Source: Corallium rubrum
Taxonomy: Eukaryota; Cnidaria; Anthozoa; Scleralcyonacea; Coralliidae
Reading direction: 5' to 3'
Assembly: GCA_964035015.1 (NCBI GenBank)
Contig: OZ035997.1
Coordinates: 69,875,632-69,939,631, forward strand
Length of the DNA: 64,000 nucleotides
In this document: positions 1-64,000 of the stretch, piece after piece
Numbering within the stretch: the stretch's first letter is position 1
Layout of the letters: each line of letters opens with the position of its first letter
Translations under genes and position numbers: made by a program
Notes under the pieces: generated by a model
The model's input: the letters and a program-made list of their open reading frames with translations, nothing else
What the model was told of the DNA's origin: nothing
Database searches by the model: none

Positions 1-117
1 AGGCACGGCTGAGAAAGCAGCTACAAAAGAAAAGGAAGCAAAGCTGATTGAGACCGAGATTTTCGCTTCGAGGGCAACAAAACGCAATTCCGACTCAATC
101 GATCTGTAATCGGTCGT

Positions 118-822
118 ATGGATCGCGTACTGGAGAATGGCATCGGAGAAGAAGATGCAAAAGAGCTGAACGAAGGTAAGAAGTTATTGCTCAAACGCAA
201 CAAACATATATTGCTTGCTGAGAAGTTTGGTTGGGATACTGTAAACTGTTATACCGCGGAGCCACTCGCCAGCGACTCCGAAGACGAGAAGAAGATCAAG
301 GCAATCAAAGAGAGTAAATATTTGCGCAATGAGAAAAGATCGGCAAATTCTCGTTCTAAAGTGTTTTGTAAAACTAGCGCAAAGCAATTACAAAGGCCTA
401 GCACAACGTGGGGTGGCGGCGCGCCTAGGCCAGCTGGCTTCCGTTTTGACAAGAGTTTGTCTACTAACCTGCAGCAGGATAGCACTGTGAACTGTTTTCG
501 TTGCGGAAAGCCAGGTCATATTGCAAGAGAGTGCCGCTCAGCAAATGCGCGATATGTCACCGCCGGCACCACTGCCAACACACCGCACAAAGTTAATGAC
601 TCTATGAACGAACACGAACTTTATTTTGATGAACACCACTCGATAGACAATATTGCGGATACGTCGACAGTCATTGTGAAGGGCAGATTACGCATTAATA
701 TAAAGTTCTGGCAGGACATTGGTGCCAGTAAGTTGCTAATTGAAGTTATTTCGTTCGGTTATTGCTTATCTTTTATTAACGAACCATGTAGAAAACATTT
801 GAAAAACCATGAAATGGTTTGA
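118..822 (+). pseudogene. Gag-like protein with zinc knuckle (DIRS element, partial)
   Basis: The frame carries a CCHC zinc knuckle near residue 125 (CFRCGKPGHIARECR), typical of retroelement nucleocapsid domains that bind RNA. The segment before it (GWDTVNCYTAEPLASDSEDE) resembles DIRS Gag C-termini. Downstream of the knuckle the frame runs into residues resembling the N-terminus of a DIRS reverse transcriptase (FWQDIGASKLLIEV), then stops. The RT frame begins 14 nt before that stop, in a different frame, so a +1 shift separates Gag from RT. The frame is already open upstream of the ATG at 118 (from about 52), so the true start is uncertain. Confidence 0.6.
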
Positions 823-2566
823 AATTTTGAAAACGGATGAAATTTTGAAGCTGACTCGGTCAGGTGCTTTGGTAGAAGTTAAAGATTCAGACCTGTTTGT
901 GTGTAGCCCGCTTGGGGTGGCAGAGAATTCATCTGGAAAGCTTAGGTTGAACTTAGACTTGCGCTACATTAACAAACACCTGCGAGTTCAAAAATTCAAG
1001 TACGAGTACATTAGAACAGCTTGTGACCGTTTTTGCAAGGGGGATTGGTTTTTTAAGTTCGACTACACTAGCGGATATCATCACATGGAAATTTTTCCAG
1101 AGCATCCCCAATTCCTTGGGTGTTCTTGGGTCGTTGATGGAAAAGAAAGGTTCTTCAAATTCACAGTTCTTCCTTTTGGACTGGCTTCTGCACCTTTTTT
1201 GTTTACGAAAATTCAGAAAGCGTTGGTATCTCATTGGAAGTGCCAAGGGGTGCGAATTTTTACTTATCTCGATGATGGCGCTGGGGCAGACGATAATTTA
1301 AGAGATGCAAAAGTGACATCCGATATGGTTCGACGTGATGTGGCAGCGTGTAGTTTTGTTGCAAACATGGAGAAGAGTCAGTGGGATCCAGTGCAATGTG
1401 GAGAACTTCTGGGTTTTACTGTGGATCTAGTGTCGGGTTTGTTTATTGTTCCTGTTAGAAGAGTAGTGGTTCTTCAGAACTTCCTTCAGAGTGTTGTGGA
1501 CAGTGGGTTTTTGGTTTCAGCCCGTCACATCGCCAGGATTGCTGGAACATTGTTATCTATGGACCTAGCCCTTGGCCCTGTTGTACGTCTCTGGACAAGG
1601 GAGTTATACCGGGTGGTCCAATGCTCAGCCTACTGGGACACAGGGATCAGTCTACAAGAGGATGCACGCAAGGAAATTTTGTTCTGGCACAAAAAATTTG
1701 ATAACACAGGACAACCTATGTGGCGTGCCAGCCCGAAAGTTGACGTTTTAACCTACTCGGATTCCAGCGATGTGGTCTGGGGAGGTTTTGCTGTCAAGCT
1801 TGGTGAGCAGAGAGCCGTAGGCAGCTGGTCAGCCGAAGAAAGCACCAAGAGTTCTGCATTTCGGGAGATCAAAGCTGCATGATTGGTGCTAGAGTCACTG
1901 GCTTCGCAACTGGTGGGGAAGGAGGTTCGACACAGGACCAACAGTCAGGGAACAGAACGCATTATGTCGGTCGGATCCCGCAATGCAGAATTACACCATG
2001 AGGCTATCCTGGTCTACAAAGTCTGCCAGCAGCATAATATTAGGCTGACGGTTGAGTGGGTCAGCCGTGATTGCAACGAAGCTGCCGATGCATTATCCAA
2101 GCTGGACGATCCGGATGATTATATGTTGGATCCAGCGTGTTTTCAAAGGATAAATGATATGTGGGGTCCGCATACATTTGACCGCTTTGCCTCCATGATG
2201 ACAAACCAATTGCCACATTTTTCTTCAAAATATCTGAATCCTGGTTGTGATTTGACGGACGCATTTACGGTTTCCTGGGGTGTTGAGAACAACTGGATCT
2301 TTCCGCCTCCCTACTTGATTCCCCGTGTGCTCCACCACATGCAAGCTGGTATGGAGAGGGGTACTCTTATCGTCCCGCATTGGCCTTCCGCACCATGGTG
2401 GCCGTTACTCGTTAACAGGAATGGTTTGTGGAACAGCTTCGTTAAGGACTGTCTGGATGTTCCCACGTATGAGGGTATGTTTATGCCTGGGTCGGTGTCA
2501 AGTACTGTATTTACCTGTGGGGTGCCATCATTTGGAGTTAATGCCCTTAAAGTGGACTTCACATGA
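809..2566 (+). pseudogene. DIRS-type reverse transcriptase/RNase H with internal stop
   Basis: The reverse-transcriptase motifs appear in order: FDYTSGYHH (motif A), LPFGLASAPF (motif B) and TYLDDG (catalytic YLDD). They are followed by an RNase H-like segment (LTYSDSSDVVWGG) and the C-terminal domain typical of DIRS elements (DRFASMMTN ... DAFTVSW ... WIFPPPYLI ... VPHWPSAPWWP). The frame is continuous from 809 to 2566 except for one TGA at 1880-1882, after FREIKAA. Known DIRS proteins read through this region, so the TGA is probably a nonsense mutation. Together with the Gag/RT frame break it marks a non-functional copy. Confidence 0.75.
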
Positions 2567-2679
2567 GTGACACTGCAAGAAGATACTTGGGATGACATTT
2601 ATTTTAGTTATTTTTGGGATATTATGCAATTATACATTTGTTAGCTGTTTTGGCGTTCCTACTTAGATTGTCTGGTCGG

Positions 2680-2985
2680 TATGTTGCGTACAGCTGTTAT
2701 AGCAAGCAGTATGGTTGAGAGTTAGCGTACAGCTGTTATGGCACAGTACGGTTTAATGGAGTTTTTCCTGTACAGCTGTTATGGCATAGTACAGTTACCG
2801 GTAAGTGGTAACAGAGTTTTTTCGTGCAGCTGTTATGGCTCTTGTACTGTTAACCGAGTCTTTTGTACAGCCGTATCGCGTAATGCGGTTAAGAGAGTTT
2901 TGTTTTGTTTTTTTGTGCAGCCGTTATGGCATAGTATGACTAACAGAGTTTTTTCGTTAGCCGGCACGGCAGTTCATATAGTAAT
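2680..2985 (+). repeat. Degenerate tandem repeats built on GTACAGCTGTTATGGC
   Basis: About six copies of GTACAGCTGTTATGGC-like sequence recur every 45-70 nt, often followed by a T-run. They lie between the RT and recombinase remnants of the DIRS-like element. No coding function is evident and the copies differ from one another. Confidence 0.6.
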
Positions 2986-3429
2986 TCGGGTTGTTTACTA
3001 TGTAGAAAGTATGCTGTTTTGGCAATTGTAGTTAGCCATATATAGGCTAAATCCACTATACGCGGTTGGGTGGTGTTTTTAATGTTCATTTGTGGGTGCT
3101 TAAACAGAATGCAATCTAAATCATGCCGTTTTGGCATGCAGCATGTTTATAGCTTGTATCAAGCGCGTACTGAGTTTTTTTGGCTTTTTTTTTTCAGATT
3201 TATATGTAACAAGGCCATATCGGGGCCAGCGTTTTGCAAAATTATGTGCAGAGTGTTGCTCAGCAGGGCTGTTTTTTTCCGGCTCTTCAATTCTATATTA
3301 ATGTGTCTGTTTCTAGCTGCAGGTCCCTCTGATATCAATGTGGGCAGATGGGTCAACTTGGATTTGGCAGTGATTCAACTTTGGTTTTTTGGCAAAACCA
3401 AAATCGCAGAAACAGCCTTTGTCAGTGCA

Positions 3430-3875
3430 TAACGTGAAGCAGATTATACAGCGGTTGCAGGATGGGTCTTTAGCGGACCTTCAGGTCGCGTCTGTTTGCA
3501 CTTGGCTTCTATGGTTTTCTCTGTTGGGATGACCTAAACCGCCTTACTCCAGCAGACCTAACATTCGAGCCAGCTCACCTGTCCATATGTTTGAACCATA
3601 GGAAGAATGACCAATTTCCGGAAGGCTCTCAGGTGCTAATAGCACGCTCACTTGAGGCCCCATGCCCGGTAGGTGTAGTGGAAAACTTTCTGGGGACAGG
3701 TGGGCACTCTAAATGTTCCGCTTTGTGGCGGAGAGTACAAAACACAAAGAATGGTGTGACCTTGCGAGAGGATGCTATGTCCTACGGTCGTGCTACAGAG
3801 CTGTTCAAGAAAGAAATTAGAACATTTCTCGGGGTTTCTATGTCCATCTCCGAGTGCTGCTTTTCCCGAGGATGA
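3430..3875 (+). pseudogene. Tyrosine recombinase remnant of the DIRS-like element
   Basis: Conceptual translation gives WDDLNRLTPADLTFEPAHLS, KNDQFPEGSQVLIAR and APCPVGVVENFL. This matches the central part of phage-integrase-type recombinases encoded by DIRS/Ngaro elements. The longest open stretch is 3591-3875 and the upstream part lies in another frame, so the gene is broken. The catalytic C-terminal R-H-R-Y region is not recognisable. Position after the RT supports the DIRS assignment. Confidence 0.5.
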
Positions 3876-3881
3876 ATTTTT

Positions 3882-4545
3882 TCCATAACTTTTTTGGCTA
3901 CTTTTTCAGCGAAAAAATCCCAATTGGAAACTTCCTCAGCCTCAGCCCTTTACCTGTGAAAAAGTTATCCAATGAGCTTTGCAAAAACGCCATTGAAGTA
4001 CAAGCCTCACCCGACTGTTCCTTCGCAACATCTTTTTCGTTTTCCTGCAAATTTGCTATATTGAAATAGATAAATAACAGACATTAGTGGTTTGATTGTG
4101 TGAGTAAAGATATATACTGTCAAACTGACATGTTGAGCGCACATTAACTTACCCTTCCTCATGCTCCAAAGATACTTCAGTTCAAACATGAACTTACAGT
4201 TCGTCATGTTGCAAGTTCAACGAGGTCGATGATGAAATAGGAATGGACTTGCTAGTCACCATGCTGGTGCTGCTTTTCCACGACGTTGAAGAAGTGCCTG
4301 GTATTGCCGACGTGCAACTTGCACTCTTATTACTGAAGAATATAAATGACACATCAAAACTTGTAAATTCCATATTTTGTAAGAAAAAACAACAAGTTTG
4401 TAATAATAATAATATTTAATCAGGAAAACTTTTTCATTTACATGATTTTCGAAAAGGACCTGCATTAATAAAACTATTTTATTTTTTTGTTATTTGCTTG
4501 TAATAAATTAATAAGAAAATACAAATTGAAAATATATAAACTAAA
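3882..4545. other. No gene recognised; probable LINE 3' untranslated region at the right
   Basis: Six-frame reading shows only short open stretches without recognisable motifs. The part nearest 4545 is AT-rich and directly follows, on the minus strand, the stop codon of the LINE reverse-transcriptase fragment, so it may be that element's 3' UTR. Confidence 0.4.
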
Positions 4546-4880
4546 CTAAGAATCTTGTAGAAATTTCAAATTTTTTTGTTTAAAAGTTCCAATATTTAAA
4601 GAACTTCTAATATCTTTGTTTAATGAATTCCAACCGTAAATGGCATGATATCGCATTCTCTGCTTACCCCAATTTCTTATAACGTTGGGTAGTCTTAATT
4701 TATGCTTATTACGAGTGTTATAGTTATGTACATCTCCATATGATAATTCCATTGAATGATTTACATAACTATTTAAACATTTATAATTGAATAAACATCT
4801 ATGGTAAAATCTTCTTCGTTCTAGCGTAATCCAATTTAACATGGCAAGAGCTTCTGAGGTGGATGAACATAGTGGTTTGT
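4546..4880 (-). pseudogene. LINE reverse transcriptase, C-terminal end (cut by the Polinton)
   Basis: The minus-strand translation ends a LINE RT protein: ALAMLNWITLERRR, CLFNYKCLN, HNYNTRNKHKLRLP, GKQRMRYHAIYGWNSLN, all typical of the post-RT tail of Jockey/CR1-like non-LTR elements. The reading frame enters from the Polinton boundary at 4880. The missing upstream half is found beyond the other Polinton end at 37173-37640. After removing the Polinton and one copy of the 5-bp repeat, the two halves meet in frame. Confidence 0.8.
4876..4880. repeat. Target-site duplication TTTGT, left copy
   Basis: TTTGT directly precedes the left terminus (AGTAGTCATGG) and is repeated directly after the right terminus at 37173-37177. 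Polintons usually leave 6-bp duplications; here five bases match and the next differs. Confidence 0.7.
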
Positions 4881-5600
4881 AGTAGTCATGGAACAATGAC
4901 TATTTTTTTTAATGTGTTGGGGCCTGGCACTAGTTTTTAACCAATCAGATTGCAGTATTTTTTCCATTAGCCAATGAGTGTCGAGCATGTATGAAATTAG
5001 CATAATTTTGGCCGGGGGGTGTTCGAGAGTGGGTGTTGGCTCATCTCATTAGCATATTATTTTTTAGGAGGGTTGTGTGTGCGTTTTTGGGGTGGGGTGT
5101 GTGTGTTTTTTTGGGTGGGTGTTGTGGGGTGGTGCGGCGATGAGGTGTGGGTTGTATGGTGTGTGTGTTTCTTGTGGTTTATTGTTCTGCGTGCGTGTGT
5201 TGTGTGATTGTTGTTGTATGTTTATCATCCTTGCAGCATTCAAACACAATAATAACCGATGATATTATTGTGGTATGAGTGCTAAAAGGATGTCCTTTCT
5301 TTGTATTTACGTAGTAAAGGATGCTCGACGAGTTTCTTGTTCACATCATCATGTTTTATAGTGCTGGAATGCGGTCTGTGACGGTGAAACGTTTCAGACT
5401 ACATTTCAGCAATAAAAACACAACTTGTTTCTTCTTCTTCGTTTCACGCAGCTGTCGTGTTTCTTCGCGAAGAGTTCATGCGTCGAGAAGAGAGAGAGAG
5501 AGAGAGAGACGGGAGCACCCGATGTAACGCTGTCGAGAGGCAAGTTGAAGTGATTGTGAATTCTTATACGTATGATTATTTAGTAATATTATTTTTTAAA
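4881..5600 (+). repeat. Left terminal inverted repeat (two conserved blocks)
   Basis: Block 1 (4881-5206) is near-identical to the reverse complement of 36866-37172, differing by scattered substitutions and small indels in its G/T-rich part. Block 2 (about 5515-5600, including GTTGAAGTGATTGTGAA and TGATTATTTAGTAATATT) matches about 36640-36730 reversed. The stretch between blocks is diverged and contains a GA microsatellite at 5486-5506. Block 1 includes two CCAAT motifs (AACCAATCAG, AGCCAATGAG) and a G-rich stretch at 5088-5140. Confidence 0.88.
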
Positions 5601-5683
5601 TTAGAATAAAAAAAACATAGAAAACAAAATGTTTTGAAAAGAATGTTTATTAATAGTAAAAATACATTTTTTTTAGTTTTTTA

Positions 5684-5902
5684 TCACCAGTCAAAATGCC
5701 ACCAGGGTGCGCCACCTTTTTGTGGTGGTGGTGCATCCATATATTTTCTTTTAATTTTTCTGTAAAAACCGGATCTTTTTCGCCCACCTTTCTTAAAATA
5801 TTTTTTTTTAACTTTTGACCACCAAGCGCCTTTTTGAGTTTTAGTTTTTTTTCTAGAATATTTAATTTTTGTTTGTTTACTCTTTAGAGACATGTTGAAC
5901 AA
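5684..5902 (-). CDS. Small basic virion-core-like protein with GG motifs
   Basis: This 72-residue protein is strongly basic and holds three sites of one kind: TQKGA, FKKGG and PQKGG. Aromatic WW pairs follow two of them. Adenovirus-type proteases cut after short xxGG or xxGx-G motifs, and the element encodes such a protease at 18979-19581, so this is plausibly a core-protein precursor comparable in style to adenovirus pX/pVII. That role is inferred from composition, motif and context only. Similar motifs occur in the proteins at 19598-20112, 15869-16018 and 26086-26346. Confidence 0.55.
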   Translation of the reverse strand: MFNMSLKSKQTKIKYSRKKTKTQKGAWWSKVKKKYFKKGGRKRSGFYRKIKRKYMDAPPPQKGGAPWWHFDW

Positions 5903-5924
5903 CTGCTGTTTCCGTTTTGATTAA

Positions 5925-5993
5925 TTATTTCCCTTCGAAAAAATCGTTGTTAAATGTTTTCATGTTGAAGAAGAATCCACCTTTCTGACGCAT
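5925..5993 (-). CDS. 22-residue peptide starting MRQKGG
   Basis: A short minus-strand frame begins MRQKGGFFF and ends at 5925. It lies just upstream of the 72-residue basic gene and shares its QKGG motif. A further broken QKG motif lies at 6130-6180 in shifted frames, so the 5.9-6.2 kb stretch may be the remains of a longer repeated-motif gene. The rest of 6000-6300 is AT-rich with no clear gene. Confidence 0.3.
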   Translation of the reverse strand: MRQKGGFFFNMKTFNNDFFEGK

Positions 5994-6306
5994 TGATTTA
6001 CCTTTTACGATTATGTTTGAACAAAGAAAAAAAAAAACGTGTGATTAGTAATTCTTGTGTTAATGTATTTAAAGTATTTTTTTTAAAAGAATTTGGCTTT
6101 TTTTTTTAATGTATTACTAAAAAAAATCAAATTTTACACCGCCTTTTTTGATTCGTTTTTTATGTTGAATAGATTACCTTTCTGACGTGTTTTTTTAGTT
6201 TTTATACCAGTACAACATATTTTCCTCCTCCTTTTCTTATTTTTTGTTTTATAATTTTTTTTATAGCGCATTGTAATTCGTCGTGTATAACAAGACGTGG
6301 GAAAAA

Positions 6307-6654
6307 ATGCCTTACCGATTCGTACCTGTATACAAGTATTATGGTGCTTTAGTGATGATGCTTGACGAAGTAATCCCCCTATTGATATGCGGTGGTAGTG
6401 ACCTACAACTACGTGTTAAAGGAGTAAGGGTGTGTGAGCCGCTTTCAAATAGCGACAACGAGTCACGTAAAGTTCTTCTACCTATATATATCGATGAGGA
6501 ATGTACTATTGCTTATGAGAATCATTATTGGGGTGTAGATGTTAAACGATTTGAAGAAATTAAAGACACACAACCTATTACGAAGTGGAATACGCAAATC
6601 CTTGCTTATATGAAAGCTTTTGAGGAAAGCAATGAAAATTGGTCGTCGAAGTGA
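6307..6654 (+). CDS. Unrecognised 115-residue protein
   Basis: The ATG at 6307 starts MPYRFVPVYKYYG; an in-frame GTG lies upstream at 6283 but ATG is preferred. The middle shows alternating hydrophobic residues (PLLICGGSDLQLRVKGVRV), suggesting beta strands, then a NHYWGVDVKRFEE segment. A similar YYWG segment is seen in the 94-residue protein at 11810, and YYW in the pair at 8030 and 8981, hinting at a shared small-protein family, though similarity is weak. It overlaps the next frame by 23 nt. No function is assigned. Confidence 0.5.
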   Translation: MPYRFVPVYKYYGALVMMLDEVIPLLICGGSDLQLRVKGVRVCEPLSNSDNESRKVLLPIYIDEECTIAYENHYWGVDVKRFEEIKDTQPITKWNTQILAYMKAFEESNENWSSK

Positions 6655-6877
6655 GTCTGTTCGCGTATACGTGGTGAATGAAAATTGTTCGAAGTTACAC
6701 GCCTCCTCGATAAAAAACTATTATAAATGGTGTATACGTTGTCCTCTTCATTGTTGTATTATAAGACAACATTCCATGTGTTTACGATCTCTACCGAGAA
6801 TTAATAATAAACCCTTGACAATTTTCTGCAGAAAACTATTTAACGAGAACATATATTCTTCGTATAACCAAAAATGA
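6632..6877 (+). CDS. Unrecognised 81-residue basic protein
   Basis: It starts at ATG 6632 inside the end of the preceding gene and ends TGA at 6875-6877, sharing ATGA with the next small frame. It has several Cys/His residues (WCIRCPLHCCIIRQH) that could bind metal, but no standard zinc-finger spacing. The tight overlaps on both sides are the main support. Confidence 0.4.
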   Translation: MKIGRRSESVRVYVVNENCSKLHASSIKNYYKWCIRCPLHCCIIRQHSMCLRSLPRINNKPLTIFCRKLFNENIYSSYNQK

Positions 6878-7017
6878 ATTTTCAACCTGAACAGCTTAAG
6901 CAAGGCGACTTAGAGAAGAGGTTGAATGAATTGCTGAGCAGTCTTGTACATAACGTAATTTATATATCGAATTGGAACGATCTTAAACAATTTAATTTCT
7001 CACCGTGTAATTGTTAA
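6874..7017 (+). CDS. 47-residue small protein in overlapping gene string
   Basis: It begins with ATGA overlapping the stop of the preceding frame and is mostly polar and helical-looking (QLKQGDLEKRLNELLSSL), ending SPCNC. ATGA/TGATG junctions occur repeatedly in this arm, so I keep it despite its length. Nothing is recognised. Confidence 0.35.
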   Translation: MNFQPEQLKQGDLEKRLNELLSSLVHNVIYISNWNDLKQFNFSPCNC

Positions 7018-7119
7018 TTCATTTTTTTTTGTGTGATTATGTTAATTAAATAAATAAATAATTTTTTTGAAATTGAAGTGTGATGTGTGTTTAGTTTATT
7101 TATTTAAGGAGGAGCATGG

Positions 7120-7530
7120 ATGTGCAGCCTCGAAGATTTAAGAATGCAACAAGATAAACAAGACAAGCTTAGAAACGTTGTTGAAACGATTGTGGGCGAC
7201 GAAACGGTGATTATTAACAAAGAGTTAGTATCAAGCATTGACAAAAGGTTGCTAGATATTGGCGAATCTCCCGAGAACTGGAACGTCGTTTCGTTTTATA
7301 GCAGGAAAGGTTGTGAACAAGATATTTGCGAAGTTTTAGAGAATGAAGAAGGGCTACGAATAACAACAGTACCTCCGCGAATTTTACAGATTCTTAAAGA
7401 AGAGACGGCGATAGCTAACGCTACGTTAAAAACACGTGTGGATAAGAAGTGCGTCGAACACGGGATTGATATCGACCAATTGAACTTTCAGGCGGAAAAC
7501 ATTTCGGTGGGTTGCGTCGGTAGACGATGA
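7120..7530 (+). CDS. Unrecognised 136-residue acidic protein
   Basis: ATG 7120 follows an AG-rich leader (AAGGAGGAGC). The protein is charged and appears alpha-helical, with no membrane segment, signal peptide or recognised motif. It ends TGA at 7528-7530, sharing ATGA with the next frame. An alternative ATG at 7116 gives only a 13-codon frame. A role in host interaction is a guess from its position in the accessory arm. Confidence 0.6.
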   Translation: MCSLEDLRMQQDKQDKLRNVVETIVGDETVIINKELVSSIDKRLLDIGESPENWNVVSFYSRKGCEQDICEVLENEEGLRITTVPPRILQILKEETAIANATLKTRVDKKCVEHGIDIDQLNFQAENISVGCVGRR

Positions 7531-7742
7531 ACAGACATCTGAACGTAATGGATGAACTTGTCGTATATATGCTAATAAAAAAACGTATAACGAACATGTT
7601 TTTATTTTTCGTTTGTGAAAAACTGTTCTTTCTAACTTTTTATTATTTTTTTCTTTGTGGTAATTATTGTGATAGAAACGTATTTTTAGTTGGGTTTGCG
7701 GAGATTTTTTATTTGTTAACCTGTTTGGGTTCGTTGTACTAA
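7527..7742 (+). CDS. Possible 71-residue membrane protein
   Basis: It starts at the ATGA junction with the preceding gene. Two hydrophobic segments are seen, about residues 25-47 (FLFFVCEKLFFLTFYYFFL) and 53-71 (VFLVGFAEIFYLLTCLG). AT-rich DNA can produce such Phe/Leu-rich frames by chance, so only the overlap pattern supports it. Confidence 0.35.
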   Translation: MNRHLNVMDELVVYMLIKKRITNMFLFFVCEKLFFLTFYYFFLCGNYCDRNVFLVGFAEIFYLLTCLGSLY

Positions 7743-7785
7743 TAAAAAGATTAGAAATCTCATTTGTTGCTTCATTGCTAGAGAG

Positions 7786-8040
7786 ATGTCAGAGGGTACG
7801 GATGGCGGGTGTACGACGACGTTGCTTCTTGATAAATTGATATGTGAAACGGCGGAATTTTTTTGTCAGAAGCTACGGGAGAATAACTTCGAAGGAGACG
7901 TTTATTTACATACTGCTGTGTGGCTGCATATTGACGCGATATTGCGCGAAAGAGAGAAAGTGCGTGAAAAAATTCATAAAGACTATTTGAAGGACTTACG
8001 AAGAAATATATTGCTAAAGCAAATTCTCGATGGAGAATGA
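7786..8040 (+). CDS. First gene of a duplicated two-gene unit (84 aa)
   Basis: ATG at 7786 opens an 84-residue charged protein whose second half is a strongly helical Arg/Glu/Lys stretch (LREREKVREKIHKDYLKDL). It overlaps the next gene by 11 nt. The same arrangement, a short charged protein overlapping a 108-112-residue protein, recurs at 8781-9307, and the second members are clearly related. Function unknown. Confidence 0.55.
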   Translation: MSEGTDGGCTTTLLLDKLICETAEFFCQKLRENNFEGDVYLHTAVWLHIDAILREREKVREKIHKDYLKDLRRNILLKQILDGE

Positions 8041-8368
8041 CGTCTCAAGAGGACTTAGTAAACGAAAGTTTATTGAATTTGATCATATATATCCTATGTT
8101 AAAAGAATGTTGTGCGACTTATCTTAAAGTCGTCGATGTATTACATGATTATTTTCATTATATGGAAGACGTTATTTTTTTTGACGCTGTTAATTTATCT
8201 TATAATTCAGAAATACCACGAATGGAATATATATATTATTGGACACTAGTTGATAAGTTTAGAAATACTTGTGATTATAGGAACTATGTAAACACACAGC
8301 ATATGACACCGCAGAAGATATGGAAAAAAAAAAGGGGTGGGTTATTACAAAAATGCATTGTGATGTAA
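8030..8368 (+). CDS. Second gene of duplicated unit (112 aa), paralogue of 8981-9307
   Basis: It shares with the protein at 8981 the ordered pattern R+KFI..xxIYPxLxECxATYLKV, a DxF...xVxxFxxVNLS segment, Rx(E/K)Yx(Y/H)YWT and TPQ(K/E)xWK. Identity is high enough for paralogy to be clear by eye. Conserved aromatic and Cys residues suggest a folded domain; no enzyme motif is seen. The C-terminus carries KKKRGGLLQ, a basic GG motif. Its job is unknown. Confidence 0.65.
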   Translation: MENDVSRGLSKRKFIEFDHIYPMLKECCATYLKVVDVLHDYFHYMEDVIFFDAVNLSYNSEIPRMEYIYYWTLVDKFRNTCDYRNYVNTQHMTPQKIWKKKRGGLLQKCIVM

Positions 8369-8387
8369 TCAAAGAATTAAAATAATA

Positions 8388-8640
8388 AACGAAACCGAAA
8401 CCGGGATGAAATTGATTGGCATTCGAAACCGGAAAGGTTTTTTTTTTTTATTTATTCAACATAATTCCCTTTGATTGACATTCGAAACCGGAAAAGGGAT
8501 AATTTATTCATTCAACAGTTTCCTTTTCGAAACTGAATATGATTGACATTCGAAACCGGAAAAGGGATAATTCATTCATTCAACATTTCCTTTTCGAAAC
8601 CGGAAAAAAAAGGGATTATTTATTCATAGAAAAAAAACTG
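8388..8640 (+). repeat. Tandem repeats with TTCGAAACCGG cores
   Basis: Four imperfect units of about 70 nt share TTGATTGACATTCGAAACCG, a purine run (GGAAAAGGGATAATT) and TTCATTCAAC. The first is preceded by GAAACCGAAACC at 8391-8402. CCTTTTCGAAAC and CGAAACCGGAAAAGG face each other and could form short stems. The block lies between the two duplicated gene units and may be regulatory. Confidence 0.75.
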
Positions 8641-8669
8641 GGAAAAATTTTTTTGTGTGTGTGTTTTAA

Positions 8670-8722
8670 TTGATTCTGGGTGTAAAAAAAAATACGGTAA
8701 AATTTGTAATTCTTAGGGATGA
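8670..8722 (+). promoter_or_regulatory. Copy of the TTCTGGG...ACGGTAAAATTTG...ATTCTTAG motif
   Basis: The order of short blocks (TTCTGGG, ACGGTAAAATTTG, ATTCTTAG) repeats the unit found three times, on the opposite strand, at 33439-33690 in the other arm. It lies upstream of the gene pair starting at 8781. A regulatory role is inferred from recurrence only. Confidence 0.35.
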
Positions 8723-8780
8723 AGGGGAAATTATATATTCTTCCTAAGAATTATTATTTTTTTTTAGTATTCGAAAGGCT

Positions 8781-8981
8781 ATGGAGAGGAAGGAGGAGTA
8801 TGAGAAATCTAGTTACGATAATTATTCAGATACAGACGATGAATTCATTGCAAATGAACACACTCTAGAGCAGTTGCATGCAGATATAACACGTATGGAA
8901 AGTAGTGAAGAATTTAAAAGGGTATTTTCTTCGGTTATAAAACGTCTGAATAAAAGAAAAGATAAGATAAGAGCAGCCTGA
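8781..8981 (+). CDS. First gene of second duplicated unit (66 aa)
   Basis: A 66-residue acidic-then-basic protein (DNYSDTDDEFIANEH ... IKRLNKRKDKIRAA). Its stop overlaps the next start as TGATG. It occupies the same place as the 84-residue gene at 7786, though sequence similarity between the two first genes is not obvious. The C-terminal half is predicted helical. Function unknown. Confidence 0.55.
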   Translation: MERKEEYEKSSYDNYSDTDDEFIANEHTLEQLHADITRMESSEEFKRVFSSVIKRLNKRKDKIRAA

Positions 8982-9307
8982 TGACGACGATGGACAACCC
9001 CCACATTATAAGAAGAAAATATATCCCCCTCAAACAAATATATCCCGAGTTGAGGGAGTGTTATGCTACATATTTGAAAGTTATTAGTGTGAGAGAAGAT
9101 CTTTTTAAAACGGGTGAAGCTGTGGTTTATTTTAACGTGGTTAATTTATCAAGTCAAGTTAAGAAAAGAATGAAGTACGTTCATTATTGGACAACAGTGG
9201 TTAATCCCGGTTTGATTTTGGAATTAAAACTACATGTAAACAGATATACGCCACAGGAAATGTGGAAAGATCCAGAACAACAAACATGCACTTGTATTTT
9301 AGTGTGA
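8981..9307 (+). CDS. Second gene of second unit (108 aa), paralogue of 8030-8368
   Basis: The protein aligns by eye with the 112-residue product of 8030-8368 over nearly its whole length (IYPELRECYATYLKV, VVYFNVVNLS, YVHYWTTV, YTPQEMWK). It ends CTCILV, possibly a C-terminal Cys signal but not a clean CaaX box. The duplicated unit suggests local tandem duplication, with the repeat block at 8388-8640 in between. Confidence 0.65.
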   Translation: MTTMDNPHIIRRKYIPLKQIYPELRECYATYLKVISVREDLFKTGEAVVYFNVVNLSSQVKKRMKYVHYWTTVVNPGLILELKLHVNRYTPQEMWKDPEQQTCTCILV

Positions 9308-9519
9308 GAACAAACGTTTTGTTTGTTTTGACGTGTAGACCGACCAAGTGTTAGAGAACGTGTTTGTTAGTAACGATAAGTGTCGGAACGTGATCTAGAA
9401 ACCAGAAAAAATAAACATTCTTAAGTGGGTAAAAAATTTAGACGTTAAAACTCGGTGACGACGTCGAAAATATCTATCTATAAACATCAACGTCGAAAAC
9501 ATTAGCAAGCAAGCACACG

Positions 9520-9765
9520 ATGGACTGTTACTACAATGTCACCACGATGAAAAACGATGTGGTCGTTGAAGACTGGGTTGTGGGCAACGAGTGGTGGGTG
9601 CAGAAAACAAGTTGGAAGAGAGCGAACGGCGAGCAGCGATATCTGGTCAAAAAGTCCCGTGAGGCAAAGAATTTCAAGGAGATCTATTTCCTGAGGGAGG
9701 AAGTTTACGAAGAAAAGAAGCCGCAGCAGGACTATCATAATCGGGAACCAATTGCGCCACATTGA
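9520..9765 (+). CDS. Unrecognised 81-residue Trp-rich protein
   Basis: ATG 9520 follows a 200-nt non-coding leader. The protein is soluble-looking and Trp-rich (WVVGNEWWVQKTSWKR), then charged (KNFKEIYFLREEVYEEKK). Codon usage has more G/C in third positions than the neighbouring small genes. No family recognised. A longer frame on the opposite strand is taken as its shadow. Confidence 0.5.
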   Translation: MDCYYNVTTMKNDVVVEDWVVGNEWWVQKTSWKRANGEQRYLVKKSREAKNFKEIYFLREEVYEEKKPQQDYHNREPIAPH

Positions 9766-9928
9766 TGATGAAAGACAAAGATTGAAGAACACTGCTTAAA
9801 AGAGAAACATTTTAATTCATAAACATTAGAGAAAGTCGTTTAAGAACTATCGTGAACTAAAGTATATAACAAACTATCGTGAATTTTTAGTAGTTACATG
9901 TGAGAAATAAATATTTGTTCGTCTTCAT

Positions 9929-10420
9929 TCAATGTTTAGTTGTTTTTTTATCTTTAATTTTGCAAGAAACGTGTTCAAAACAACATTCTGCTGCTGCTTG
10001 TGGTTTAAAGTAGTCTCGAGTTTCGGGATGTACATTGTGCACGATGTTTGCAAATTCGTTGGCGCTGACTGTAGTATCCCACACATCATACCATAATAAC
10101 GATGCCTCGAAACCCGTGATAAAAGTTTCGACGTGGGTTAACAACATATACTTTTCGTGACGCTGGTTTTTTTGCTCTTGCGAATCGCCCACCATACCAT
10201 ACCCGCAAGAATCGACATAAAAATCGACATTATGTTGATATCGTAATTTGTCTAACAACGATTTATAGAAAGCCAGTTTAGCGTTGTTAAATGCCCCCAT
10301 CGATGCATTTTGTTTGCTTAAAAAACTCCACCACGCGTTACCCACTATTGAACGGTACGCAATAGACGTGTGTCTATGCTCATTAATAATAGTAGTGCGA
10401 CTACGTCCACGATCAGCCAT
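9929..10420 (-). CDS. Unrecognised 163-residue protein
   Basis: The minus-strand ATG is at 10420 and the product is 163 residues. It is mixed alpha/beta in appearance with clustered aromatics (VGNAWWSFLSK, LLWYDVWDTT). No signal peptide or membrane span. It is divergent from the MSKR-type gene at 10539, so the 118 nt between them probably hold both promoters. No function is assigned. Confidence 0.65.
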   Translation of the reverse strand: MADRGRSRTTIINEHRHTSIAYRSIVGNAWWSFLSKQNASMGAFNNAKLAFYKSLLDKLRYQHNVDFYVDSCGYGMVGDSQEQKNQRHEKYMLLTHVETFITGFEASLLWYDVWDTTVSANEFANIVHNVHPETRDYFKPQAAAECCFEHVSCKIKDKKTTKH

Positions 10421-10538
10421 TTTGGTTGCTTGGTTTGTTTGTTTGAAATCTCGCGTTTGCGGCTTTATTTTATATTGTTAAAATTTGCATTTTGAAAAAA
10501 ATATTAAAAATAAGAAAAAAAGATTTGTGATTCAAACG

Positions 10539-11327
10539 ATGTCGAAACGCGATCATACCGGTCGTGTGAAAATCAACAGCGTTGAAACTGATCGTGCAAC
10601 TACCATCATTTCCCTAAAAATGTTGCTTTGCATAGTACCGGAAATGAGGCGTTTTTCATCACGTTATATGGGGTTGTTGTACTGGTTGTGCGGTGTGTTA
10701 GATCACTACGAGGGAAATTATATATCGGGAATTAAGAGAAGATCACCGCGTGAAGAAAAAGAAGAAGATTGTGATGACATAGACTATTTATTTCATAGCG
10801 CTGCATACTTGTACAAGGATACGGATAGGGATTATGTTATTTTAGAAAATGGATGGGAATATTTATTACCCAAGGTCGCTGGTCGTGAATGGCGCGTATA
10901 TCGAACATTGAGAGACGGTGGTGTGATGTTGAAGCGACAACGTGGTGGCGGCAATGTTAATTTTTACTCTAGACATTCTTATTTCATGCATATTTCTTTT
11001 GACGTTGGGGAAGAAGTGTTAAGTTCCCCAGGATGTTTGAAAGCGTTGTATCGGCATAAATTATATTGTGTAAATAGTGTGACGGACGAAGTAGTCTACC
11101 CGTTAAATGACTCCCTACGGGAATTCTTACTCACGATTAATTTAAAGTATAACGAAAGAATTTTTATGGCAGCGTATTATTTATTCACTATTGCACCTGA
11201 TATTTTTATGAGCGTGTTTATATCCTACGCTAGTTTTGATGTCGACTTGTTATATACGTTAGTGATATTATTTCTATTTTATTGTGAAGATCATAATCCC
11301 TCGCGCGTGTTATTGACTGAAAAATAA
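10539..11327 (+). CDS. MSKR-type protein copy A, N-terminal part (262 aa)
   Basis: ATG 10539 gives MSKRDHTGRV. It is a paralogue of the 406-residue protein at 28793: both begin MSKR, share GLLYWLxGxxxxYEGxYI near residue 45, an ILExG/VLNEG segment, and (Y/F)CExHNP(S/R). Both have hydrophobic stretches but no clear signal peptide. The frame ends TAA at 11325-11327, but the same frame continues open from 11328 to 11738. The sum matches the length of copy B, so the stop may have split one gene. No enzymatic motif is recognised. Confidence 0.7.
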   Translation: MSKRDHTGRVKINSVETDRATTIISLKMLLCIVPEMRRFSSRYMGLLYWLCGVLDHYEGNYISGIKRRSPREEKEEDCDDIDYLFHSAAYLYKDTDRDYVILENGWEYLLPKVAGREWRVYRTLRDGGVMLKRQRGGGNVNFYSRHSYFMHISFDVGEEVLSSPGCLKALYRHKLYCVNSVTDEVVYPLNDSLREFLLTINLKYNERIFMAAYYLFTIAPDIFMSVFISYASFDVDLLYTLVILFLFYCEDHNPSRVLLTEK

Positions 11328-11345
11328 AAAACGGAGTATTCAATT

Positions 11346-11738
11346 GTGACGATAACAACGTTTATTGAGAAATTTTTAGAATGGGAATTGGATAAAATTG
11401 AGGGTGATGGGGAAAATTATTTTTATTGTAATTATATGTATAGAACACGCGAAATTTGCATGTATAAGAATTGTAAAAAAAAGTGCGCAACTCATTTAGA
11501 TAAATTAAAAGACTCTGTTTACGTTTTTAAAAAAAAAGCGAGAAATTATAGAAAATATTCTCGTGATTATGTACATACGGTATTGGACGATTGGCGGAGT
11601 TATGGATATGTTGATTTAAAAACAAAGAAGTTCTCCTCTGCCATTCGTATACGTACTACGGGCTCAAGTTATTGTAAAATTCGGTATATAAATTTTATAT
11701 TACCCAACGATCAAAACATTATCACTCAGCTTAGTTGA
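11346..11738 (+). pseudogene. Probable C-terminal part of MSKR-type copy A
   Basis: This open stretch is in the same frame as the preceding gene, separated by one TAA. It has no ATG near its start; the first is at 11437. Its translation is protein-like (FIEKFLEWELDKIEG, DYVHTVLDDWRSYGYVDL). Paralogue B has about 140 residues after the HNP motif, close to what copy A would have if read through. Similarity over this tail is weak, so an independent small gene starting at 11437 remains possible. Confidence 0.45.
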
Positions 11739-11809
11739 ACAGTAGTTTGTTTGTTTTTTTTAATTAGAAATAATTTAAATATCTGTAAAAAAAAATAAAA
11801 AGAACTTTA

Positions 11810-12094
11810 ATGAAACTGTGTGTTAATATCGATATTCTCCGTAAAATTAACACGGGTGAAATTTATGCAAAACCGATTCAGTCTGAGCAATTATACCTGT
11901 TAATTAATTCGTCATATGATTTTAAAATAATTGGTTTGGAAAAAGATTATTTTAGAAAAGGTTGTGATAAAGTTATTTTTGAACCCGTGGGCGAACCGAC
12001 TCTTCCGCATAAATATTATTGGGGGTTGAGTAGATCGCATGATTTTACAAATGAAGTCGATGAATATATAAAAAACCATTATTTTATACGTTAA
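11810..12094 (+). CDS. Unrecognised 94-residue protein with YYWG segment
   Basis: ATG 11810 gives MKLCVNIDILRKIN. The middle (DYFRKGCDKVIFEPVG ... HKYYWGLS) echoes the order of features in the proteins at 8030/8981 and 6307, suggesting a widespread small family in this element. The similarity is too low for certainty. No known domain. Confidence 0.55.
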   Translation: MKLCVNIDILRKINTGEIYAKPIQSEQLYLLINSSYDFKIIGLEKDYFRKGCDKVIFEPVGEPTLPHKYYWGLSRSHDFTNEVDEYIKNHYFIR

Positions 12095-12217
12095 TTAAAA
12101 AATATTATAAAAAGCAAAGCAAAGATTTGATCATTATCATTAATACCATCAGGAACTCTCAGGAGACGAGCTCCCAAACAAACAAACGCTAAAATTTTCT
12201 TTCTTATCACAAAGGGC

Positions 12218-13102
12218 ATGGAATTATATTTAAAACAACATGTGAGTAACGAGCGCGTACTTCAAAAGTACGCGGATTTAACGCAAAAAGTGGTGGCTCT
12301 TCAAAAGAAGAATAATAAAGCGATTTTAGCGAAAGTATTCCCGACGAGTAAAGCGTGTGTAAAATTTACAATGCAGTCGATGATGGAGCTGGAGATGGAT
12401 TCGATCCCCCCGTTGGTTAACGTTATACAGCAAGCTAACGGTTACTTCAATTGGAGTGAACATGTTCTTATTGTGATTTCGACTTATCGAAATTACAAAA
12501 ATGACGAGATGCGTCTGGTGTTGCGTAGTAGCGAATTTGGAACCGGCGAATTAGTTTTGCAAAGAAAAGTACAGGTCGTTCCCGAAGAAGATTTAACATT
12601 CGATGACGATGGTGAAGAAACACCAGTGGTTATTCCTGGTGTATCAGAAGAAGAAGAAACCGTGTCGTGGGAAGACGAATGGGGGGGTTTTTCTTTTAAG
12701 AAAAACGATCCGCTAGCAGAGATCGCTACCCAGTTGAGCCGTTTTCATCACGACGTGTGCGGGAATGCTGGTGGGAAAAAAAGAAAGGCGCCTACTGCTA
12801 CTAATAAATCAACAAGCACAACAGCAACATCGAAGAAGAAAAAAAACGAAGAACAAATTATCGCATGTGAGTCGAAGAGGAAGAAGAATGAACAGTGTGA
12901 AATACCCATAAATATGTTCGCCAGCGCTGAATTAATTTATTTTTGCAGTATCGATAAAAGTCTAAGCGTAGAAGATTGTATTTGTAGATATAATGATGAA
13001 ATGAATGAGGGTTTAAAAGCAGCTGATAAAGTAGATTTTGTCAGTCTTATAAACACAGAGGGTTTTGAAGAGATCAGACGTATGGTTGAACAATTACGTT
13101 AA
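12218..13102 (+). CDS. Unrecognised 294-residue protein at head of the virion gene block
   Basis: The N-terminal 120 residues look like a folded alpha/beta domain. They are followed by a long acidic linker (about 125-150), a low-complexity Lys/Thr/Ser stretch with KKRK runs (about 187-225, nuclear-localisation-like), and a C-terminal helical region. It is the first gene of a plus-strand series ending with the protease at 19581, so a structural or early morphogenesis role is possible. I do not recognise a family. Confidence 0.65.
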   Translation: MELYLKQHVSNERVLQKYADLTQKVVALQKKNNKAILAKVFPTSKACVKFTMQSMMELEMDSIPPLVNVIQQANGYFNWSEHVLIVISTYRNYKNDEMRLVLRSSEFGTGELVLQRKVQVVPEEDLTFDDDGEETPVVIPGVSEEEETVSWEDEWGGFSFKKNDPLAEIATQLSRFHHDVCGNAGGKKRKAPTATNKSTSTTATSKKKKNEEQIIACESKRKKNEQCEIPINMFASAELIYFCSIDKSLSVEDCICRYNDEMNEGLKAADKVDFVSLINTEGFEEIRRMVEQLR

Positions 13103-13142
13103 AGTATTTTTTTTTTATAATTATTTTTTCAGAAAGAAAGAG

Positions 13143-14039
13143 ATGGCGAGGAAAAAAAAAACTGTATTTACTGAAGATTTCATTAAAAAAGCATCGCGAC
13201 TTCTAAAAGGAGAAACGTTAGAATTGGAACAATTAGAAAAATATAAACAACATAAACTGACTAGAAAAAAATATAGACGTTTAAATATACATGTGAGTGA
13301 AAAGAATGAACAGTGGGAAATTGATTTAGCAGAAAATAAAGATTTGGCGAGATTTAATCGTCAATTTCGTTATTGGCTTGTGTGTATTGATGTCTATTCG
13401 CGTTATGCGTGGGTGGAGTTTTTAAAGAAGAAAACGGCAAAAAATACAGCGGAAAAAATGGAAAAAATTTTAAAAAAAGATGGGGCGCCTAAGAAAATTC
13501 AGTGTGACGAAGGATCGGAATTTCAAATAATTCGTAAAACTTTGAGTAAAAAATATGGTTTTGAAGTTTTTCACACGTTCAATCGAGAAATTAAAGCCTC
13601 ACACGTCGAAAGAGTAATTCAAACTTTAAAAACAATGGTTCATCGTGTTTTAACGTTGACGGGTAGTTTTGATTATTATTCTTATTTTCGCATAATTCTC
13701 GAAAGATATAATAATTCACCGCATAAAAGTTTGGGTGGTGCCACACCCCATGAGCTTTATCGTGAAGATAAAAAACAAAAAAAAATTAAAAATATATTAC
13801 TACGTAAGATGATCTCGCCCGTCACTTTTACTAAAAGCGTGTTGAAAGAAGGAACGCTTGTGCGAATAGCGCGTGGAAAAACGAATATTTTTGAGAAAAG
13901 CAGTCTACGCCGTTGGACGGACGAAAAATTTAAAATCAAAAAAGTATTTGTAACGGATCCCGTGACGTATGAATTGGTGGATTTAAACGGTGAAAAAATC
14001 ACGGGGATATTTTATCGCGAAGAATTACAAACAATATGA
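13143..14039 (+). CDS. Retroviral-type (rve) integrase
   Basis: Integrase of the DDE/rve family, which joins the element's ends to host DNA. The catalytic triad is visible: D in WEIDLAENKD (about residue 60), D in IQCDEGSEF (about 120) and E in ASHVERVIQTLK (about 156), the last two about 35 residues apart. The typical tail NNSPHKSLGGATPHELY follows, then an SH3/chromo-like C-terminal region. ATG 13143 is used because upstream codons in this frame overlap the previous gene. At 298 residues it fits Polinton integrases. Its stop overlaps the next start (ATGA). It is intact. Confidence 0.93.
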   Translation: MARKKKTVFTEDFIKKASRLLKGETLELEQLEKYKQHKLTRKKYRRLNIHVSEKNEQWEIDLAENKDLARFNRQFRYWLVCIDVYSRYAWVEFLKKKTAKNTAEKMEKILKKDGAPKKIQCDEGSEFQIIRKTLSKKYGFEVFHTFNREIKASHVERVIQTLKTMVHRVLTLTGSFDYYSYFRIILERYNNSPHKSLGGATPHELYREDKKQKKIKNILLRKMISPVTFTKSVLKEGTLVRIARGKTNIFEKSSLRRWTDEKFKIKKVFVTDPVTYELVDLNGEKITGIFYREELQTI

Positions 14040-14983
14040 ATTTGCAAATTTTAAGCAATACTGTTGCAGAAGATGGAGAGGTTAATTATACGAATCAATT
14101 TGAAATGAAATTAGCCGAACCGATCGATGCAATAAATCACGATGCGTTTTTTGAATTAACAGAAATTTCTTACCCGGGAACGACAAAAAATATCGCTGAT
14201 GACTCTTGTTGGTTTAATTTTGAAATTGACTTTTATCATTGGAAATATAGTAAAGCAGATGATAAAAACGTGAATTGCAGTTTGGAGGTGAAAAGCGATA
14301 ATTTCATTATTCCACAGGGTTACTATACTTTAGAAAATTTATTGCAGTATTTAAATAACGCTTTTAATGAATACGAGGTAACATTTACGTTAACAACATC
14401 CGGTAAAGTAAAAATAACCGCGAATGTAGCAACCGAATATTGGGTAAATCAAGAAAACTCTACAATTACTGTGAACGGAAATCCAAAAGGATATGATGGG
14501 GAAGATTCTGATTATTATCATATGTCAACTGCGTTAATAAACGGTACAAATGCGGAATATTATGTTTATTTATTTTTGAGAATTTCTAAAAAATTAGCTT
14601 TTATGCTAGGGTTTGTGGATGAATACTTTGAATTTAAAATCAAAAAGGGTGTAGTTTATGATACAACATTTACGCGTGTAGCAGATCATTTACCCGACAT
14701 ATCTGATGGTCTAGATAAAATGTTTATTTATTGTGATGAACTTGAAAGAAGTTTTATCGGTGATTCGTCTGCTGAACTTATTTGCACAGTACCGATTCGT
14801 TGGAGCGAACAGGGAAAAGGGAATGGTGAACTAATTATTTACGCACCAACTGTACCGGTTAGAAGAAAATTTAAAAAAGCGTCTATTTCTTCGTTACATA
14901 TAGCGTTAAAAGATAGTGTAGGTGTTAAAGTACCCTTTGATTCGGGAACTGTTAGCATCGAAGGTGTAGTTCATTATGCTTAA
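14036..14983 (+). CDS. Penton-like minor capsid protein candidate
   Basis: This 315-residue protein has the layout of a family found beside capsid genes in animal Polinton-type elements: an N-terminal FELTEISYP segment, QGYYTLENLLQYLN, a KLAFMLGF motif (about 192), MFIYCDELE ... FIGDSSAELICTVPI (about 225-260), and a final IPF-like VPFDSGTVSIEG. It is beta-rich, as expected for a jelly-roll. Assigning it to the vertex (penton) role rests on gene order and size, not on a motif. It overlaps the integrase stop by 4 nt and the next gene by 8 nt. Confidence 0.6.
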   Translation: MNLQILSNTVAEDGEVNYTNQFEMKLAEPIDAINHDAFFELTEISYPGTTKNIADDSCWFNFEIDFYHWKYSKADDKNVNCSLEVKSDNFIIPQGYYTLENLLQYLNNAFNEYEVTFTLTTSGKVKITANVATEYWVNQENSTITVNGNPKGYDGEDSDYYHMSTALINGTNAEYYVYLFLRISKKLAFMLGFVDEYFEFKIKKGVVYDTTFTRVADHLPDISDGLDKMFIYCDELERSFIGDSSAELICTVPIRWSEQGKGNGELIIYAPTVPVRRKFKKASISSLHIALKDSVGVKVPFDSGTVSIEGVVHYA

Positions 14984-15464
14984 ACTCCATTTTAAAGCGA
15001 AAGAAAATGCATTGGTAATAGAAAGCAAAGAAATTTCATTTCCTTTTTTGTCTTATTCATATGGTGATAAGAACGTATTATGGAATTTAAATTCTATAGA
15101 ATGTAAAAATACTCGAGGAAATTTTCGTTTATTATACCGCAGAAAATTAGATTTTTCTAATATTCAGACAAATAAGGATGTTAAAAAAATTGAAAATTTA
15201 ACATATACAAATCATGAGTTTGCCGGAATAGTGAGCCCAGCTGATCAGCATATGTTATTGTCTAAACGTTTATTATTCTTTCACGATGAAAAAAACCCTA
15301 AAAAAACAGTATCTAAAAAAAAATTACCGTTAATGTTATTATCAAATACTATGGAAAAAAAAGTTCAATTTTTTATTGTATATGAAAAAGATGGGAATAA
15401 AAGATTGCGTGATGAGGAAATTACGCTCACTTTGAATTTGTTTGAAGAGGGGGAGTATTATTAA
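14976..15464 (+). CDS. Unrecognised 162-residue protein in capsid block
   Basis: It overlaps the penton-like gene by 8 nt. The product is beta-rich at the N-terminus and Lys-rich around residues 105-115. No signal or membrane segment. Its position between minor and major capsid genes points to a virion or assembly component; no family recognised. Confidence 0.6.
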   Translation: MLKLHFKAKENALVIESKEISFPFLSYSYGDKNVLWNLNSIECKNTRGNFRLLYRRKLDFSNIQTNKDVKKIENLTYTNHEFAGIVSPADQHMLLSKRLLFFHDEKNPKKTVSKKKLPLMLLSNTMEKKVQFFIVYEKDGNKRLRDEEITLTLNLFEEGEYY

Positions 15465-15475
15465 AAGAGAAAAAA

Positions 15476-15745
15476 ATGACTACCAAGAAGAAGAAAACAT
15501 CACAATTAGATGAAAAAGACTATTTGGAATTATTATATGGAAGAAGAAATGGCGGGGGATATAATCGAAATTATTTTGTAATCAAACAAGAAACAAAACA
15601 AACTAAAGGAGAAATTTTACTCAATGGGCGCGTGGGGCTACCCCCTAATATGGATGAACAACATGAAAAAAATTATGTAAAACCTGCAAAAAAAAGAAAA
15701 AAAGATACATTACATCCTGAACTTTTACGTATTTTAAATAGATAA
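15476..15745 (+). CDS. Small basic protein (89 aa) in capsid block
   Basis: A Lys/Arg-rich protein beginning MTTKKKKTSQLDEKDYLELL with RRNGGGYNRNYF and a C-terminal KKRKKDTLHPELL. Basic composition and position suggest a DNA-binding or capsid-associated peptide. The GGG is not in the QKGG context of the other basic proteins. Function inferred only. Confidence 0.5.
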   Translation: MTTKKKKTSQLDEKDYLELLYGRRNGGGYNRNYFVIKQETKQTKGEILLNGRVGLPPNMDEQHEKNYVKPAKKRKKDTLHPELLRILNR

Positions 15746-15868
15746 AAAAAAAAAAAATAAATTTTTTTCAAAAAAAAAATTAAAAAAAAATATTTAATTT
15801 GATATTATAAATATCGTGTGTTGTTTTATAAAAAAATCATTTCGTTCGGGTTTTTATTCGCTGATAGT

Positions 15869-16018
15869 ATGGCACGCAATAGAAAAAAAATAAAAAGACG
15901 AAGAAAACCAAAAAGAAAACAACAAAAAGGCCGGGGTTTTGGGGCGGGTATGGCACTTGGTATGTTTTTGCCGAAGTTATTGGACACGACAAAGGGAATT
16001 CTTAAAATTAACATTTAA
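15869..16018 (+). CDS. 49-residue basic peptide with hydrophobic tail
   Basis: ATG 15869 gives a very basic head (MARNRKKIKRRRKPKRKQQK), then GRGFGAGMALGMFLPKLL. The QKGRG junction resembles an adenain-type cleavage site between basic and amphipathic parts, an arrangement reminiscent of adenovirus small core or membrane-lytic precursor proteins. It lies 10 nt before the major capsid start. The reading is inferred from composition. Confidence 0.5.
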   Translation: MARNRKKIKRRRKPKRKQQKGRGFGAGMALGMFLPKLLDTTKGILKINI

Positions 16019-16028
16019 CAAAAAAAAT

Positions 16029-17347
16029 ATGTCTACCCACGATGGTCATGAACAAGAAGTCGATCAACACGAGACATTATATTCAAAACCTTTACAGTTA
16101 TTTAAATCATCACCTTTTAACGATCTTTTTACGGAAAAGCGTACTGATGTGATACATCCTATTCCCAATACGCCTTTTGCAGATGCGTACACATTTAAAC
16201 GACAGGGCAATAATGTGGGTTTAATAAAAACAAGTGATGCAAGAATGCATATGAAAATATCACTACGAGACGGTGCTGCTGGTCTTCAAGGAAACTCTGT
16301 TTTTACACCACCCCCTTTCCTGGTCGTACTATGTGGCGCTCTGCAGAATTGAAGATTAATGAATGTTTAATCACGCCTGCTTCTAATTTTAATTTCCTAT
16401 CGGCGTATTTGAAAATTCTTACCCGTGAAACGCCTAAAATGTATAAAGATTCACCACAAATAAATTGCGGTTATTTTGATACCCATTCACATATGAATGC
16501 CCCTCAAGGAAATAACCTGGGGGGTGTGGCTAGACGTAATCTTACAAACAATATCGACGAAGTACAACTTATTGATAAAATTGATCTACCGTGTTTCAGC
16601 GAATCGGGCGGTGAAGTTTTTATGCCGTCTGCTTTTAAACTGGAACTAAAATACGTAAGAGCGCCCTACACGCTCCTTTTCATGGGTGCGAATCACCAGG
16701 ACGCACAGTTTGCTGCTATGAGAATGTCAATAGAAGAATTTCATATACGCGTGCCTGTTTACAAGCCCAAAGATCAGTTGAGTAACGCTTTAAATACAGC
16801 GTTTGTCACTGATTCGCAAGAAGCGCGATATTATTCGACAACATTCCGCACGGTGACGTCGTCAATAGCTGCTGTTCGAAGATCGCATATAGAAAACGAC
16901 GTGTTTAATGGATCATGTCCTGTTCGTTTATTTATCGTGTATCTGAGACGTAACAATTTTGCTGGTACTATGGGGACGAATGTGTTTAGTTTTGAATGGG
17001 AGAATTATTCAAATGTAAACGTCACAGTAAATAGCGTGTCTATTGGAACGATAGAAAATTCAATTGAAGCATACGAGCAATTACGCAATGTTCTTAATAG
17101 AGATCATTCTGAAATGCCGATAACTTACGAACAATTTATACATGGATATGCGGTTTTAGCTTTCGATTTAACTACAAATTCCGACACACATTTGAAAGTG
17201 CTACCGAATCGACCCAGTGGTGTTGTTAACGTTCACATGAATTTCTCAGCCGATACGCAAGCGGGAAACATTTTCTACATTGGCGAATTTCGTAATGAAA
17301 TAAAAGTCGGTATGAAAACACCAGCGCGTTTGTTATATGATGTATAA
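16029..17347 (+). pseudogene. Major capsid protein candidate, frame broken at 16311-16320
   Basis: ATG 16029 opens a frame that stops at 16350-16352. A second frame, -1 relative to it, carries the rest to 17347. Together they cover about 440 codons, the usual size for Polinton-type major capsid (double jelly-roll) proteins. Shared features include a KTSDARMHMKISL strand, WRSAELKIN...LITPASNFNF just after the break, and GYFDTHSHMN. The overlap holds a C-run and the heptamer C_CCT_TTC at 16313-16319 in the right phase for -1 slippage. Either one base is missing (decay or sequence error) or translation shifts. Typed as pseudogene because the frame is interrupted; it may be functional. Confidence 0.7.
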
Positions 17348-17395
17348 ATTTATGAGATATAAAAAAACATACTCATTCCGTTTTTAATTCTCACC

Positions 17396-17524
17396 ATGGA
17401 AAAAACTAACGGGAAAAAAAAAATAATAATTAAAACTATACAACCAGGAAATATAATTGATAAAAAAATACATTTAAATAAAGAACATATTATAGTTCAT
17501 CCAGTAGCGTCGAATTTTGCTTGA
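17396..17524 (+). CDS. 42-residue small protein after the capsid gene
   Basis: A short frame (MEKTNGKKKIIIKTIQPGNI...) begins 48 nt after the capsid stop and ends TGA at 17522-17524, just before the next gene. It has no recognised motif. It is kept because its spacing matches the tight packing of the block. Confidence 0.35.
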   Translation: MEKTNGKKKIIIKTIQPGNIIDKKIHLNKEHIIVHPVASNFA

Positions 17525-17529
17525 AAAAA

Positions 17530-17751
17530 ATGGATGTAAAAAAGAAAGAAAAAGAAGAAGAAAAAAAAAAAAAAAAAAAAAAGAAGAAGAAGAAGAAGAA
17601 GAAGAAGAAGAAGAAGAAGAAGAAGAAGAAGAAGAAGAAGAAGAAGAAGAAGAAGAAGAAGAAAAAGAAGAAAATGAAAAAAGAAAAAAAAGAAAAAAAT
17701 AGAAAAACACGAATCATCTGGTTTTTCAGAAAATGAGTTGATGTCTGAAAG

Positions 17752-17794
<43 letters not shown>

Positions 17795-17797
17795 TCA

Positions 17798-17845
<48 letters not shown>

Positions 17846-18208
17846 AATGAGACGGGCATGTTAAAATCATTAATATTATATCATCAGTTGTTGAAAAAAA
17901 AAAAAGAAAAAAAGAAAAAAAAATTCATCCCTTCGCTTAGAGAATTTTTTAAAGTAAATATGATTAAAAAACATAAATTATACGATGAAAATTTAAAAAA
18001 AAAGATATTACTTTTAGCCAAAAATATTGTGGAAAAAAGAATTCCGATAAAATGCAGCGACGATTATTTGTATTTACTTAAAAAAATGGCATGCGGAAAA
18101 ATTAATTCAAATGATCTTAAGATCATGTTATGCGAGGATCATTGTCTTAGCCTTGTATTTGAAAGAGCGGTTAAATTTTTAAGTAAATTTGAAAAAGAAA
18201 ATGAATAA
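17530..18208 (+). pseudogene. Acidic/basic low-complexity protein, frames split by repeats
   Basis: ATG 17530 opens a Lys/Glu-rich frame running into a poly-A tract and a (GAA)n tract (about 17580-17670). Glu is encoded in a different frame from the ATG, and a (GAT)n tract giving two Asp runs (17752-17843) is in a third frame, open from ATG 17741 to 18208. That last part (155 aa) ends with a normal-looking helical domain (FIPSLREFFKVNMIKKHKLYDE...). An A_AAA_AAA heptamer at 17693-17699 lies directly before a stop, in phase to shift into the third frame. Repeat-length change is the simplest cause. Role unknown; the place suggests a virion protein. Confidence 0.5.
17555..17845 (+). repeat. (GAA)n and (GAT)n coding microsatellites
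   Basis: About 20 A residues, about 30 GAA triplets, then two GAT runs of 13 and 15 triplets split by a short spacer. They sit inside the acidic protein gene and are likely length-variable. Confidence 0.9.
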
Positions 18209-18971
18209 ATTACAATTAGTTGATGCTGTTAAATTGAACGAGATGTTTGAATATTTAAAAAACGATCATGAAAATAAGAAACTACTTCAAGGAATAAAAA
18301 AACAAGATGAATTTCAGTTGGAAGAAAAAAAGGAAGCGATGGAAAACGCTGTTAAACAAAACAAACACGCCGGTGAAAGCGTAGTGAGTTTTTTAAAACA
18401 AAAAAATGCTCTCAAACGTAAGGCCGACAATTTAACGGGTACTGGAGGGGATGATGATGATGATGAAACAAAAAAAGAAAAAAATACGGACAAGAAGGAA
18501 GAAAGTCAAGAAACAAAAACACCTGGTGAAAGAAAAATAATAGAATTTTTAAATAAAAAAGGACTGAAAAGCAACACTCTTCAAATGGGTAATAAAAGCA
18601 TTAATCGTGCAGATTTAATATATGATTTATCACACAACGCGAGTAAACAATTTATGTTAAACATTAATGAACGAAGAGTTGCTTTAAAATACTTAAAAAA
18701 AAAAAAAAATATGCCTGCTAGCATCATTAAAAATGCTGTATTGAGAAAACACTACACTACAAAACAATACGAATCCGGCGATACAACGGAGGGTGAGACA
18801 GAAGGTTCAACAGGAAGTTCATCAGCAGCAGACATTTTCGATATACCGGTAAAAAAACAAAAAGGAAGTTCAATTTTCGATATACCGAAAAAAAAACAAT
18901 ATTATCACGCTAATCCCAATTTGGAATTTGCTCAACTACGTGCAAAAGCTCGTGGTAGATTATCTGCTTAA
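18201..18971 (+). CDS. Lys/Glu-rich virion-type protein (256 aa), unrecognised
   Basis: ATG 18201 overlaps the previous stop by 8 nt. The product is highly charged with coiled-coil-like stretches at residues 15-70 and low-complexity acidic linkers. Near the C-terminus a short unit repeats: IFDIPVKKQKGSS then IFDIPKKKQYY. The QKGSS resembles the QKG motifs in the other basic proteins. It directly precedes the protease gene, as precursor virion proteins often do. No family recognised. Confidence 0.6.
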   Translation: MNKLQLVDAVKLNEMFEYLKNDHENKKLLQGIKKQDEFQLEEKKEAMENAVKQNKHAGESVVSFLKQKNALKRKADNLTGTGGDDDDDETKKEKNTDKKEESQETKTPGERKIIEFLNKKGLKSNTLQMGNKSINRADLIYDLSHNASKQFMLNINERRVALKYLKKKKNMPASIIKNAVLRKHYTTKQYESGDTTEGETEGSTGSSSAADIFDIPVKKQKGSSIFDIPKKKQYYHANPNLEFAQLRAKARGRLSA

Positions 18972-18978
18972 AAAAAAA

Positions 18979-19581
18979 ATGAGGGATGGAAAAAAATGTA
19001 AATTCGTATGTTTTTTAAAACGTTTTCTGTACACTAACGAAATTGAAAAGCTAGCGTCTGAAAATGTTATGTTAAAAAAATATTTTTTGGGCGCTTTTCC
19101 AGCAGACGTATTGCCTAAAAATATAACAAAAAATTGTTGTTGGATATGGAATACGGATGAAAGTGACGCCGATGGTCGCCATTGGGTAGCTATTTGGTTG
19201 AGCGGGGATAAAATGTATTTTTTCGATAGTTTTGCAAAGTCAGTCGATTTTTATCGTCGCGATTATTGGTTGAAATATGCAAAAAAAACACAAAAGAAAT
19301 TTATTTACGTACAGAAACGTCAATTACAATCAAAAATAACGTATACTTGTGGTTATTGGAGTTTATTATATTTATACGAAAAATGCAAAAACGTAGAAAA
19401 TGCTAATCACTGGTGGAAATGGAAAAACAATAAAATAAAAATAAATAACGAAATAAATTTAAAAAAAAAAATCGATATTAGATTTGGTGATATAATCGAT
19501 AAATTAATAGTTAAAAAATGTAAAAGTAAAGAAGAAAATCAACAATGTTGTCGTAGTTTTACAGAGTCTTTTATTAAATAA
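18979..19581 (+). CDS. Adenain-like cysteine protease
   Basis: A 200-residue protein with the adenovirus-protease (C5/Ulp1-like) layout: His in GRHWVAIWL, Asp in YFFDSFAKS about 17 residues later, Gln in KRQLQSKIT and nucleophile Cys in YTCGYWSLLYLY. Such proteases mature capsid and core precursors at xxGG-type sites, and the element encodes several small proteins with QKGG/RQRGG motifs. ATG 18979 is chosen as the first in the unique part; the open frame runs further upstream into the preceding gene. Length matches adenain (about 200). Intact. Confidence 0.88.
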   Translation: MRDGKKCKFVCFLKRFLYTNEIEKLASENVMLKKYFLGAFPADVLPKNITKNCCWIWNTDESDADGRHWVAIWLSGDKMYFFDSFAKSVDFYRRDYWLKYAKKTQKKFIYVQKRQLQSKITYTCGYWSLLYLYEKCKNVENANHWWKWKNNKIKINNEINLKKKIDIRFGDIIDKLIVKKCKSKEENQQCCRSFTESFIK

Positions 19582-19597
19582 AAATTTTTTTTTTACA

Positions 19598-19940
19598 TTA
19601 AAATATTCCACCAAGCACACTCGCTATAGCTAGCAACCCCCCAAGCCCTCCTTTTTGTCTTTTTTTTACTCCTCTTTGTCTTTTTTTCAAAACACCTCCT
19701 CTTTGTCTTTTTTTCAACCCCTCACCTCTTTGCATAGGGTATGGGGAATTCCCCCAGTACCCACGCATACCGGGGTGCGTAAACAGTTGACCCCCCTTTT
19801 TGTCCAAACCATCTTCTTCTGACTGATTTCGGCATTAAAGGAAGACCACCTTTTTGTTTAAAAAAAATTTTTTTTTTCTGTGCTTTCGGCATGAATAAAC
19901 TAAGAAGACCAAAACCGCCTTTTTGCCCTTTTTTTCCCAT
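19598..19940 (-). pseudogene. Basic core polyprotein with repeated QKGG/RQRGG sites, frame break at 19795
   Basis: From ATG 19940 the minus-strand frame encodes GQKGG, FKQKGG and FGQKGG, then reaches a stop at 19722. A frame offset by one base, joined at an A5-G6 run near 19795-19805, continues with KKGGQ, LKKRQRGG, VLKKRQRG and KKRQKGG and ends with a hydrophobic LLAIASVLGGIF tail. The match of motif on both sides of the break suggests one ancestral polyprotein of about 113 residues, cut by the element's protease into small basic peptides, similar in idea to adenovirus pX. A one-base homopolymer change explains the break. Confidence 0.6.
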
Positions 19941-19941
19941 T

Positions 19942-20112
19942 TCACCAGTCGGGGGTATACAGAATTTTACCAACTGTTCGTTTCCGCGGTTTGACACCAC
20001 TACCTCTTTGGTTTTTTTTCTTGCGGTATAAATATCTCAATTGATTTGTTTGTTTCGCACGAAAAGCGTCGTAAAATCCCCCTAATTGACGACGTTGTTT
20101 TCGCCGTCGCAT
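19942..20112 (-). CDS. 56-residue basic protein with QLGG site
   Basis: ATG 20112 gives MRRRKQRRQLGGFYDAF, so a GG motif follows a basic leader, then YLYRKKKNQRGSG and VKPRKRTVG. Its stop is 1 nt before the start of the QKGG polyprotein (TGAAATG). Composition and context point to a DNA-condensing core peptide with a removable leader. Inferred only. Confidence 0.5.
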   Translation of the reverse strand: MRRRKQRRQLGGFYDAFRAKQTNQLRYLYRKKKNQRGSGVKPRKRTVGKILYTPDW

Positions 20113-20180
20113 CTTGTATTAGAATGAACAATAACAAACAAACAATTTTTTTTAAATTTTTTTTATTAAGAAAAAAATAA

Positions 20181-20819
20181 TTACACGTTATAAACTAATG
20201 TATTTTCACCGGGAAATATATTAGTGCGTACGCGAGTATTTTCATAACTATTTGCCGCGTTATCAAATAATAAATAACCATAAGGGTCTTTATTTACATC
20301 ATCTAAAATAGATGTGAATACTTCACGATTTATTTTTTTATTATCGCCAATAGTATACATATTTCTAACATCGGCTAAATTTTTAAACATTAAATGATAT
20401 TGACTATTGACACGTGAGTTGCGTAATTTACCATCGCCGTACATTAAATTTTGACATACAAAAATAACACTAATATTTTTATGATGGGCGTCACGACACG
20501 CAAAGTTATTCAAATTAGTTAAATTTTTTTTCGAAGAAGCAGCAACGGTCATAAGATCGTCTAAAATTACTAAAGTATTATCGTTTAAATTAGTTTGTAA
20601 ATCAGCTGCCTTCGGGATCCCTTTAGTACACTCAATAAATTCAATTTCCAGATTTTTTTCTTTCCCCACGCGTTCGATCTCACTGTACAGGGGTTGATAA
20701 GACGTGTATAGAAACAAAACTTTATCGACTAAAGGTGTTACCATACTCTCGATGGATTGTATTAATTTGTAAAGCCAAAATGTTTTACCACACTGCGACG
20801 GTCCGCATAATGTTAACAT
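20181..20819 (-). CDS. A32/FtsK-type DNA packaging ATPase
   Basis: P-loop ATPase with Walker A GPSQCGKT (residues 6-13) and Walker B LVILDDLM (about 83-90), then a VIFVCQNLMYG sensor-like segment. Such ATPases pump genomic DNA into the capsid of Polintons and many large DNA viruses. The first ATG (20819) leaves almost nothing before the P-loop. The 15 codons upstream of it, back to the polymerase TAG, are open and read like a normal ATPase N-terminus (NGAVIPFQHPF), so the true start may be unusual. 212 residues, otherwise complete. Confidence 0.88.
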   Translation of the reverse strand: MLTLCGPSQCGKTFWLYKLIQSIESMVTPLVDKVLFLYTSYQPLYSEIERVGKEKNLEIEFIECTKGIPKAADLQTNLNDNTLVILDDLMTVAASSKKNLTNLNNFACRDAHHKNISVIFVCQNLMYGDGKLRNSRVNSQYHLMFKNLADVRNMYTIGDNKKINREVFTSILDDVNKDPYGYLLFDNAANSYENTRVRTNIFPGENTLVYNV

Positions 20820-20864
20820 AAACGGATGTTGAAAGGGTATTACAGCGCCATTTAATTGAACTCT

Positions 20865-23800
20865 CTACAAAAAACCATAAGGAACGGTGTAAAAATTATT
20901 TTTAGCTACACGTTTGTTAAAAGTGAAAGTGAATTTTTTCTCTTCGTCTGCGGTGAAAATATGGTTGATTTTATCGCGTGTTATTTTATCTGTATATTTA
21001 ATTTTAATCAGCTGCGATTTATCTTCGACGCAATTTTTTAATGATTCAAAATTTAACTGTTTTTTTATTTTTTCATTGGTTAAACTAAAACCCTTTATGT
21101 GCACAATTTCGTTATCTAAATTTGTTCGGTACGAATACGATTTCGGACCTGTTGCGCAAAATTGAGTGATCCATTCATTTCTTTTTAACTCGTTTGTTAA
21201 ATCACCCAGATAATTCCCTCTCTTAACCGTTACGTCGCTAGTTTTACTCGTGTAAATTACGGAGTCGGTGTCAAAATACAAAACACGTTCGCCTAAGCTA
21301 TCGATCAACTCGTACAATTTCAAGCGCGCGTAGGCTGTGACAAAACTCGCAATAACTACGTTACCGGTTCTTAACGGGGTAGCAACGACATCGGTTTTTT
21401 GATAAGTGACACGCAAGGTGTTTTCGTTAACAAAATCAGTCGAAGTTAAATCTACATTCGGATCGTTCGCTAGTCTTAATAATTCGTGGTAATCGGATAA
21501 AAAATCGACTTTTGTATTATTATCGTTTTGTGCAAATTTACCCCAAAGTGAATTTAATATATTTTTCGCTGTAGCTCGTAAACCCGGGTTATATTCTATC
21601 TTCTCTTTTTCTAATAAAATACCCTCGTTTCTATAGTAGTCAGCGATATATTTATCAACTTCGGAATCGATTAAATTTTTATCGTCGTCATAACATTCGT
21701 CGGGAAAACCGCTCGCCTCCTGTTTTATTTTTAAAAAACAATTTACAAACTCTTGAAAAATTCTTTCCTGACGCGGGTAATGGTAAATTTCATAAGTTTC
21801 AATGATTCTGTAACCTTTTTCAATAGCTTTATTTACTTCTACGCTAGACCAGGTACCCGAAATACACCGTTCATCTTCGTTATGCGTACACGGTGTTAAT
21901 TGAATTCTGCTGGCGCACGCGTGACACAAAGGAAATATTAACCGGTCGTTAAGACGTACGGGTAAAACGGGAAAATACAAGTGTTGCGGCGGTAAAATAC
22001 GGCATTTTACTAAACCGAATACTTCAGCTATTTTCACACGCTCACATTCTTCTTTAATATATATCGTTGGATGACCGACGGGGAATTTGTTGGCTTTTTG
22101 AACGTAGGGGTATAAAGATGTGAAATCATCGTAATTAATTTTTTCATCCATGTTTGTGTTTTTAAATAAGCAAACAGGCGATGTTCGACCACCGTAAAGC
22201 GCATCTCTTACTTCTAACGGGAGATAAGCGCTGTAAAAAATCTTTTTTTCAATTATATTTTTTTTCGTGAATTTACATTCTTCTTGAAAATCACATTCCC
22301 ATTTTTCTATTACTTTATAACCGGCTTTTTCCATGTCATGCGTGAATTTTTTTGTCGCCGCGTAAAGATGCGTAAATTTCGTATTATTTAAACGATTCGT
22401 TTCGTAGGGATAATAACATTTCACGCACCCGTGAAAATAGCATCCGTGAAATTGATAGACGGTGTTCTCGTAAAAACCGTCGACATAACGACCCAAAATT
22501 TGCTTTTCACCATTTCGCGAACATTTATACTCTAACGCACCGTTTGCTTCTTCTGCGTTTATTTTATCTAGCCACATTAGCGCTACAACACTTTGATTAG
22601 CACGACCCCTATACCCGCTAGCGGGTATGATTCCGACACATTTGTCTCTTAAAAAATTCATACGAAATACTTTTAACGTCAGACTTGCTATGGTGATACA
22701 TTCTGTGTCGTAAAAAGGGACGACGCCAGAAGTATCACGCATAAACATAGCGAATTTAATGCATCCTTTTCGTAAAATATCGACGTCCGAGCTACAGTAA
22801 TAATACATTTCTTCTTCAAATACATATGGTTTTTCTTTTTTTTTCAAATACCATTCTTCAAATTTAGCTTTTGTTTTCTCCTCCATATTTTCAAGATCGA
22901 AATAATCACGCGCGACAATATCCCCTACATAGAATAAATCTGTAAATTTATACGGATGAAATCCCTTCGTTAATTCCTCAAGCCCCATTGTTTCTGGAAT
23001 TTTAGACAATTTCATGTGTAAAAATGAATAGCTATCGAAAAAAGTTATTTTCTTATCAGGGATTTTCAACATCATTATTTTACATCCATTCATTATAGTG
23101 TCAGGGTAAATTTTTTTTTCATTAATGAGATATTGAAAAATAAAAATAGTGTCAAACCGCCCCCCATTATGCGCTAACCAAACAGAATTTTCTTGTGCTA
23201 ATAGAAACTCGCATAATTCCTTTACAGTATCGCTCCCTTGAAAAACAAATTCACGTCTTCCACAGCAAGGTTGAATATTATCGCTCGCGATGTGTTTTTT
23301 ACTTTTTTTAAACTCAATATTTTCACATTTACGACACACTTTTTGCACAACGCAATAATACGGTACCATTAATTTATTTTCATCGACGCGCGTTTCAAAA
23401 TCAAAAAAAAATAAAGTAGGTTGTTTAATTTGTTTGTTTGTTTTCACGGTTTTCATATAACAAAAATGCGTTTTATCCTTATAGTCGTTGCAGTGGTGAC
23501 AAAACTGCTTATTACAATCATGCTTTTTCGTATTCTTAGCAGAAAAAAAACGAAAACGCGGTACAATCTTAGCGCAAGTTTGGCAAAAAAATAAGTAACT
23601 ACACGGTGTTAATTTTCCGTAATTACCCTGTTGAGGGAAAAAAACACGGTTCGACAAATGAGCTAAAAAACATTTATTATTATAAAATAAAATGTTACAA
23701 TTGGAACACTCAATTTTGCAGTCGATGGTGCGATGACATTCAGATTGTTCATAGCAACGTTGGCATGTCAAATGATTATGGCACATATGCGTGTCTTTAC

Positions 23801-24887
23801 GCTCATGATTTAAGTAATAATTCATGCATTTCACGCAAAATTTGCTCGGTGGTAACTTCGAAAATTTAACCATGCTTAAAACGACATCGTAATGTTTATT
23901 ATTTAACCACAAACAAACAATGTCGTTGGTTAACTTAATTAAATTACCCTCTTTATCGCATCGCGAATCATACACTATATCGTTATCAAATTGATCCGAA
24001 TATACTACTAAATCAACACCCTGCCGTTTAAGAAAATTCTGATAAATACCGCCGTAATGTTTACCCCCCACACAACATCCTTCAACTATACCGCATTTGT
24101 CATAAATCTCACGAACCTCATCAATAGTGTACAGTGTATCGACAGCTGTATGTGGGGATCTTTCCATTTGCACATACCGCGTGTCTTTTTTTAACCACGA
24201 TAAACCCACTAATAAACTAACTGCGAAGCAACAATTTTTAATGATTTTGTTTAACCCATCACACACTATGGAAAAAACACCCATGCGTTGATCGCGCCCG
24301 TATTTTTCCACATTTTTACCACCACCCCCCTCATCATCATCATCGCCGCCTCCACTACCCAATTGCTGATATATTCTTTTTCTGCCCAATTGTTTGTTGT
24401 TTTTTTTATTTTTATTATACGTGTGGGGAAAAGTCTGAATTACCACGTTTGATTCCCACCCGTCAGCGATCAACGCACGGTTGCTCTGCATCATTTTTTC
24501 AAAAATATTTAATAAAAAATTGACGTTAAAATCTTTAAGTTGAAGAACAGCGGTTGAAAAATAAGATTTTGGAGCGTGTGAGAAAATAAAACGCACGTAA
24601 TCATTCTCTGAACTTGTAGACGCTCGAGCTACATTCAGCAAGTAAGTAAACACTACACGTAACGAATGAATGAAGGCGATAAAATTCATACCTGATTTTC
24701 GCGCAATCGAAACGTGTAGTGTTTTTTGAGAAAATTTAAATTTTTCATTATAAGAAGAACTTATAGTATTAGTTTTAAAATCTTCTTCAACTCTTTTTTC
24801 ATCTCCTCTTTTTTTACGTTCTTCTAATAATGCCCTTAATTCACTCACATCTTCATCTGTAAACACATAAGGGTTTTTTTCAGCCAT
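20865..24887 (-). CDS. Protein-primed family B DNA polymerase
   Basis: A 1340-residue polymerase. Exonuclease motifs: FDFETR (D496), AHNGGRFD (about 572) and YCSSDVDIL (about 697). Polymerase motifs: DFTSLYPYVQ (about 921), KNILNSLWGKFAQ (about 1109), YFDTDSVIY (about 1204) and TGPKSYSY (about 1248). These define protein-primed PolB, which replicates linear genomes from a terminal protein. The N-terminal 490 residues include a Cys/His-rich region (CMNYYLNH...CQRCYEQSEC...CQTC...CHHC) likely to bind zinc. Intact, and the longest frame in the window. A 55-residue frame overlaps its start by 8 nt, and the ATPase follows in the same frame after TAG. Confidence 0.95.
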   Translation of the reverse strand: MAEKNPYVFTDEDVSELRALLEERKKRGDEKRVEEDFKTNTISSSYNEKFKFSQKTLHVSIARKSGMNFIAFIHSLRVVFTYLLNVARASTSSENDYVRFIFSHAPKSYFSTAVLQLKDFNVNFLLNIFEKMMQSNRALIADGWESNVVIQTFPHTYNKNKKNNKQLGRKRIYQQLGSGGGDDDDEGGGGKNVEKYGRDQRMGVFSIVCDGLNKIIKNCCFAVSLLVGLSWLKKDTRYVQMERSPHTAVDTLYTIDEVREIYDKCGIVEGCCVGGKHYGGIYQNFLKRQGVDLVVYSDQFDNDIVYDSRCDKEGNLIKLTNDIVCLWLNNKHYDVVLSMVKFSKLPPSKFCVKCMNYYLNHERKDTHMCHNHLTCQRCYEQSECHRTIDCKIECSNCNILFYNNKCFLAHLSNRVFFPQQGNYGKLTPCSYLFFCQTCAKIVPRFRFFSAKNTKKHDCNKQFCHHCNDYKDKTHFCYMKTVKTNKQIKQPTLFFFDFETRVDENKLMVPYYCVVQKVCRKCENIEFKKSKKHIASDNIQPCCGRREFVFQGSDTVKELCEFLLAQENSVWLAHNGGRFDTIFIFQYLINEKKIYPDTIMNGCKIMMLKIPDKKITFFDSYSFLHMKLSKIPETMGLEELTKGFHPYKFTDLFYVGDIVARDYFDLENMEEKTKAKFEEWYLKKKEKPYVFEEEMYYYCSSDVDILRKGCIKFAMFMRDTSGVVPFYDTECITIASLTLKVFRMNFLRDKCVGIIPASGYRGRANQSVVALMWLDKINAEEANGALEYKCSRNGEKQILGRYVDGFYENTVYQFHGCYFHGCVKCYYPYETNRLNNTKFTHLYAATKKFTHDMEKAGYKVIEKWECDFQEECKFTKKNIIEKKIFYSAYLPLEVRDALYGGRTSPVCLFKNTNMDEKINYDDFTSLYPYVQKANKFPVGHPTIYIKEECERVKIAEVFGLVKCRILPPQHLYFPVLPVRLNDRLIFPLCHACASRIQLTPCTHNEDERCISGTWSSVEVNKAIEKGYRIIETYEIYHYPRQERIFQEFVNCFLKIKQEASGFPDECYDDDKNLIDSEVDKYIADYYRNEGILLEKEKIEYNPGLRATAKNILNSLWGKFAQNDNNTKVDFLSDYHELLRLANDPNVDLTSTDFVNENTLRVTYQKTDVVATPLRTGNVVIASFVTAYARLKLYELIDSLGERVLYFDTDSVIYTSKTSDVTVKRGNYLGDLTNELKRNEWITQFCATGPKSYSYRTNLDNEIVHIKGFSLTNEKIKKQLNFESLKNCVEDKSQLIKIKYTDKITRDKINHIFTADEEKKFTFTFNKRVAKNNFYTVPYGFL

Positions 24888-25047
24888 TTTTTCTTTTACT
24901 TCTAAAAAAAAAAGGAAATTTTCTTCTCTCTTCTTCTTCGTTTTTTACTTCACCATCAACACGATCGATCACTACGTTTTCTGAATCACGTATATTTATA
25001 CAGTTAAATGTAAAAAAGGGTTTATCTTTAGAACACATTTCACCCAT
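24880..25047 (-). CDS. 55-residue acidic/basic protein upstream of polymerase
   Basis: ATG 25047 opens a frame (MGEMCSKDKPFFTFNC...) with an EEEERRK stretch. It ends within the first codons of the polymerase gene, overlapping by 8 nt. The overlap resembles other junctions in this element. It could be a small protein or an upstream ORF that tunes polymerase translation. Confidence 0.45.
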   Translation of the reverse strand: MGEMCSKDKPFFTFNCINIRDSENVVIDRVDGEVKNEEEERRKFPFFFRSKRKNG

Positions 25048-25150
25048 TTTTTCAAAAAAAAAAACTAAAATTTAAAAAAAAAAATAAAATAAATAAATAA
25101 TATATAATACAAACAGCGCCAGGTTTTTTTTTAGTAATTAGCACCCAACC

Positions 25151-25486
25151 ATGGATTACGGTCACATTCACATCGAGGTTTATTTAAAAAATAAAGAAAA
25201 CGAACATACCTACATGGGATACGAAATTCTCGATAATGATGAAGAAATATTATTCTCTCCTTTTATCTTACAAGACTGTCTTCAAGAATTTCAAAATAAC
25301 GAAGGAAAACAATTAATATTTATTTCAAGTTTTGAATTAACGCAACGCTTTAATGATATGCGAAAAAAAATATTACACATACCTTCAGATATATTGTATA
25401 AGATAGAATGTTTAATTAAATTTATCACAAAGAGAGAGAAAATAGATAACCAGGATCTTTACATGGGAATAAGAACAATATTCTAA
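25151..25486 (+). CDS. Unrecognised 111-residue protein
   Basis: ATG 25151 (CAACCATGG, a fair Kozak context) starts a soluble, beta-rich-looking protein (HIHIEVYLKNKENEHTYMGY). It is divergent from the polymerase operon, so 25048-25150 likely holds promoters for both directions. It is followed 13 nt later by the SET-domain gene. No family recognised. Confidence 0.6.
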   Translation: MDYGHIHIEVYLKNKENEHTYMGYEILDNDEEILFSPFILQDCLQEFQNNEGKQLIFISSFELTQRFNDMRKKILHIPSDILYKIECLIKFITKREKIDNQDLYMGIRTIF

Positions 25487-25499
25487 AAAAAATAAAAAA

Positions 25500-26057
25500 A
25501 TGGTTAAACAAGGTGTGAATAGAGGTGGTCGAAAAATGAGTTTAATTTCGCAAAATGTGCGCGCTGTTTTACAATGTCGAAGCTTCACGTTAAAAAGAAA
25601 ACGATGTCGAAAAAGAACAGCTCACACGCATAAATGTTGGATTCATCTAGCAAAAGAAGATAACTTACGTGTTAAAAAATCACAGATTCCAAACGCAGGC
25701 AAAGGGCTGTACGCTTGGAAAAAACCTTTTAGACGCGATACACCCGTCTCTACGTACACAGGTGAAAGAACCACAGTAAAACGTATGGATCGAAAATACG
25801 GTGCTAAAACAATCGCACAATATAGCTTATGCGATGGTCCCCGTCACTGTGTCGATGCTTATAAATCAACGGATGGAGCGGCTCGATTCTGTAATGATGC
25901 GAAGGGATCGCGACATAAAAATAACGCTTGTTTTACAGGAACAACTAAACACAATAATCGATTTAAATTACATGCAACCGCGGGTATAAAACCCCATCAG
26001 GAAATTTTTGCCGACTACGGTAACGAATACTGGCCGCGTGGGTACTTTAAAAAGTAA
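25500..26057 (+). CDS. SET-domain protein (lysine methyltransferase-like)
   Basis: A 185-residue protein. A Cys/His cluster (CRSFTLKRKRCRKRTAHTHKCWIHL, split here as CRSF...C...H.H.CWIH; residues 26-50) probably binds zinc. The SET domain follows: IPNAGKGLYAWK (GxG motif), RFCNDAKGSRHKNNA (the RFxNH-like SAM/substrate motif with D for H) and IFADYGNEYW (catalytic Tyr region). SET proteins methylate lysine, usually in histones, so this could modify host or viral chromatin. The Asp in place of the usual His of NHxC may affect activity. The ATG at 25500 precedes a second Met at residue 13. Confidence 0.85.
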   Translation: MVKQGVNRGGRKMSLISQNVRAVLQCRSFTLKRKRCRKRTAHTHKCWIHLAKEDNLRVKKSQIPNAGKGLYAWKKPFRRDTPVSTYTGERTTVKRMDRKYGAKTIAQYSLCDGPRHCVDAYKSTDGAARFCNDAKGSRHKNNACFTGTTKHNNRFKLHATAGIKPHQEIFADYGNEYWPRGYFKK

Positions 26058-26085
26058 TAAATTAATTATAAAACGAAAAAAAAAA

Positions 26086-26346
26086 ATGAGTAGAAACCGG
26101 AGAAACACGGGTTTTCGAGGAAAAAAAAGACAAAGAGGTGGGCGTGGTAAAAAAATTCAAAAAGTCATGAATATTATGAAAGATTTTCAAACCACCAAAA
26201 ACAAGATTTTAAAGAAAATAAAAAACGGGGTGGTGAAAGTGAAGAAATTTAAAAAAAAACAATTTGGTGGTTTGGTGCAGCCGAGTGTAGACACATATCA
26301 ACAATTTGGTGGGAGAATGACACCCAAAAAATATTATTTAAAATAA
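26086..26346 (+). CDS. Basic core-like protein with RQRGG and QFGG motifs
   Basis: An 86-residue Lys/Arg-rich protein (MSRNRRNTGFRGKKRQRGG) with further KKQFGG and YQQFGG sites near the C-terminus. Sites of the form Q-x-GG recur in at least four genes of the element and match the xxGG logic of adenain-type proteases. A plausible virion DNA-binding precursor; inferred from composition and motif. Confidence 0.55.
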   Translation: MSRNRRNTGFRGKKRQRGGRGKKIQKVMNIMKDFQTTKNKILKKIKNGVVKVKKFKKKQFGGLVQPSVDTYQQFGGRMTPKKYYLK

Positions 26347-26440
26347 TTTTTAAAAAATATAAATAAAAATCAAAATAAATTATAGAGAAAAAAACAAAGA
26401 CGTAGTTTTTTTTTTTGTTGCTTTCAACAAATCTTTATTT

Positions 26441-27082
26441 TTAAAAAAAATTATCGGAATAAATTACACGTGTTTCATACGTTACGTAAGGTAGGTGAGC
26501 TACACCGTATTTTACATTCTTTCTCGTTTTAATGAATTCTTTAAATTCAATATGTTGAAGTAAAATTAAATCGTCGTCTCGAGATAAATCATATTTTAAA
26601 TTCTCAATTTTAATTGAACTTGAAAACATAGGTAAACTAAAATATGCGTCTTTTGAATTTCGGGGGATTATTTGATCCGATGTTATATGGTTCGCAACAT
26701 AAGGAGTAGTTATTTTTAGCAAATCTTTATTTACTTGAAGTATAGTGAAAAAAATACTACCATGTTCTTCACTCTGCACATTTTTAGAAATTTTAATTTC
26801 TATAGAATCAATTATTTTTCTTTTTTCCCACGCATTTAAATCGGGAGTGCGCGTTAAAGAAAATGGATACGCATTTTGGTTTTTCAAGCCTGAATTTATA
26901 GATGTAAAAGTAATAGCTCTCGTTTTCTCATTAACATAAGGTTCGATAATAGCCCCTTGACGTGCACTTTGTTCTCGAAAATGATACTCGTGGTTGGAAC
27001 GTTTCGCCGGTGTTTTTCCATATTCGTCTGCTGAATGAAACCAAAAACGCGGATTTTTTATAATAATTTTTTTATCAGCCAT
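26441..27082 (-). CDS. Unrecognised 213-residue protein, possibly virion
   Basis: Minus-strand ATG 27082. The product is beta-rich without signal or membrane segments (ITFTSINSGLKNQNAYPFSL, SIFFTILQVNKDLLK, FSSSIKIENLKYDL). It overlaps the end of the next gene upstream by 8 nt, so the two are probably co-expressed. A small jelly-roll or minor virion protein is possible but no motif confirms it. Confidence 0.6.
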   Translation of the reverse strand: MADKKIIIKNPRFWFHSADEYGKTPAKRSNHEYHFREQSARQGAIIEPYVNEKTRAITFTSINSGLKNQNAYPFSLTRTPDLNAWEKRKIIDSIEIKISKNVQSEEHGSIFFTILQVNKDLLKITTPYVANHITSDQIIPRNSKDAYFSLPMFSSSIKIENLKYDLSRDDDLILLQHIEFKEFIKTRKNVKYGVAHLPYVTYETRVIYSDNFF

Positions 27083-27725
27083 AGGAATACAAAATTTTAT
27101 CTCTTTTTTTTCGATCGTGTGTTAACTCGGCAACCCGTGCTGCGAAAAGCCTAACTTCGTATAAAGAACAATGAACATTATGTTTTACATGTTCCCTGCA
27201 TACCCTTATATCTTTAAGAAAATATCTAACTAATTTTTCATATTTTTCCACGCCAAAATGTTCTAAATTTACACAGTCCACACCCATTAACGCGCATAAA
27301 TCAGATTCAATTTTACCCCCTTTATAACCAAATAAAATCTCGGGTCTACCACTAAATTTTTTTTTAAATTCGTCTAAAAATTCCGCTTGATTGTAATATC
27401 GTGGATTTTTTCGATAATTATATAATTTTAATCCGTGAATCTGAAATTGATGATAAATAGTGCGTTTATCGGCTTTAGTCATTTTCACGTAATCTTGAGC
27501 GTCTTCAATAAAACAATGAAACATTTCGTATTTCCCACTGTCCATATAAATCAACGAAACCTCGCGAAAATAAACCAACGAATTAATGCGATAACATTCA
27601 CAATCCATAATATGCGTGACATTTTTTAATATCTCTTCTCCTTTTACACCATATAAATCTGTATGATTTACAATTTTGTTAAACTCGTTATCATAACGCG
27701 AATACATCTTACAGCAGAATGACAA
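27075..27725 (-). CDS. Possible degenerate exonuclease-fold protein (216 aa)
   Basis: Features in order: SLVYFREVSLIYMDSGKYEMFHCF (about 48-71), YHQFQIHGLKLY (about 91-102), EILFGYKGGKIESDLCALMGVDCVNLEHFGVEKYEKL (about 129-166). The layout, a strand with E in place of the usual DxE, an HG segment, then a YKGG/NLE segment, resembles DEDD-type exonuclease-like proteins that travel with mobile elements in invertebrates, here lacking the full set of catalytic acids. That reading is tentative. The N-terminus has CC and CEC cysteines. Confidence 0.5.
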   Translation of the reverse strand: MSFCCKMYSRYDNEFNKIVNHTDLYGVKGEEILKNVTHIMDCECYRINSLVYFREVSLIYMDSGKYEMFHCFIEDAQDYVKMTKADKRTIYHQFQIHGLKLYNYRKNPRYYNQAEFLDEFKKKFSGRPEILFGYKGGKIESDLCALMGVDCVNLEHFGVEKYEKLVRYFLKDIRVCREHVKHNVHCSLYEVRLFAARVAELTHDRKKRDKILYSYG

Positions 27726-27731
27726 AAAAAA

Positions 27732-28205
27732 TTAAAAATCCAGCAATTTATCTTTAAAATAATGATAATTATCTTCACATAATTTACGCATGTGTGTGTC
27801 ACATTTAATCATTTTTAATATATTAGTGGTAATCGTTATATCATAGTCTGGCACGGCTTGTTTAAGATCTTCAAGAAAATTGTGACGCAGTTCTTCACGA
27901 TCTAGTTCTTTCAAAGCGATTGCGAGAAACAGGCTAACTTTTTCTTCCTGTGTAATAACACACCCGCAAGCATCAAAATACACCTTGTTGATCTTCTTGT
28001 TTAATAGCTCCAAAATACACCGTTCATACGTGGCGATCTCATTGCCCGGTAGTTCTACTTCCGCTACTGCTAGCGGTGATGAGGATGGTGATAATGTCGA
28101 CGTAGGAAATTCTTCTGCTTCTTCTTCTTTCTTTTGCTTTCTTCTAGCATCCTGCATAGACACGGCTTTATCAAAATCTGCTGTACATATGAATGAACGT
28201 TTCAT
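27732..28205 (-). CDS. Unrecognised 157-residue protein
   Basis: ATG 28205 gives MKRSFICTADFDKAV, a charged Ser-rich linker at about 25-55, then a helical C-terminal domain (YERCILELLNKKINKVYF, LFLAIALKELDREELRHNFLEDL). No known motif. It ends 6 nt before the start of the downstream gene at 27725, consistent with a minus-strand gene string 28620 to 26441. Confidence 0.6.
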   Translation of the reverse strand: MKRSFICTADFDKAVSMQDARRKQKKEEEAEEFPTSTLSPSSSPLAVAEVELPGNEIATYERCILELLNKKINKVYFDACGCVITQEEKVSLFLAIALKELDREELRHNFLEDLKQAVPDYDITITTNILKMIKCDTHMRKLCEDNYHYFKDKLLDF

Positions 28206-28223
28206 CGTAATAACACGTCGTCT

Positions 28224-28421
28224 CTATTCAAATTGCAAACCCCAACGTTGTTTCCTTTTTATACAAACGCATCGAGAACACGAGACACGTCTTCCAATTA
28301 CTAGTGGGGAAATTCTTCTGCATAAATCACAATACATTATATTTACATCACATTTTCTACACGTAAAATAATACCGTTCAAACCACACTGTTTGTCGACG
28401 ACATATTATGCAAAACATCAT
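28224..28421 (-). CDS. CxxC zinc-ribbon small protein, copy 1
   Basis: A 65-residue protein from the ATG at 28421. It has four cysteine pairs: CIIC, CRKC, CDLC and CSRC. The order YYFTCRKCDV...YCDLCRR then RW is shared with the plus-strand gene at 34220. Paired CxxC motifs suggest a zinc-ribbon or RING-like fold binding nucleic acid or protein. It overlaps the end of the 80-residue gene by 44 nt in another frame. Confidence 0.65.
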   Translation of the reverse strand: MMFCIICRRQTVWFERYYFTCRKCDVNIMYCDLCRRISPLVIGRRVSCSRCVCIKRKQRWGLQFE

Positions 28422-28620
28422 TTGAAATTTCCTGAAGTATCGCACGGTAATGATCCCAATTCAACAATTCATCGTCTTTTTTTCCTTTTAAAGCGTACGC
28501 CGTCATAGCTTGCTGCACGCTGCGATAACTAATAACATATTTTGTAGTTAACTCTTTTAAATCACGCATTTTTTGTAAAATTTCAGCACGATCTTCCTCA
28601 TCGCTTTCGGGCGTATTCAT
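28378..28620 (-). CDS. Unrecognised 80-residue acidic protein
   Basis: ATG 28620 gives MNTPESDEEDRAEILQKM, mostly helical (DLKELTTKYVISYRSVQQAM). It is the first gene of the minus-strand string and divergent from the MSKR-type gene at 28793, with a 172-nt AT-rich promoter region between. Function unknown. Confidence 0.55.
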   Translation of the reverse strand: MNTPESDEEDRAEILQKMRDLKELTTKYVISYRSVQQAMTAYALKGKKDDELLNWDHYRAILQEISNDVLHNMSSTNSVV

Positions 28621-28792
28621 GATGATGTTTGTTTTTAAAATAAGTATTAATAAAAAAACGAGTTTTTTTATACCCTACTAATTATAATAATTTTGTTTTA
28701 AAAAAACCCAGAGATTCAAATTAGTGAATGTCATTTAAATATAAAAACGGTCAAAGTCTGTTCTAACCGTAGACAAAAAAAAAAAATTCACG

Positions 28793-30013
28793 ATGAGTAA
28801 ACGCCAAAGAAAAGAAGAAGATGAAATAAATGAAGACAGTGAACGTTCAAAAGAAACAACTATCACTGAATTATTAAGAAGCGTGCTGTTGTACACATGT
28901 TTTCGTTTTTTTCCCAACCGAGAAATCGGATTGCTGTACTGGTTGATGGGGTTAGTGAATATCTACGAAGGGGGTTACATAAGACTAGCTCCACAACTAC
29001 AAGACGACGCCGGCGCCAACCCCACAGCTTGTTGGTGTATTCCGCATCAATATTGGACATACGATGGTGGGAATGTATTACCCGGGTGTGGAAAATCACG
29101 GCACGTCATCGCGAGAAATGAAGAATTTTATATAACAATTCCCTATATGTATGAACACGATAGAAACTGGTGTGTTTTAAATGAAGGACGTCATATAGTA
29201 TTAGTAAGAGATCAACGATTTATTTATTCATTTTTTCCCAAAAGAGGATGTCATGTATATAATTCTTTTTTTTTTCCTATAATATCAGCCGACTTTGAGC
29301 CATGGCACACTGAAATTTATCACCGTATAGCTTTTCTAAATAACAACCGCATGTATACGCCCTACTCTTTCTGGATATATCGTGGTTGTTGGAACAAGAA
29401 AACATGTATTTCATTATACGACGTATTCGTATACATACATGGAAAATACGGTGATGTAGGCGTAACTATAGCGGTATATCTGTATTGTAAATCACCAAAT
29501 TTTTTCCACCAAGCACTTAAATGCAAAGACGGTGAAATAAGTGTACGATTTTTGTTAAATTTAACCTGTTGCTTTGTTTGTTTTTGTGAGAAACACAATC
29601 CCCGCGCGATGATTCACAAACAATCGTATATTTACGATATTTATGATATTATTTCCAAAGAGGAATTAGAAGAAGATATAGATTATGAAATGTGTTTTTT
29701 TGACGATTGTGAGGAAAAAAATTCCTCACAGTTAGACACACATGAATTTGAAATGTTTGATTATGACACTGTGTCAAAAAAATCGATCAAAAATATAAAA
29801 CAAAACTTAACACAAACACTAACAGAACCAAAAGTCATATTATCCGATTTTAACACCGGTGAATATGTGTTCACGTGTCCAAAAACAATACACGCAATAA
29901 CTGTCGAGTACATGAGCGGTGTCAACGACACCATGCTGACTTTTATTCGTAATTTCTTTCCCTCTGTATATAGTAGCGCTAATTTTATTAGTTATTTACA
30001 TAAACTACTCTAA
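28793..30013 (+). CDS. MSKR-type protein copy B (406 aa)
   Basis: An intact paralogue of the split gene at 10539-11738. Shared landmarks are MSKR at the start, GLLYWLMGLVNIYEGGYI (about residue 43), VLNEGRHIVLV, and FCEKHNPRAMI (about 264). The middle is rich in aromatic residues and Cys; the last 130 residues are acidic, then end in a helical segment. No enzyme motif or signal peptide is recognised. Two copies in one element imply a useful or diversifying function. Its 3' end overlaps the convergent Fic gene by 9 nt. Confidence 0.75.
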   Translation: MSKRQRKEEDEINEDSERSKETTITELLRSVLLYTCFRFFPNREIGLLYWLMGLVNIYEGGYIRLAPQLQDDAGANPTACWCIPHQYWTYDGGNVLPGCGKSRHVIARNEEFYITIPYMYEHDRNWCVLNEGRHIVLVRDQRFIYSFFPKRGCHVYNSFFFPIISADFEPWHTEIYHRIAFLNNNRMYTPYSFWIYRGCWNKKTCISLYDVFVYIHGKYGDVGVTIAVYLYCKSPNFFHQALKCKDGEISVRFLLNLTCCFVCFCEKHNPRAMIHKQSYIYDIYDIISKEELEEDIDYEMCFFDDCEEKNSSQLDTHEFEMFDYDTVSKKSIKNIKQNLTQTLTEPKVILSDFNTGEYVFTCPKTIHAITVEYMSGVNDTMLTFIRNFFPSVYSSANFISYLHKLL

Positions 30014-30607
30014 TATATCTTTCAAATTAAGTAACGTATGCAAATGTGATTTTCTATCTTCAAAAACACGTTGACCTTTTTTACATTGTAATATTTCTAG
30101 TTGTTCGCATAACATTTTATGTTGTTTAAAAGACTTTACTCCACACGTTAAATTATTTCTCAATATAGCGTGTAAAGCTTTTCCCACGCGTCCATTACCA
30201 TCACCAAACGGATGTATATATTCGAATATATAATATATTCGTGTAGGTATCAAATTCAATACGTCACTCTCAATTCTAATTCTACGATAATGTTCATCTA
30301 ATAATTCCATGTATAATTCTATATAGTCAGGCGCTGGTGGATTGTGATTACCGCAATATCTGTAATTTAGAGAATATTTCCCCTCACTGTAATTTTTCAT
30401 GCAACGCTTATGTAAATAAACGCATATCTCACTTATTTGCATATGGTCTCGATCTGATTTTTTTAAACGGTAAAAATCACTTAATCCCCGTGCATATTTT
30501 GCACACTTGTAAAAAAAAAACAAATTCTCTTCGTTTTCCTCCATGAGTACGGTGTAATAAGAAAATATTTTGATTCTTAAATGATGTTCCCAATCCATTT
30601 CGTTCAT
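30005..30607 (-). CDS. Fic-domain protein
   Basis: The Fic core HPFGDGNGRVGK is present, matching HxFx(D/E)GNGRxxR except that the last Arg is Lys. Fic enzymes transfer AMP or related groups from nucleotides to Ser/Thr/Tyr of target proteins, using the motif His as base. The upstream helix IPTRIYYIFEY is typical. No clear inhibitory (S/T)xxxE(G/N) motif is seen. First ATG at 30607 gives 200 residues; the frame opens further up with non-ATG codons. That upstream DNA repeats the preceding gene, so the natural N-terminus may be lost or split. A Fic protein would be expected to alter host signalling. Confidence 0.82.
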   Translation of the reverse strand: MNEMDWEHHLRIKIFSYYTVLMEENEENLFFFYKCAKYARGLSDFYRLKKSDRDHMQISEICVYLHKRCMKNYSEGKYSLNYRYCGNHNPPAPDYIELYMELLDEHYRRIRIESDVLNLIPTRIYYIFEYIHPFGDGNGRVGKALHAILRNNLTCGVKSFKQHKMLCEQLEILQCKKGQRVFEDRKSHLHTLLNLKDILE

Positions 30608-30641
30608 CGCACACACACAGGAGCAGTCTTTGAGATCTCCT

Positions 30642-31058
30642 TCAAACGCAATTAGCAACGATATGCGATAATATCCCCGATAGTATCTTTACCCAGGAGT
30701 TGCTCCTTCGAAATTTCGTTGTCGTTACTCCCCAATAAGCGGTGTCAAAGTTCACGTCGAGACAACAATCTTTAAGATGTTGACACGTGATTTTTGTAAT
30801 ATCACGAATAAATAATTCCTGGTTTTTCTCTACACCTTCAAAAAACACTATTAACAACGAATAATACGCGATAATATCCCCGATAGTATAACGTTGAATT
30901 TTTTTGTAAATATCCAAGAATTGCTCCTTCGAGATATTAAGGGATATATATTTTAATAATTCTCTTTGTATAGAAATGTTTTCTTTAATTTTTTTCTCAA
31001 ATATTCCATCTGGTGTAAAAACCCCAGTTTTATTCACCTCCTCTATTATAAATTCCAT
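30642..31058 (-). CDS. 138-residue protein related to the Fic gene's 5' region
   Basis: Residues 42-85 (ISKEQFLDIYKK...TIGDIIAYYSLLIVFFEG) resemble conceptual codons just upstream of and into the Fic gene (ISKEQLL...TIGDIIAY, then LLIAFEGD), across a frame change. At DNA level GCGATAATATCCCCGATAG occurs at 30665 and again at 30868. The last 25 residues of this protein are therefore probably an out-of-frame reading of the second repeat copy. It looks like a partial tandem duplication of the Fic 5' end. No independent function recognised. Confidence 0.5.
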   Translation of the reverse strand: MEFIIEEVNKTGVFTPDGIFEKKIKENISIQRELLKYISLNISKEQFLDIYKKIQRYTIGDIIAYYSLLIVFFEGVEKNQELFIRDITKITCQHLKDCCLDVNFDTAYWGVTTTKFRRSNSWVKILSGILSHIVANCV

Positions 31059-31094
31059 TTTTTATTTAAAAAAGTAACATACACAACAAACGTC

Positions 31095-31113
31095 ATATAT
31101 ATATATATATATA
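31095..31113 (+). repeat. (AT)n microsatellite
   Basis: About ten AT units between two minus-strand genes. Confidence 0.8.
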
Positions 31114-31197
31114 AACCCTTTATTTACATCTCATTACAATTTCAAACTAGGTTCCCCAAAAATACACAAAAAATTTTATCTCATCTTAAACTTACTT

Positions 31198-32061
31198 TTA
31201 CTTTTTTTTGTTGCTAGCTTTATCTAATAATATATATCTCGATGCGATCATCTCAAGCATTGCTAATTTATCTTTTACAGTGACTAATTGCGTTAAGTAT
31301 TCTTGTTTTTCATTGTAAATAAATTTTAATTCTTTAAATTTATTTTCAGCCGTTACTACAATGTCATTATCAGCTCTACTAAGTATACCGTATGATTCTA
31401 CTATTTGTTCCTTTTTTTTTAAAAAAAGTGATCGTCTATAATTTCTCTTGTCTACGTGTTCTTCTAATCTATTTCGTTCCAAATCCATGTATGCCTCCCT
31501 CAAAACTTCGATACTTTTCCCCTGGGGTCGTACAGCCGCTGTTTGAGGAGATTCCACCACGGGTGACGTATATATATATTTGAAAAGGTTGGATGTAGCT
31601 AGCTGTTGAGAACTCTCATCAATAACTTCTACGGCGTCGGGGGCGGCGATGTCGTTAGCTTCATCCACAAATGCGTTGGGTGAATCCCCACCATCAGATA
31701 AAGGTGATAAATTTGGTATGTTGTCAGCAGCGCTCATCTCGTTGTAAATTTCGCACATGGAAGGGAGCGAAGAAATAGCCGGTATCGTCGAAGGGAGCGA
31801 AGAAATAGGCGGCATCGTCGAAGGGGTCGAAGAGACGGGTAGTATCATCGAAGGAGTCGAAGAGACGCTGTCCCACCTTTCCTTTAATCGATGGTTCTCG
31901 ATCGCAGCAGCCCGTTCCCTTTCTAACCTCGCGAGATGTTGTTGTCGTTTCAACGCGGCTGCTGCTGCTCGTTCTTCTTTCGCGATTCTTTCGGATTGTA
32001 GCCTCATTATTTCGTTCACGTCGATCTTGTTCTCCATAGCAAATTTGTAAAACTCGTCCAT
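31198..32061 (-). CDS. Coiled-coil protein with short Ser/Pro repeats (287 aa)
   Basis: ATG 32061 (MDEFYKFAMENKIDVNEI) is preferred over an upstream TTG. Residues 15-65 form an Ala/Glu/Arg-rich coiled coil. Next come four degenerate units of about 10-11 residues on the theme SS(T/L)PSxxPx(I/V), encoded by a minisatellite at 31757-31870. A Lys/Glu-rich C-terminal helical region follows (about 190-285). The pattern suggests a structural or scaffold protein. No family recognised. Confidence 0.6.
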   Translation of the reverse strand: MDEFYKFAMENKIDVNEIMRLQSERIAKEERAAAAALKRQQHLARLERERAAAIENHRLKERWDSVSSTPSMILPVSSTPSTMPPISSLPSTIPAISSLPSMCEIYNEMSAADNIPNLSPLSDGGDSPNAFVDEANDIAAPDAVEVIDESSQQLATSNLFKYIYTSPVVESPQTAAVRPQGKSIEVLREAYMDLERNRLEEHVDKRNYRRSLFLKKKEQIVESYGILSRADNDIVVTAENKFKELKFIYNEKQEYLTQLVTVKDKLAMLEMIASRYILLDKASNKKK

Positions 32062-32381
32062 GCTTATCAACTTTCTTTTCAAAAATGACTATTTTAATTT
32101 TTTTCACGTTTATATAACTGCATATTTTTTAACTAATTAAGTTTCTCATCCAATGGGTTGCGTGTAAAAACTAAAAATTATCATCACGGATGAAATATTT
32201 AATTCCCAACTTTTTTTTTTCCCAGAACACTTGAAAAAAATTAACATAACCCCTTCCTAAAAGAACACCGGATAACCACTTGAAAAAATTAACATGCTGC
32301 TCCCAAAATAAACACTTGATACTTAAATATATTGTGAAGTGTTCTATTTTGTGTATACGAATTAACTGTGACGAAAAAATA

Positions 32382-32840
32382 ATGGGTGAGAAAGAAGAAG
32401 AAGAAACTGGATTGAATACATTGTTATACTTAAGGCAACAACTGCTGAAAAAAGGTTATGACGTTGAGTATACGCGCGAAGATCTATTGAAGTTTATTTA
32501 TCCTGTTGCTAAGCGACTATGGTGTATATCAACATTAAGGGATGATATTATAGAAGAATGCTGTGTTAAAAAATGTGACCGGATTCCACATGTATTTGCT
32601 TTAACCTCGACGGGTTGCGATCCGGGTGTTTGCTGCATCTTCCCAAGTTGTCTACAACACGCTTTATCAAAAGAGATAATTGCTTTAAAGGATTATGCTT
32701 TATTGACACGTGTACCTAAACATTTTTTACACAGAGAACTAGAAAGTCTACCAACAGTGGAATATGCACGTCTAAAATCACTTTCATCAAATTTTGATAA
32801 ACTAACAACATTAGATGATATTAATAAACTTTGTTCATAG
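32382..32840 (+). CDS. Unrecognised 152-residue Cys-containing protein
   Basis: ATG 32382 gives MGEKEEEETGLNTLLYLRQQ; the frame is also open upstream but without a better start. A cluster of cysteines (EECCVKKCDRIP, GCDPGVCCIFPSC) in the middle could bind metal or form disulfides, although no signal peptide is seen. The flanks are helical. A 22-nt direct duplication (TAATAAACTTTGTTCATAG, at 32821 and 32848) covers its stop codon. Confidence 0.55.
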   Translation: MGEKEEEETGLNTLLYLRQQLLKKGYDVEYTREDLLKFIYPVAKRLWCISTLRDDIIEECCVKKCDRIPHVFALTSTGCDPGVCCIFPSCLQHALSKEIIALKDYALLTRVPKHFLHRELESLPTVEYARLKSLSSNFDKLTTLDDINKLCS

Positions 32841-32866
32841 TTCATTTAATAAACTTTGTTCATAGT

Positions 32867-33088
32867 TCATTGTTTGTCTTTGTTTGTTCCTTTTGAAGTT
32901 CCTTCCTTCTTCTTCTCGCGATCCTTCAGCTCATTTACATCCGTGACAAGTAGCTGCTTACTCTCACCATCACCATTTGACACATGATAAACGCGGGTCT
33001 TGTCGTAATCGCAATAACAACAGTCTGTATCACCAGCAACGCTAGGTAATGCTGCAAAAAAGAACAATATATACCAGAAAAAATTCAT
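32867..33088 (-). CDS. Small secreted Cys-rich protein
   Basis: A 73-residue protein beginning MNFFWYILFFFAALPSVAGD, a clear signal peptide with cleavage likely after VAG. The mature N-terminus TDCCYCDY has three cysteines in four positions, followed by a Lys/Glu-rich tail. It is expected to enter the secretory pathway and could be released or act at the cell surface. It is the only gene in the element with a convincing signal peptide. It is convergent with the gene at 32382. Confidence 0.6.
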   Translation of the reverse strand: MNFFWYILFFFAALPSVAGDTDCCYCDYDKTRVYHVSNGDGESKQLLVTDVNELKDREKKKEGTSKGTNKDKQ

Positions 33089-33214
33089 CTTCAGGCTTAA
33101 TATGAATCAAATCGAGTCGTGATCAAATTTATACAGGTTATTTTTTTTAAATTATTCATGACATCAGTTAAAATAACGCATACATTTACTGAAAAAAGCA
33201 GATTTTTGCTTAAA

Positions 33215-33430
33215 TCACTCACAATTCATGTGTTGTAAGGTTGTTTTTTTCTCCCTCGCGTACATCCATTCCCGTGCCGCTAAGGGTTGCATAAATAAAG
33301 CTGTACGTTCAGCACTCTTCCTATCTTTTATTTTCATTCGTATTATTCCCAATGTCGTCACCGACTCCGACTCCATTCCGACTATGCTCGCTAAATTTCG
33401 CTTGTCAATAAATTTCACCGTTTTACCCAT
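33215..33430 (-). CDS. Unrecognised 71-residue protein
   Basis: ATG 33430 gives MGKTVKFIDKRNLAS. Its first codons (GGTAAAACGGTGAAATTT) are the same sequence that recurs in the tandem units immediately upstream at 33439-33690, so the gene start and the repeat share an origin. Function unknown. Confidence 0.4.
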   Translation of the reverse strand: MGKTVKFIDKRNLASIVGMESESVTTLGIIRMKIKDRKSAERTALFMQPLAAREWMYAREKKTTLQHMNCE

Positions 33431-33438
33431 ACTTCACC

Positions 33439-33690
33439 CAGAACCATAGGAATACGTAATTTTTTACCTATTTACTAAGAATACGAAATTTCACCGTTTT
33501 CCCAGAATTATATAAATATTACTTTTCTCAGAACCAATTAACATATTTTTTTTCACTAAGAATCGAAATTTCACCGTTTTTCCCAGAATCACTTTTCCCA
33601 GAATCCAATTATCATAGGAATACATAATTTTTACCTAAATACTAAGAATCGACATTTCACCGTTTTCCCAGAAATATAAATACTTTTTAA
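33439..33690 (-). repeat. Three degenerate tandem units (TTCTGGGAAAACGGTGAAATTT..ATTCTTAG)
   Basis: On the minus strand the blocks TTCTGGGAAAACGGTGAAA, ATTCTTAG and GGTAAAAATTAYGTATTCC recur with a period near 85 nt. The units link the end of the 60-residue frame at 33635 to the start of the 71-residue gene. A related copy is at 8670-8722 on the plus strand in the left arm. A promoter or duplication origin is possible. Confidence 0.6.
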
Positions 33691-33817
33691 GAGCAGTCAT
33701 ATGTGTTTTTTTTGAAGTGCATAGAAGAACATCGGTTTCCCAGTCCGTGGTGGGTGAGTATCGTTTAATTGTATTTCTTTGTCGTAAATCGTCAAATACA
33801 ATTTTTGCGTTACCCAT
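33635..33817 (-). CDS. Possible 60-residue protein
   Basis: ATG 33817 gives MGNAKIVFDDLRQRN. The last 12 codons lie within the tandem repeat unit. The N-terminal 48 residues read as ordinary protein. Kept at low confidence. Confidence 0.35.
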   Translation of the reverse strand: MGNAKIVFDDLRQRNTIKRYSPTTDWETDVLLCTSKKTHMTALKKYLYFWENGEMSILSI

Positions 33818-33861
33818 AGGTTGAGGTTTGAAGAAGAAGAAATCTGGTGTAGGTTAGCTAG

Positions 33862-33916
33862 CTGAATGAATTCCGTACAGCAAGTTTACATAATTTGATG
33901 TGTGGAATTCATTGAG
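33862..33916. ncRNA. Hairpin 1
   Basis: Arms 33862-33880 and 33898-33916 around a 17-nt loop; core AATGAATTCC pairs with GGAATTCATT. Confidence 0.55.
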
Positions 33917-33968
33917 AGAACTTAAGAAACACTCTTAAATTGAAATAGAGAAGAAGAAAGAAAGAAAA

Positions 33969-34070
33969 GATCGTGCAAACGAGACCCTTCATCAGAGAGA
34001 AATGTAAAGAATGTTAACAACTCTTTAAATTGACTCTCTGATGATGTGTCATACGTAGCCTGACACGATC
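33969..34070. ncRNA. Hairpin 2 (long)
   Basis: Core arms 33990-34010 and 34022-34043 (CATCAGAGAG with CTCTCTGATG); an outer stem GATCGTG/CACGATC closes the structure at 33969-33975 and 34064-34070. Confidence 0.65.
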
Positions 34071-34127
34071 CCAGAGGAACAAATGGATTCTTCAGATACG
34101 TTGAATGCTGAGCATGTTGAATGCTAA

Positions 34128-34169
34128 CCCATGCTCTTATTTACAGGTGTAAAAATAAGGCTGTCTGGG
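34128..34169. ncRNA. Hairpin 3
   Basis: Arms 34128-34144 and 34149-34169 with a 4-nt loop; CTTATTTAC faces GTAAAAATAAG with a small bulge. Confidence 0.5.
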
Positions 34170-34197
34170 TCTCTTTTTATTCTTGTAAATGAGAGAT

Positions 34198-34217
34198 CGT
34201 CGTCGTCGTCGTCGTCA
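34198..34217 (+). repeat. (CGT)n microsatellite
   Basis: Short run of CGT triplets directly before the zinc-ribbon start codon. Confidence 0.7.
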
Positions 34218-34219
34218 CC

Positions 34220-34423
34220 ATGAATGATTGTTACAGATGCAATAATCAAATTCAAAATGTGAATCACATGTTATATTATACGTGCCGTGAATGTGATGTT
34301 TATGAAGTATTTTGTGATTTTTGCCGAAGAAATTATCCCAAAGATGTCATATGTAAAATCTACTACAGATGCGATTGTAACAATAGACAAGAACGTTGGC
34401 GTAAAAAATATTTTAATGAATAA
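34220..34423 (+). CDS. CxxC zinc-ribbon small protein, copy 2
   Basis: A 67-residue protein with CYRC, CREC, CDFC and CDC cysteine clusters, paralogous to the minus-strand gene at 28224: both show YY(F/T)TCR(K/E)CDV, a further (Y/F)CD(L/F)CRR, then C-x-C, and end with RW. Lies between hairpins 3 and 4, so it would share a transcript with the array if that is read on the plus strand. ATG 34220 has context CACCATGA. Confidence 0.65.
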   Translation: MNDCYRCNNQIQNVNHMLYYTCRECDVYEVFCDFCRRNYPKDVICKIYYRCDCNNRQERWRKKYFNE

Positions 34424-34433
34424 AAAAATATTC

Positions 34434-34498
34434 AAATAAAGCTCTAAGAGAAAATGGTTGTCATTTACTGATTACCATCTTTTCGTAAAGCTTCATTT
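34434..34498. ncRNA. Hairpin 4 (AAGCTTTA subfamily)
   Basis: Arms 34434-34458 and 34474-34498, about 25 nt each with few mismatches; loop contains TCATTTACTGAT, shared with hairpin 19. Confidence 0.65.
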
Positions 34499-34541
34499 AT
34501 ATATTACCATAGAAGATTACAAATGATGAAAAGAATATCAA

Positions 34542-34609
34542 TTTCACACAAAATGAGGTGTGGAAATAGGTTTAAAATTTATTTCTTCATCATTTTGTCT
34601 GATGCGAAA
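34542..34609. ncRNA. Hairpin 5
   Basis: Arms 34542-34570 and 34578-34609; CAAAATGA pairs with TCATTTTG, with several G-U pairs if read on the plus strand. Confidence 0.6.
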
Positions 34610-34675
34610 CAACAACAAAAAGAAGACAAGAAAATGACAGAAAGAAAGAAAAGAAAGAAAGACTCAATGATTTAT

Positions 34676-34750
34676 GCGTACGCTGTCCAGACATGGTTAT
34701 CACTTGAAAATACAGTTCTCAAATGATAGGAATGTCGTGCCAGCGCAGGC
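34676..34750. ncRNA. Hairpin 6
   Basis: Arms 34676-34710 and 34716-34750, 35 nt each with a 5-nt loop; among the longest stems of the array. Confidence 0.65.
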
Positions 34751-34808
34751 AGATTAAAAATTTAAAGAGAAATATAAAGATTCCACACCAACAGATTTTT
34801 TATCTCAT

Positions 34809-34860
34809 TTACAAGTATGAATGGATAGTACTTGACATAATTATTCATTTGTTCTTGTAA
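34809..34860. ncRNA. Hairpin 7
   Basis: Arms 34809-34828 and 34841-34860; TTACAAG pairs with CTTGTAA at the base. Confidence 0.5.
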
Positions 34861-34908
34861 CGGAGAAGAAGACTATTTTTTTTTTGGAAGCTTCCGTCTC
34901 AAGGTTTT

Positions 34909-34970
34909 TTCAAAAACAAAACGATTTTAAAATAAATTTTTTTTTATTTCAAAAACGTTTTGTTGTTGAA
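34909..34970. ncRNA. Hairpin 8
   Basis: Arms 34909-34936 and 34943-34970, 28 nt each; ACAAAACG pairs with CGTTTTGT. Confidence 0.6.
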
Positions 34971-35074
34971 CACTGGAGTTTCATTTTACGAGGAGAAACA
35001 AAAAATCACTCATTGGAAGAAGATTACAATAAATGAAAAGAAAACAAAACAAAGGAAAAGACAACTCTGATAGT

Positions 35075-35140
35075 GTACTTGGTTACCATCTTTGCCAGCG
35101 CTTCCTTCGCAAAGCTTTGGTTCTGATGGTGTCTTGGTAC
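35075..35140. ncRNA. Hairpin 9 (weak)
   Basis: Arms about 35075-35103 and 35108-35140; GTAC/GTAC and ACCATC/GATGGT pair, with several mismatches between. Confidence 0.4.
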
Positions 35141-35206
35141 TCCGTCATTTCCAGCGCTTTATGGAGGAAGATAATTACAATGAAAAGAACAAAGGAGAGA
35201 CAAAAA

Positions 35207-35275
35207 AAAAAAAGCTTTGAAATAAGGCTGCTTCAGTACAAATTCTCGAGCAGACTTTTTTTCAAAGCTTTTTTT
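35207..35275. ncRNA. Hairpin 10
   Basis: Arms 35207-35232 and 35249-35275; AAAGCTTTGAAA pairs with TTTCAAAGCTTT, one mismatch and one bulge further in. Confidence 0.65.
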
Positions 35276-35337
35276 TCGTCTGTTGGTTTTATGGAGGAAG
35301 ATTACAATAATGATGAAAAGAAAACAAATTGCGAGGG

Positions 35338-35383
35338 TAGAGAAGGAACGATGTATCGATAGCGATACTCCGTTCCTTCTCTA
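35338..35383. ncRNA. Hairpin 11 (near perfect)
   Basis: Arms 35338-35358 and 35363-35383, 21 nt each around a 4-nt loop; only a 2-nt internal mismatch. Confidence 0.7.
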
Positions 35384-35480
35384 GTCTCACGATCATGTTT
35401 TTTTCAAAGCTTTTCGTCTGTTGGTTTTATGGAGGAAGATTACATGATGAAAGAAATCACAAGGAGAAAACAATGTGGTA

Positions 35481-35536
35481 AAAACCTTTGGAAAAGTCTG
35501 CCCTGAATATCTCTGGCAGCCTTCTTGAAAGGTTTT
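35481..35536. ncRNA. Hairpin 12
   Basis: Arms 35481-35502 and 35515-35536, 22 nt each with a 12-nt loop, the classic size for a microRNA precursor. Confidence 0.7.
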
Positions 35537-35601
35537 CGCCTGTTGTATTCGTTTATGGAGGATTACAAAAGAAATAAAGAAAGAAAAGACGAGAATGTTG
35601 G

Positions 35602-35671
35602 TCTTGAACACGTGATGATAAAAGAAAGTCTTGTCTAGCTGGTCTCTCTTCTTTCATCATGTTGCTAAAGA
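35602..35671. ncRNA. Hairpin 13
   Basis: Arms 35602-35630 and 35641-35671; GTGATGATAAAAG faces CTTTCATCAT with isolated mismatches. Confidence 0.6.
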
Positions 35672-35710
35672 CGAAAAAAGAAATTTACAAGAACAGGAAG
35701 ATGATTATTT

Positions 35711-35779
35711 AAATGACTCTTTGGCAAAGAACTTGTCTATCATTTAATAGATCGACCTTTCTTTTCCAAAGCTTTATTT
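35711..35779. ncRNA. Hairpin 14
   Basis: Arms 35711-35740 and 35747-35779; TCTTTGG pairs with CCAAAG and GTCTAT with ATAGAT, small bulges between. Confidence 0.55.
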
Positions 35780-35853
35780 ATTTATTTATTTAACATTACT
35801 CATTAGCATGGAGGAAGAAGATTACAATAATGATGAAAAGAAACAATATTTTA

Positions 35854-35903
35854 GATAAAGCTTTAAAAAATACTGATACCCATTATTTTTTTAAAACTTT
35901 ATC
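35854..35903. ncRNA. Hairpin 15 (AAGCTTTA subfamily)
   Basis: Arms 35854-35875 and 35881-35903; GATAAAGCTTTAAAAAA faces TTTTTTAAAACTTTATC. Confidence 0.55.
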
Positions 35904-35963
35904 CCAAATATCGGAAAAAAGACACATCGCTGCAGACGACGAAGAAGAAGAAGAAAAGGCTTG

Positions 35964-36036
35964 CTATTGAAACACTATGATAAAAGAAGACTTGTAAAAC
36001 TAGCTAGTCTTCTTCTTTATAATAGTCTTTCAATAG
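35964..36036. ncRNA. Hairpin 16
   Basis: Arms 35964-35994 and 36004-36036; CTATTGAAA/TTTCAATAG, ACTAT/ATAGT and AGAAGACT/AGTCTTCT pair in order. Confidence 0.65.
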
Positions 36037-36152
36037 TATTTTCAAACACAAAAGATATTCTTCAGGTGGTGATAAAGAAGAAGAAAAACAAGATGTCCTT
36101 TTAGCAAACAACCACAATGATATCACGCGATATTATCAATAATGTATTTTAG

Positions 36153-36211
36153 ATGAAGCTTTACCAAAAACGGTAAGTATTTACTGCTATCCGTCTTTGC
36201 TAAAACTTCAT
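36153..36211. ncRNA. Hairpin 17 (AAGCTTTA subfamily)
   Basis: Arms 36153-36180 and 36184-36211, 28 nt each; flanks (from 36141 to 36222) extend the pairing weakly. Confidence 0.65.
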
Positions 36212-36263
36212 TTACATATATTATTCACATATCATGTTGCTAAAGACGTATAAAAACGAAGAC

Positions 36264-36342
36264 AAAGCTTTTCTCTTGGTGACCCAACGCGCAAAAAAAA
36301 ATCACAATTTCTGTGCTCTGGGTCTCCTCAAGAAAAAACTTT
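36264..36342. ncRNA. Hairpin 18
   Basis: Arms 36264-36293 and 36313-36342 with a 19-nt loop; TCTTG/CAAGA and GACCCA/TGGGTC are the strongest blocks. Confidence 0.6.
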
Positions 36343-36447
36343 AAAACTGATGTGAAGAAGTCAAAGAAAGAAAGAAAAGAAAAGAAAGAAAGACTGTTGG
36401 ATCCCCAGATGTAAAAATTACAATAATGATAAAAGAAGATATTATAG

Positions 36448-36508
36448 ATAAAGCTTTAGAATAAGATGATTGTCATTTACTGATAATCGTCTTTTTGTAG
36501 AGCTTCAT
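36448..36508. ncRNA. Hairpin 19 (AAGCTTTA subfamily)
   Basis: Arms 36451-36471 and 36485-36505, 21 nt each; loop shares TCATTTACTGAT with hairpin 4. Confidence 0.65.
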
Positions 36509-36582
36509 TTACATATCAGTCATCAAAAGAAACCAAAAAAAAAAAAAAACGATTTTTTTAAAAATGGATAAAAAGATGTTTT

Positions 36583-36633
36583 AAATAAAGCTTTAGAATT
36601 ACTAATTCCCTCTTTTTTTCTACATCTTCATTT
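36583..36633. ncRNA. Hairpin 20 (decayed)
   Basis: Short arms 36583-36598 and 36618-36633 of the same subfamily; the upper stem does not pair. Confidence 0.35.
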
Positions 36634-36639
36634 ACATTT

Positions 36640-37172
36640 CGATAAAAAAATATTACTAAATAATCACGCGACTAAGATTTCACAATCACTTCAACCTGGC
36701 TAGCGAGAGCGATACATCCGGTGTAGTGCTACTACTGCTGCTGCTGAGAAGAAACATATCGCTTAGCAAAACAGCACCAACATTTGCGATATTCATATAT
36801 TATAAATGTTGCATGTGTCGGTGTTTGTATTGTTATGATAATAAACCAACACACCCAGCAAACTGCACACAACACACGCACGCAGAACAATAAACCACAA
36901 GAAACACACACACCATACAACGCACACCTCATCGCCCCCGCACCACCCCACAACACCCACCCCAAAAAACACACACACAACCCTCCTAAAAAATAATATG
37001 CTAATGAGATGAGCCAACACCCACTCTCGAACACCCCCCGGCCAAAATTATGCTAATTTCATACATGCTCGACGCTCATTGGCTAATGGAAAAAATAACG
37101 CAATCTGATTGGTTAAAAACTAGTGCCAGGCCCCAACACATTAAAAAAAATGTATATTGTTCCATGACTACT
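36640..37172 (-). repeat. Right terminal inverted repeat
   Basis: Reverse complement of the left repeat: block 1 at 36866-37172 and block 2 at about 36640-36730. The outermost bases (minus strand) are AGTAGTCATGG. Shorter than the left copy through indels in the middle. It abuts the hairpin array. Confidence 0.88.
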
Positions 37173-37177
37173 TTTGT
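37173..37177. repeat. Target-site duplication TTTGT, right copy
   Basis: Directly follows the right Polinton terminus and matches 4876-4880. Confidence 0.7.
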
Positions 37178-37640
37178 CTAAGATAATCTTAGCAGCCTTA
37201 TTCTGTAGTACTTGTAAATTTTTCATAAGTATGACATTTTTGTCACCCCATACAACATCTGCATAAACAAATAGTGGCAGAACTAAGCCGTTATAAAATA
37301 AGAGGCGCGCTTTATAAGGTAGTAAATGCTTAATTCTTCTTAAAAGACCTAACCTTTGATTAATTTTAGATGATAAATAATATATATGATATGACCATGT
37401 ATTTAAAGTTATTCACACTAGTAATTTCATAATCTAATCAAAAATAGATACTGATAACGACCTAATATCTCAAGCTTACAGTTACTACCTATAAGCATAT
37501 ATTTGGGTTTTTCTAAGTTTAAAGTCAGCTTGTTCTCATTTAGCCATTTAGCTACAGTTAAAAGATCTTCGTTTAATTCTTTTTCGAGATCTTGAAGTTT
37601 TGTGTTATAACAATATAGTACCGCATCATCATTGTAAAAT
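37173..37640 (-). pseudogene. LINE reverse transcriptase, upstream half
   Basis: The minus strand reads DDAVLYCYNTKLQDLEKELNEDL, then KWLNENKLTLNLEKPKYMLIG, and near the Polinton border KARLLFYNGLVLPLFVYADVVWG, LQNKAAKIILDK. These are the YxDD region (here DD) and the following thumb segment of a Jockey/CR1-type RT. A frame break lies near 37400-37440. It continues across the Polinton into 4546-4880. The 5' part of the LINE is missing upstream of about 37640. Confidence 0.75.
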
Positions 37641-37693
37641 TATTATTATCCAATCATTTTCTATATACCTTCCCATTAATCTGCGGTACTCCT

Positions 37694-38005
37694 TCAATGC
37701 CTCCATAGCCTGGGATGAATGTTCTGACACAGTTCCGACTTGTGGGTGGCAAAGTGGATTTTTACGGAAGACGCATTGAATCTAGTTAGCCAAAACTTTT
37801 CCTTCTCTGCCCTTGGCTTCTTGAAGCATATTAAACATATGGCCATTGACGTGCGCCCATGACCATCATTTTTTGACCTTTTTGCTTGAGGAGCGGTAGA
37901 ATCATGGGTAGTTGAACCACTTCGTCGTTTGAAAAAGTCAGCAAATGCTATAAAAAACATTGCCAGTGTTAAGAAAAAAGTTATCTTAAATATTATTCGT
38001 TTCAT
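37694..38005 (-). pseudogene. BED-type zinc-finger-like fragment
   Basis: Minus-strand translation includes AICLICFKKPRAEKEKFWLTRFNASSVKIHFATHKSE, described here by its parts: CxxC (CLIC), a WLTRFNASSVK core, and H...H (HFATH). This is the spacing of BED-type fingers found in hAT transposases and derived proteins. The frame after RLWRH is shifted. A second fragment at 38091-38294 (CSVCVAKSS) may belong to it. No complete gene. Confidence 0.4.
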
Positions 38006-38299
38006 TTTTTACAAGTTTGTGGGTTGACTATAGATTCCACAACTTGAAAATTAATTAATACTGCAATATAATTTTATATGAAAAAATATATCATTTGTAT
38101 AAGCTAAGTATCTGACATTTTCCACCAATCGTCTTTTTCTTTGGAATAACTTCCACCGGCACCCCCACTATATCATCCGTTGGCTGAGCCTGAATTGATT
38201 CTGACGGCACAGATGATTTCGCTACACAAACGGAACACATGACTGAGGTGCCATATCCTTCTTCCACGCTAGATTCGCCACATCGTAGGATCACATGGC

Positions 38300-39460
38300 A
38301 TGGTTTCTTGCACGATTTGCACCAATGAGACCCACATTACATATTGCATGCAACACAAACACGAACACACCGTTAAATATACAATGGCATAGTTTATTAT
38401 ATATATCAGGTGATTTGCAGCTTGGTAAATTAAAAAAATTGCTATTCAAGCTTTCGGAAACTCAGAAAAATGGGGTGTTTGTACTCCGAGTAATGAGTAA
38501 AATAAGATCAGTTGATTTTATACTGATATTCATGCGTCTCATATCGGTTATTGGGCTGGGTAATCATTTACATACAGTAGTTCCGTATTGAGAGTGGGGG
38601 GCACTTCTAGTTGCCGGTTAGATGCTCTTGTCACTCTACAGTCTATAGTCTACAGTCTACACTGAGCTACAAAGGCTCACCTGGCGAGCGAATAATTTTT
38701 TTGTGGGTTCGCGGAGGGCAGCCGGCGGCCGCTATTACTGGCAACGAGCCCGCGCTGCTCCTCGCAAGGAATAACGTCTGCGTCTCGAGTGCAAAAATTC
38801 CATACAGATGACGTATCAATGCCCAGAATCTGCGCATCGCTTCTGATTGGTTACTCTCCGAATAATTAATTACGGCTCGACTCAAATGGTCACACCAAGA
38901 CCAAAATACATGGTCTTTCTGTCTTAAATCACAACGCGAAAGCCTAATGTTTGTCAACAAAGAAAACTCGATAGCTATTCTATTCACAACGAGTTAGTTC
39001 GATTTGTGATAAATTGCACAATTTCTTATCGAAATCAAATGAGTCTTGCCTGCTTGCTGTTTAATCTTTAAATAGCCGTAACGTAGCAACGTGATCCTAA
39101 AATAGATTTCTCACGCTTGAGAAACAACGTTGCCACGTTTCAGTTTTTTATATCCTTGTTATTGTTATTATTCTTATTAAAGTTCTGCATATTTATGGAA
39201 TCAGATTGCGGTGTTTGCTAAAAAATTCAATAAGCGTCTTGGCTGGCATGCATACGCATAGTTTATATTTGTTCTTGTGAGAGTCTTTCAGTATTTCTTA
39301 CCTTCAGAACTGGACATGATAGAAAATCTAAAGTGCGGTAGTGCACTACAGCACTAGTTTGTAGCAAGTAATGCAGTATAAACGATTTATAGTTGAAGAG
39401 AAAAGAAATTATATCAATATTATTTCTTTATATACTTTTGCAATTTGTTATAAAAACATT
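38300..39460. other. No gene recognised
   Basis: Only short open stretches without motifs on either strand. Some GC-richer sequence at 38690-38770. Confidence 0.4.
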
Positions 39461-39473
39461 TTATAATTTCTTA

Positions 39474-39680
39474 GCGTGTACTAAGGATTTTGGGTGAAGG
39501 AAAATTCGAGTGTAGAACATATACATTTTGAGACCAAACCGGGACCAGTTGCGAAAAATGCAACTACACAGGCCTTCTGGCAGGAATTGAACCCACGACC
39601 TTGCGATTCTAGTGCAATGCTCTGACCACTGAGCCACGGAGGGCGTTGCCGAGAGCTTGATCGCGAGTTCTGTATATATA
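39474..39680 (-). mobile_element. tRNA-derived SINE, copy 1
   Basis: Minus strand contains GGCTCAGTGGTCAGAGC (A-box region) and GGTTCAATTCC (B-box), in tRNA spacing, followed by a body present also in copy 2. RNA polymerase III promoter boxes are recognisable, but the acceptor stem is degenerate, so it is a SINE rather than a tRNA gene. Confidence 0.7.
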
Positions 39681-39750
39681 AGAAGGTGGTAATGCCAGGA
39701 GAGAATTGAGTATATTATAAGTAATATTGGGCATTTCACTCGATTACATA

Positions 39751-39955
39751 GCGTGTACTAAGGATTTTGGGTGAAGGAAAATTCGAGTGTAGAATATATA
39801 CATTTTGAGACCAAACCAGGACCAGTTGCGAAAAATGCAACTACACAGGCCTTCCGGCAGGAATTGAACCCACGACCTTGCGATTCTAGTGCAATGCTCT
39901 GACCACTGAGCCACGCAGGGCGTTGCCGAGAGCTTGATCGGGAGTTCTGTATATA
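39751..39955 (-). mobile_element. tRNA-derived SINE, copy 2
   Basis: Near-identical to copy 1 in the same orientation. It is flanked by an inverted repeat: ATAAGTAATATTGGGCATTT before (39717) and its complement after (to 39986). Confidence 0.7.
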
Positions 39956-40574
39956 TAATCGAGTGAAATGCCCAATATTACTTATAATTTCTTACCTGTT
40001 AATACTGTTATTGCAATTTGCGATGGATAACCGACCGTCCGACACCAACAGATTACAGAAAAACGAAATATAAACCACAGCGAATTAAACTTTCAAAACG
40101 ATCAATCAAAACGAGAGCGCAAGAGAGAACCTGGATAAAACCTTGAATGATCACCAAACAGACTAAAATAGATAGAAGCTAACACACTATCACAAAGAAT
40201 ACCCCGGCACCGCGCAATCAGATATCATATTTGTGACAGCCCATTGGTCGAACGCAAAATACGAAACCGCAGTTGCTGCAGCAGCATTTCCTGTCACCTT
40301 GTACGCCCACACCAAAAAAAATTGCGCCTGCAGAAAATTTTAACGACTACACCCACGCGCGCAATTTTTCTCGCGATTGTGCGTTCGCGCGGAATTTTTT
40401 GCGTGGCCGCTCCCAATTGAGCGGCCGCGCGGATTTTTTTTTGCAATTTTGCGGTCGCGGCCAATTTTCTTCATGATTTTCGCGGCTGCGGCCAATTTTC
40501 TTCACGATTTCGCGGCCGCATAAATTAGGTCTGAAAATCTCGCGACGGATATATCCGTTGCGAGGTACAAACTT

Positions 40575-40692
40575 TCCAGTCTGACTTGGGCTGTGATTTA
40601 AGTCCAAATTATTCGAACATTTGGCAGACAAAGCAAGAAAAGACTTACATAAAATTTTCGAAGAATTTGGACTTAAAATCACAGCCCAAGCA
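40575..40692. repeat. Inverted repeat at the start of the Penelope-like fragment
   Basis: CTTGGGCTGTGATTTAAGTC at 40584 faces GACTTAAAATCACAGCCCAA near 40670, the second copy being coding DNA of the Penelope-like RT. Confidence 0.6.
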
Positions 40693-41400
40693 AATATACA
40701 TGTAACAAACTTTCTAGATGCAACATTCGACTTAAAAAATGGAACATACAAACCCTATAGGAAGCCCAATGACGATCCGCTTTATGTTAACAAGCTCTCA
40801 AACCATCCACCTAGTATTTTAAAACAACTCCCAGCATCCATAATTAAGCGCATTTCACTCCTTTCATCAAACTGCACAACATTCCAGGAGTCTGCACCCA
40901 CATACCAAAATGCATTACACCACAGCAATTTTAACCAACAATTAGTATACACGCAAGCTAATGAGGAAACAAGCCAACCACATACGAAGCGACATAGGAA
41001 CATCATTTGGTTTAACCCACCATACAGCAGGAATATTGGAACACATAGGACGATGTTTCTTAAACTTAATTGACAAACATTTCCCACCACACAAGCTACA
41101 CAAGATTTTCAACAGAAACACAGTAAAAGTTAGTTATAGCTGCATGAACAACATTAAATCCACAATCACGAAACACAACTCATACATCCTTAGAAAAAAT
41201 GAAGGAAAAAACAATAGCACAAGTGGTTGCAACTGCAGAAATAAAGATCAGTGCCCACTCGGTGGGCGATGTTTGACGAACAACATCATATATAAAGCAA
41301 CTATTTCGACAAACAACACTAATGAAACTAAGCATTACATAGGCAAACAGTTTTAAGACAGCAAACAGTTTTAAGGAGCGATACAGAAACCACACCGAAT
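40621..41400 (+). pseudogene. Penelope-like element: RT C-terminus and GIY-YIG start
   Basis: The RT tail reads TNFLDATFDLKNGTYKPYRK, DPLYVNKLSNHPPSILKQLP and RNIIWFNPPYS, all characteristic of Penelope-like elements. A frame break near 41035 leads to a second frame with HIGRCFLNLIDKHFP, NRNTVKVSYSCM, the linker CNCRNKDQCPLGGRC and KHYIG, the start of a GIY-YIG nuclease. An 18-nt tandem duplication (GCAAACAGTTTTAAGACA) with a stop cuts the nuclease at 41354. The N-terminal RT is missing. Confidence 0.8.
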
Positions 41401-41430
41401 CTTTTCAAAACAAAAAAGGTAGGAATGCAG

Positions 41431-41511
41431 GAAGCGCACCATCAACCCACACACCCAGAAGCGCACCATCAACCCACACACCCAGAGGCGCACCTTCAAC
41501 CCACACACCCA
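41431..41511 (+). repeat. 27-bp tandem repeat, three copies
   Basis: Units of the form AGCGCACCATCAACCCACAC plus ACCCAG repeat three times after the Penelope remnant. Confidence 0.85.
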
Positions 41512-41699
41512 CTAGCATTGACGTAACCAACCCAACCAATTTAAGACAGCGCCGAATCGAAAATCTTCACCCGCCCAAAGATCGCCCAGCGTGAAACTGA
41601 CAGTAGCGACCATCAAGTTTTGAAGTAAGCCCACTAATTGTATTTTCACTCTATCTTTACGGTATTGAGCACTTTTCGACATTTCGCGAGCAAAACTTT

Positions 41700-41818
41700 G
41701 TTTGTTTGTTTGTTTGTTTGTTTGTTTGTTTGTTTGTTTGTTTGTTTGTTTGTTTGTTTGTTTGTTTGTTTGTTTGTTTGTTTGTTTGTTTGTTTGTTTG
41801 TTTGTTTGAATATGTTTG

Positions 41819-41904
<86 letters not shown>

Positions 41905-41948
41905 TTTCATATATATATATATATACTTTCATATATATATATATATAC

Positions 41949-41999
<51 letters not shown>

Positions 42000-42050
42000 A
42001 TATATATATATATATATATTTATTTATATATATCTATATATATATATATA
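41700..42050 (+). repeat. (TTTG)n followed by (TA)n microsatellites
   Basis: About 28 TTTG units to 41811, then TA runs broken by CTTTCA to about 42050. Long open frames here are repeat artefacts. Confidence 0.95.
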
Positions 42051-42113
42051 CGTTGGGTTTGCGACACGAAAGCCGTACAGTGCTCAATACAGTACTGTAG
42101 AGCGTTCATATAA

Positions 42114-42517
42114 GTGCTAAGACGGTTAAAAAAATTAAAAAACTGCTACTCGAGTTTCACGCTCAGCCTTTGCTGGCGATCATCAGACTAATAAAATACT
42201 AAAATGTGCATAATAAAATCATTTAGGCTTAAAATTTCATGCATAAAACTTGTTCTCATGACGGCATTTGGCAAACAGTTCTGATCTTTTGCTCTTGATT
42301 ATGCATTTTAAATGCTCAAAAGGGAACACTCTTGAACAAAAGATCAGAACTGTTTGCCAAATGCCATCATGAGAACAAGTTTTATGCATCTAATCTTAAG
42401 CCTAAATGATTTTATTATGCACATTTTAGTATTTTATTAGTCTGATGATCGCCAGCAAAGGCTGAGCGTGAAACTCGAGTAGCAGTTTTTTAATTTTTTT
42501 AACCGTCTTAGCACTAT
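42114..42517. mobile_element. Fold-back palindrome (about 400 bp) with hammerhead-like cores
   Basis: Arms of roughly 175 bp (42114-42290 and 42335-42517) are inverted copies, ending in GTGCTAAGACGGTTAAAAAA / its complement. Each arm holds CTGATGA...GCGTGAAACTCGAG, the strict-core order of a hammerhead ribozyme. It sits just after a Penelope-like remnant, a group known to carry hammerheads in its terminal repeats. Could be an inverted terminal-repeat relic or a fold-back MITE. Confidence 0.6.
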
Positions 42518-42592
42518 ATATATATATATATATATATATGAAAGTAACGGCTGATTCTTGATGCTTCTATAATTTTCCGAAAGTAGTGGGCC

Positions 42593-43481
42593 CTAAGTAG
42601 CGGCCCTCCAAAAATAGTCAAATTCCAAGAAACTATAACAGCGGTGCCTTTGAACGTAGCATGTTTTTATAAAACACCTATTTACCGTGTTGACCGCTCT
42701 CTCAAATCCATCGAGGCTGGCCATAATTTCCGGGGAGTTTGCCTTTTCCCAGTCTGGTCCTTCTTTGTAGGCTTTCACTGTGAGTCTTTATGCCTCCCCT
42801 CCTCTTCACTTGTTGAACATGACCAGGAGTTCATTGGCACAGCTCGCATTAACAAGGCAGCTCTCCGCATTAGATTGCTTGAGGCCTTCAGCACTTTCCA
42901 CCATTTTCCTACGAATGTGCCGACGCAGCTCCTCGATGTTGTTGGCGAGGGGCAACATTTCCAACATTTCCGCTGAGAGTATTGAGTGAATGGTGGGAGA
43001 TCCAATAGCGCCACTCGCTCACCAACAACTTTTCGAAGCTGTCGGCGTCTTGTATAAGATCATAATACCTTTTCTCCTACAAAGCTTGGCAACAAATAAT
43101 GTTTACACATTTTTTAAGAGAGTGACCAAACTTTAATGTGAGCGAAGGAATGTCCACCCGCTGTACACCATCTTCCACATAAAAGTGGCAGAGCGTTTTC
43201 ACCCCCTGGACAACTGCATCGAACTTGCCTGGCTTGATAAATTCTGACAATTCAGCTTTGGTATTGCACTGATCTTCTCTTAAAACTTTCAATAGGCGTG
43301 CGAGTTCGCTCAATTTTTTAGATATAAGTTGAGCGTTTTTAGAACCAAGTTTTTCTATCAAAATGGATCCAAACTCCTTGATTATGGCATCGTTTCTCAC
43401 AATGACAGTAATGTCGTCTTTCTTCACGGAAGCTATTATTTTATTTAACATAGTATTTTCGTCTTTCGTAAGTCGTGGCAT
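42593..43481 (-). pseudogene. Decayed gene of unknown family
   Basis: ATG 43481 opens MPRLTKDENTMLNKIIASVKK and reads to a TAG near 43078. The same frame then continues (RYYDLIQDADSFEKLLVSEW), and a shifted frame carries LANNIEELRRHIRRKMVE and later KAYKEGPDWEKANSPEIMASL. One gene of at least 250 codons with a stop and frame breaks is likely. I do not recognise it; it is probably transposon-related given the setting. Confidence 0.4.
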
Positions 43482-43739
43482 GATCCAATCACGTTCCCAG
43501 AGCCAAATATGCCCGGCCGTTTGGGCAACTCAAATGGCTCTGGGACAATCCATTTGAAATACAGGAAAAAGTGTGTATTTGGGGGCATGCACCGTTGGTA
43601 TTTTTGTACCCAGACCCACACAAACCTTCAGGACGGCCGTTCAATATTCTGCAAAATACATTGACATGTTGGCTGATTCTGGAATTTACTTTTAACAAAT
43701 AGCAGTAGAAACGTTGTAAGAATATAATCGTGGCTGGTT

Positions 43740-44400
43740 TGTGATGCGATAAAGTATTACTTGGTAGAAATTTATGGAAAAAAGACTGATAAATGGAAAA
43801 TAATGCACCAGGTGTGATAGTGATCGATGATCAGTTCACGAGATGAAACCCACTTTTAATTCTTGTTTATTCAAACTTATATGAACACGAGAATATCGTA
43901 TTATTGTTCTGAATATTATTCGAATATTCGTAGACAGCTACAAGGTAAATTACAACGAAATCTGGAATTTTAAAAACTTATTTCATGTATATAGTACTGC
44001 ATGTATATCTTTCAAATAAAAGGTGACCATGGTGGTATGTTTGTCATTTGTTGATTTGCAACATTTGATTTGTTACATGTTTTAATCCACTTGTTTGTGT
44101 GTAATCGAAATAATCGACACTGTAGCTTTCTGAGGTTTAATAATTTATTAATTCATATTACATCTGTTTATACCGATCTATGTGATTGAAGATTCAAGTA
44201 CTAGTGGCTGAACCTCACTATGAACCAGCCATATTTGTATGGCCTGTTATTGCCCATTTGAGTATGGCGAAAAAATTCTATGCATAAAAAAATAACAGAG
44301 TGAGAGGTTCTTCCTTTACTTATTTTTAAACATTAACTTTAAAGTACTTAACACCAAAGATGTGAGGGGCAGGTGGCACATGCTCACATTTAGCTAATAT
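43740..44400. other. No gene recognised
   Basis: AT-rich sequence without convincing coding or repeats. Confidence 0.4.
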
Positions 44401-44419
44401 ATGATTTATAATTAACAAT

Positions 44420-44515
44420 TAGACAACGAACCCAAGTTTTCCATGAGCGAATAGTCAACGAGGCAAAGCCAAGTTCACTATCGCTCATAGAAAACAAGGG
44501 CGAGTTGTCTAATTG
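44420..44515. repeat. Short inverted repeat (MITE-like end)
   Basis: TTAGACAAC...AAGTTTTCCATGAGCGA faces TCGCTCATAGAAAACAAG...GTTGTCTAA. A hairpin of about 40-nt arms; possible MITE remnant. Confidence 0.5.
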
Positions 44516-44891
44516 TTTTAGTATAAATTCACCAGCAAAAGTTAAATAAATTCTCGACCATAACATATTCTTCGAGGCTCGCTTAATACATTTTTAACTG
44601 CCAACAACAAACGTTCAACAGTCATTTCGGACATCTCCTTGGCCCATACAATAACTGATGGAAAAGTAAAGTTTTCTTGCATAATTTAGCATGGATTTTC
44701 ACGTACAATATTGAAACAATATATGTCCACTCATTTGATTTGTAAAAGTGACAAAAAGTTGAAAGAAACATTCAATTTAGCATATAGTTTACATCACGAA
44801 ATCTTGTCAACACAAGCGTAATTTTGAAATGTGTTTTGTTTGCAGTTATTTCGTTTTAAACGAACACAGATAAACAATTTAACGCTCTTAC

Positions 44892-44982
44892 CATTAATAA
44901 TTCCCATTCTAACCATTTTGTAGCCGTTTTTGTTTTCTATAGAACGTATTGCTTCGCCTAAATGTTCAATTTCTTCTTTCAT
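44892..44982 (-). CDS. Candidate first exon with donor site
   Basis: MKEEIEHLGEAIRSIENKNG... reads 30 codons from ATG 44982 to a consensus donor (ATG|GTAAGA at 44891). No partner exon could be identified in the window. Confidence 0.3.
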
Positions 44983-46388
44983 TTGCCAACTCCGTTATAA
45001 TTTCGGCGCCATTTTTGCTTAACAGAACAACCGCTGGCTCTAATGATCATTGTTCGTGATATATACTACGCATTTTGTCATTGGTCATTTTTTTTAAAAG
45101 AATGACTTTCATTGGTTTATCCCAGAGGTTTATATCACCAATTATAAACTCCTGCAATAGCCAATGAAATTCGAGGATTTGCATTATAAACTTGTAAATT
45201 TATACTAACAAGATATATAACACCCCTTGATTGAAAGTCGTGATATTGGATTTTGATTTCATTTGTCACAGTCTAGTTCAGTTGTAAAATTTACTAAAGT
45301 TTGTGGAGCCCTTCATCAAATTAAAACCAAGGGCACCACCTTTTTAACTTTATACCCAAAACACTGCTTAAATATATCAACTTTACTCTTAAAAACATTA
45401 CAACCAGGCTCGTGTAGGCTTTTGTACTGTTAAGGGAAAATGTCGAAAAGAAAGAAAGAAAATCAAACCACTATATTTCAGTGGTTAAAAAAGAATGAAA
45501 GTGAAATGGACAGGTGAGTAAATATTTATATGTGAGCGTATTTATACTCTACAGTTTTGTTTGTTAATTTTATTAGCGTCACAATTTGTCACGATAAACG
45601 TAATACAAATAATAAAAAAATAAATAATGGCAAGGGATCCACAAAACCTTTAGCCAAGTACTGTTGGTCCATTAAAATAAGCTATGTGAGGTCATCCTAT
45701 GTATATTAACTAAACAAGCGTACTTTTAAATGTTTTTTAATTCTTAAAAGACATGTCAATTCATAGAAAATCTCTCAACATAAGGATATTAATATATGTT
45801 TTGACTATTTTTGGCTCCAGCCATAGTTCTGCATACAACCTCCAAAGTGCAAGTCGTTTTCTTGAAGGAAACAAGAAAACCTGAAATGAGGCAACTGCAC
45901 CAACGCCAGAGGAAAAACAGGCTGAGAATGCAAACGATGAAGTCCCTGCTTCTGCTGATGACAGCATTGAGTTAGTCCAATATTTTTTTTATTTTCAATT
46001 TCATAAAGAAACTTAAGTCAGAGTTAACTTTGTTCACATTTTTAGGAGTTTCCATCTTTACTTTACATTTGTTTCGTTACAGTGACTTGAACTTATTAAC
46101 AGAACCGGATCAACCCAGTGAAGGTATTAATTTTCCCAAGCGCCACTTTGGGCGTCAACATAAGAGATCATTTAAAGCTGTGTGGTTTGAGCGATTTAAA
46201 TGGCTTCACTATAATGAGAAGACAGATGCGGTATTTTGTTTCACATGCAAAAAATCGTTACAACACAATGCACTATCGTCGGTTCCCAGCAACGCTGATG
46301 TGACGCGTTTATTAGGGGAGGATATTCAAACTGGAAGAAGGCTATGGAAAAAGGCAGAGGTTTTCAGCTATACCAATACTGTTCTTAC

Positions 46389-47301
46389 CAGGGCCGTAGA
46401 TAGCGGGGGGGGGGGGGGGGGGGGGAGAAGAATTTAAAATGAAGTCGAATCACCGCTGTAGAGAAACGTTTTCTGACCGCCCCAACCAGGAATCGAACTC
46501 AAGGTCTCTGGTTTCACGCACCAGTGCTCTACCACTGAGCTATTGGGTAAATAGCTCAGTGGTAGAGCACTGGTACGTGAAACCAGAGACCTTGGGTTCG
46601 ATTCCTGGTTGGGGCGGTCAGAAAACTTTTCTCTACAGCGGTGATTCGACTTCATTTGAAATTATTCTTCTTCTCGTTCAGAAGTTCGTTACGAAGTTCA
46701 AAGTTCGTTTTGAACTACGCAATTGATTGCCGACTACTTGGAACCAAAAAAAAACAAGAAGTCAATCAAATGCATAGTTTAAAACGAGCTTTGAACTTCC
46801 CAACAAACTTGCGAACTTTGGAACGAACTTCCGAACATTTCGGTGAAAAATGAGTAGCAAATGACTGCAAAATAATTACTCTAATGGGATAAAGCGCGAA
46901 CGCAACGTGAAAACTCATTGTCAGAGTTATGATATTAAACGACTAGTTAGTTCTTATACTGTGACACTGGGAACAAATGCTGCTGAAGGACAACCAAATA
47001 TTTAAGAACTTCTGAACATTTTGGTGAAAAGTGTCAAGTGAGTTGCAAATGACTGTAGTTGTCTTTGTAAATATGTAATACTGTAGTTTTAGACAATCAT
47101 CTGTATAAATGAGAGAATGTGTCTTAAAAAATATGTTTTAAAATGTTGGAAATTTTGCTCAAATATGATGTCAGATCGCGGGAAATGCCATTTCAGAGAC
47201 TCAAATTTCAAAAATTTCCCGGGGGACCATACTCCCGGACCCCCCTAGAAATTGGGCACTCTTGCTGCCCCCCTGACTAAAAAATCCTGCCTACAGCCCT
47301 G
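46389..47301. mobile_element. Non-autonomous hAT element with perfect 8-bp duplication
   Basis: Terminal repeats CAGGGCCGTAG and CTACAGCCCTG, flanked by GTTCTTAC on both sides (46381-46388, 47302-47309). Contains a G-run, a palindromic tRNA-derived SINE and fold-back sequence, but no transposase. Confidence 0.88.
46437..46660. mobile_element. Head-to-head pair of tRNA-derived SINEs
   Basis: The second half (plus strand) carries TAGCTCAGTGGTAGAGCACT and GGGTTCGATTCC in tRNA spacing; the first half is its reverse complement with few differences. The anticodon loop position reads GTG, but position 33 is C, so a working tRNA is unlikely. Confidence 0.75.
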
Positions 47302-47799
47302 GTTCTTACCACTGCAAAGCTGTTACCAGATACATTGTTGCACCAAATGCCATGGGTAACATTGTTGATATGACATCCAGAGAATATGCAGCAGAAAGAT
47401 GCGTGAATTTAAATTTTCAGCTGATTTAAATTTTCAGTATTACTATATCTTGATTTAAGACTAGTTTTTTGTCAACAACATGCAATCATAGCTTTTCCAC
47501 AGTTTTATCGTAATTTCGAATATATACTAGCTAATCGCATGCATGTTTATAGCGATTTCTAATAATAAATTAAAAGTGTTTTTCAAATTTATTTTATTCC
47601 AATCTATATATAGGTACTTGCCCTTGGTATACTTCGAAATATCAACAAATATTCAGAACGCAGTATTTTACTCAATCATGGCCGATGAAACAGCTGACAT
47701 TTCAAACAAGGAGCAAGTTGTAGTTTGCATACGATGGGTGGACGATAATCTTCAGGTTTACGAAGATTTTATTGGACAGGACTACTGCTGATGATATAA

Positions 47800-48560
47800 T
47801 CAAAGTACTCACTGCTTATCGATATTCTGTCAATGAAATAATAACTTAGGCCTACGATTCTTAGTAAGATTTATAAGGATAAATTTCCACTGGGCGTATA
47901 TAAAATATCGCACGCGACTTTTTATATTGTTTTCTCACGCATGGAATAACAATGGGTACATATTGTGTGTGAACAGGGTTCGTGCTACTCCTTGAAGTCC
48001 TTAAATACTACTTGACTGAATTTCTGACTTTCAAGGGCACTTGAAAAGCCCAAGAAATTTACAGTTTTTAAAAAAATCCTTAAATGCTCCTTAAATTTTT
48101 TGTCAAACGTAAATTTATATTTTCGCTAAATAGAAGTAAAATCCATAGAAAAAAATTGTTGCCATGATCGCGATGCTATAAATGCGAGAAAGTGTGAGGT
48201 AAGTTGTTCAATTGATACAACTTGTAGAATGTTACATCAAGTAGAATTGATAGGAACCTACACTGGTCAATAAATTGTGGGTTCGGTCTTCCCGCCATTT
48301 TTTTTTTCAGAAATCAGTGAATCGTTCATTTTATAAACAATGAATCAAACATGCATGCAGGAGGAAATGTGTTTAATTCCGACTGGCTTTTCTCACACAT
48401 CATTACATATTCATAACACTTCGGCCAATGAGATGTCCTGATTTAAGTCACGTGTATATACCTGGAAACCCAGTCCAAATCAGAAGCTTAATTTATGCAA
48501 GTGGGCAGGGTTTCGAAGCTGAGAGAAATTGACGAGAAAACAATACATATGTAAATTCTA
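47800..48560. other. No gene recognised
   Basis: Only short frames, no motif, no clear repeat. Confidence 0.4.
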
Positions 48561-48564
48561 AATT

Positions 48565-48668
48565 TGAATACTGTATTTAGAAATCTTTTCTAAATACAGT
48601 AAACTGTATTTAGAAATAATTTCTAAATACAGTTTACTGTATTTAGAAAAGATTTCTAAATATAGTGT
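48565..48668. repeat. Nested palindromes of CTGTATTTAGAAA
   Basis: Five to six alternating copies of CTGTATTTAGAAA and its complement form overlapping perfect stems, followed by a (TA)n run at 48690. Confidence 0.8.
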
Positions 48669-48684
48669 TCAAAGTTAACATTAG

Positions 48685-48722
<38 letters not shown>

Positions 48723-48797
48723 TTTCAACAGTGAGACCAAGCACTCACAATTTATTACGCAAATAACATATTACAAACACGTTTTACCCTTTTAAAC

Positions 48798-49355
48798 TCA
48801 ACTACTATTTCGCGTTAAACGAAATGTTAACAGGCAATTATTAAATGTATTACCCGACAACATCAACTGTTCAGGAACAACATTTTGCTGAACCGGATTA
48901 TCAAATTCAGACCAGTCATATTCACTCAACAACGCATCCAGTGCTTCATATGCTGTGTCATAATTCAGTTCTTTCTTGTCATTTACCTCCTGAATAGAAA
49001 CAACCTCGTCATCCTTCAATACGCATGGTCCAACACTGCTTGATACGGCCATTCTCTGCTCTTTATCGGCCTTCTCGTACGCAAATAAAGCAGACGAAAT
49101 ATGGCCCGTTCGCTCGCGTATTAGTTTTTCCTCATGCTTTCCTTGAAATAAATTTGTAGGTGTAGTTACCCGAAGACAGTGAGCTGTCTTTGTCTCTCGA
49201 CCGGCTTCTTTCATCAAGGAAGGAAGAATTGAATTCAACTTATGAATACCTACAGGTGCATTGTCAAATTTATAATCTGTTTTACTCGGCCGAAAGTAAA
49301 ATGCTTCATCAATTCTTTCTAACCCCCTAACCAAAGAGATATACTGCTTAAACAT
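48798..49355 (-). pseudogene. Tyrosine recombinase C-terminal fragment (Crypton-like)
   Basis: The minus-strand frame has FYFRPSKTDYKFDNAPVG, GRETKTAHCLRVTT, EKLIRERTGH and FAYEKADKEQ: the H-x-x-R, (T)GH and Tyr elements of a tyrosine recombinase, resembling Crypton-derived proteins of animals. An acidic 90-residue tail follows. The N-terminal domain with the first Arg is missing upstream. Confidence 0.6.
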
Positions 49356-49553
49356 ATCAACAAGACATGGCTTAGGGAACGGTCATTATTTATGGCGGGG
49401 GTTGGGGCTGAAGAGAAACTATTTTGACACCAAAAATTTTTTTACCCAATGAAATCAAGACCAGAAATTCAAACTACCCAACCATGTATGTGTAAATAAA
49501 ATCTTTTACCCAACCCAAGTAAAAATATTCTTATAATTTAACATACCATAATT

Positions 49554-52500
49554 TCACTGTAATTCTGACAAAGCCCAATTTCCAGCATACCGTCCATAAC
49601 GTGTTTGAACAACAAGAGGAACTGGATCAACAGTTTGTAGGTGTTCACTTTCATGTTCATCTCCAGTCTCACTCTCTGATCCAAATTCTTCCAAAATAAG
49701 GTCCTGGTCACTTTCACTATCACTGTCAATGTCACTGCCCGTCTGGTCTTTGTGTTGCTGTTCCAAAACTTCTTCAATGGACCTGGCATGACTCTTCCGT
49801 AAGACATCAGCTGTAATTGCATTCAATTTTTCTTTTTTCTTCCCTTTCTTGTTCAACTTGTTTTTGTCAATGTACTTATCCAATTCTTGAATCTTTAATT
49901 TGTTGATTTCTCCTTGTAGTACCAGGTCGAGCCAGTTATACTCATCATACGTTTTCTCTTTCCTTTGATTCTGCTCTTTCTCTCTTGCTCTTGCTCGAAT
50001 TCCCTTTGCCGATTGCAGGTTTGTAAGATGTTCTATGGATGCAACAACATATTCTCTTTTTACATAGAATGTTTCCGAAAATTTTGTGACCTCATCTTGT
50101 TGCTGCAAGGAAATCTTGCCACCCTGAAACAATTTTGTAATGTTAGCTCTTGGTTGCCAATCATCTACATGTCTAGCAGCACCACTTTCTGTGCATGATG
50201 GTGGAACTGCCACAGGCATATAGTGAAATGGTCTCTCAGAGTCTGGGACAGGCTGGGGTACCCTCTTGGCTGGCAAACCAGTCCAGGAAACACAAGAATC
50301 ACATCTATCTTCATCTTTCTCGCATGCAAATTTGACAAATTCCATGAACAGTTCTCCAGTATTGTAATGGGTATAAAAAAAACGTCAGTACTTTCTCAAT
50401 ATATGCTGATCCAGGAACAGTCTTTTTTCCTGATGAACTTGATGCTGAGTTGTATTGTGTGAGATACTTTTGGTCGAAATAAAACAGCTCATGGTTGCTC
50501 TCAGACAAATATGACTTTATTCTTTCACCAAGAACTGGAGCTCCATCAATTCTCTCAACCAAAAGCTTTGATACGTGCCATGCATTTTTCTTCATCCTTT
50601 CCTCCTCCAATTCTTCATACTCTTTAATTCCCAAGGCATCTATCTCTTCCTGGGCCATTCCCTCAAACTTCTTAAACCGTTCCCACTCTATTGTGGAACC
50701 ATCCAGTACAGAATCACCAATGGTAGAATTGGTCCTTTCTGCTTCACCCTGCCCACTGTCTCCTCTTGATCTGTGGAGTTGAATCCTGTAATCAGGGCCA
50801 AACATTCGGCAGATTTCAGCATCGCGAAACTTTACTTCAAAGTTTGACACTCCAACTCCTGGGCCCGCATCTGTCAAGTCACACCATCTAGGTTTAACAA
50901 TTGGTAGTTGGAGATCTTTGATGATCATCAGAATGTCTTGACAGCATGTTGTGACATCTTGTATGGATTGGTGGAATTCACCACCCAATGGAGCTTCTTG
51001 AAAGCACTTTTCAATTCTTTCTTTCACATCAGTAAGCTTTGTGTGTATCCTTGAAAAAACTTGCTTCTCTGCTTGGCTTTCTAACATCTCACAAAAAGAT
51101 AGGGCTGGTTCAAGTTCTTTCTTTAAATTCTGTAGCCGCTCATTCTCATAGCAAGTATAAATACAGTGATTGAGTCCAGTTGCCTTTGTAAAGTCGTTTT
51201 CCTCCGTCATATCTTGGTAAAGGAAACAAGCATTGTGAACAACAGCACAGGTCTGTCTGAACTGGGCACTATAACTCTGGCCACTAGCTTGTACATGTAC
51301 TTCAAAAAGGTCTGGATTGCGTTGCCTCAATCTAAGAGTCTCACTGGCCCATGTTGATCCACTTGATCCAACTATAGCCTTTGGGCGTACAAACACAAAG
51401 TGACTATCTTCTTCCGTTACCAACTTCTCTTCCCCTACATCAGACATAGTTGTGGCTTTTGAGAATATGCGATGTGCGCCTGGGGTCTGGTATACAAGTT
51501 TCTCTGGCCAATCATATTTTGGAAGTGTCCTTGCTTTGTCAACATCTGTTAGTGTTAAAATTCTCTGATTTCTGGTGTTGGAAAAACCTTCTGAAGTACC
51601 AGGGCGCAAGTAGGCCTTGTCATCAATACTTCTCATAAATCATAGGTGAGAACATTCTTCAGCTTCTTTACCAAAATATGCAAATTTTACATTTTTCACA
51701 TGAGCTCTTTGGTAGTGAGTGTTCTCATTATCAATGTCTTCAGCCTTTGAAGGTTTCTCTGTGCAAAACAGTCCCTTTCCGCTATGTTTCTTTGCTTGAA
51801 TAGACCTTAAAGATTTTGGTTTGCTGAGATTGTAAACTGTTGTTGCACTCTTGATCATTTTCTTATTCTTGCATACCAATCCGTAATTTGCAATGTTAAG
51901 AAGATCCCTCTTCTTTACCCTGCTATTAGTGTACATAACCAAGTCATGCCTGCGCCCATGGTAGGTTGCCTTGTCCTCAATACTCTTTGCAACAAACTCT
52001 TCATCATCACTGTCTAATACGGATGTCCTCCCTTGACTTGTTTTCGCACGTCTTTTTACTCTAGCTTCTTCAAAAATTTTAATGGCTTTTCTTCTTTGCA
52101 TCTGTTTATGTTTTTATGTATTTTTCTTATCATTTGACTCTTCAGATAGCATACAATCAATGCTTTGCAATCTCTCCTTGTGTTGCTCTATATCATCCTC
52201 CATTTCTGTAATTACTGCATCATCCCATTTCCTCTCTTTGCTTCTAACCTGGTTGATTCTCTTTCAGTTGCTTCTGTAAGCTTTCTTTTCTTTTCATTCA
52301 ACACCATCGTAACTGAGTTTTCTGCTGTTCTTTTTGCATCTTTCCAAGATTCTACAACGTCTAAGACCTGTTAAAGTAAAGTAAATTAATCAGTGTTTCC
52401 AAGAAAAAAACTACTTGGGTTCACGATACATAGTCTATTTCATAAATTATAACCCCCAGGCATTTGACATGTTGCGGGGATCAAAAGCAGAAAATGCCTC

Positions 52501-53252
52501 ATACCATGGGAAAAAGTAGATTGATGAAAATGGTAATATTTTATGATGAATCCATACCTTGCTAGTGTCTGTTTTGACACTGTCCACATCGATTCCAAGC
52601 TTATCGATTTGGCTCCTTGTCCGATTGGCACTGAGCATAACTCTTACAACTCTTCTATCCCATTCAGTGTCGACTGTACTCAATATTCCGTGAACTTTGT
52701 CAGCATCAAGATCCATTTTCTCAACGAATCTGTCTTCAGTGTTCTGTTCTGCACAAATCATATTCAGAAAAACTTCAATTCCAAAACTGTCTGGTCGTAG
52801 CACGATAAATTTCTTATTCAGGCTCTTTACATAAATAATGTAGACAGGGAGACCCCATTCTTGATGTAACAGTGTGCATAGGTGAACGCGTTGACGAATG
52901 GGGGTGCCCTGTTTTGAAAAGCGAAGAAGAGTTCAACTGTTTCGTCGAATGCAAGAAAACTACAGTCATATTCCCTGCCATCGTCTGCCACATAATCCGA
53001 TTTTAGCAAGTCAAAAACCGCCAAAAGACCTTGGATCTTTTGTTTCTTTTTTTCATTTGATTTTAAGTGACTTTCTTGTAGTAACTTTTCGAGAACTCGC
53101 CGGTTATCCTTTACAGAGCACGGCTGTAATGACTTGCACAGATGATCACTAAAGCGTGCTTGTCGAATTAAATCAGCTCTTGCATCATTCTTTGATCTCA
53201 ACACAGCTGAATGTAATTTTCTTGGTCTGCCAATCTTTACTTGCTCATCCAT
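49554..53252 (-). pseudogene. Decayed multi-exon integrase-like transposon gene
   Basis: Starts MDEQVKIGRPRKLHSAVL at 53252. Exon-like blocks at 52827-53252, 52556-52803 (ending in a GTATGG donor) and 52372 down to 50311 read continuously apart from in-frame stops near 52098 and 51640; a frame change near 50380 leads to 49554-50345. The block at 50800-50900 (DAGPGVGVSN ... RSRGDSGQGEAERTNSTIGD) has the spacing of the last two acids of a DDE/rve-like domain. Superfamily not identified; at least two stops and two frame changes make it a pseudogene. Confidence 0.5.
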
Positions 53253-53403
53253 ATGTATGTAGAATTTACATGTGGCGTCTTCACGCGTGAAATAAAATCA
53301 GTGACATTTGACGAGACCCGACGTTGATCCGATATAGTTCCGAACACCACTCGGGAGTCGAGTATGGACCGGGTACCAAACAATGATTATCGATCATGCC
53401 ATC

Positions 53404-54670
53404 ATGGCGACTGGTGAAAACGAATTCGAAAGCTTTCTGAAGTCAATTGATCTTGCTAAGGAATATTTGGAACGATTTAAGGAGACTGGTTTCGACGACA
53501 TTGGTTTAGTCAAGTCACTGGAATTGGAGGAACAGCGGCAGATGTTTGATCTGGTGGGTTTATCAGCGAAACCAGGACATCTGTTGAAGTTCAAGAAGGC
53601 TGTAGCTGCATATTTTCGCAGTCCAGACGACACGGGTGTATTAAACACATCAACACAACGAATTGATAATTGTGTTCAAAGCACCGTACCTCAGAAGGAG
53701 GTTCAAAAAAGTAAGTGTTGTTGTCGTTGTATCCTGTGTGTTCCTTACATGTATTAAAAGCCTTTCAATTTTCATGATTCATCCTCACGTGTGTCAAACA
53801 TAACTTAAATTTAATAATGGAATTTTCATAACGTGCTGGGCATTTTTAATACTATTTAATAACTTTCAAAATATATCAAAAGAATTTAAAATAAATATAT
53901 ATTTACTTTTAAATTTATTTTTAATAGCCATTTCACTGATTGGTGGAAAATTTGTCCTGGGTGGGAATGCCAAACCCAAAGAAAAGGAACCCTGGGAAAA
54001 GTATGTGACACCAAATGTGAAATCTGAGAGGCTGACTTATCACAACAACTTGACTAAGGAAATCTACCTATCAGCCTATACTAGTAAGCAATCTGGATTC
54101 CAAGCTTATTTAAATGGGCAGCGTTGGTTTCGCTGGGGAATTGAATGCAGCCTACAAAAACTTGAGAAGGTTGTATCATCATACAAAAATGGCCAAATCC
54201 CAAAAGAGAATATAGACTGTGCAAGGTACAGGGAATTTCCAGAGGATGTGAAGATGGCGGATGTGAGTAAGAGCCAAAGAGCATTGGACCACATTACGAC
54301 CACAATAAAAACAATAAATGAGGAAAAAAGTAAGCTGCTGAATAGGAACAAGGAACTATATGGGGATAATCTAGAGCCGAAGAATTGGGCAAGCAATGAA
54401 ATTGCTTTTATTCAAGCCAAGACAATGCAGGCAGAGGAAATGCTGAAGGAATCTGAGCATATTGCTCATGACATTGAACATGTGAGCAATCACTTGAAGA
54501 AGAGATTTAATTCGGCCTCTGTCAATGAAAATGAGAAAAAAAGAAAAGCAAAAAGAGCCAAAGAACAAAGATCAAAGGCAAAGAAGAAGAGAAGTGATGT
54601 AGCTAAATCTAAAGTGACCTGTCTAAACAAGGAAAGTGACATGTCAAGTGACACGCCAAACATGAGCTGA
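53404..54670 (+). CDS. Two-exon SAM-domain protein (349 aa), intact
   Basis: Exon 1 53404-53710 ends at GTAAGT; exon 2 53928-54670 follows TTTTTAATAG; joined they give 350 codons in frame. Residues about 5-65 form a SAM (sterile alpha motif) domain (FESFLKSIDLAKEYLERF, LVGLSAKPGHLLKFKKAV), a protein-protein interaction fold. The rest has WEKYV...SERLTYHNN, then coiled-coil and a basic nuclear-type tail (KKRKAKRAKEQRSKAKKKR). It is divergent from the decayed integrase-like gene with about 150 nt between starts, so it may be that transposon's accessory gene or a host gene. Confidence 0.65.
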
Positions 54671-55513
54671 GCCTGAGGACTTTATATTTAACAAGTTTGA
54701 CAAATTGTATATTAATTACTTGATCTATGAAATGTTTATTTAAAATCCTTTCACTCATTGCTAGTCACTCCCCTCATGGTCTCGTTGCTTACCTAAACTA
54801 TCACGATTGTTTACAATGTTTTACCTAAAACATCACGATGGTTACTGGACTGTTAGCTTACAGTGTCTTACTTAATAAGAAAAATACCATGAAATAAAAA
54901 CATTGGATGTATTCAGATATTTGAAATAATTATGTTGTCTTTTGACTTTTTAAAATGACGTTTCATAACCTTCAGAATTCTTTAATATATCATCTCAAAA
55001 CGCAGGAAATAGCATTTCAGAGACTATATTTCAGAAGCCTGGTTTCTGGTTTCCATTTGGTCACTAGTGCTCATTGACACAGTTGCTGCTGGGATAGGAT
55101 TTATTCTATCCCAGCAACTGCCGTCGACCGCTTGTGACCCACCAACATCCAAATGTCAGTCAGGATTCAAATTTCCAAGGGAAAGCACAATACACCCCAC
55201 CTTACTATTAATTTTGACAAACTAGGCTAACCCGAAGTATCATCTGCCAGCACTAGGTAGATAATGCTGGCATGCGTGTAGTCCCCATTTATAACAAGGG
55301 TGTCCACAGTTAGTAAGGCTCTCATTTGTACTGTATACTCTACTGACAAATGTACTTTTGGATGAAGTGCCAACTGAAGATATTTGAACCAAGGCTACAT
55401 TATGTGCAGTCTAAGATGAGTAAAGTCATAGTCAGCACTAAATTATGAGTTTTAAGAAATGATTTTATTAACCTTTTCACCACCACGTTAAGCTATTTAG
55501 AATTTTATTCTGG
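54671..55513. other. No gene recognised; one short hairpin
   Basis: An inverted repeat GTTGCTGCTGGGATAG / CTATCCCAGCAAC lies at 55082-55125. Otherwise nothing supported. Confidence 0.4.
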
Positions 55514-55682
55514 TTAAACACTTTGAAGCCTGAACACAGCAATTGTCGTTTTTGGTAATTAGCCTGCTGAGCCTGAACACGGCAATTGCCGTTTTCTCAA
55601 TTAACAATCTTTTTGTTGTTGAAACGTCAATTGCCGCGGTCGGTTACGGTAAATTTACACGTGAAGACTTTTGATACACTTA

Positions 55683-56904
55683 TAAATGATGAGGACAGTG
55701 AAATGGAAGAATCAGGTATGTGTCTGAATTGTTTGCTTCGCCAAAATTTGGTTTTTGGTTAGTTTAACTGTAAAAATATTTCGCTAATACACAGATTTGA
55801 GGAGAACATGTTTATCTGGACAAGGATTTGTTACATTTTTGTGGCCTTTGTGCGCCATTTATTATTATTTGTGTTTTGCTCATGTATGTACTTCAATGCC
55901 ACTTTCACTAGGGGAAGAATCTGATTTTGATGAAGAAATCGCTGTTCACAGAGATATATCGGAAGTCACAGAAGGTGAGAGAGTAAATGATCATAATTTA
56001 GATGAAGTCGATGAAGATAATTTGGATGAAGTCGATGAAGATAATAACTATGTTCCCCCCACTGAGCAACCAGCTGAACAAACCCAACCTCAGATAACTG
56101 AAATTCATGAATGGAGTTCAAGAGTGGAGGACATACAAAAAGAGCCTGAAGCACATAATTTTACAGGAGAAAGAAAGCATGGAGAAGATATTGATCATAG
56201 TAGTACTCTTTTTGATATCTTCAAATTGTTTATAACTCAAGCATTTCTCAGATCTATCAAACAACAAACCAATATATATGCAAGTCAACAAATTGCTATA
56301 AATTCAAGACAAGGAAATGGAACTAGGAGAAACTGCCTTTTCTCTTTGTGGAAAACTTTGACTTTAGTTGAGTTGAAGAAATTTCTTGCGATTGTTTTCC
56401 ATATGTCACTAGTAAGAAAACCCCAACTACGTGATTATTGGGCGACTAACCCAGTTTTACATTCATCATTTGCCAAATCATTGATGTCAAGAGATAGACT
56501 TGTGGCAATTTTATCATTTTTGCATGTGAATGATAATACACACCATATTCCAAGAGGTCAACCAGGTCACGACCCTTTATTCAAAGTAAGACCGTTCATC
56601 GACCATTTATTAGATACATGTACTTTGAAACAAGTTTATTCTCCTGGAAAAGAGATTACCCTTGATGAGCAAATATGCCCTTTTCGAGGTCGTATTGGCT
56701 TTAGAGTGTATGTCAAAAGTAAACCACATAAGTATGGTCTAAAACTTTGGATGACCTGCGATGCTGTCACAGGGATTCCCCTTACTTTCGAAGTCTATAC
56801 CGGGAAGAGTCAAGACAATCCCGAGGCAAACACAGTGGCAAATTTGGTCGACCGGCTGGCTAGTGAATTCGAAGACAAAGGCCATACCCTGTTCATGGAT
56901 CGGA
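55683..56904 (+). pseudogene. piggyBac transposase, N-terminal part
   Basis: A short first exon ends EESG-like at a GTATGT donor (55713); exon 2 resumes after TTTCACTAG near 55910 with EESDFDEEIAVHRD. The DDE_Tnp_1_7 domain follows: HMSLVRKPQLRDYW, VYSPGKEITLDEQICPFRGR (first catalytic Asp), KPHKYGLKLWMTCDAVTG and HTLFMD. The next Asp-containing motif (MD + RYFTS) is split exactly here by the hAT insertion at 56905. Confidence 0.8.
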
Positions 56905-57599
56905 CAGGGGCGGATACAGGGGGGGGTGACTGGGTGACTAGTCACCCCCCTTCCCTGTCCCAACCAATACATGATTATACAGCGATACACTAATACACTA
57001 CCAGCTGTTTATACAAATCACAACAGTCACTCGTGTGTAAAACGCGGTGCATAAATTATATTGTATAACAATACTTATTGATACAGGCCGTAGCTATGGC
57101 CTCTTTGCAATATCTGATCATGATACGCTTCGATAGGGTTACTTGAAGTTTATCGATTTCCTTACGATTTTCACTGGCCAGTTGAAATGGAGGCTCACCT
57201 GTTCGGAAACTAGCTGTTGTCATCGCTGCATGAGCAGAGGTAAGTTATTTTAATTTACATTCCTCCATTTTTTGAATAGTTGTTTTGAATGAACTTGTTG
57301 TGAATCTTAAAATAAAACCTCTATATTGGCTTTAGCCTTGTTAATAGTCAACTCAAGTGTATGAGTTAACTGCAGTGAAGACTCAAAACTAAAGTAAACT
57401 AAAATCAATGAAATGAAATGTACTTGGAATTGGCCTTTTGAAACTAAGGGGCTAAGCCTAGCTTAGTCTAACAGTCAGGCCAAGTTCCTGACACTGACTC
57501 GATGTAATGAAGATCCGGAGCCTAGGTAAACAGTGACTTGTAAATTAATTAAATATTTTATTTTGTATAGAGAGACATTCATGAATAGGCCTAAAGCTG

Positions 57600-59475
57600 T
57601 TAAAAGGTACCAACAACTTGGTACTATTAAAAGTGGACGAGGAAATCATAGACGACCTGGATATAGCCGAAAGCATGAACACGTTTTTCTCATCGGTATT
57701 TACGGAAGAATCATTTGAAGTCTTTCCTGTTATAGACAGTGTCGTTGACGACGAGCTATGTGATATCGTTTGCACAACAGAAGAAGTCGAGAGGCTCTTA
57801 AAAAATCTAGACGCTACCAAGTCCCCTGGGCCTGATAGTATTCCGCCACGTATTGTGAAGGAATGTGCCACTGAGTTAGCACCTTCCTTATCAATCTTGT
57901 TCAATCAAGCGTTTTCTTCTGGAGAACTTCCAATAGACTGGAAAATGGCAAATATTGCTCCAGTACACAAGAAAAAATCCAAATATGCCAGAGAGAATTA
58001 TCGCCAGATCTCTCTCACGTCAATTATATCTAAGGTTAGTGAAATGATCGTTCGGGACAGAGTCGTAGACTTTTGGCTAAATCGACAAACATTTAACCCA
58101 AACGAATTTGGATTCCTTCAGAATAAGTCTACAGTATCGCAATTATTATTATGCTATAATGACTGGTCTAAATCAAGAAACAATAACAAACCAACCGATA
58201 TAGCCTTTTTAGATTTCCACAAAGCTTTTGACAGCGTCCCACACGAAAGATTACTTTATAAACTCAAACAACACGGCATTGGAGGCCCGCTACTTGGATG
58301 GTTTAGAAATTTTTTAACTAATCGTAAACAACGAGTTGCTGTTAGAGGTTCGTTTTCGGATTGGTCCGACGTTAAATCAGGAGTGCCACAGGGGACTATC
58401 CTTGGCCCTATCCTCTTTTTAATTTATATTAACCACTTACCAGTCGGTGTATCGAGTTCTGTTAAACTTTTTGCGGATGATGTTAAACTTTATCGTGAGT
58501 TGTCGGATGTGGAAAGCGACATGTTATTATTACAATCGGATTTGAATCGAATGAGTAATTGGGCCGAAACGTGGCAAATGTCCTTTAACCCTGACAAGTG
58601 CGAAGTAATGCGCGTATCACATCAACGGGACCTTTCAGTACCCAAGTATTACTTCTCTGGCAAATTACTTAATGCTGTACATCATACTAAAGACTTAGGC
58701 ATAATTATATCAAACGATCTGAAGTGGAACGACCAAATCAAGTCAACAAAGCAAATCGAATTTTGGGACTAATCAAGCGATCAGTTGGCGCTTCAAATAC
58801 AGCTGTTTTTATCAAGTTATACAAAACCTTGGTAAGACCAATATTAGAATACGCAACACCTGTCTGGTCCCCTTACCTGGTTAAAGACGTAAAAGCTCTT
58901 GAGAGTATTCAAAGAAGAGCGTCAAGATTGGCTCTCAAACAAAAACGTGGAGAAATGCTATATGAAGAGCGCTGTGAATTGCTAAAATGGAATACTCTTG
59001 AAAAACGCAGAACTTATTTCTCATTAATTGAATGTTACAAAACAGTGTTTAACCTTAATGGTATAAAATTTGAAGAAGTCTTAAATTACAAACACTTAAA
59101 TAAGACAAGAGCAAACCATAAGTTCTCCTTATATACTAAATTATCAAAAATAAATTGTTACAAGAACTCATTTTTTGTAAGAATTATTAAGTTATGGAAC
59201 TCTTTACCGTCAAAAGTTGTAGAAGCTATAAATTTTAAATCGTTTAAAGGTCAACTTCGGTTGCACCTAAACTTGTACTAGGCAAACATTTTTCATTTTA
59301 CATTTAAATTTTATAACTTTAATCTGTAAAGAACATTTATATACTCTATTAATTTAGGGGATTTTATTATAGGGTTAACCTCCCAAATCTCCTGCTCGGA
59401 CTTAATACATTATTTTATTTTATTTACCATGTATTAAGTACCTTGAATAAAACTATTGATTGATTGATTGAAAAC
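57600..59475 (+). mobile_element. 5'-truncated LINE inside the hAT element
   Basis: RT coding sequence, a 3' UTR and a terminal TGATTGATTGATTGA short tandem tail, typical of CR1/Jockey-like LINE 3' ends. The left limit is approximate. Confidence 0.8.
57618..59281 (+). pseudogene. LINE reverse transcriptase with one frame break
   Basis: RT motifs in order: SPGPDSIPPRIVKE, YRQISLTSIISKVSE, AFLDFHKAFDSVPH (motif A), KSGVPQGTILGPILFLIYIN (motif B), FADDVKLYR (catalytic FADD) and GIIISNDLKW. The frame shifts near 58740-58760 into IKRSVGAS...TPVWSPYLVKD and the LWNSLPSKVV tail. The endonuclease domain is missing. Of Jockey/CR1 type and similar in layout to the LINE split by the Polinton. Confidence 0.85.
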
Positions 59476-60949
59476 CAACGAAGCGATAAGTATTAATCGA
59501 TCTGTGCGACCTTACAAGAACAACTGGAGAGGCCATAGCTACTGCCATACGTAGTTCTTTGGAAAGTCATCGCATTGATCTGCTCAATTGCTGTGGTCAG
59601 GCATATGATACAACTGCATGTATGAGCACAGATGCAAAAGGAGTTCAAGCTCATATTTCTAAATATGCACCTAATGCAGATTACCAAGGGTGCTGTCTTC
59701 ATTCATTGAATCTCGTTATATGCCACGCATGTAAAATTTCTTCGATTCAGAACATGATGGACTCATGTCATGAGCTTTTCAGTTTCTTCGATAACTCTCT
59801 GAAGCGTCAAAACTTCTTGGAAGTCATTATAGGCGCACTGGCACCTGAAGTCAAGAAGCACAAGTTGAAAAATTTGTGCAAAACAAAATGGATAGAACGT
59901 CACACGGCATTTGAGACCATATTTTCCCTATATGAGTACATAGTTATCACTCTGAACGAAATCTGTCATTCTTCACAAGATGAACAATTCTATCCACATG
60001 ACGAGGAGTGGAATTGGGACGGAGAAACCAAGGCCAAAGCCAATGGACTAAGACATACGTTCACAAACTTTGGACATATAGTCTGTTTTGTTTGCGCCAA
60101 AGATATGTTGGAGCCAATGCGACCCCTCGTTAGTGCTCTTCAGGGAGAGTTGATGGAAGTATATTTTGGTTTTCAGAAAATAGACCAAGTCACCAATTCA
60201 TACCAAGATATTCGTGCAGATGTCGACTCGTGGTTTGCCCGCATGTATGAGAAGACCCTGAACTTGGCTACAATAGTTGGTTCCAGTGAACAACGACCAA
60301 GAATCTGCAGCAGGCAAAGGAATCGCGAGAACTATCCATCCGACTCAGTTGCTGACTATTGGAAGCGGTCTGTTGTGGTACCCTTCCTTGATGTGATTTG
60401 TGCAGAACTTACCAGTCGATTTAGCAAAGACAAGAGGGCACATTATGAGTTATGTGCCCTCATACCTGCAGTGATTGCAAAGAAAAGCCCAGATTCGGTG
60501 GTTGCTCTCAGCAAAACCTTGATGAAAAAATGGTCTAATATCATGCCAATCTCATCTGCCTTTGACAGCGGACTTTTCCGATGGTATTATTTGTGTAAAA
60601 CCAATGGAGATGCGTTAGCCGGCTTGTCTAGTTCAGTCACCAGCATGTTGGCGGATGGCGGCATTGCAGATCGTATTTTTTTCCCAAATGTTCGGGAACT
60701 TGTCGTGGTATTGGCGGTTCTTCGAATTGGCAGCACAGAGGCAGAAAGATGGTTCCCTGCCTCCGTCGACTCCACACTTGGCTCCGTAGTGCAATGACCA
60801 CTAAAAGACTCTCAGACTTGGCAGTGATTGCAATGCATGGATTCACAGTTACAATCACCAACCAGCAAATTTTGGACCGTTATGTTGCTACACATCCAAG
60901 ACGAATGCAGGCTTTGTGTCTACTGGATGATCCAGATGACTGTGACTGA
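59476..60949 (+). pseudogene. hAT transposase, C-terminal part with frame break
   Basis: The frame (open from about 59500) carries CGQAYDTTACMSTDAKGVQA, GCCLHSLNLVI, LCKTKWIERHTAFE and, at the end, STEAERWF. A shift near 60770 leads to RRLHTWLRSAMTTKRLSDLA, the hAT dimerisation tail. The N-terminal zinc finger and first catalytic part are missing, probably deleted or displaced by the LINE. Confidence 0.75.
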
Positions 60950-61205
60950 CTGAGAGACAGTCACATATACATATAAAGATTTATATTTTCAGTTTAATTG
61001 GTCGTGAGTTGATACCTAGTAATTAGTACACTAACAGTACTATACTAAGTAATAGTAACTTACTGAACTAATGTCATAGGAAGAAGCATATTGCTATGTA
61101 AGCTAAGTGTTTTTCCATCTCTAAGTATTATATGATTGACGTAATGTATTGTTCCTGTAGTTATTTCAAATTTTATATGAAAGATCAGGAAACTCGATGT
61201 TAATC
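60950..61205. other. hAT 3' non-coding region
   Basis: No gene; AT-rich sequence leading to the MITE. Confidence 0.4.
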
Positions 61206-61416
61206 CCAGGGTGCATTCCATGTAGGTCACGCCGAAGATCTTCGGCATGAGTTTCAAAAGTGCTCGGCATGCTGGTGCACAATCACACTGCAGTCAGCGC
61301 ACATATACAGCTATGCAACTATCAGTGGGGGCGGCGCCGGCGTCTTCACCTTTGGCGCAGCATCTGAACACCCATGGCTTATCTTCGGCGTGGGGTTGAC
61401 ATGGAATGCACCCTGG
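61206..61416. mobile_element. MITE with perfect 8-bp duplication
   Basis: 211 bp with ends CCAGGGTGCATTCCATG / CATGGAATGCACCCTGG, flanked by TGTTAATC on both sides (61198-61205 and 61417-61424). The 8-bp duplication points to a hAT-type source. It lies in the hAT within the piggyBac. Confidence 0.9.
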
Positions 61417-61629
61417 TGTTAATCATAATTTGCTGTGTTTCTCGCGTGCAAAATGTGTATAAATTTATTGTAATGGTGCACTGCTAAGTTTATTGATGAA
61501 CAAGGCTTGTGAAACGGACCCTTTGTTTCATAACAAGAGAATGTGGTGAAGATTTTGACATTTAAATATTACCATCTATAATTTAACGCTTCAGTCACCC
61601 CCCTTGCAAAAATCCTGTATCCGCCACTG

Positions 61630-62268
61630 GATCGCTATTTTACATCACCAACTATTGCTGACAAGCTTCACAAGAAAGGCATCAATGTTGTTGGTACTGT
61701 ACGGAAAGATCGAAAAGATTTACCCGTCAGCCTGAAGACAAAGAAGTTGAAGAAAGGACAACGCATAGCACTTCGATCAGGTCCTGTCCTTGCAGTAAAG
61801 TGGAAAGACACCAGAGATGTTATTATGTGTTCAACAGTTCACAAAGACAGCATGATAACGACTGGTGCCCATGGACAACATGAGGACAAACCGGTGTGTG
61901 TTGCAGATTACAACAAATTCAAGTGTGGTGTTGACAGGCATGATCAGACTCTGTCTTACCATGCTTTTCAACAACGAACCATCAAGTGGTGGAAAAAACT
62001 ATTTTTTCATTTGATAGATATATCAGTGGCTTGCACACAAGTTTTGTACAACTTGTCCAGAAGTGATGCTAACCAAAAGCTAAAGATAGACAAGGTTTAT
62101 CGACTGTTGGCAGAATCATTGGCAAGAGAAGCAACCACAGAAGAAATAGTTCCTGAAAATGACCAGCCAAGCATTCAAAATGACAGAATAACCCATTTTC
62201 TAAGTCCAAACCATGCCAAACCAGGTTCCAAAAGCACGAATCCCAGGACGACAATGTATCGTGTGTAA
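61630..62268 (+). pseudogene. piggyBac transposase, C-terminal part
   Basis: Resumes with RYFTSPTIADKLHKKGINVVGTVRKDRKDLP, given in pieces: RYFTSP, NVVGTVRKDRKDLP, then VADYNKFKCGVDRHDQ (third catalytic Asp region) and RTIKWWKKLFFHLID. Without the insertion it would continue the N-terminal part in frame. The Cys-rich terminal finger expected in piggyBac (CxxC...) is only partly visible after 62240 in another frame. Confidence 0.8.
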
Positions 62269-62708
62269 GAAGAAGGGTGAAAGGAGTGAATCTTCCTACA
62301 GTTGTTGACCTTGCAAGTTCCACTGTGTACCACCCCCTGTTTTGAGCTGTACCATCGCCGGTTGAATTTTGAAGAATCATCTCTTTGTAACAATGAATAA
62401 AAAAAAACTGATTTGGCGATTTTTAGCTTTATAACTGTAAATAAACTATTAATTTTATTGTAATTGTGTTTGTAAAAAAAAATTTTTTTGTAAAAAAGAC
62501 TCTATTTTGAAGATTCATGAAATCTACACATTGTAAAATATCCTACTGAAACTTCACACAAAGTAAGAACATGAACTGTTGAACCTAAAAATATATTACT
62601 TGTTACTCTTTATAGCAAACGTAAACAAATAAATGACTTTAAAAAACCATTAAAACTGCTAGGCTGGGCGTGCAATTTCAGATTCAGCCCCAGGCCTCAA
62701 AGTGTTAA

Positions 62709-63342
62709 CATGCCAGATTTTATTCTACTGCAGAGGGAATGCATTAGCTGGTTGGGGTGGCCTTGCAAACTCACATTGAATGGGTCAACTCACTGTTACT
62801 TAGGTTTGCTGAGTATCCCTGTTAATTGGCTAGAAGTAACCTGGTGCAGGCACTAGAAATGGGTTATGGTCCAAATCAAAAAGTTCAACACAGTAAATGT
62901 AATATTAATTTTATTGAGTAAACAACCAGAGCTAGTAGTGGAAAATTGTTCTCTCGAGGTGGGTATTCTTAACTTCTGGCTTTTAAATACATGTTGACTG
63001 CAGCTGTTCATTACTTAAGAACTAATACAGAGATTGTTGTTTGCAAAAGTAAAACTACAGTTGGTGACTTTACTATGAATAGACCTTTGGCTGAACTGAT
63101 TTTTCAAAGTAATTTTGTTTTAATTTAATTTAATTTAATTTAATTTAATTTAATTTAATTTAATTTAGAAAGCAGATTTTGGATATACAGTGTGCACCAA
63201 AACATTGACTGTAACCATCAATCACAGAATCACTGTCTGTTAATTATCAGGAGGGGCAGAAGGCACTTCTCGAGTACGGATTACTACTAGTTAACGTCTG
63301 AGATGCTATTTGTGAGGGAGATGGCAATAGAATACTTCGGTC
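62709..63342. other. No gene recognised; (TTTAA)n microsatellite
   Basis: TTTAA repeats about ten times at 63116-63166. The rest has no supported feature. Confidence 0.6.
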
Positions 63343-63877
63343 ATGGAAGTATACTTCTTACTCTACCTCCAAAATGAAGAGAGGTCAGCAGTAAAATATT
63401 CTCTGGAAGCCCTTTATTTAATATGTCAAGTGTTTGCAAACCTGAGTCCCCAAGCTGCACACAAGTTAATTTGGAACCGCTCTGTTAAAAACAAAGCAGG
63501 ACGGAGAGGAAATATTCCTAATAATTTTACAATAAGATCCTCAAAGGTGCAGTAAAGAATCTTGGCCCAAATGCCTCTAAGAAGTCTCTCGACAGGATTT
63601 GTCATGCTGTGCTGTGACACTTTTGCATAATTTTGATGAGGAGGTCAAAATAATTAAGAGGTCAGGAAAACATGTCAAGCCATCCACTGCAGGAGATCTC
63701 ACAAAAGTTGTAAATGAACTTGTTGCACAGAGGGCACTATGTCTGACACCAGGGCGCCAGTATGGTTGTTACAAAAACATGAAACCTAGTCTTCTGTATG
63801 GCTTTCGTTCCCAGAAACTGTACAACTGTACAAATCAACACAAAAAGAACATTGTTCTTAATGTGCATGCTGGATAA
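63343..63877 (+). pseudogene. Fragment of a transposon-associated gene (DUF6589-like guess)
   Basis: Three frames contribute: NEERSAVKYSLEALYLICQV then LSPQAAHKLIWNRSVKNKAG; GAVKNLGPNASKKSLDRICH; and KIIKRSGKHVKPSTAGDLTK, VNELVAQRALCLTPGRQY. The order resembles C-terminal parts of DUF6589-type proteins of invertebrate mobile elements. Two frame breaks show decay. The family name is from memory of the pattern and uncertain. Confidence 0.4.
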
Positions 63878-64000
63878 ACATAACCTATCCAGCAATGTTA
63901 TGGATAGGATGCATAATTATACTATATATATGTACAGTATTGTTAAATTATTTATTATAATTAAATATACAGGTAACTTTAAAGGTGACGAACAACAATC

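Follow-up and report, generated by a model that had tools for sequence, protein, structure and literature searches.

Results

The window, by which we mean the whole 64,000-nucleotide stretch of Corallium rubrum DNA analysed here, contains a 32.3-kb Polinton, a representative of the integrating virus-like elements of eukaryotes. Its long terminal inverted repeats (left, outer pieces, 4881..5221; right, 36851..37172) have 220-nt arms with 95% complementarity, plus inner pieces, and start with the AG expected of Polintons (first letters AGTAGTC). TTTGT flanks both ends (4876-4880 and 37173-37177) as a 5-bp putative target site duplication; the 6 bp that are standard for Polintons are reached here only with one mismatch (GTTTGT/TTTTGT). 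A retroviral-type (rve) integrase frame lies on the + strand at 13065..14039 (E 2.4e-10), and on the - strand a DNA polymerase B of 1340 aa occupies 20865..24887, whose match to the DNA_pol_B_2 domain (E 2.2e-53) points to the protein-primed type of family B polymerase typical of Polintons. Over the part searched, the polymerase is 61-63% identical to two ENA proteins and mostly 44-47% identical to Paramuricea proteins, and no relatives of it were found in viral_contigs. Looking for capsid proteins, packaging ATPase and protease, we obtained no informative match for most of the other frames tried, and homologue and family searches with the 406-aa frame at 28793-30013 found none. The identification of the element as a Polinton, made in an earlier note on this DNA, is borne out by the polymerase, the integrase and the long terminal inverted repeats together.

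Adjoining the right terminal repeat is a dense array of imperfect hairpins, which we located by inverted-repeat scoring that is strand-symmetric and gives no bonus to G.U pairs (thresholds 24 and 28). Given in + strand coordinates, these are H01 (33847..33932), H02 (33969..34070), H03 (34134..34195), H04 (34427..34505), H05 (34521..34595), H06 (34675..34751), H07 (34781..34889), H08 (34909..34970), H09 (35101..35170), H10 (35200..35283), H11 (35318..35404), H12 (35466..35550), H13 (35598..35675), H14 (35699..35791), H15 (35844..35913), H16 (35962..36038), H17 (36129..36233), H18 (36264..36342), H19 (36438..36517) and H20 (36552..36651), that is, 20 hairpins at 33847-36651, regularly spaced, and a 21st, H21, at 36764-36835. 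H04, H15, H17, H19 and H20 share one sequence family, H13 and H16 another. At threshold 24 the total score of the array is 816, whereas seven stretches of 3.4 kb elsewhere in the element hold 7-9 hairpins each and score 182-236. At threshold 28 there are 21 hairpins; 200 dinucleotide shuffles average 1.97 and never exceed 5. Folding agrees: z is below -3 in 25% (+ strand) and 17% (- strand) of 89 windows of 90 nt in the array, and in 1.8% of 979 + strand windows of the element outside it. Under a looser RNALfold filter the array failed to stand out from the remainder of the window, so the strictness of the criterion matters. The proposal of about 20 hairpins beside the right terminal repeat, far more than in dinucleotide-shuffled sequence, therefore holds. 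The interval first given for them, 33862..36633, does contain the array, but the latter slightly overruns both ends and, instead of hairpins filling almost all of it, 34220-34423 is a conserved short reading frame.

This frame, on the + strand inside the array, encodes a Cys-rich product of 67 aa without a match in Pfam or PHROG; its variation is highest at third codon positions, and it is open with its motif in 31 of the 37 copies fetched (see below). Upstream of the array, a candidate 5' splice site, GGTGAGTA (33753..33760, + strand), retains GGTGAGT in all 28 copies whose alignment covers it and the complete GGTGAGTA in 27, and a candidate 3' splice site, TTATTTACAG (34137-34146, + strand), in the 5' arm of H03, is kept in 15 of 16 copies with alignment there. 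The donor-like site and the Cys-rich frame, both conserved on the + strand, suggest that the array is transcribed rightward, with putative splicing.

The search of related Polintons proposed in the earlier note found arrays in 40 examined copies in the same genome, the window's included, with 6-21 hairpins per copy and sets that differ between copies: 469 hairpins in 38 copies, and 14 and 10 in two further ones (C134 and C8:20.09M). For this sample 40 of 104 candidates were scored, and among the array matches listed 37 copies were fetched besides the window's, two short matches (C102 and C18:4.0M) being left out; for most of the 40 copies it was therefore resemblance to the array that led to their detection. 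Starting instead from the polymerase, for which 35 of 819 candidate matches in the genome were scored, 21 of the 35 lie some 9-13 kb from a listed array (counted by hand). Five places among the other 14 were examined: two carry arrays (C134 and C8:20.09M), at C124 homology is lost before the array, and two showed no right-end homology at the expected place. Across 431 hairpins in 37 copies (L009 left out), the median span is 78 nt and the median loop 5 nt, with a single loop in 424, so that in size, form and stability against shuffles they match the imperfect stem-loops of about 60-100 nt expected of animal microRNA precursors. They fall into 27 sequence families (again without L009), many of them common to two subfamilies of the element, and families have been gained, lost and duplicated among copies.

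The pairing of these hairpins is kept beyond chance by compensatory change, as expected of microRNA precursors. Stem pairs changed on both sides number 27, against 11.9 +/- 2.7 with shuffled partners, and kept pairing is 0.916 against 0.894 +/- 0.003 (300 shuffles, which retain the relatedness among copies); compensatory pairs can be seen in the 29-row alignment of H01 (A1). Stem positions taken together evolve at the rate of the spacers (0.077 for both in one subfamily, 0.122 against 0.120 in the other), so the constraint is visible in co-variation and not in slower change. Loops change at 0.122 against 0.077 for stems in the first subfamily and at 0.103 against 0.122 in the second, and within families they are about as conserved as the arms. 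Mismatches are conserved in 30 of 478 stem columns, and 188 are mixed. In doubly changed pair columns, state pairs of transition type number 50 and those of transversion type 43, the latter perhaps in part misaligned paralogues.

Tests for a signature of the RNA strand were neutral. Tolerance of G.U over A.C, expected of microRNA precursors, was not found along family trees (127 WC>GT against 107 WC>AC events, with no positive-control microRNA set), among distinct variants (53 against 51) or in shared pair columns (70 against 55, p 0.21, not significant); cell counts (198 against 122) do lean to G.U, but they count inherited changes many times over. Nor is there a folding strand bias: of 27 families, 12 fold better on the + strand, as do 10 of the 17 with at least 4 members (p 0.38). 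Tables of CNNC, basal UG and apical UGU, motifs known from Bilateria, have no positional peak by inspection, no Rfam family reaches its cut-off (the best microRNA model scores 24.7 bits where 70 are required), and complementarity of the hairpins to the element's own genes does not exceed that of a reversed control. The host has an Argonaute gene with the full domain set, a Dicer-type frame that combines a PAZ domain with two RNase III domains, and, on C51, another RNase III locus. A let-7 search of the host gave no match, but neither did its controls, which makes it uninformative.

Discussion

To our knowledge, little is known of how Polintons handle host RNA silencing, and the literature we searched listed no hairpin array of this kind in a Polinton. 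The microRNA role proposed for the array in the earlier note is, on the strength of the sequence, plausible but unproven: hairpin size and form and the kept pairing speak for it, and the RNA-strand signature, the motif peak and self-complementarity do not. The reading that we favour, at somewhat less than an even chance, is that the array, likely as one rightward RNA, is cut by host RNase III into guide RNAs of about 22 nt. Host Dicer, and probably Drosha, would cut the hairpins of this single transcript, the resulting guides would be loaded, and any one hairpin would have few targets among the transcripts of the host or rival elements. Few, because published cnidarian microRNAs require near-full complementarity to their targets (PMC11811051); with few transcripts per hairpin, a large, fast-changing stock of guides would be favoured over few stable ones. 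More tentatively still, we envisage octocoral Polintons as carrying an armoury of silencing RNAs that is modular and evolves fast: dozens of hairpin families, which copies would swap, duplicate and lose in the manner of cassettes, would each yield a near-fully complementary guide directed at genes of host defence or at rival elements.

The equal rates of change in stems and spacers lower the odds of the microRNA reading and raise those of two others. In one, the palindromes would exist at the level of DNA without an RNA role: inverted repeats would form, duplicate and be partly repaired arm-to-arm by template switching in strand-displacement replication, or would serve as single-stranded DNA or cruciforms near the terminus. 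Mismatches and folding energy show no strand polarity, in favour of this reading, and among transition-type double changes 16 have only A.C intermediates and 14 only G.T ones, similar numbers that are expected if arm templates arm. We nevertheless consider it unlikely, if the most serious competitor, because the dense array is found only beside the right end and is not spread over the element, mismatches persist in the mixed stem columns, the array adjoins a + strand frame and a donor-like site that are both conserved, and the transversion-type changes may partly be paralogue misalignment. In the other, a chain of double-stranded RNA modules would blunt antiviral RNAi by tying up Argonaute, Dicer or the dsRNA partners of Dicer, with pairing alone mattering; pairing retained despite sequence turnover, the variety of families and the failure to detect self-targets all suit such a decoy, but within families the loops are about as conserved as the arms, beyond what a sequence-blind decoy needs, and G.U tolerance is absent, which makes it improbable.

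The hairpins might also be chance palindromes in what remains of a repetitive coding region that has diverged, some spacers being readable as short acidic peptides (MEEDYNNDEKK-like). This we rejected as highly implausible: outside the Cys-rich frame only 89 of 546 distinct indels have a length divisible by three, marking the array as non-coding there, and the longest frames besides the Cys-rich one differ between copies (three longest of each; 14 copies taken, L009 without result).

Among known systems, clusters of viral microRNAs occur in herpesviruses. These resemble the array in that many pre-miRNA-sized hairpins cluster at a single place in a DNA virus-like genome and change fast between relatives; here, in contrast, they belong to a Polinton integrated in an octocoral, with varying numbers per copy, and are known from sequence alone. 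Adenovirus VA RNA blunts antiviral RNAi and is likewise structured and non-coding, from a linear DNA virus with protein priming, but an adenovirus makes one or two VA RNAs by Pol III and not an array of 20 diverse hairpins. The cnidarian host with its Argonaute and Dicer genes, the imperfect inverted repeats and the high turnover recall cnidarian microRNAs, which turn over fast and whose precursors have been proposed, in Nematostella, to arise from imperfect inverted repeats (PMC9923473); the hairpins here differ in belonging to a mobile element and in forming large arrays. In planthoppers, 77 bp of Polinton-like sequence lie between miR-n58 and miR-n174, which have the same seed, and PMC6152972 reads this as a Polinton insertion into the cluster; microRNA hairpins and Polinton sequence adjoin there too, but the cluster has two microRNAs only.

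Should the array prove to act at the level of DNA, it would still be unusual, a system of palindromes maintained across the family next to one terminus. If it makes guides, a mobile element would wield RNA silencing as a weapon and not merely be its victim, and the near-full complementarity rule of cnidarians would make the targets findable by sequence and the arms race readable from genomes. An armoury of this kind, if real, would be a first for Polintons, and in cnidarians it would be the first microRNA system of a mobile element.

A Polinton with a hairpin array

The element occupies 32,292 bp of the window (4881-37172), is bounded by terminal inverted repeats that begin AGTAGTC and comprise 220-nt arms of 95% complementarity plus inner pieces, and is flanked by a target duplication of 5 bp (TTTGT), or of 6 bp if one mismatch is allowed. 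It encodes a family B DNA polymerase and an rve integrase; judged from these genes and the repeats it is a Polinton/Maverick, the identity that the earlier note had given it. Homology and family searches identified no capsid genes among the frames tried. The cargo includes a Fic-domain frame (30005-30658) and a SET-domain frame (25500-26057), possibly specifying host-modifying proteins. Tandem 60-70-nt repeats with TTCGAAACCGGAAAAGGGATAATTCATTCATTCA lie at 8407-8626, and three imperfect direct repeats of ~38 nt, similar to TTTCACCGTTTTCCCAGAAT, stand immediately upstream of the array (33471-33674), where they may form a control region.

Using a scoring that is symmetric for both strands, we found 20 imperfect inverted repeats in 33847-36651 and one further at 36764-36835 (H01 to H21 in + strand order). 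At the same threshold, seven stretches of equal length elsewhere in the element hold 7-9 repeats each; at a stricter one, the 21 hairpins compare with a mean of 1.97 and a maximum of 5 in 200 dinucleotide shuffles of the region, and folding-energy z-scores are concordant. The scoring, the z-scores and this shuffled-sequence comparison all bear out the earlier note's array of about 20 hairpins; within the note's interval (33862-36633), 34220-34423 is a Cys-rich frame. Five hairpins (H04, H15, H17, H19 and H20) belong to a single family, having outer arms in common and different inner parts; other neighbouring units, most strongly H11 and H12, share purine-rich spacers but not hairpins.

The array is family-wide

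In the 474-Mb host genome the array DNA has at least 214 matches (the best 40 of 104 candidates being scored), and 37 copies were fetched besides the window. Where the terminus was recognised, the sequence beyond it differs between copies, which are therefore separate insertions. Arrays, which the earlier note had proposed to seek in related Polintons, are present in all 37 and the window, giving 469 hairpins (6-21 per copy) that, with one locus (L009) left out, fall into 27 sequence families, many of them common to the two subfamilies of copies. Among 35 scored polymerase matches, 15 of them without a stop, 21 lie ~9-13 kb from a listed array; of five checked among the other 14, two carry an array, of 14 and 10 hairpins respectively, and three have no right end there. 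The array is a real, unusual and family-wide feature. In the single subfamily-2 array checked, the upstream genes are colinear with 23.85-32.78 kb of the window (85% then 72% identity) while the array holds 10 hairpins, so that arrays appear to turn over faster than genes. At another fetched locus (L036, 3011-4101), very strong long palindromes occur in flanking DNA past the element's end.

Pairing is kept by co-variation

With copies aligned to the window, 27 stem pairs are doubly changed without loss of pairing; shuffling like partners inside each hairpin gives 11.9 +/- 2.7 such pairs, 21 at most. This partner shuffle likewise gives 30 doubly changed cells against 98 observed, and retained pairing of 0.894 +/- 0.003 against 0.916; doubly changed pairs are also visible inside single hairpin families. 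On the other side, stem positions taken together are not better conserved than spacers: both change at 0.077 substitutions per site in one of the subfamilies, and stems at 0.122 and spacers at 0.120 in the other. In these alignments, constraint is visible as co-variation, not as slower change. Only 89 of 546 distinct indels have lengths divisible by three, so outside the Cys-rich frame the region is non-coding.

This conserved 67-aa frame (34220-34423, + strand) shows a third-position excess: third codon positions have 0.065 substitutions per site in one subfamily and 0.195 in the other, and the remaining positions 0.020-0.081. It is open, with its Cys-rich motif, in 31 of the 37 fetched copies, and has no match to Pfam or PHROG. 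A copy at C8:20.09M (L053, reverse strand, ~1048-2456) keeps about ten hairpins and matches the Cys-rich region as a fragment only, so array and frame are separable.

RNA or DNA?

The evidence for an RNA role is weaker than that for pairing. If + strand RNA were under selection, G.U would be expected to be tolerated over A.C; no significant excess was found on family trees (127 vs 107), by distinct variant (53 vs 51) or by shared column (70 vs 55, p 0.21). Of the 27 families, 12 fold more stably on the + strand, as do 10 of the 17 with at least four members. Inside families, loops and arms are conserved to about the same degree; in window-based alignments, loops are more variable than stems in just one of the two subfamilies. 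Inspection, with no formal test, gave no positional peak of bilaterian processing motifs in the array hairpins, and complementarity of the array to its own element's sequence is not above control. The main rival to small RNAs is that the palindromes are maintained at the DNA level. Points favouring RNA are the Cys-rich frame on the same strand and two candidate splice sites: GGTGAGT (33753-33759), a good 5' site that is intact in all 28 copies covering it, and TTATTTACAG at 34137, a candidate 3' site in the 5' arm of H03 that is intact in 15 of 16. Small-RNA precursors are our leading reading of the array, at slightly less than an even chance.

The host has silencing genes. Piwi-domain matches occur on five contigs, and two head-to-head Piwi-domain genes, each one open frame of ~1130 aa, lie at G000:C39:11181801-11188867; one is an Argonaute. 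Over the part searched, an Argonaute frame of this genome shares 77% identity with a protein of Dendronephthya, 73% with Xenia and 68% with Paramuricea. Some unnamed ENA proteins are closer still, reaching 82%; by score, the top entries are two long fish proteins with 48-50% identity. From this comparison the host looks like an octocoral. A Dicer-type frame has a PAZ and two RNase III domains, and a further RNase III locus lies on C51.

Among the titles and abstract openings listed, no paper was found that describes such an array in Polintons, Mavericks or adintoviruses, and the words microRNA, miRNA and hairpin are absent from the main text of a study of vertebrate Mavericks (PMC8097293). In the planthopper, a 77-bp Polinton-like stretch between miR-n58 and miR-n174 is read by the authors as an insertion (PMC6152972); the two could instead be a Polinton-borne miRNA pair. 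Studies of cnidarians report that miRNAs require near-full complementarity (PMC11811051), that they turn over fast and that, in Nematostella, miRNA precursors loaded on AGO1 are proposed to arise from imperfect inverted repeats (PMC9923473). In such a host, one would expect a large and changing array in a Polinton that needs many specific guides.
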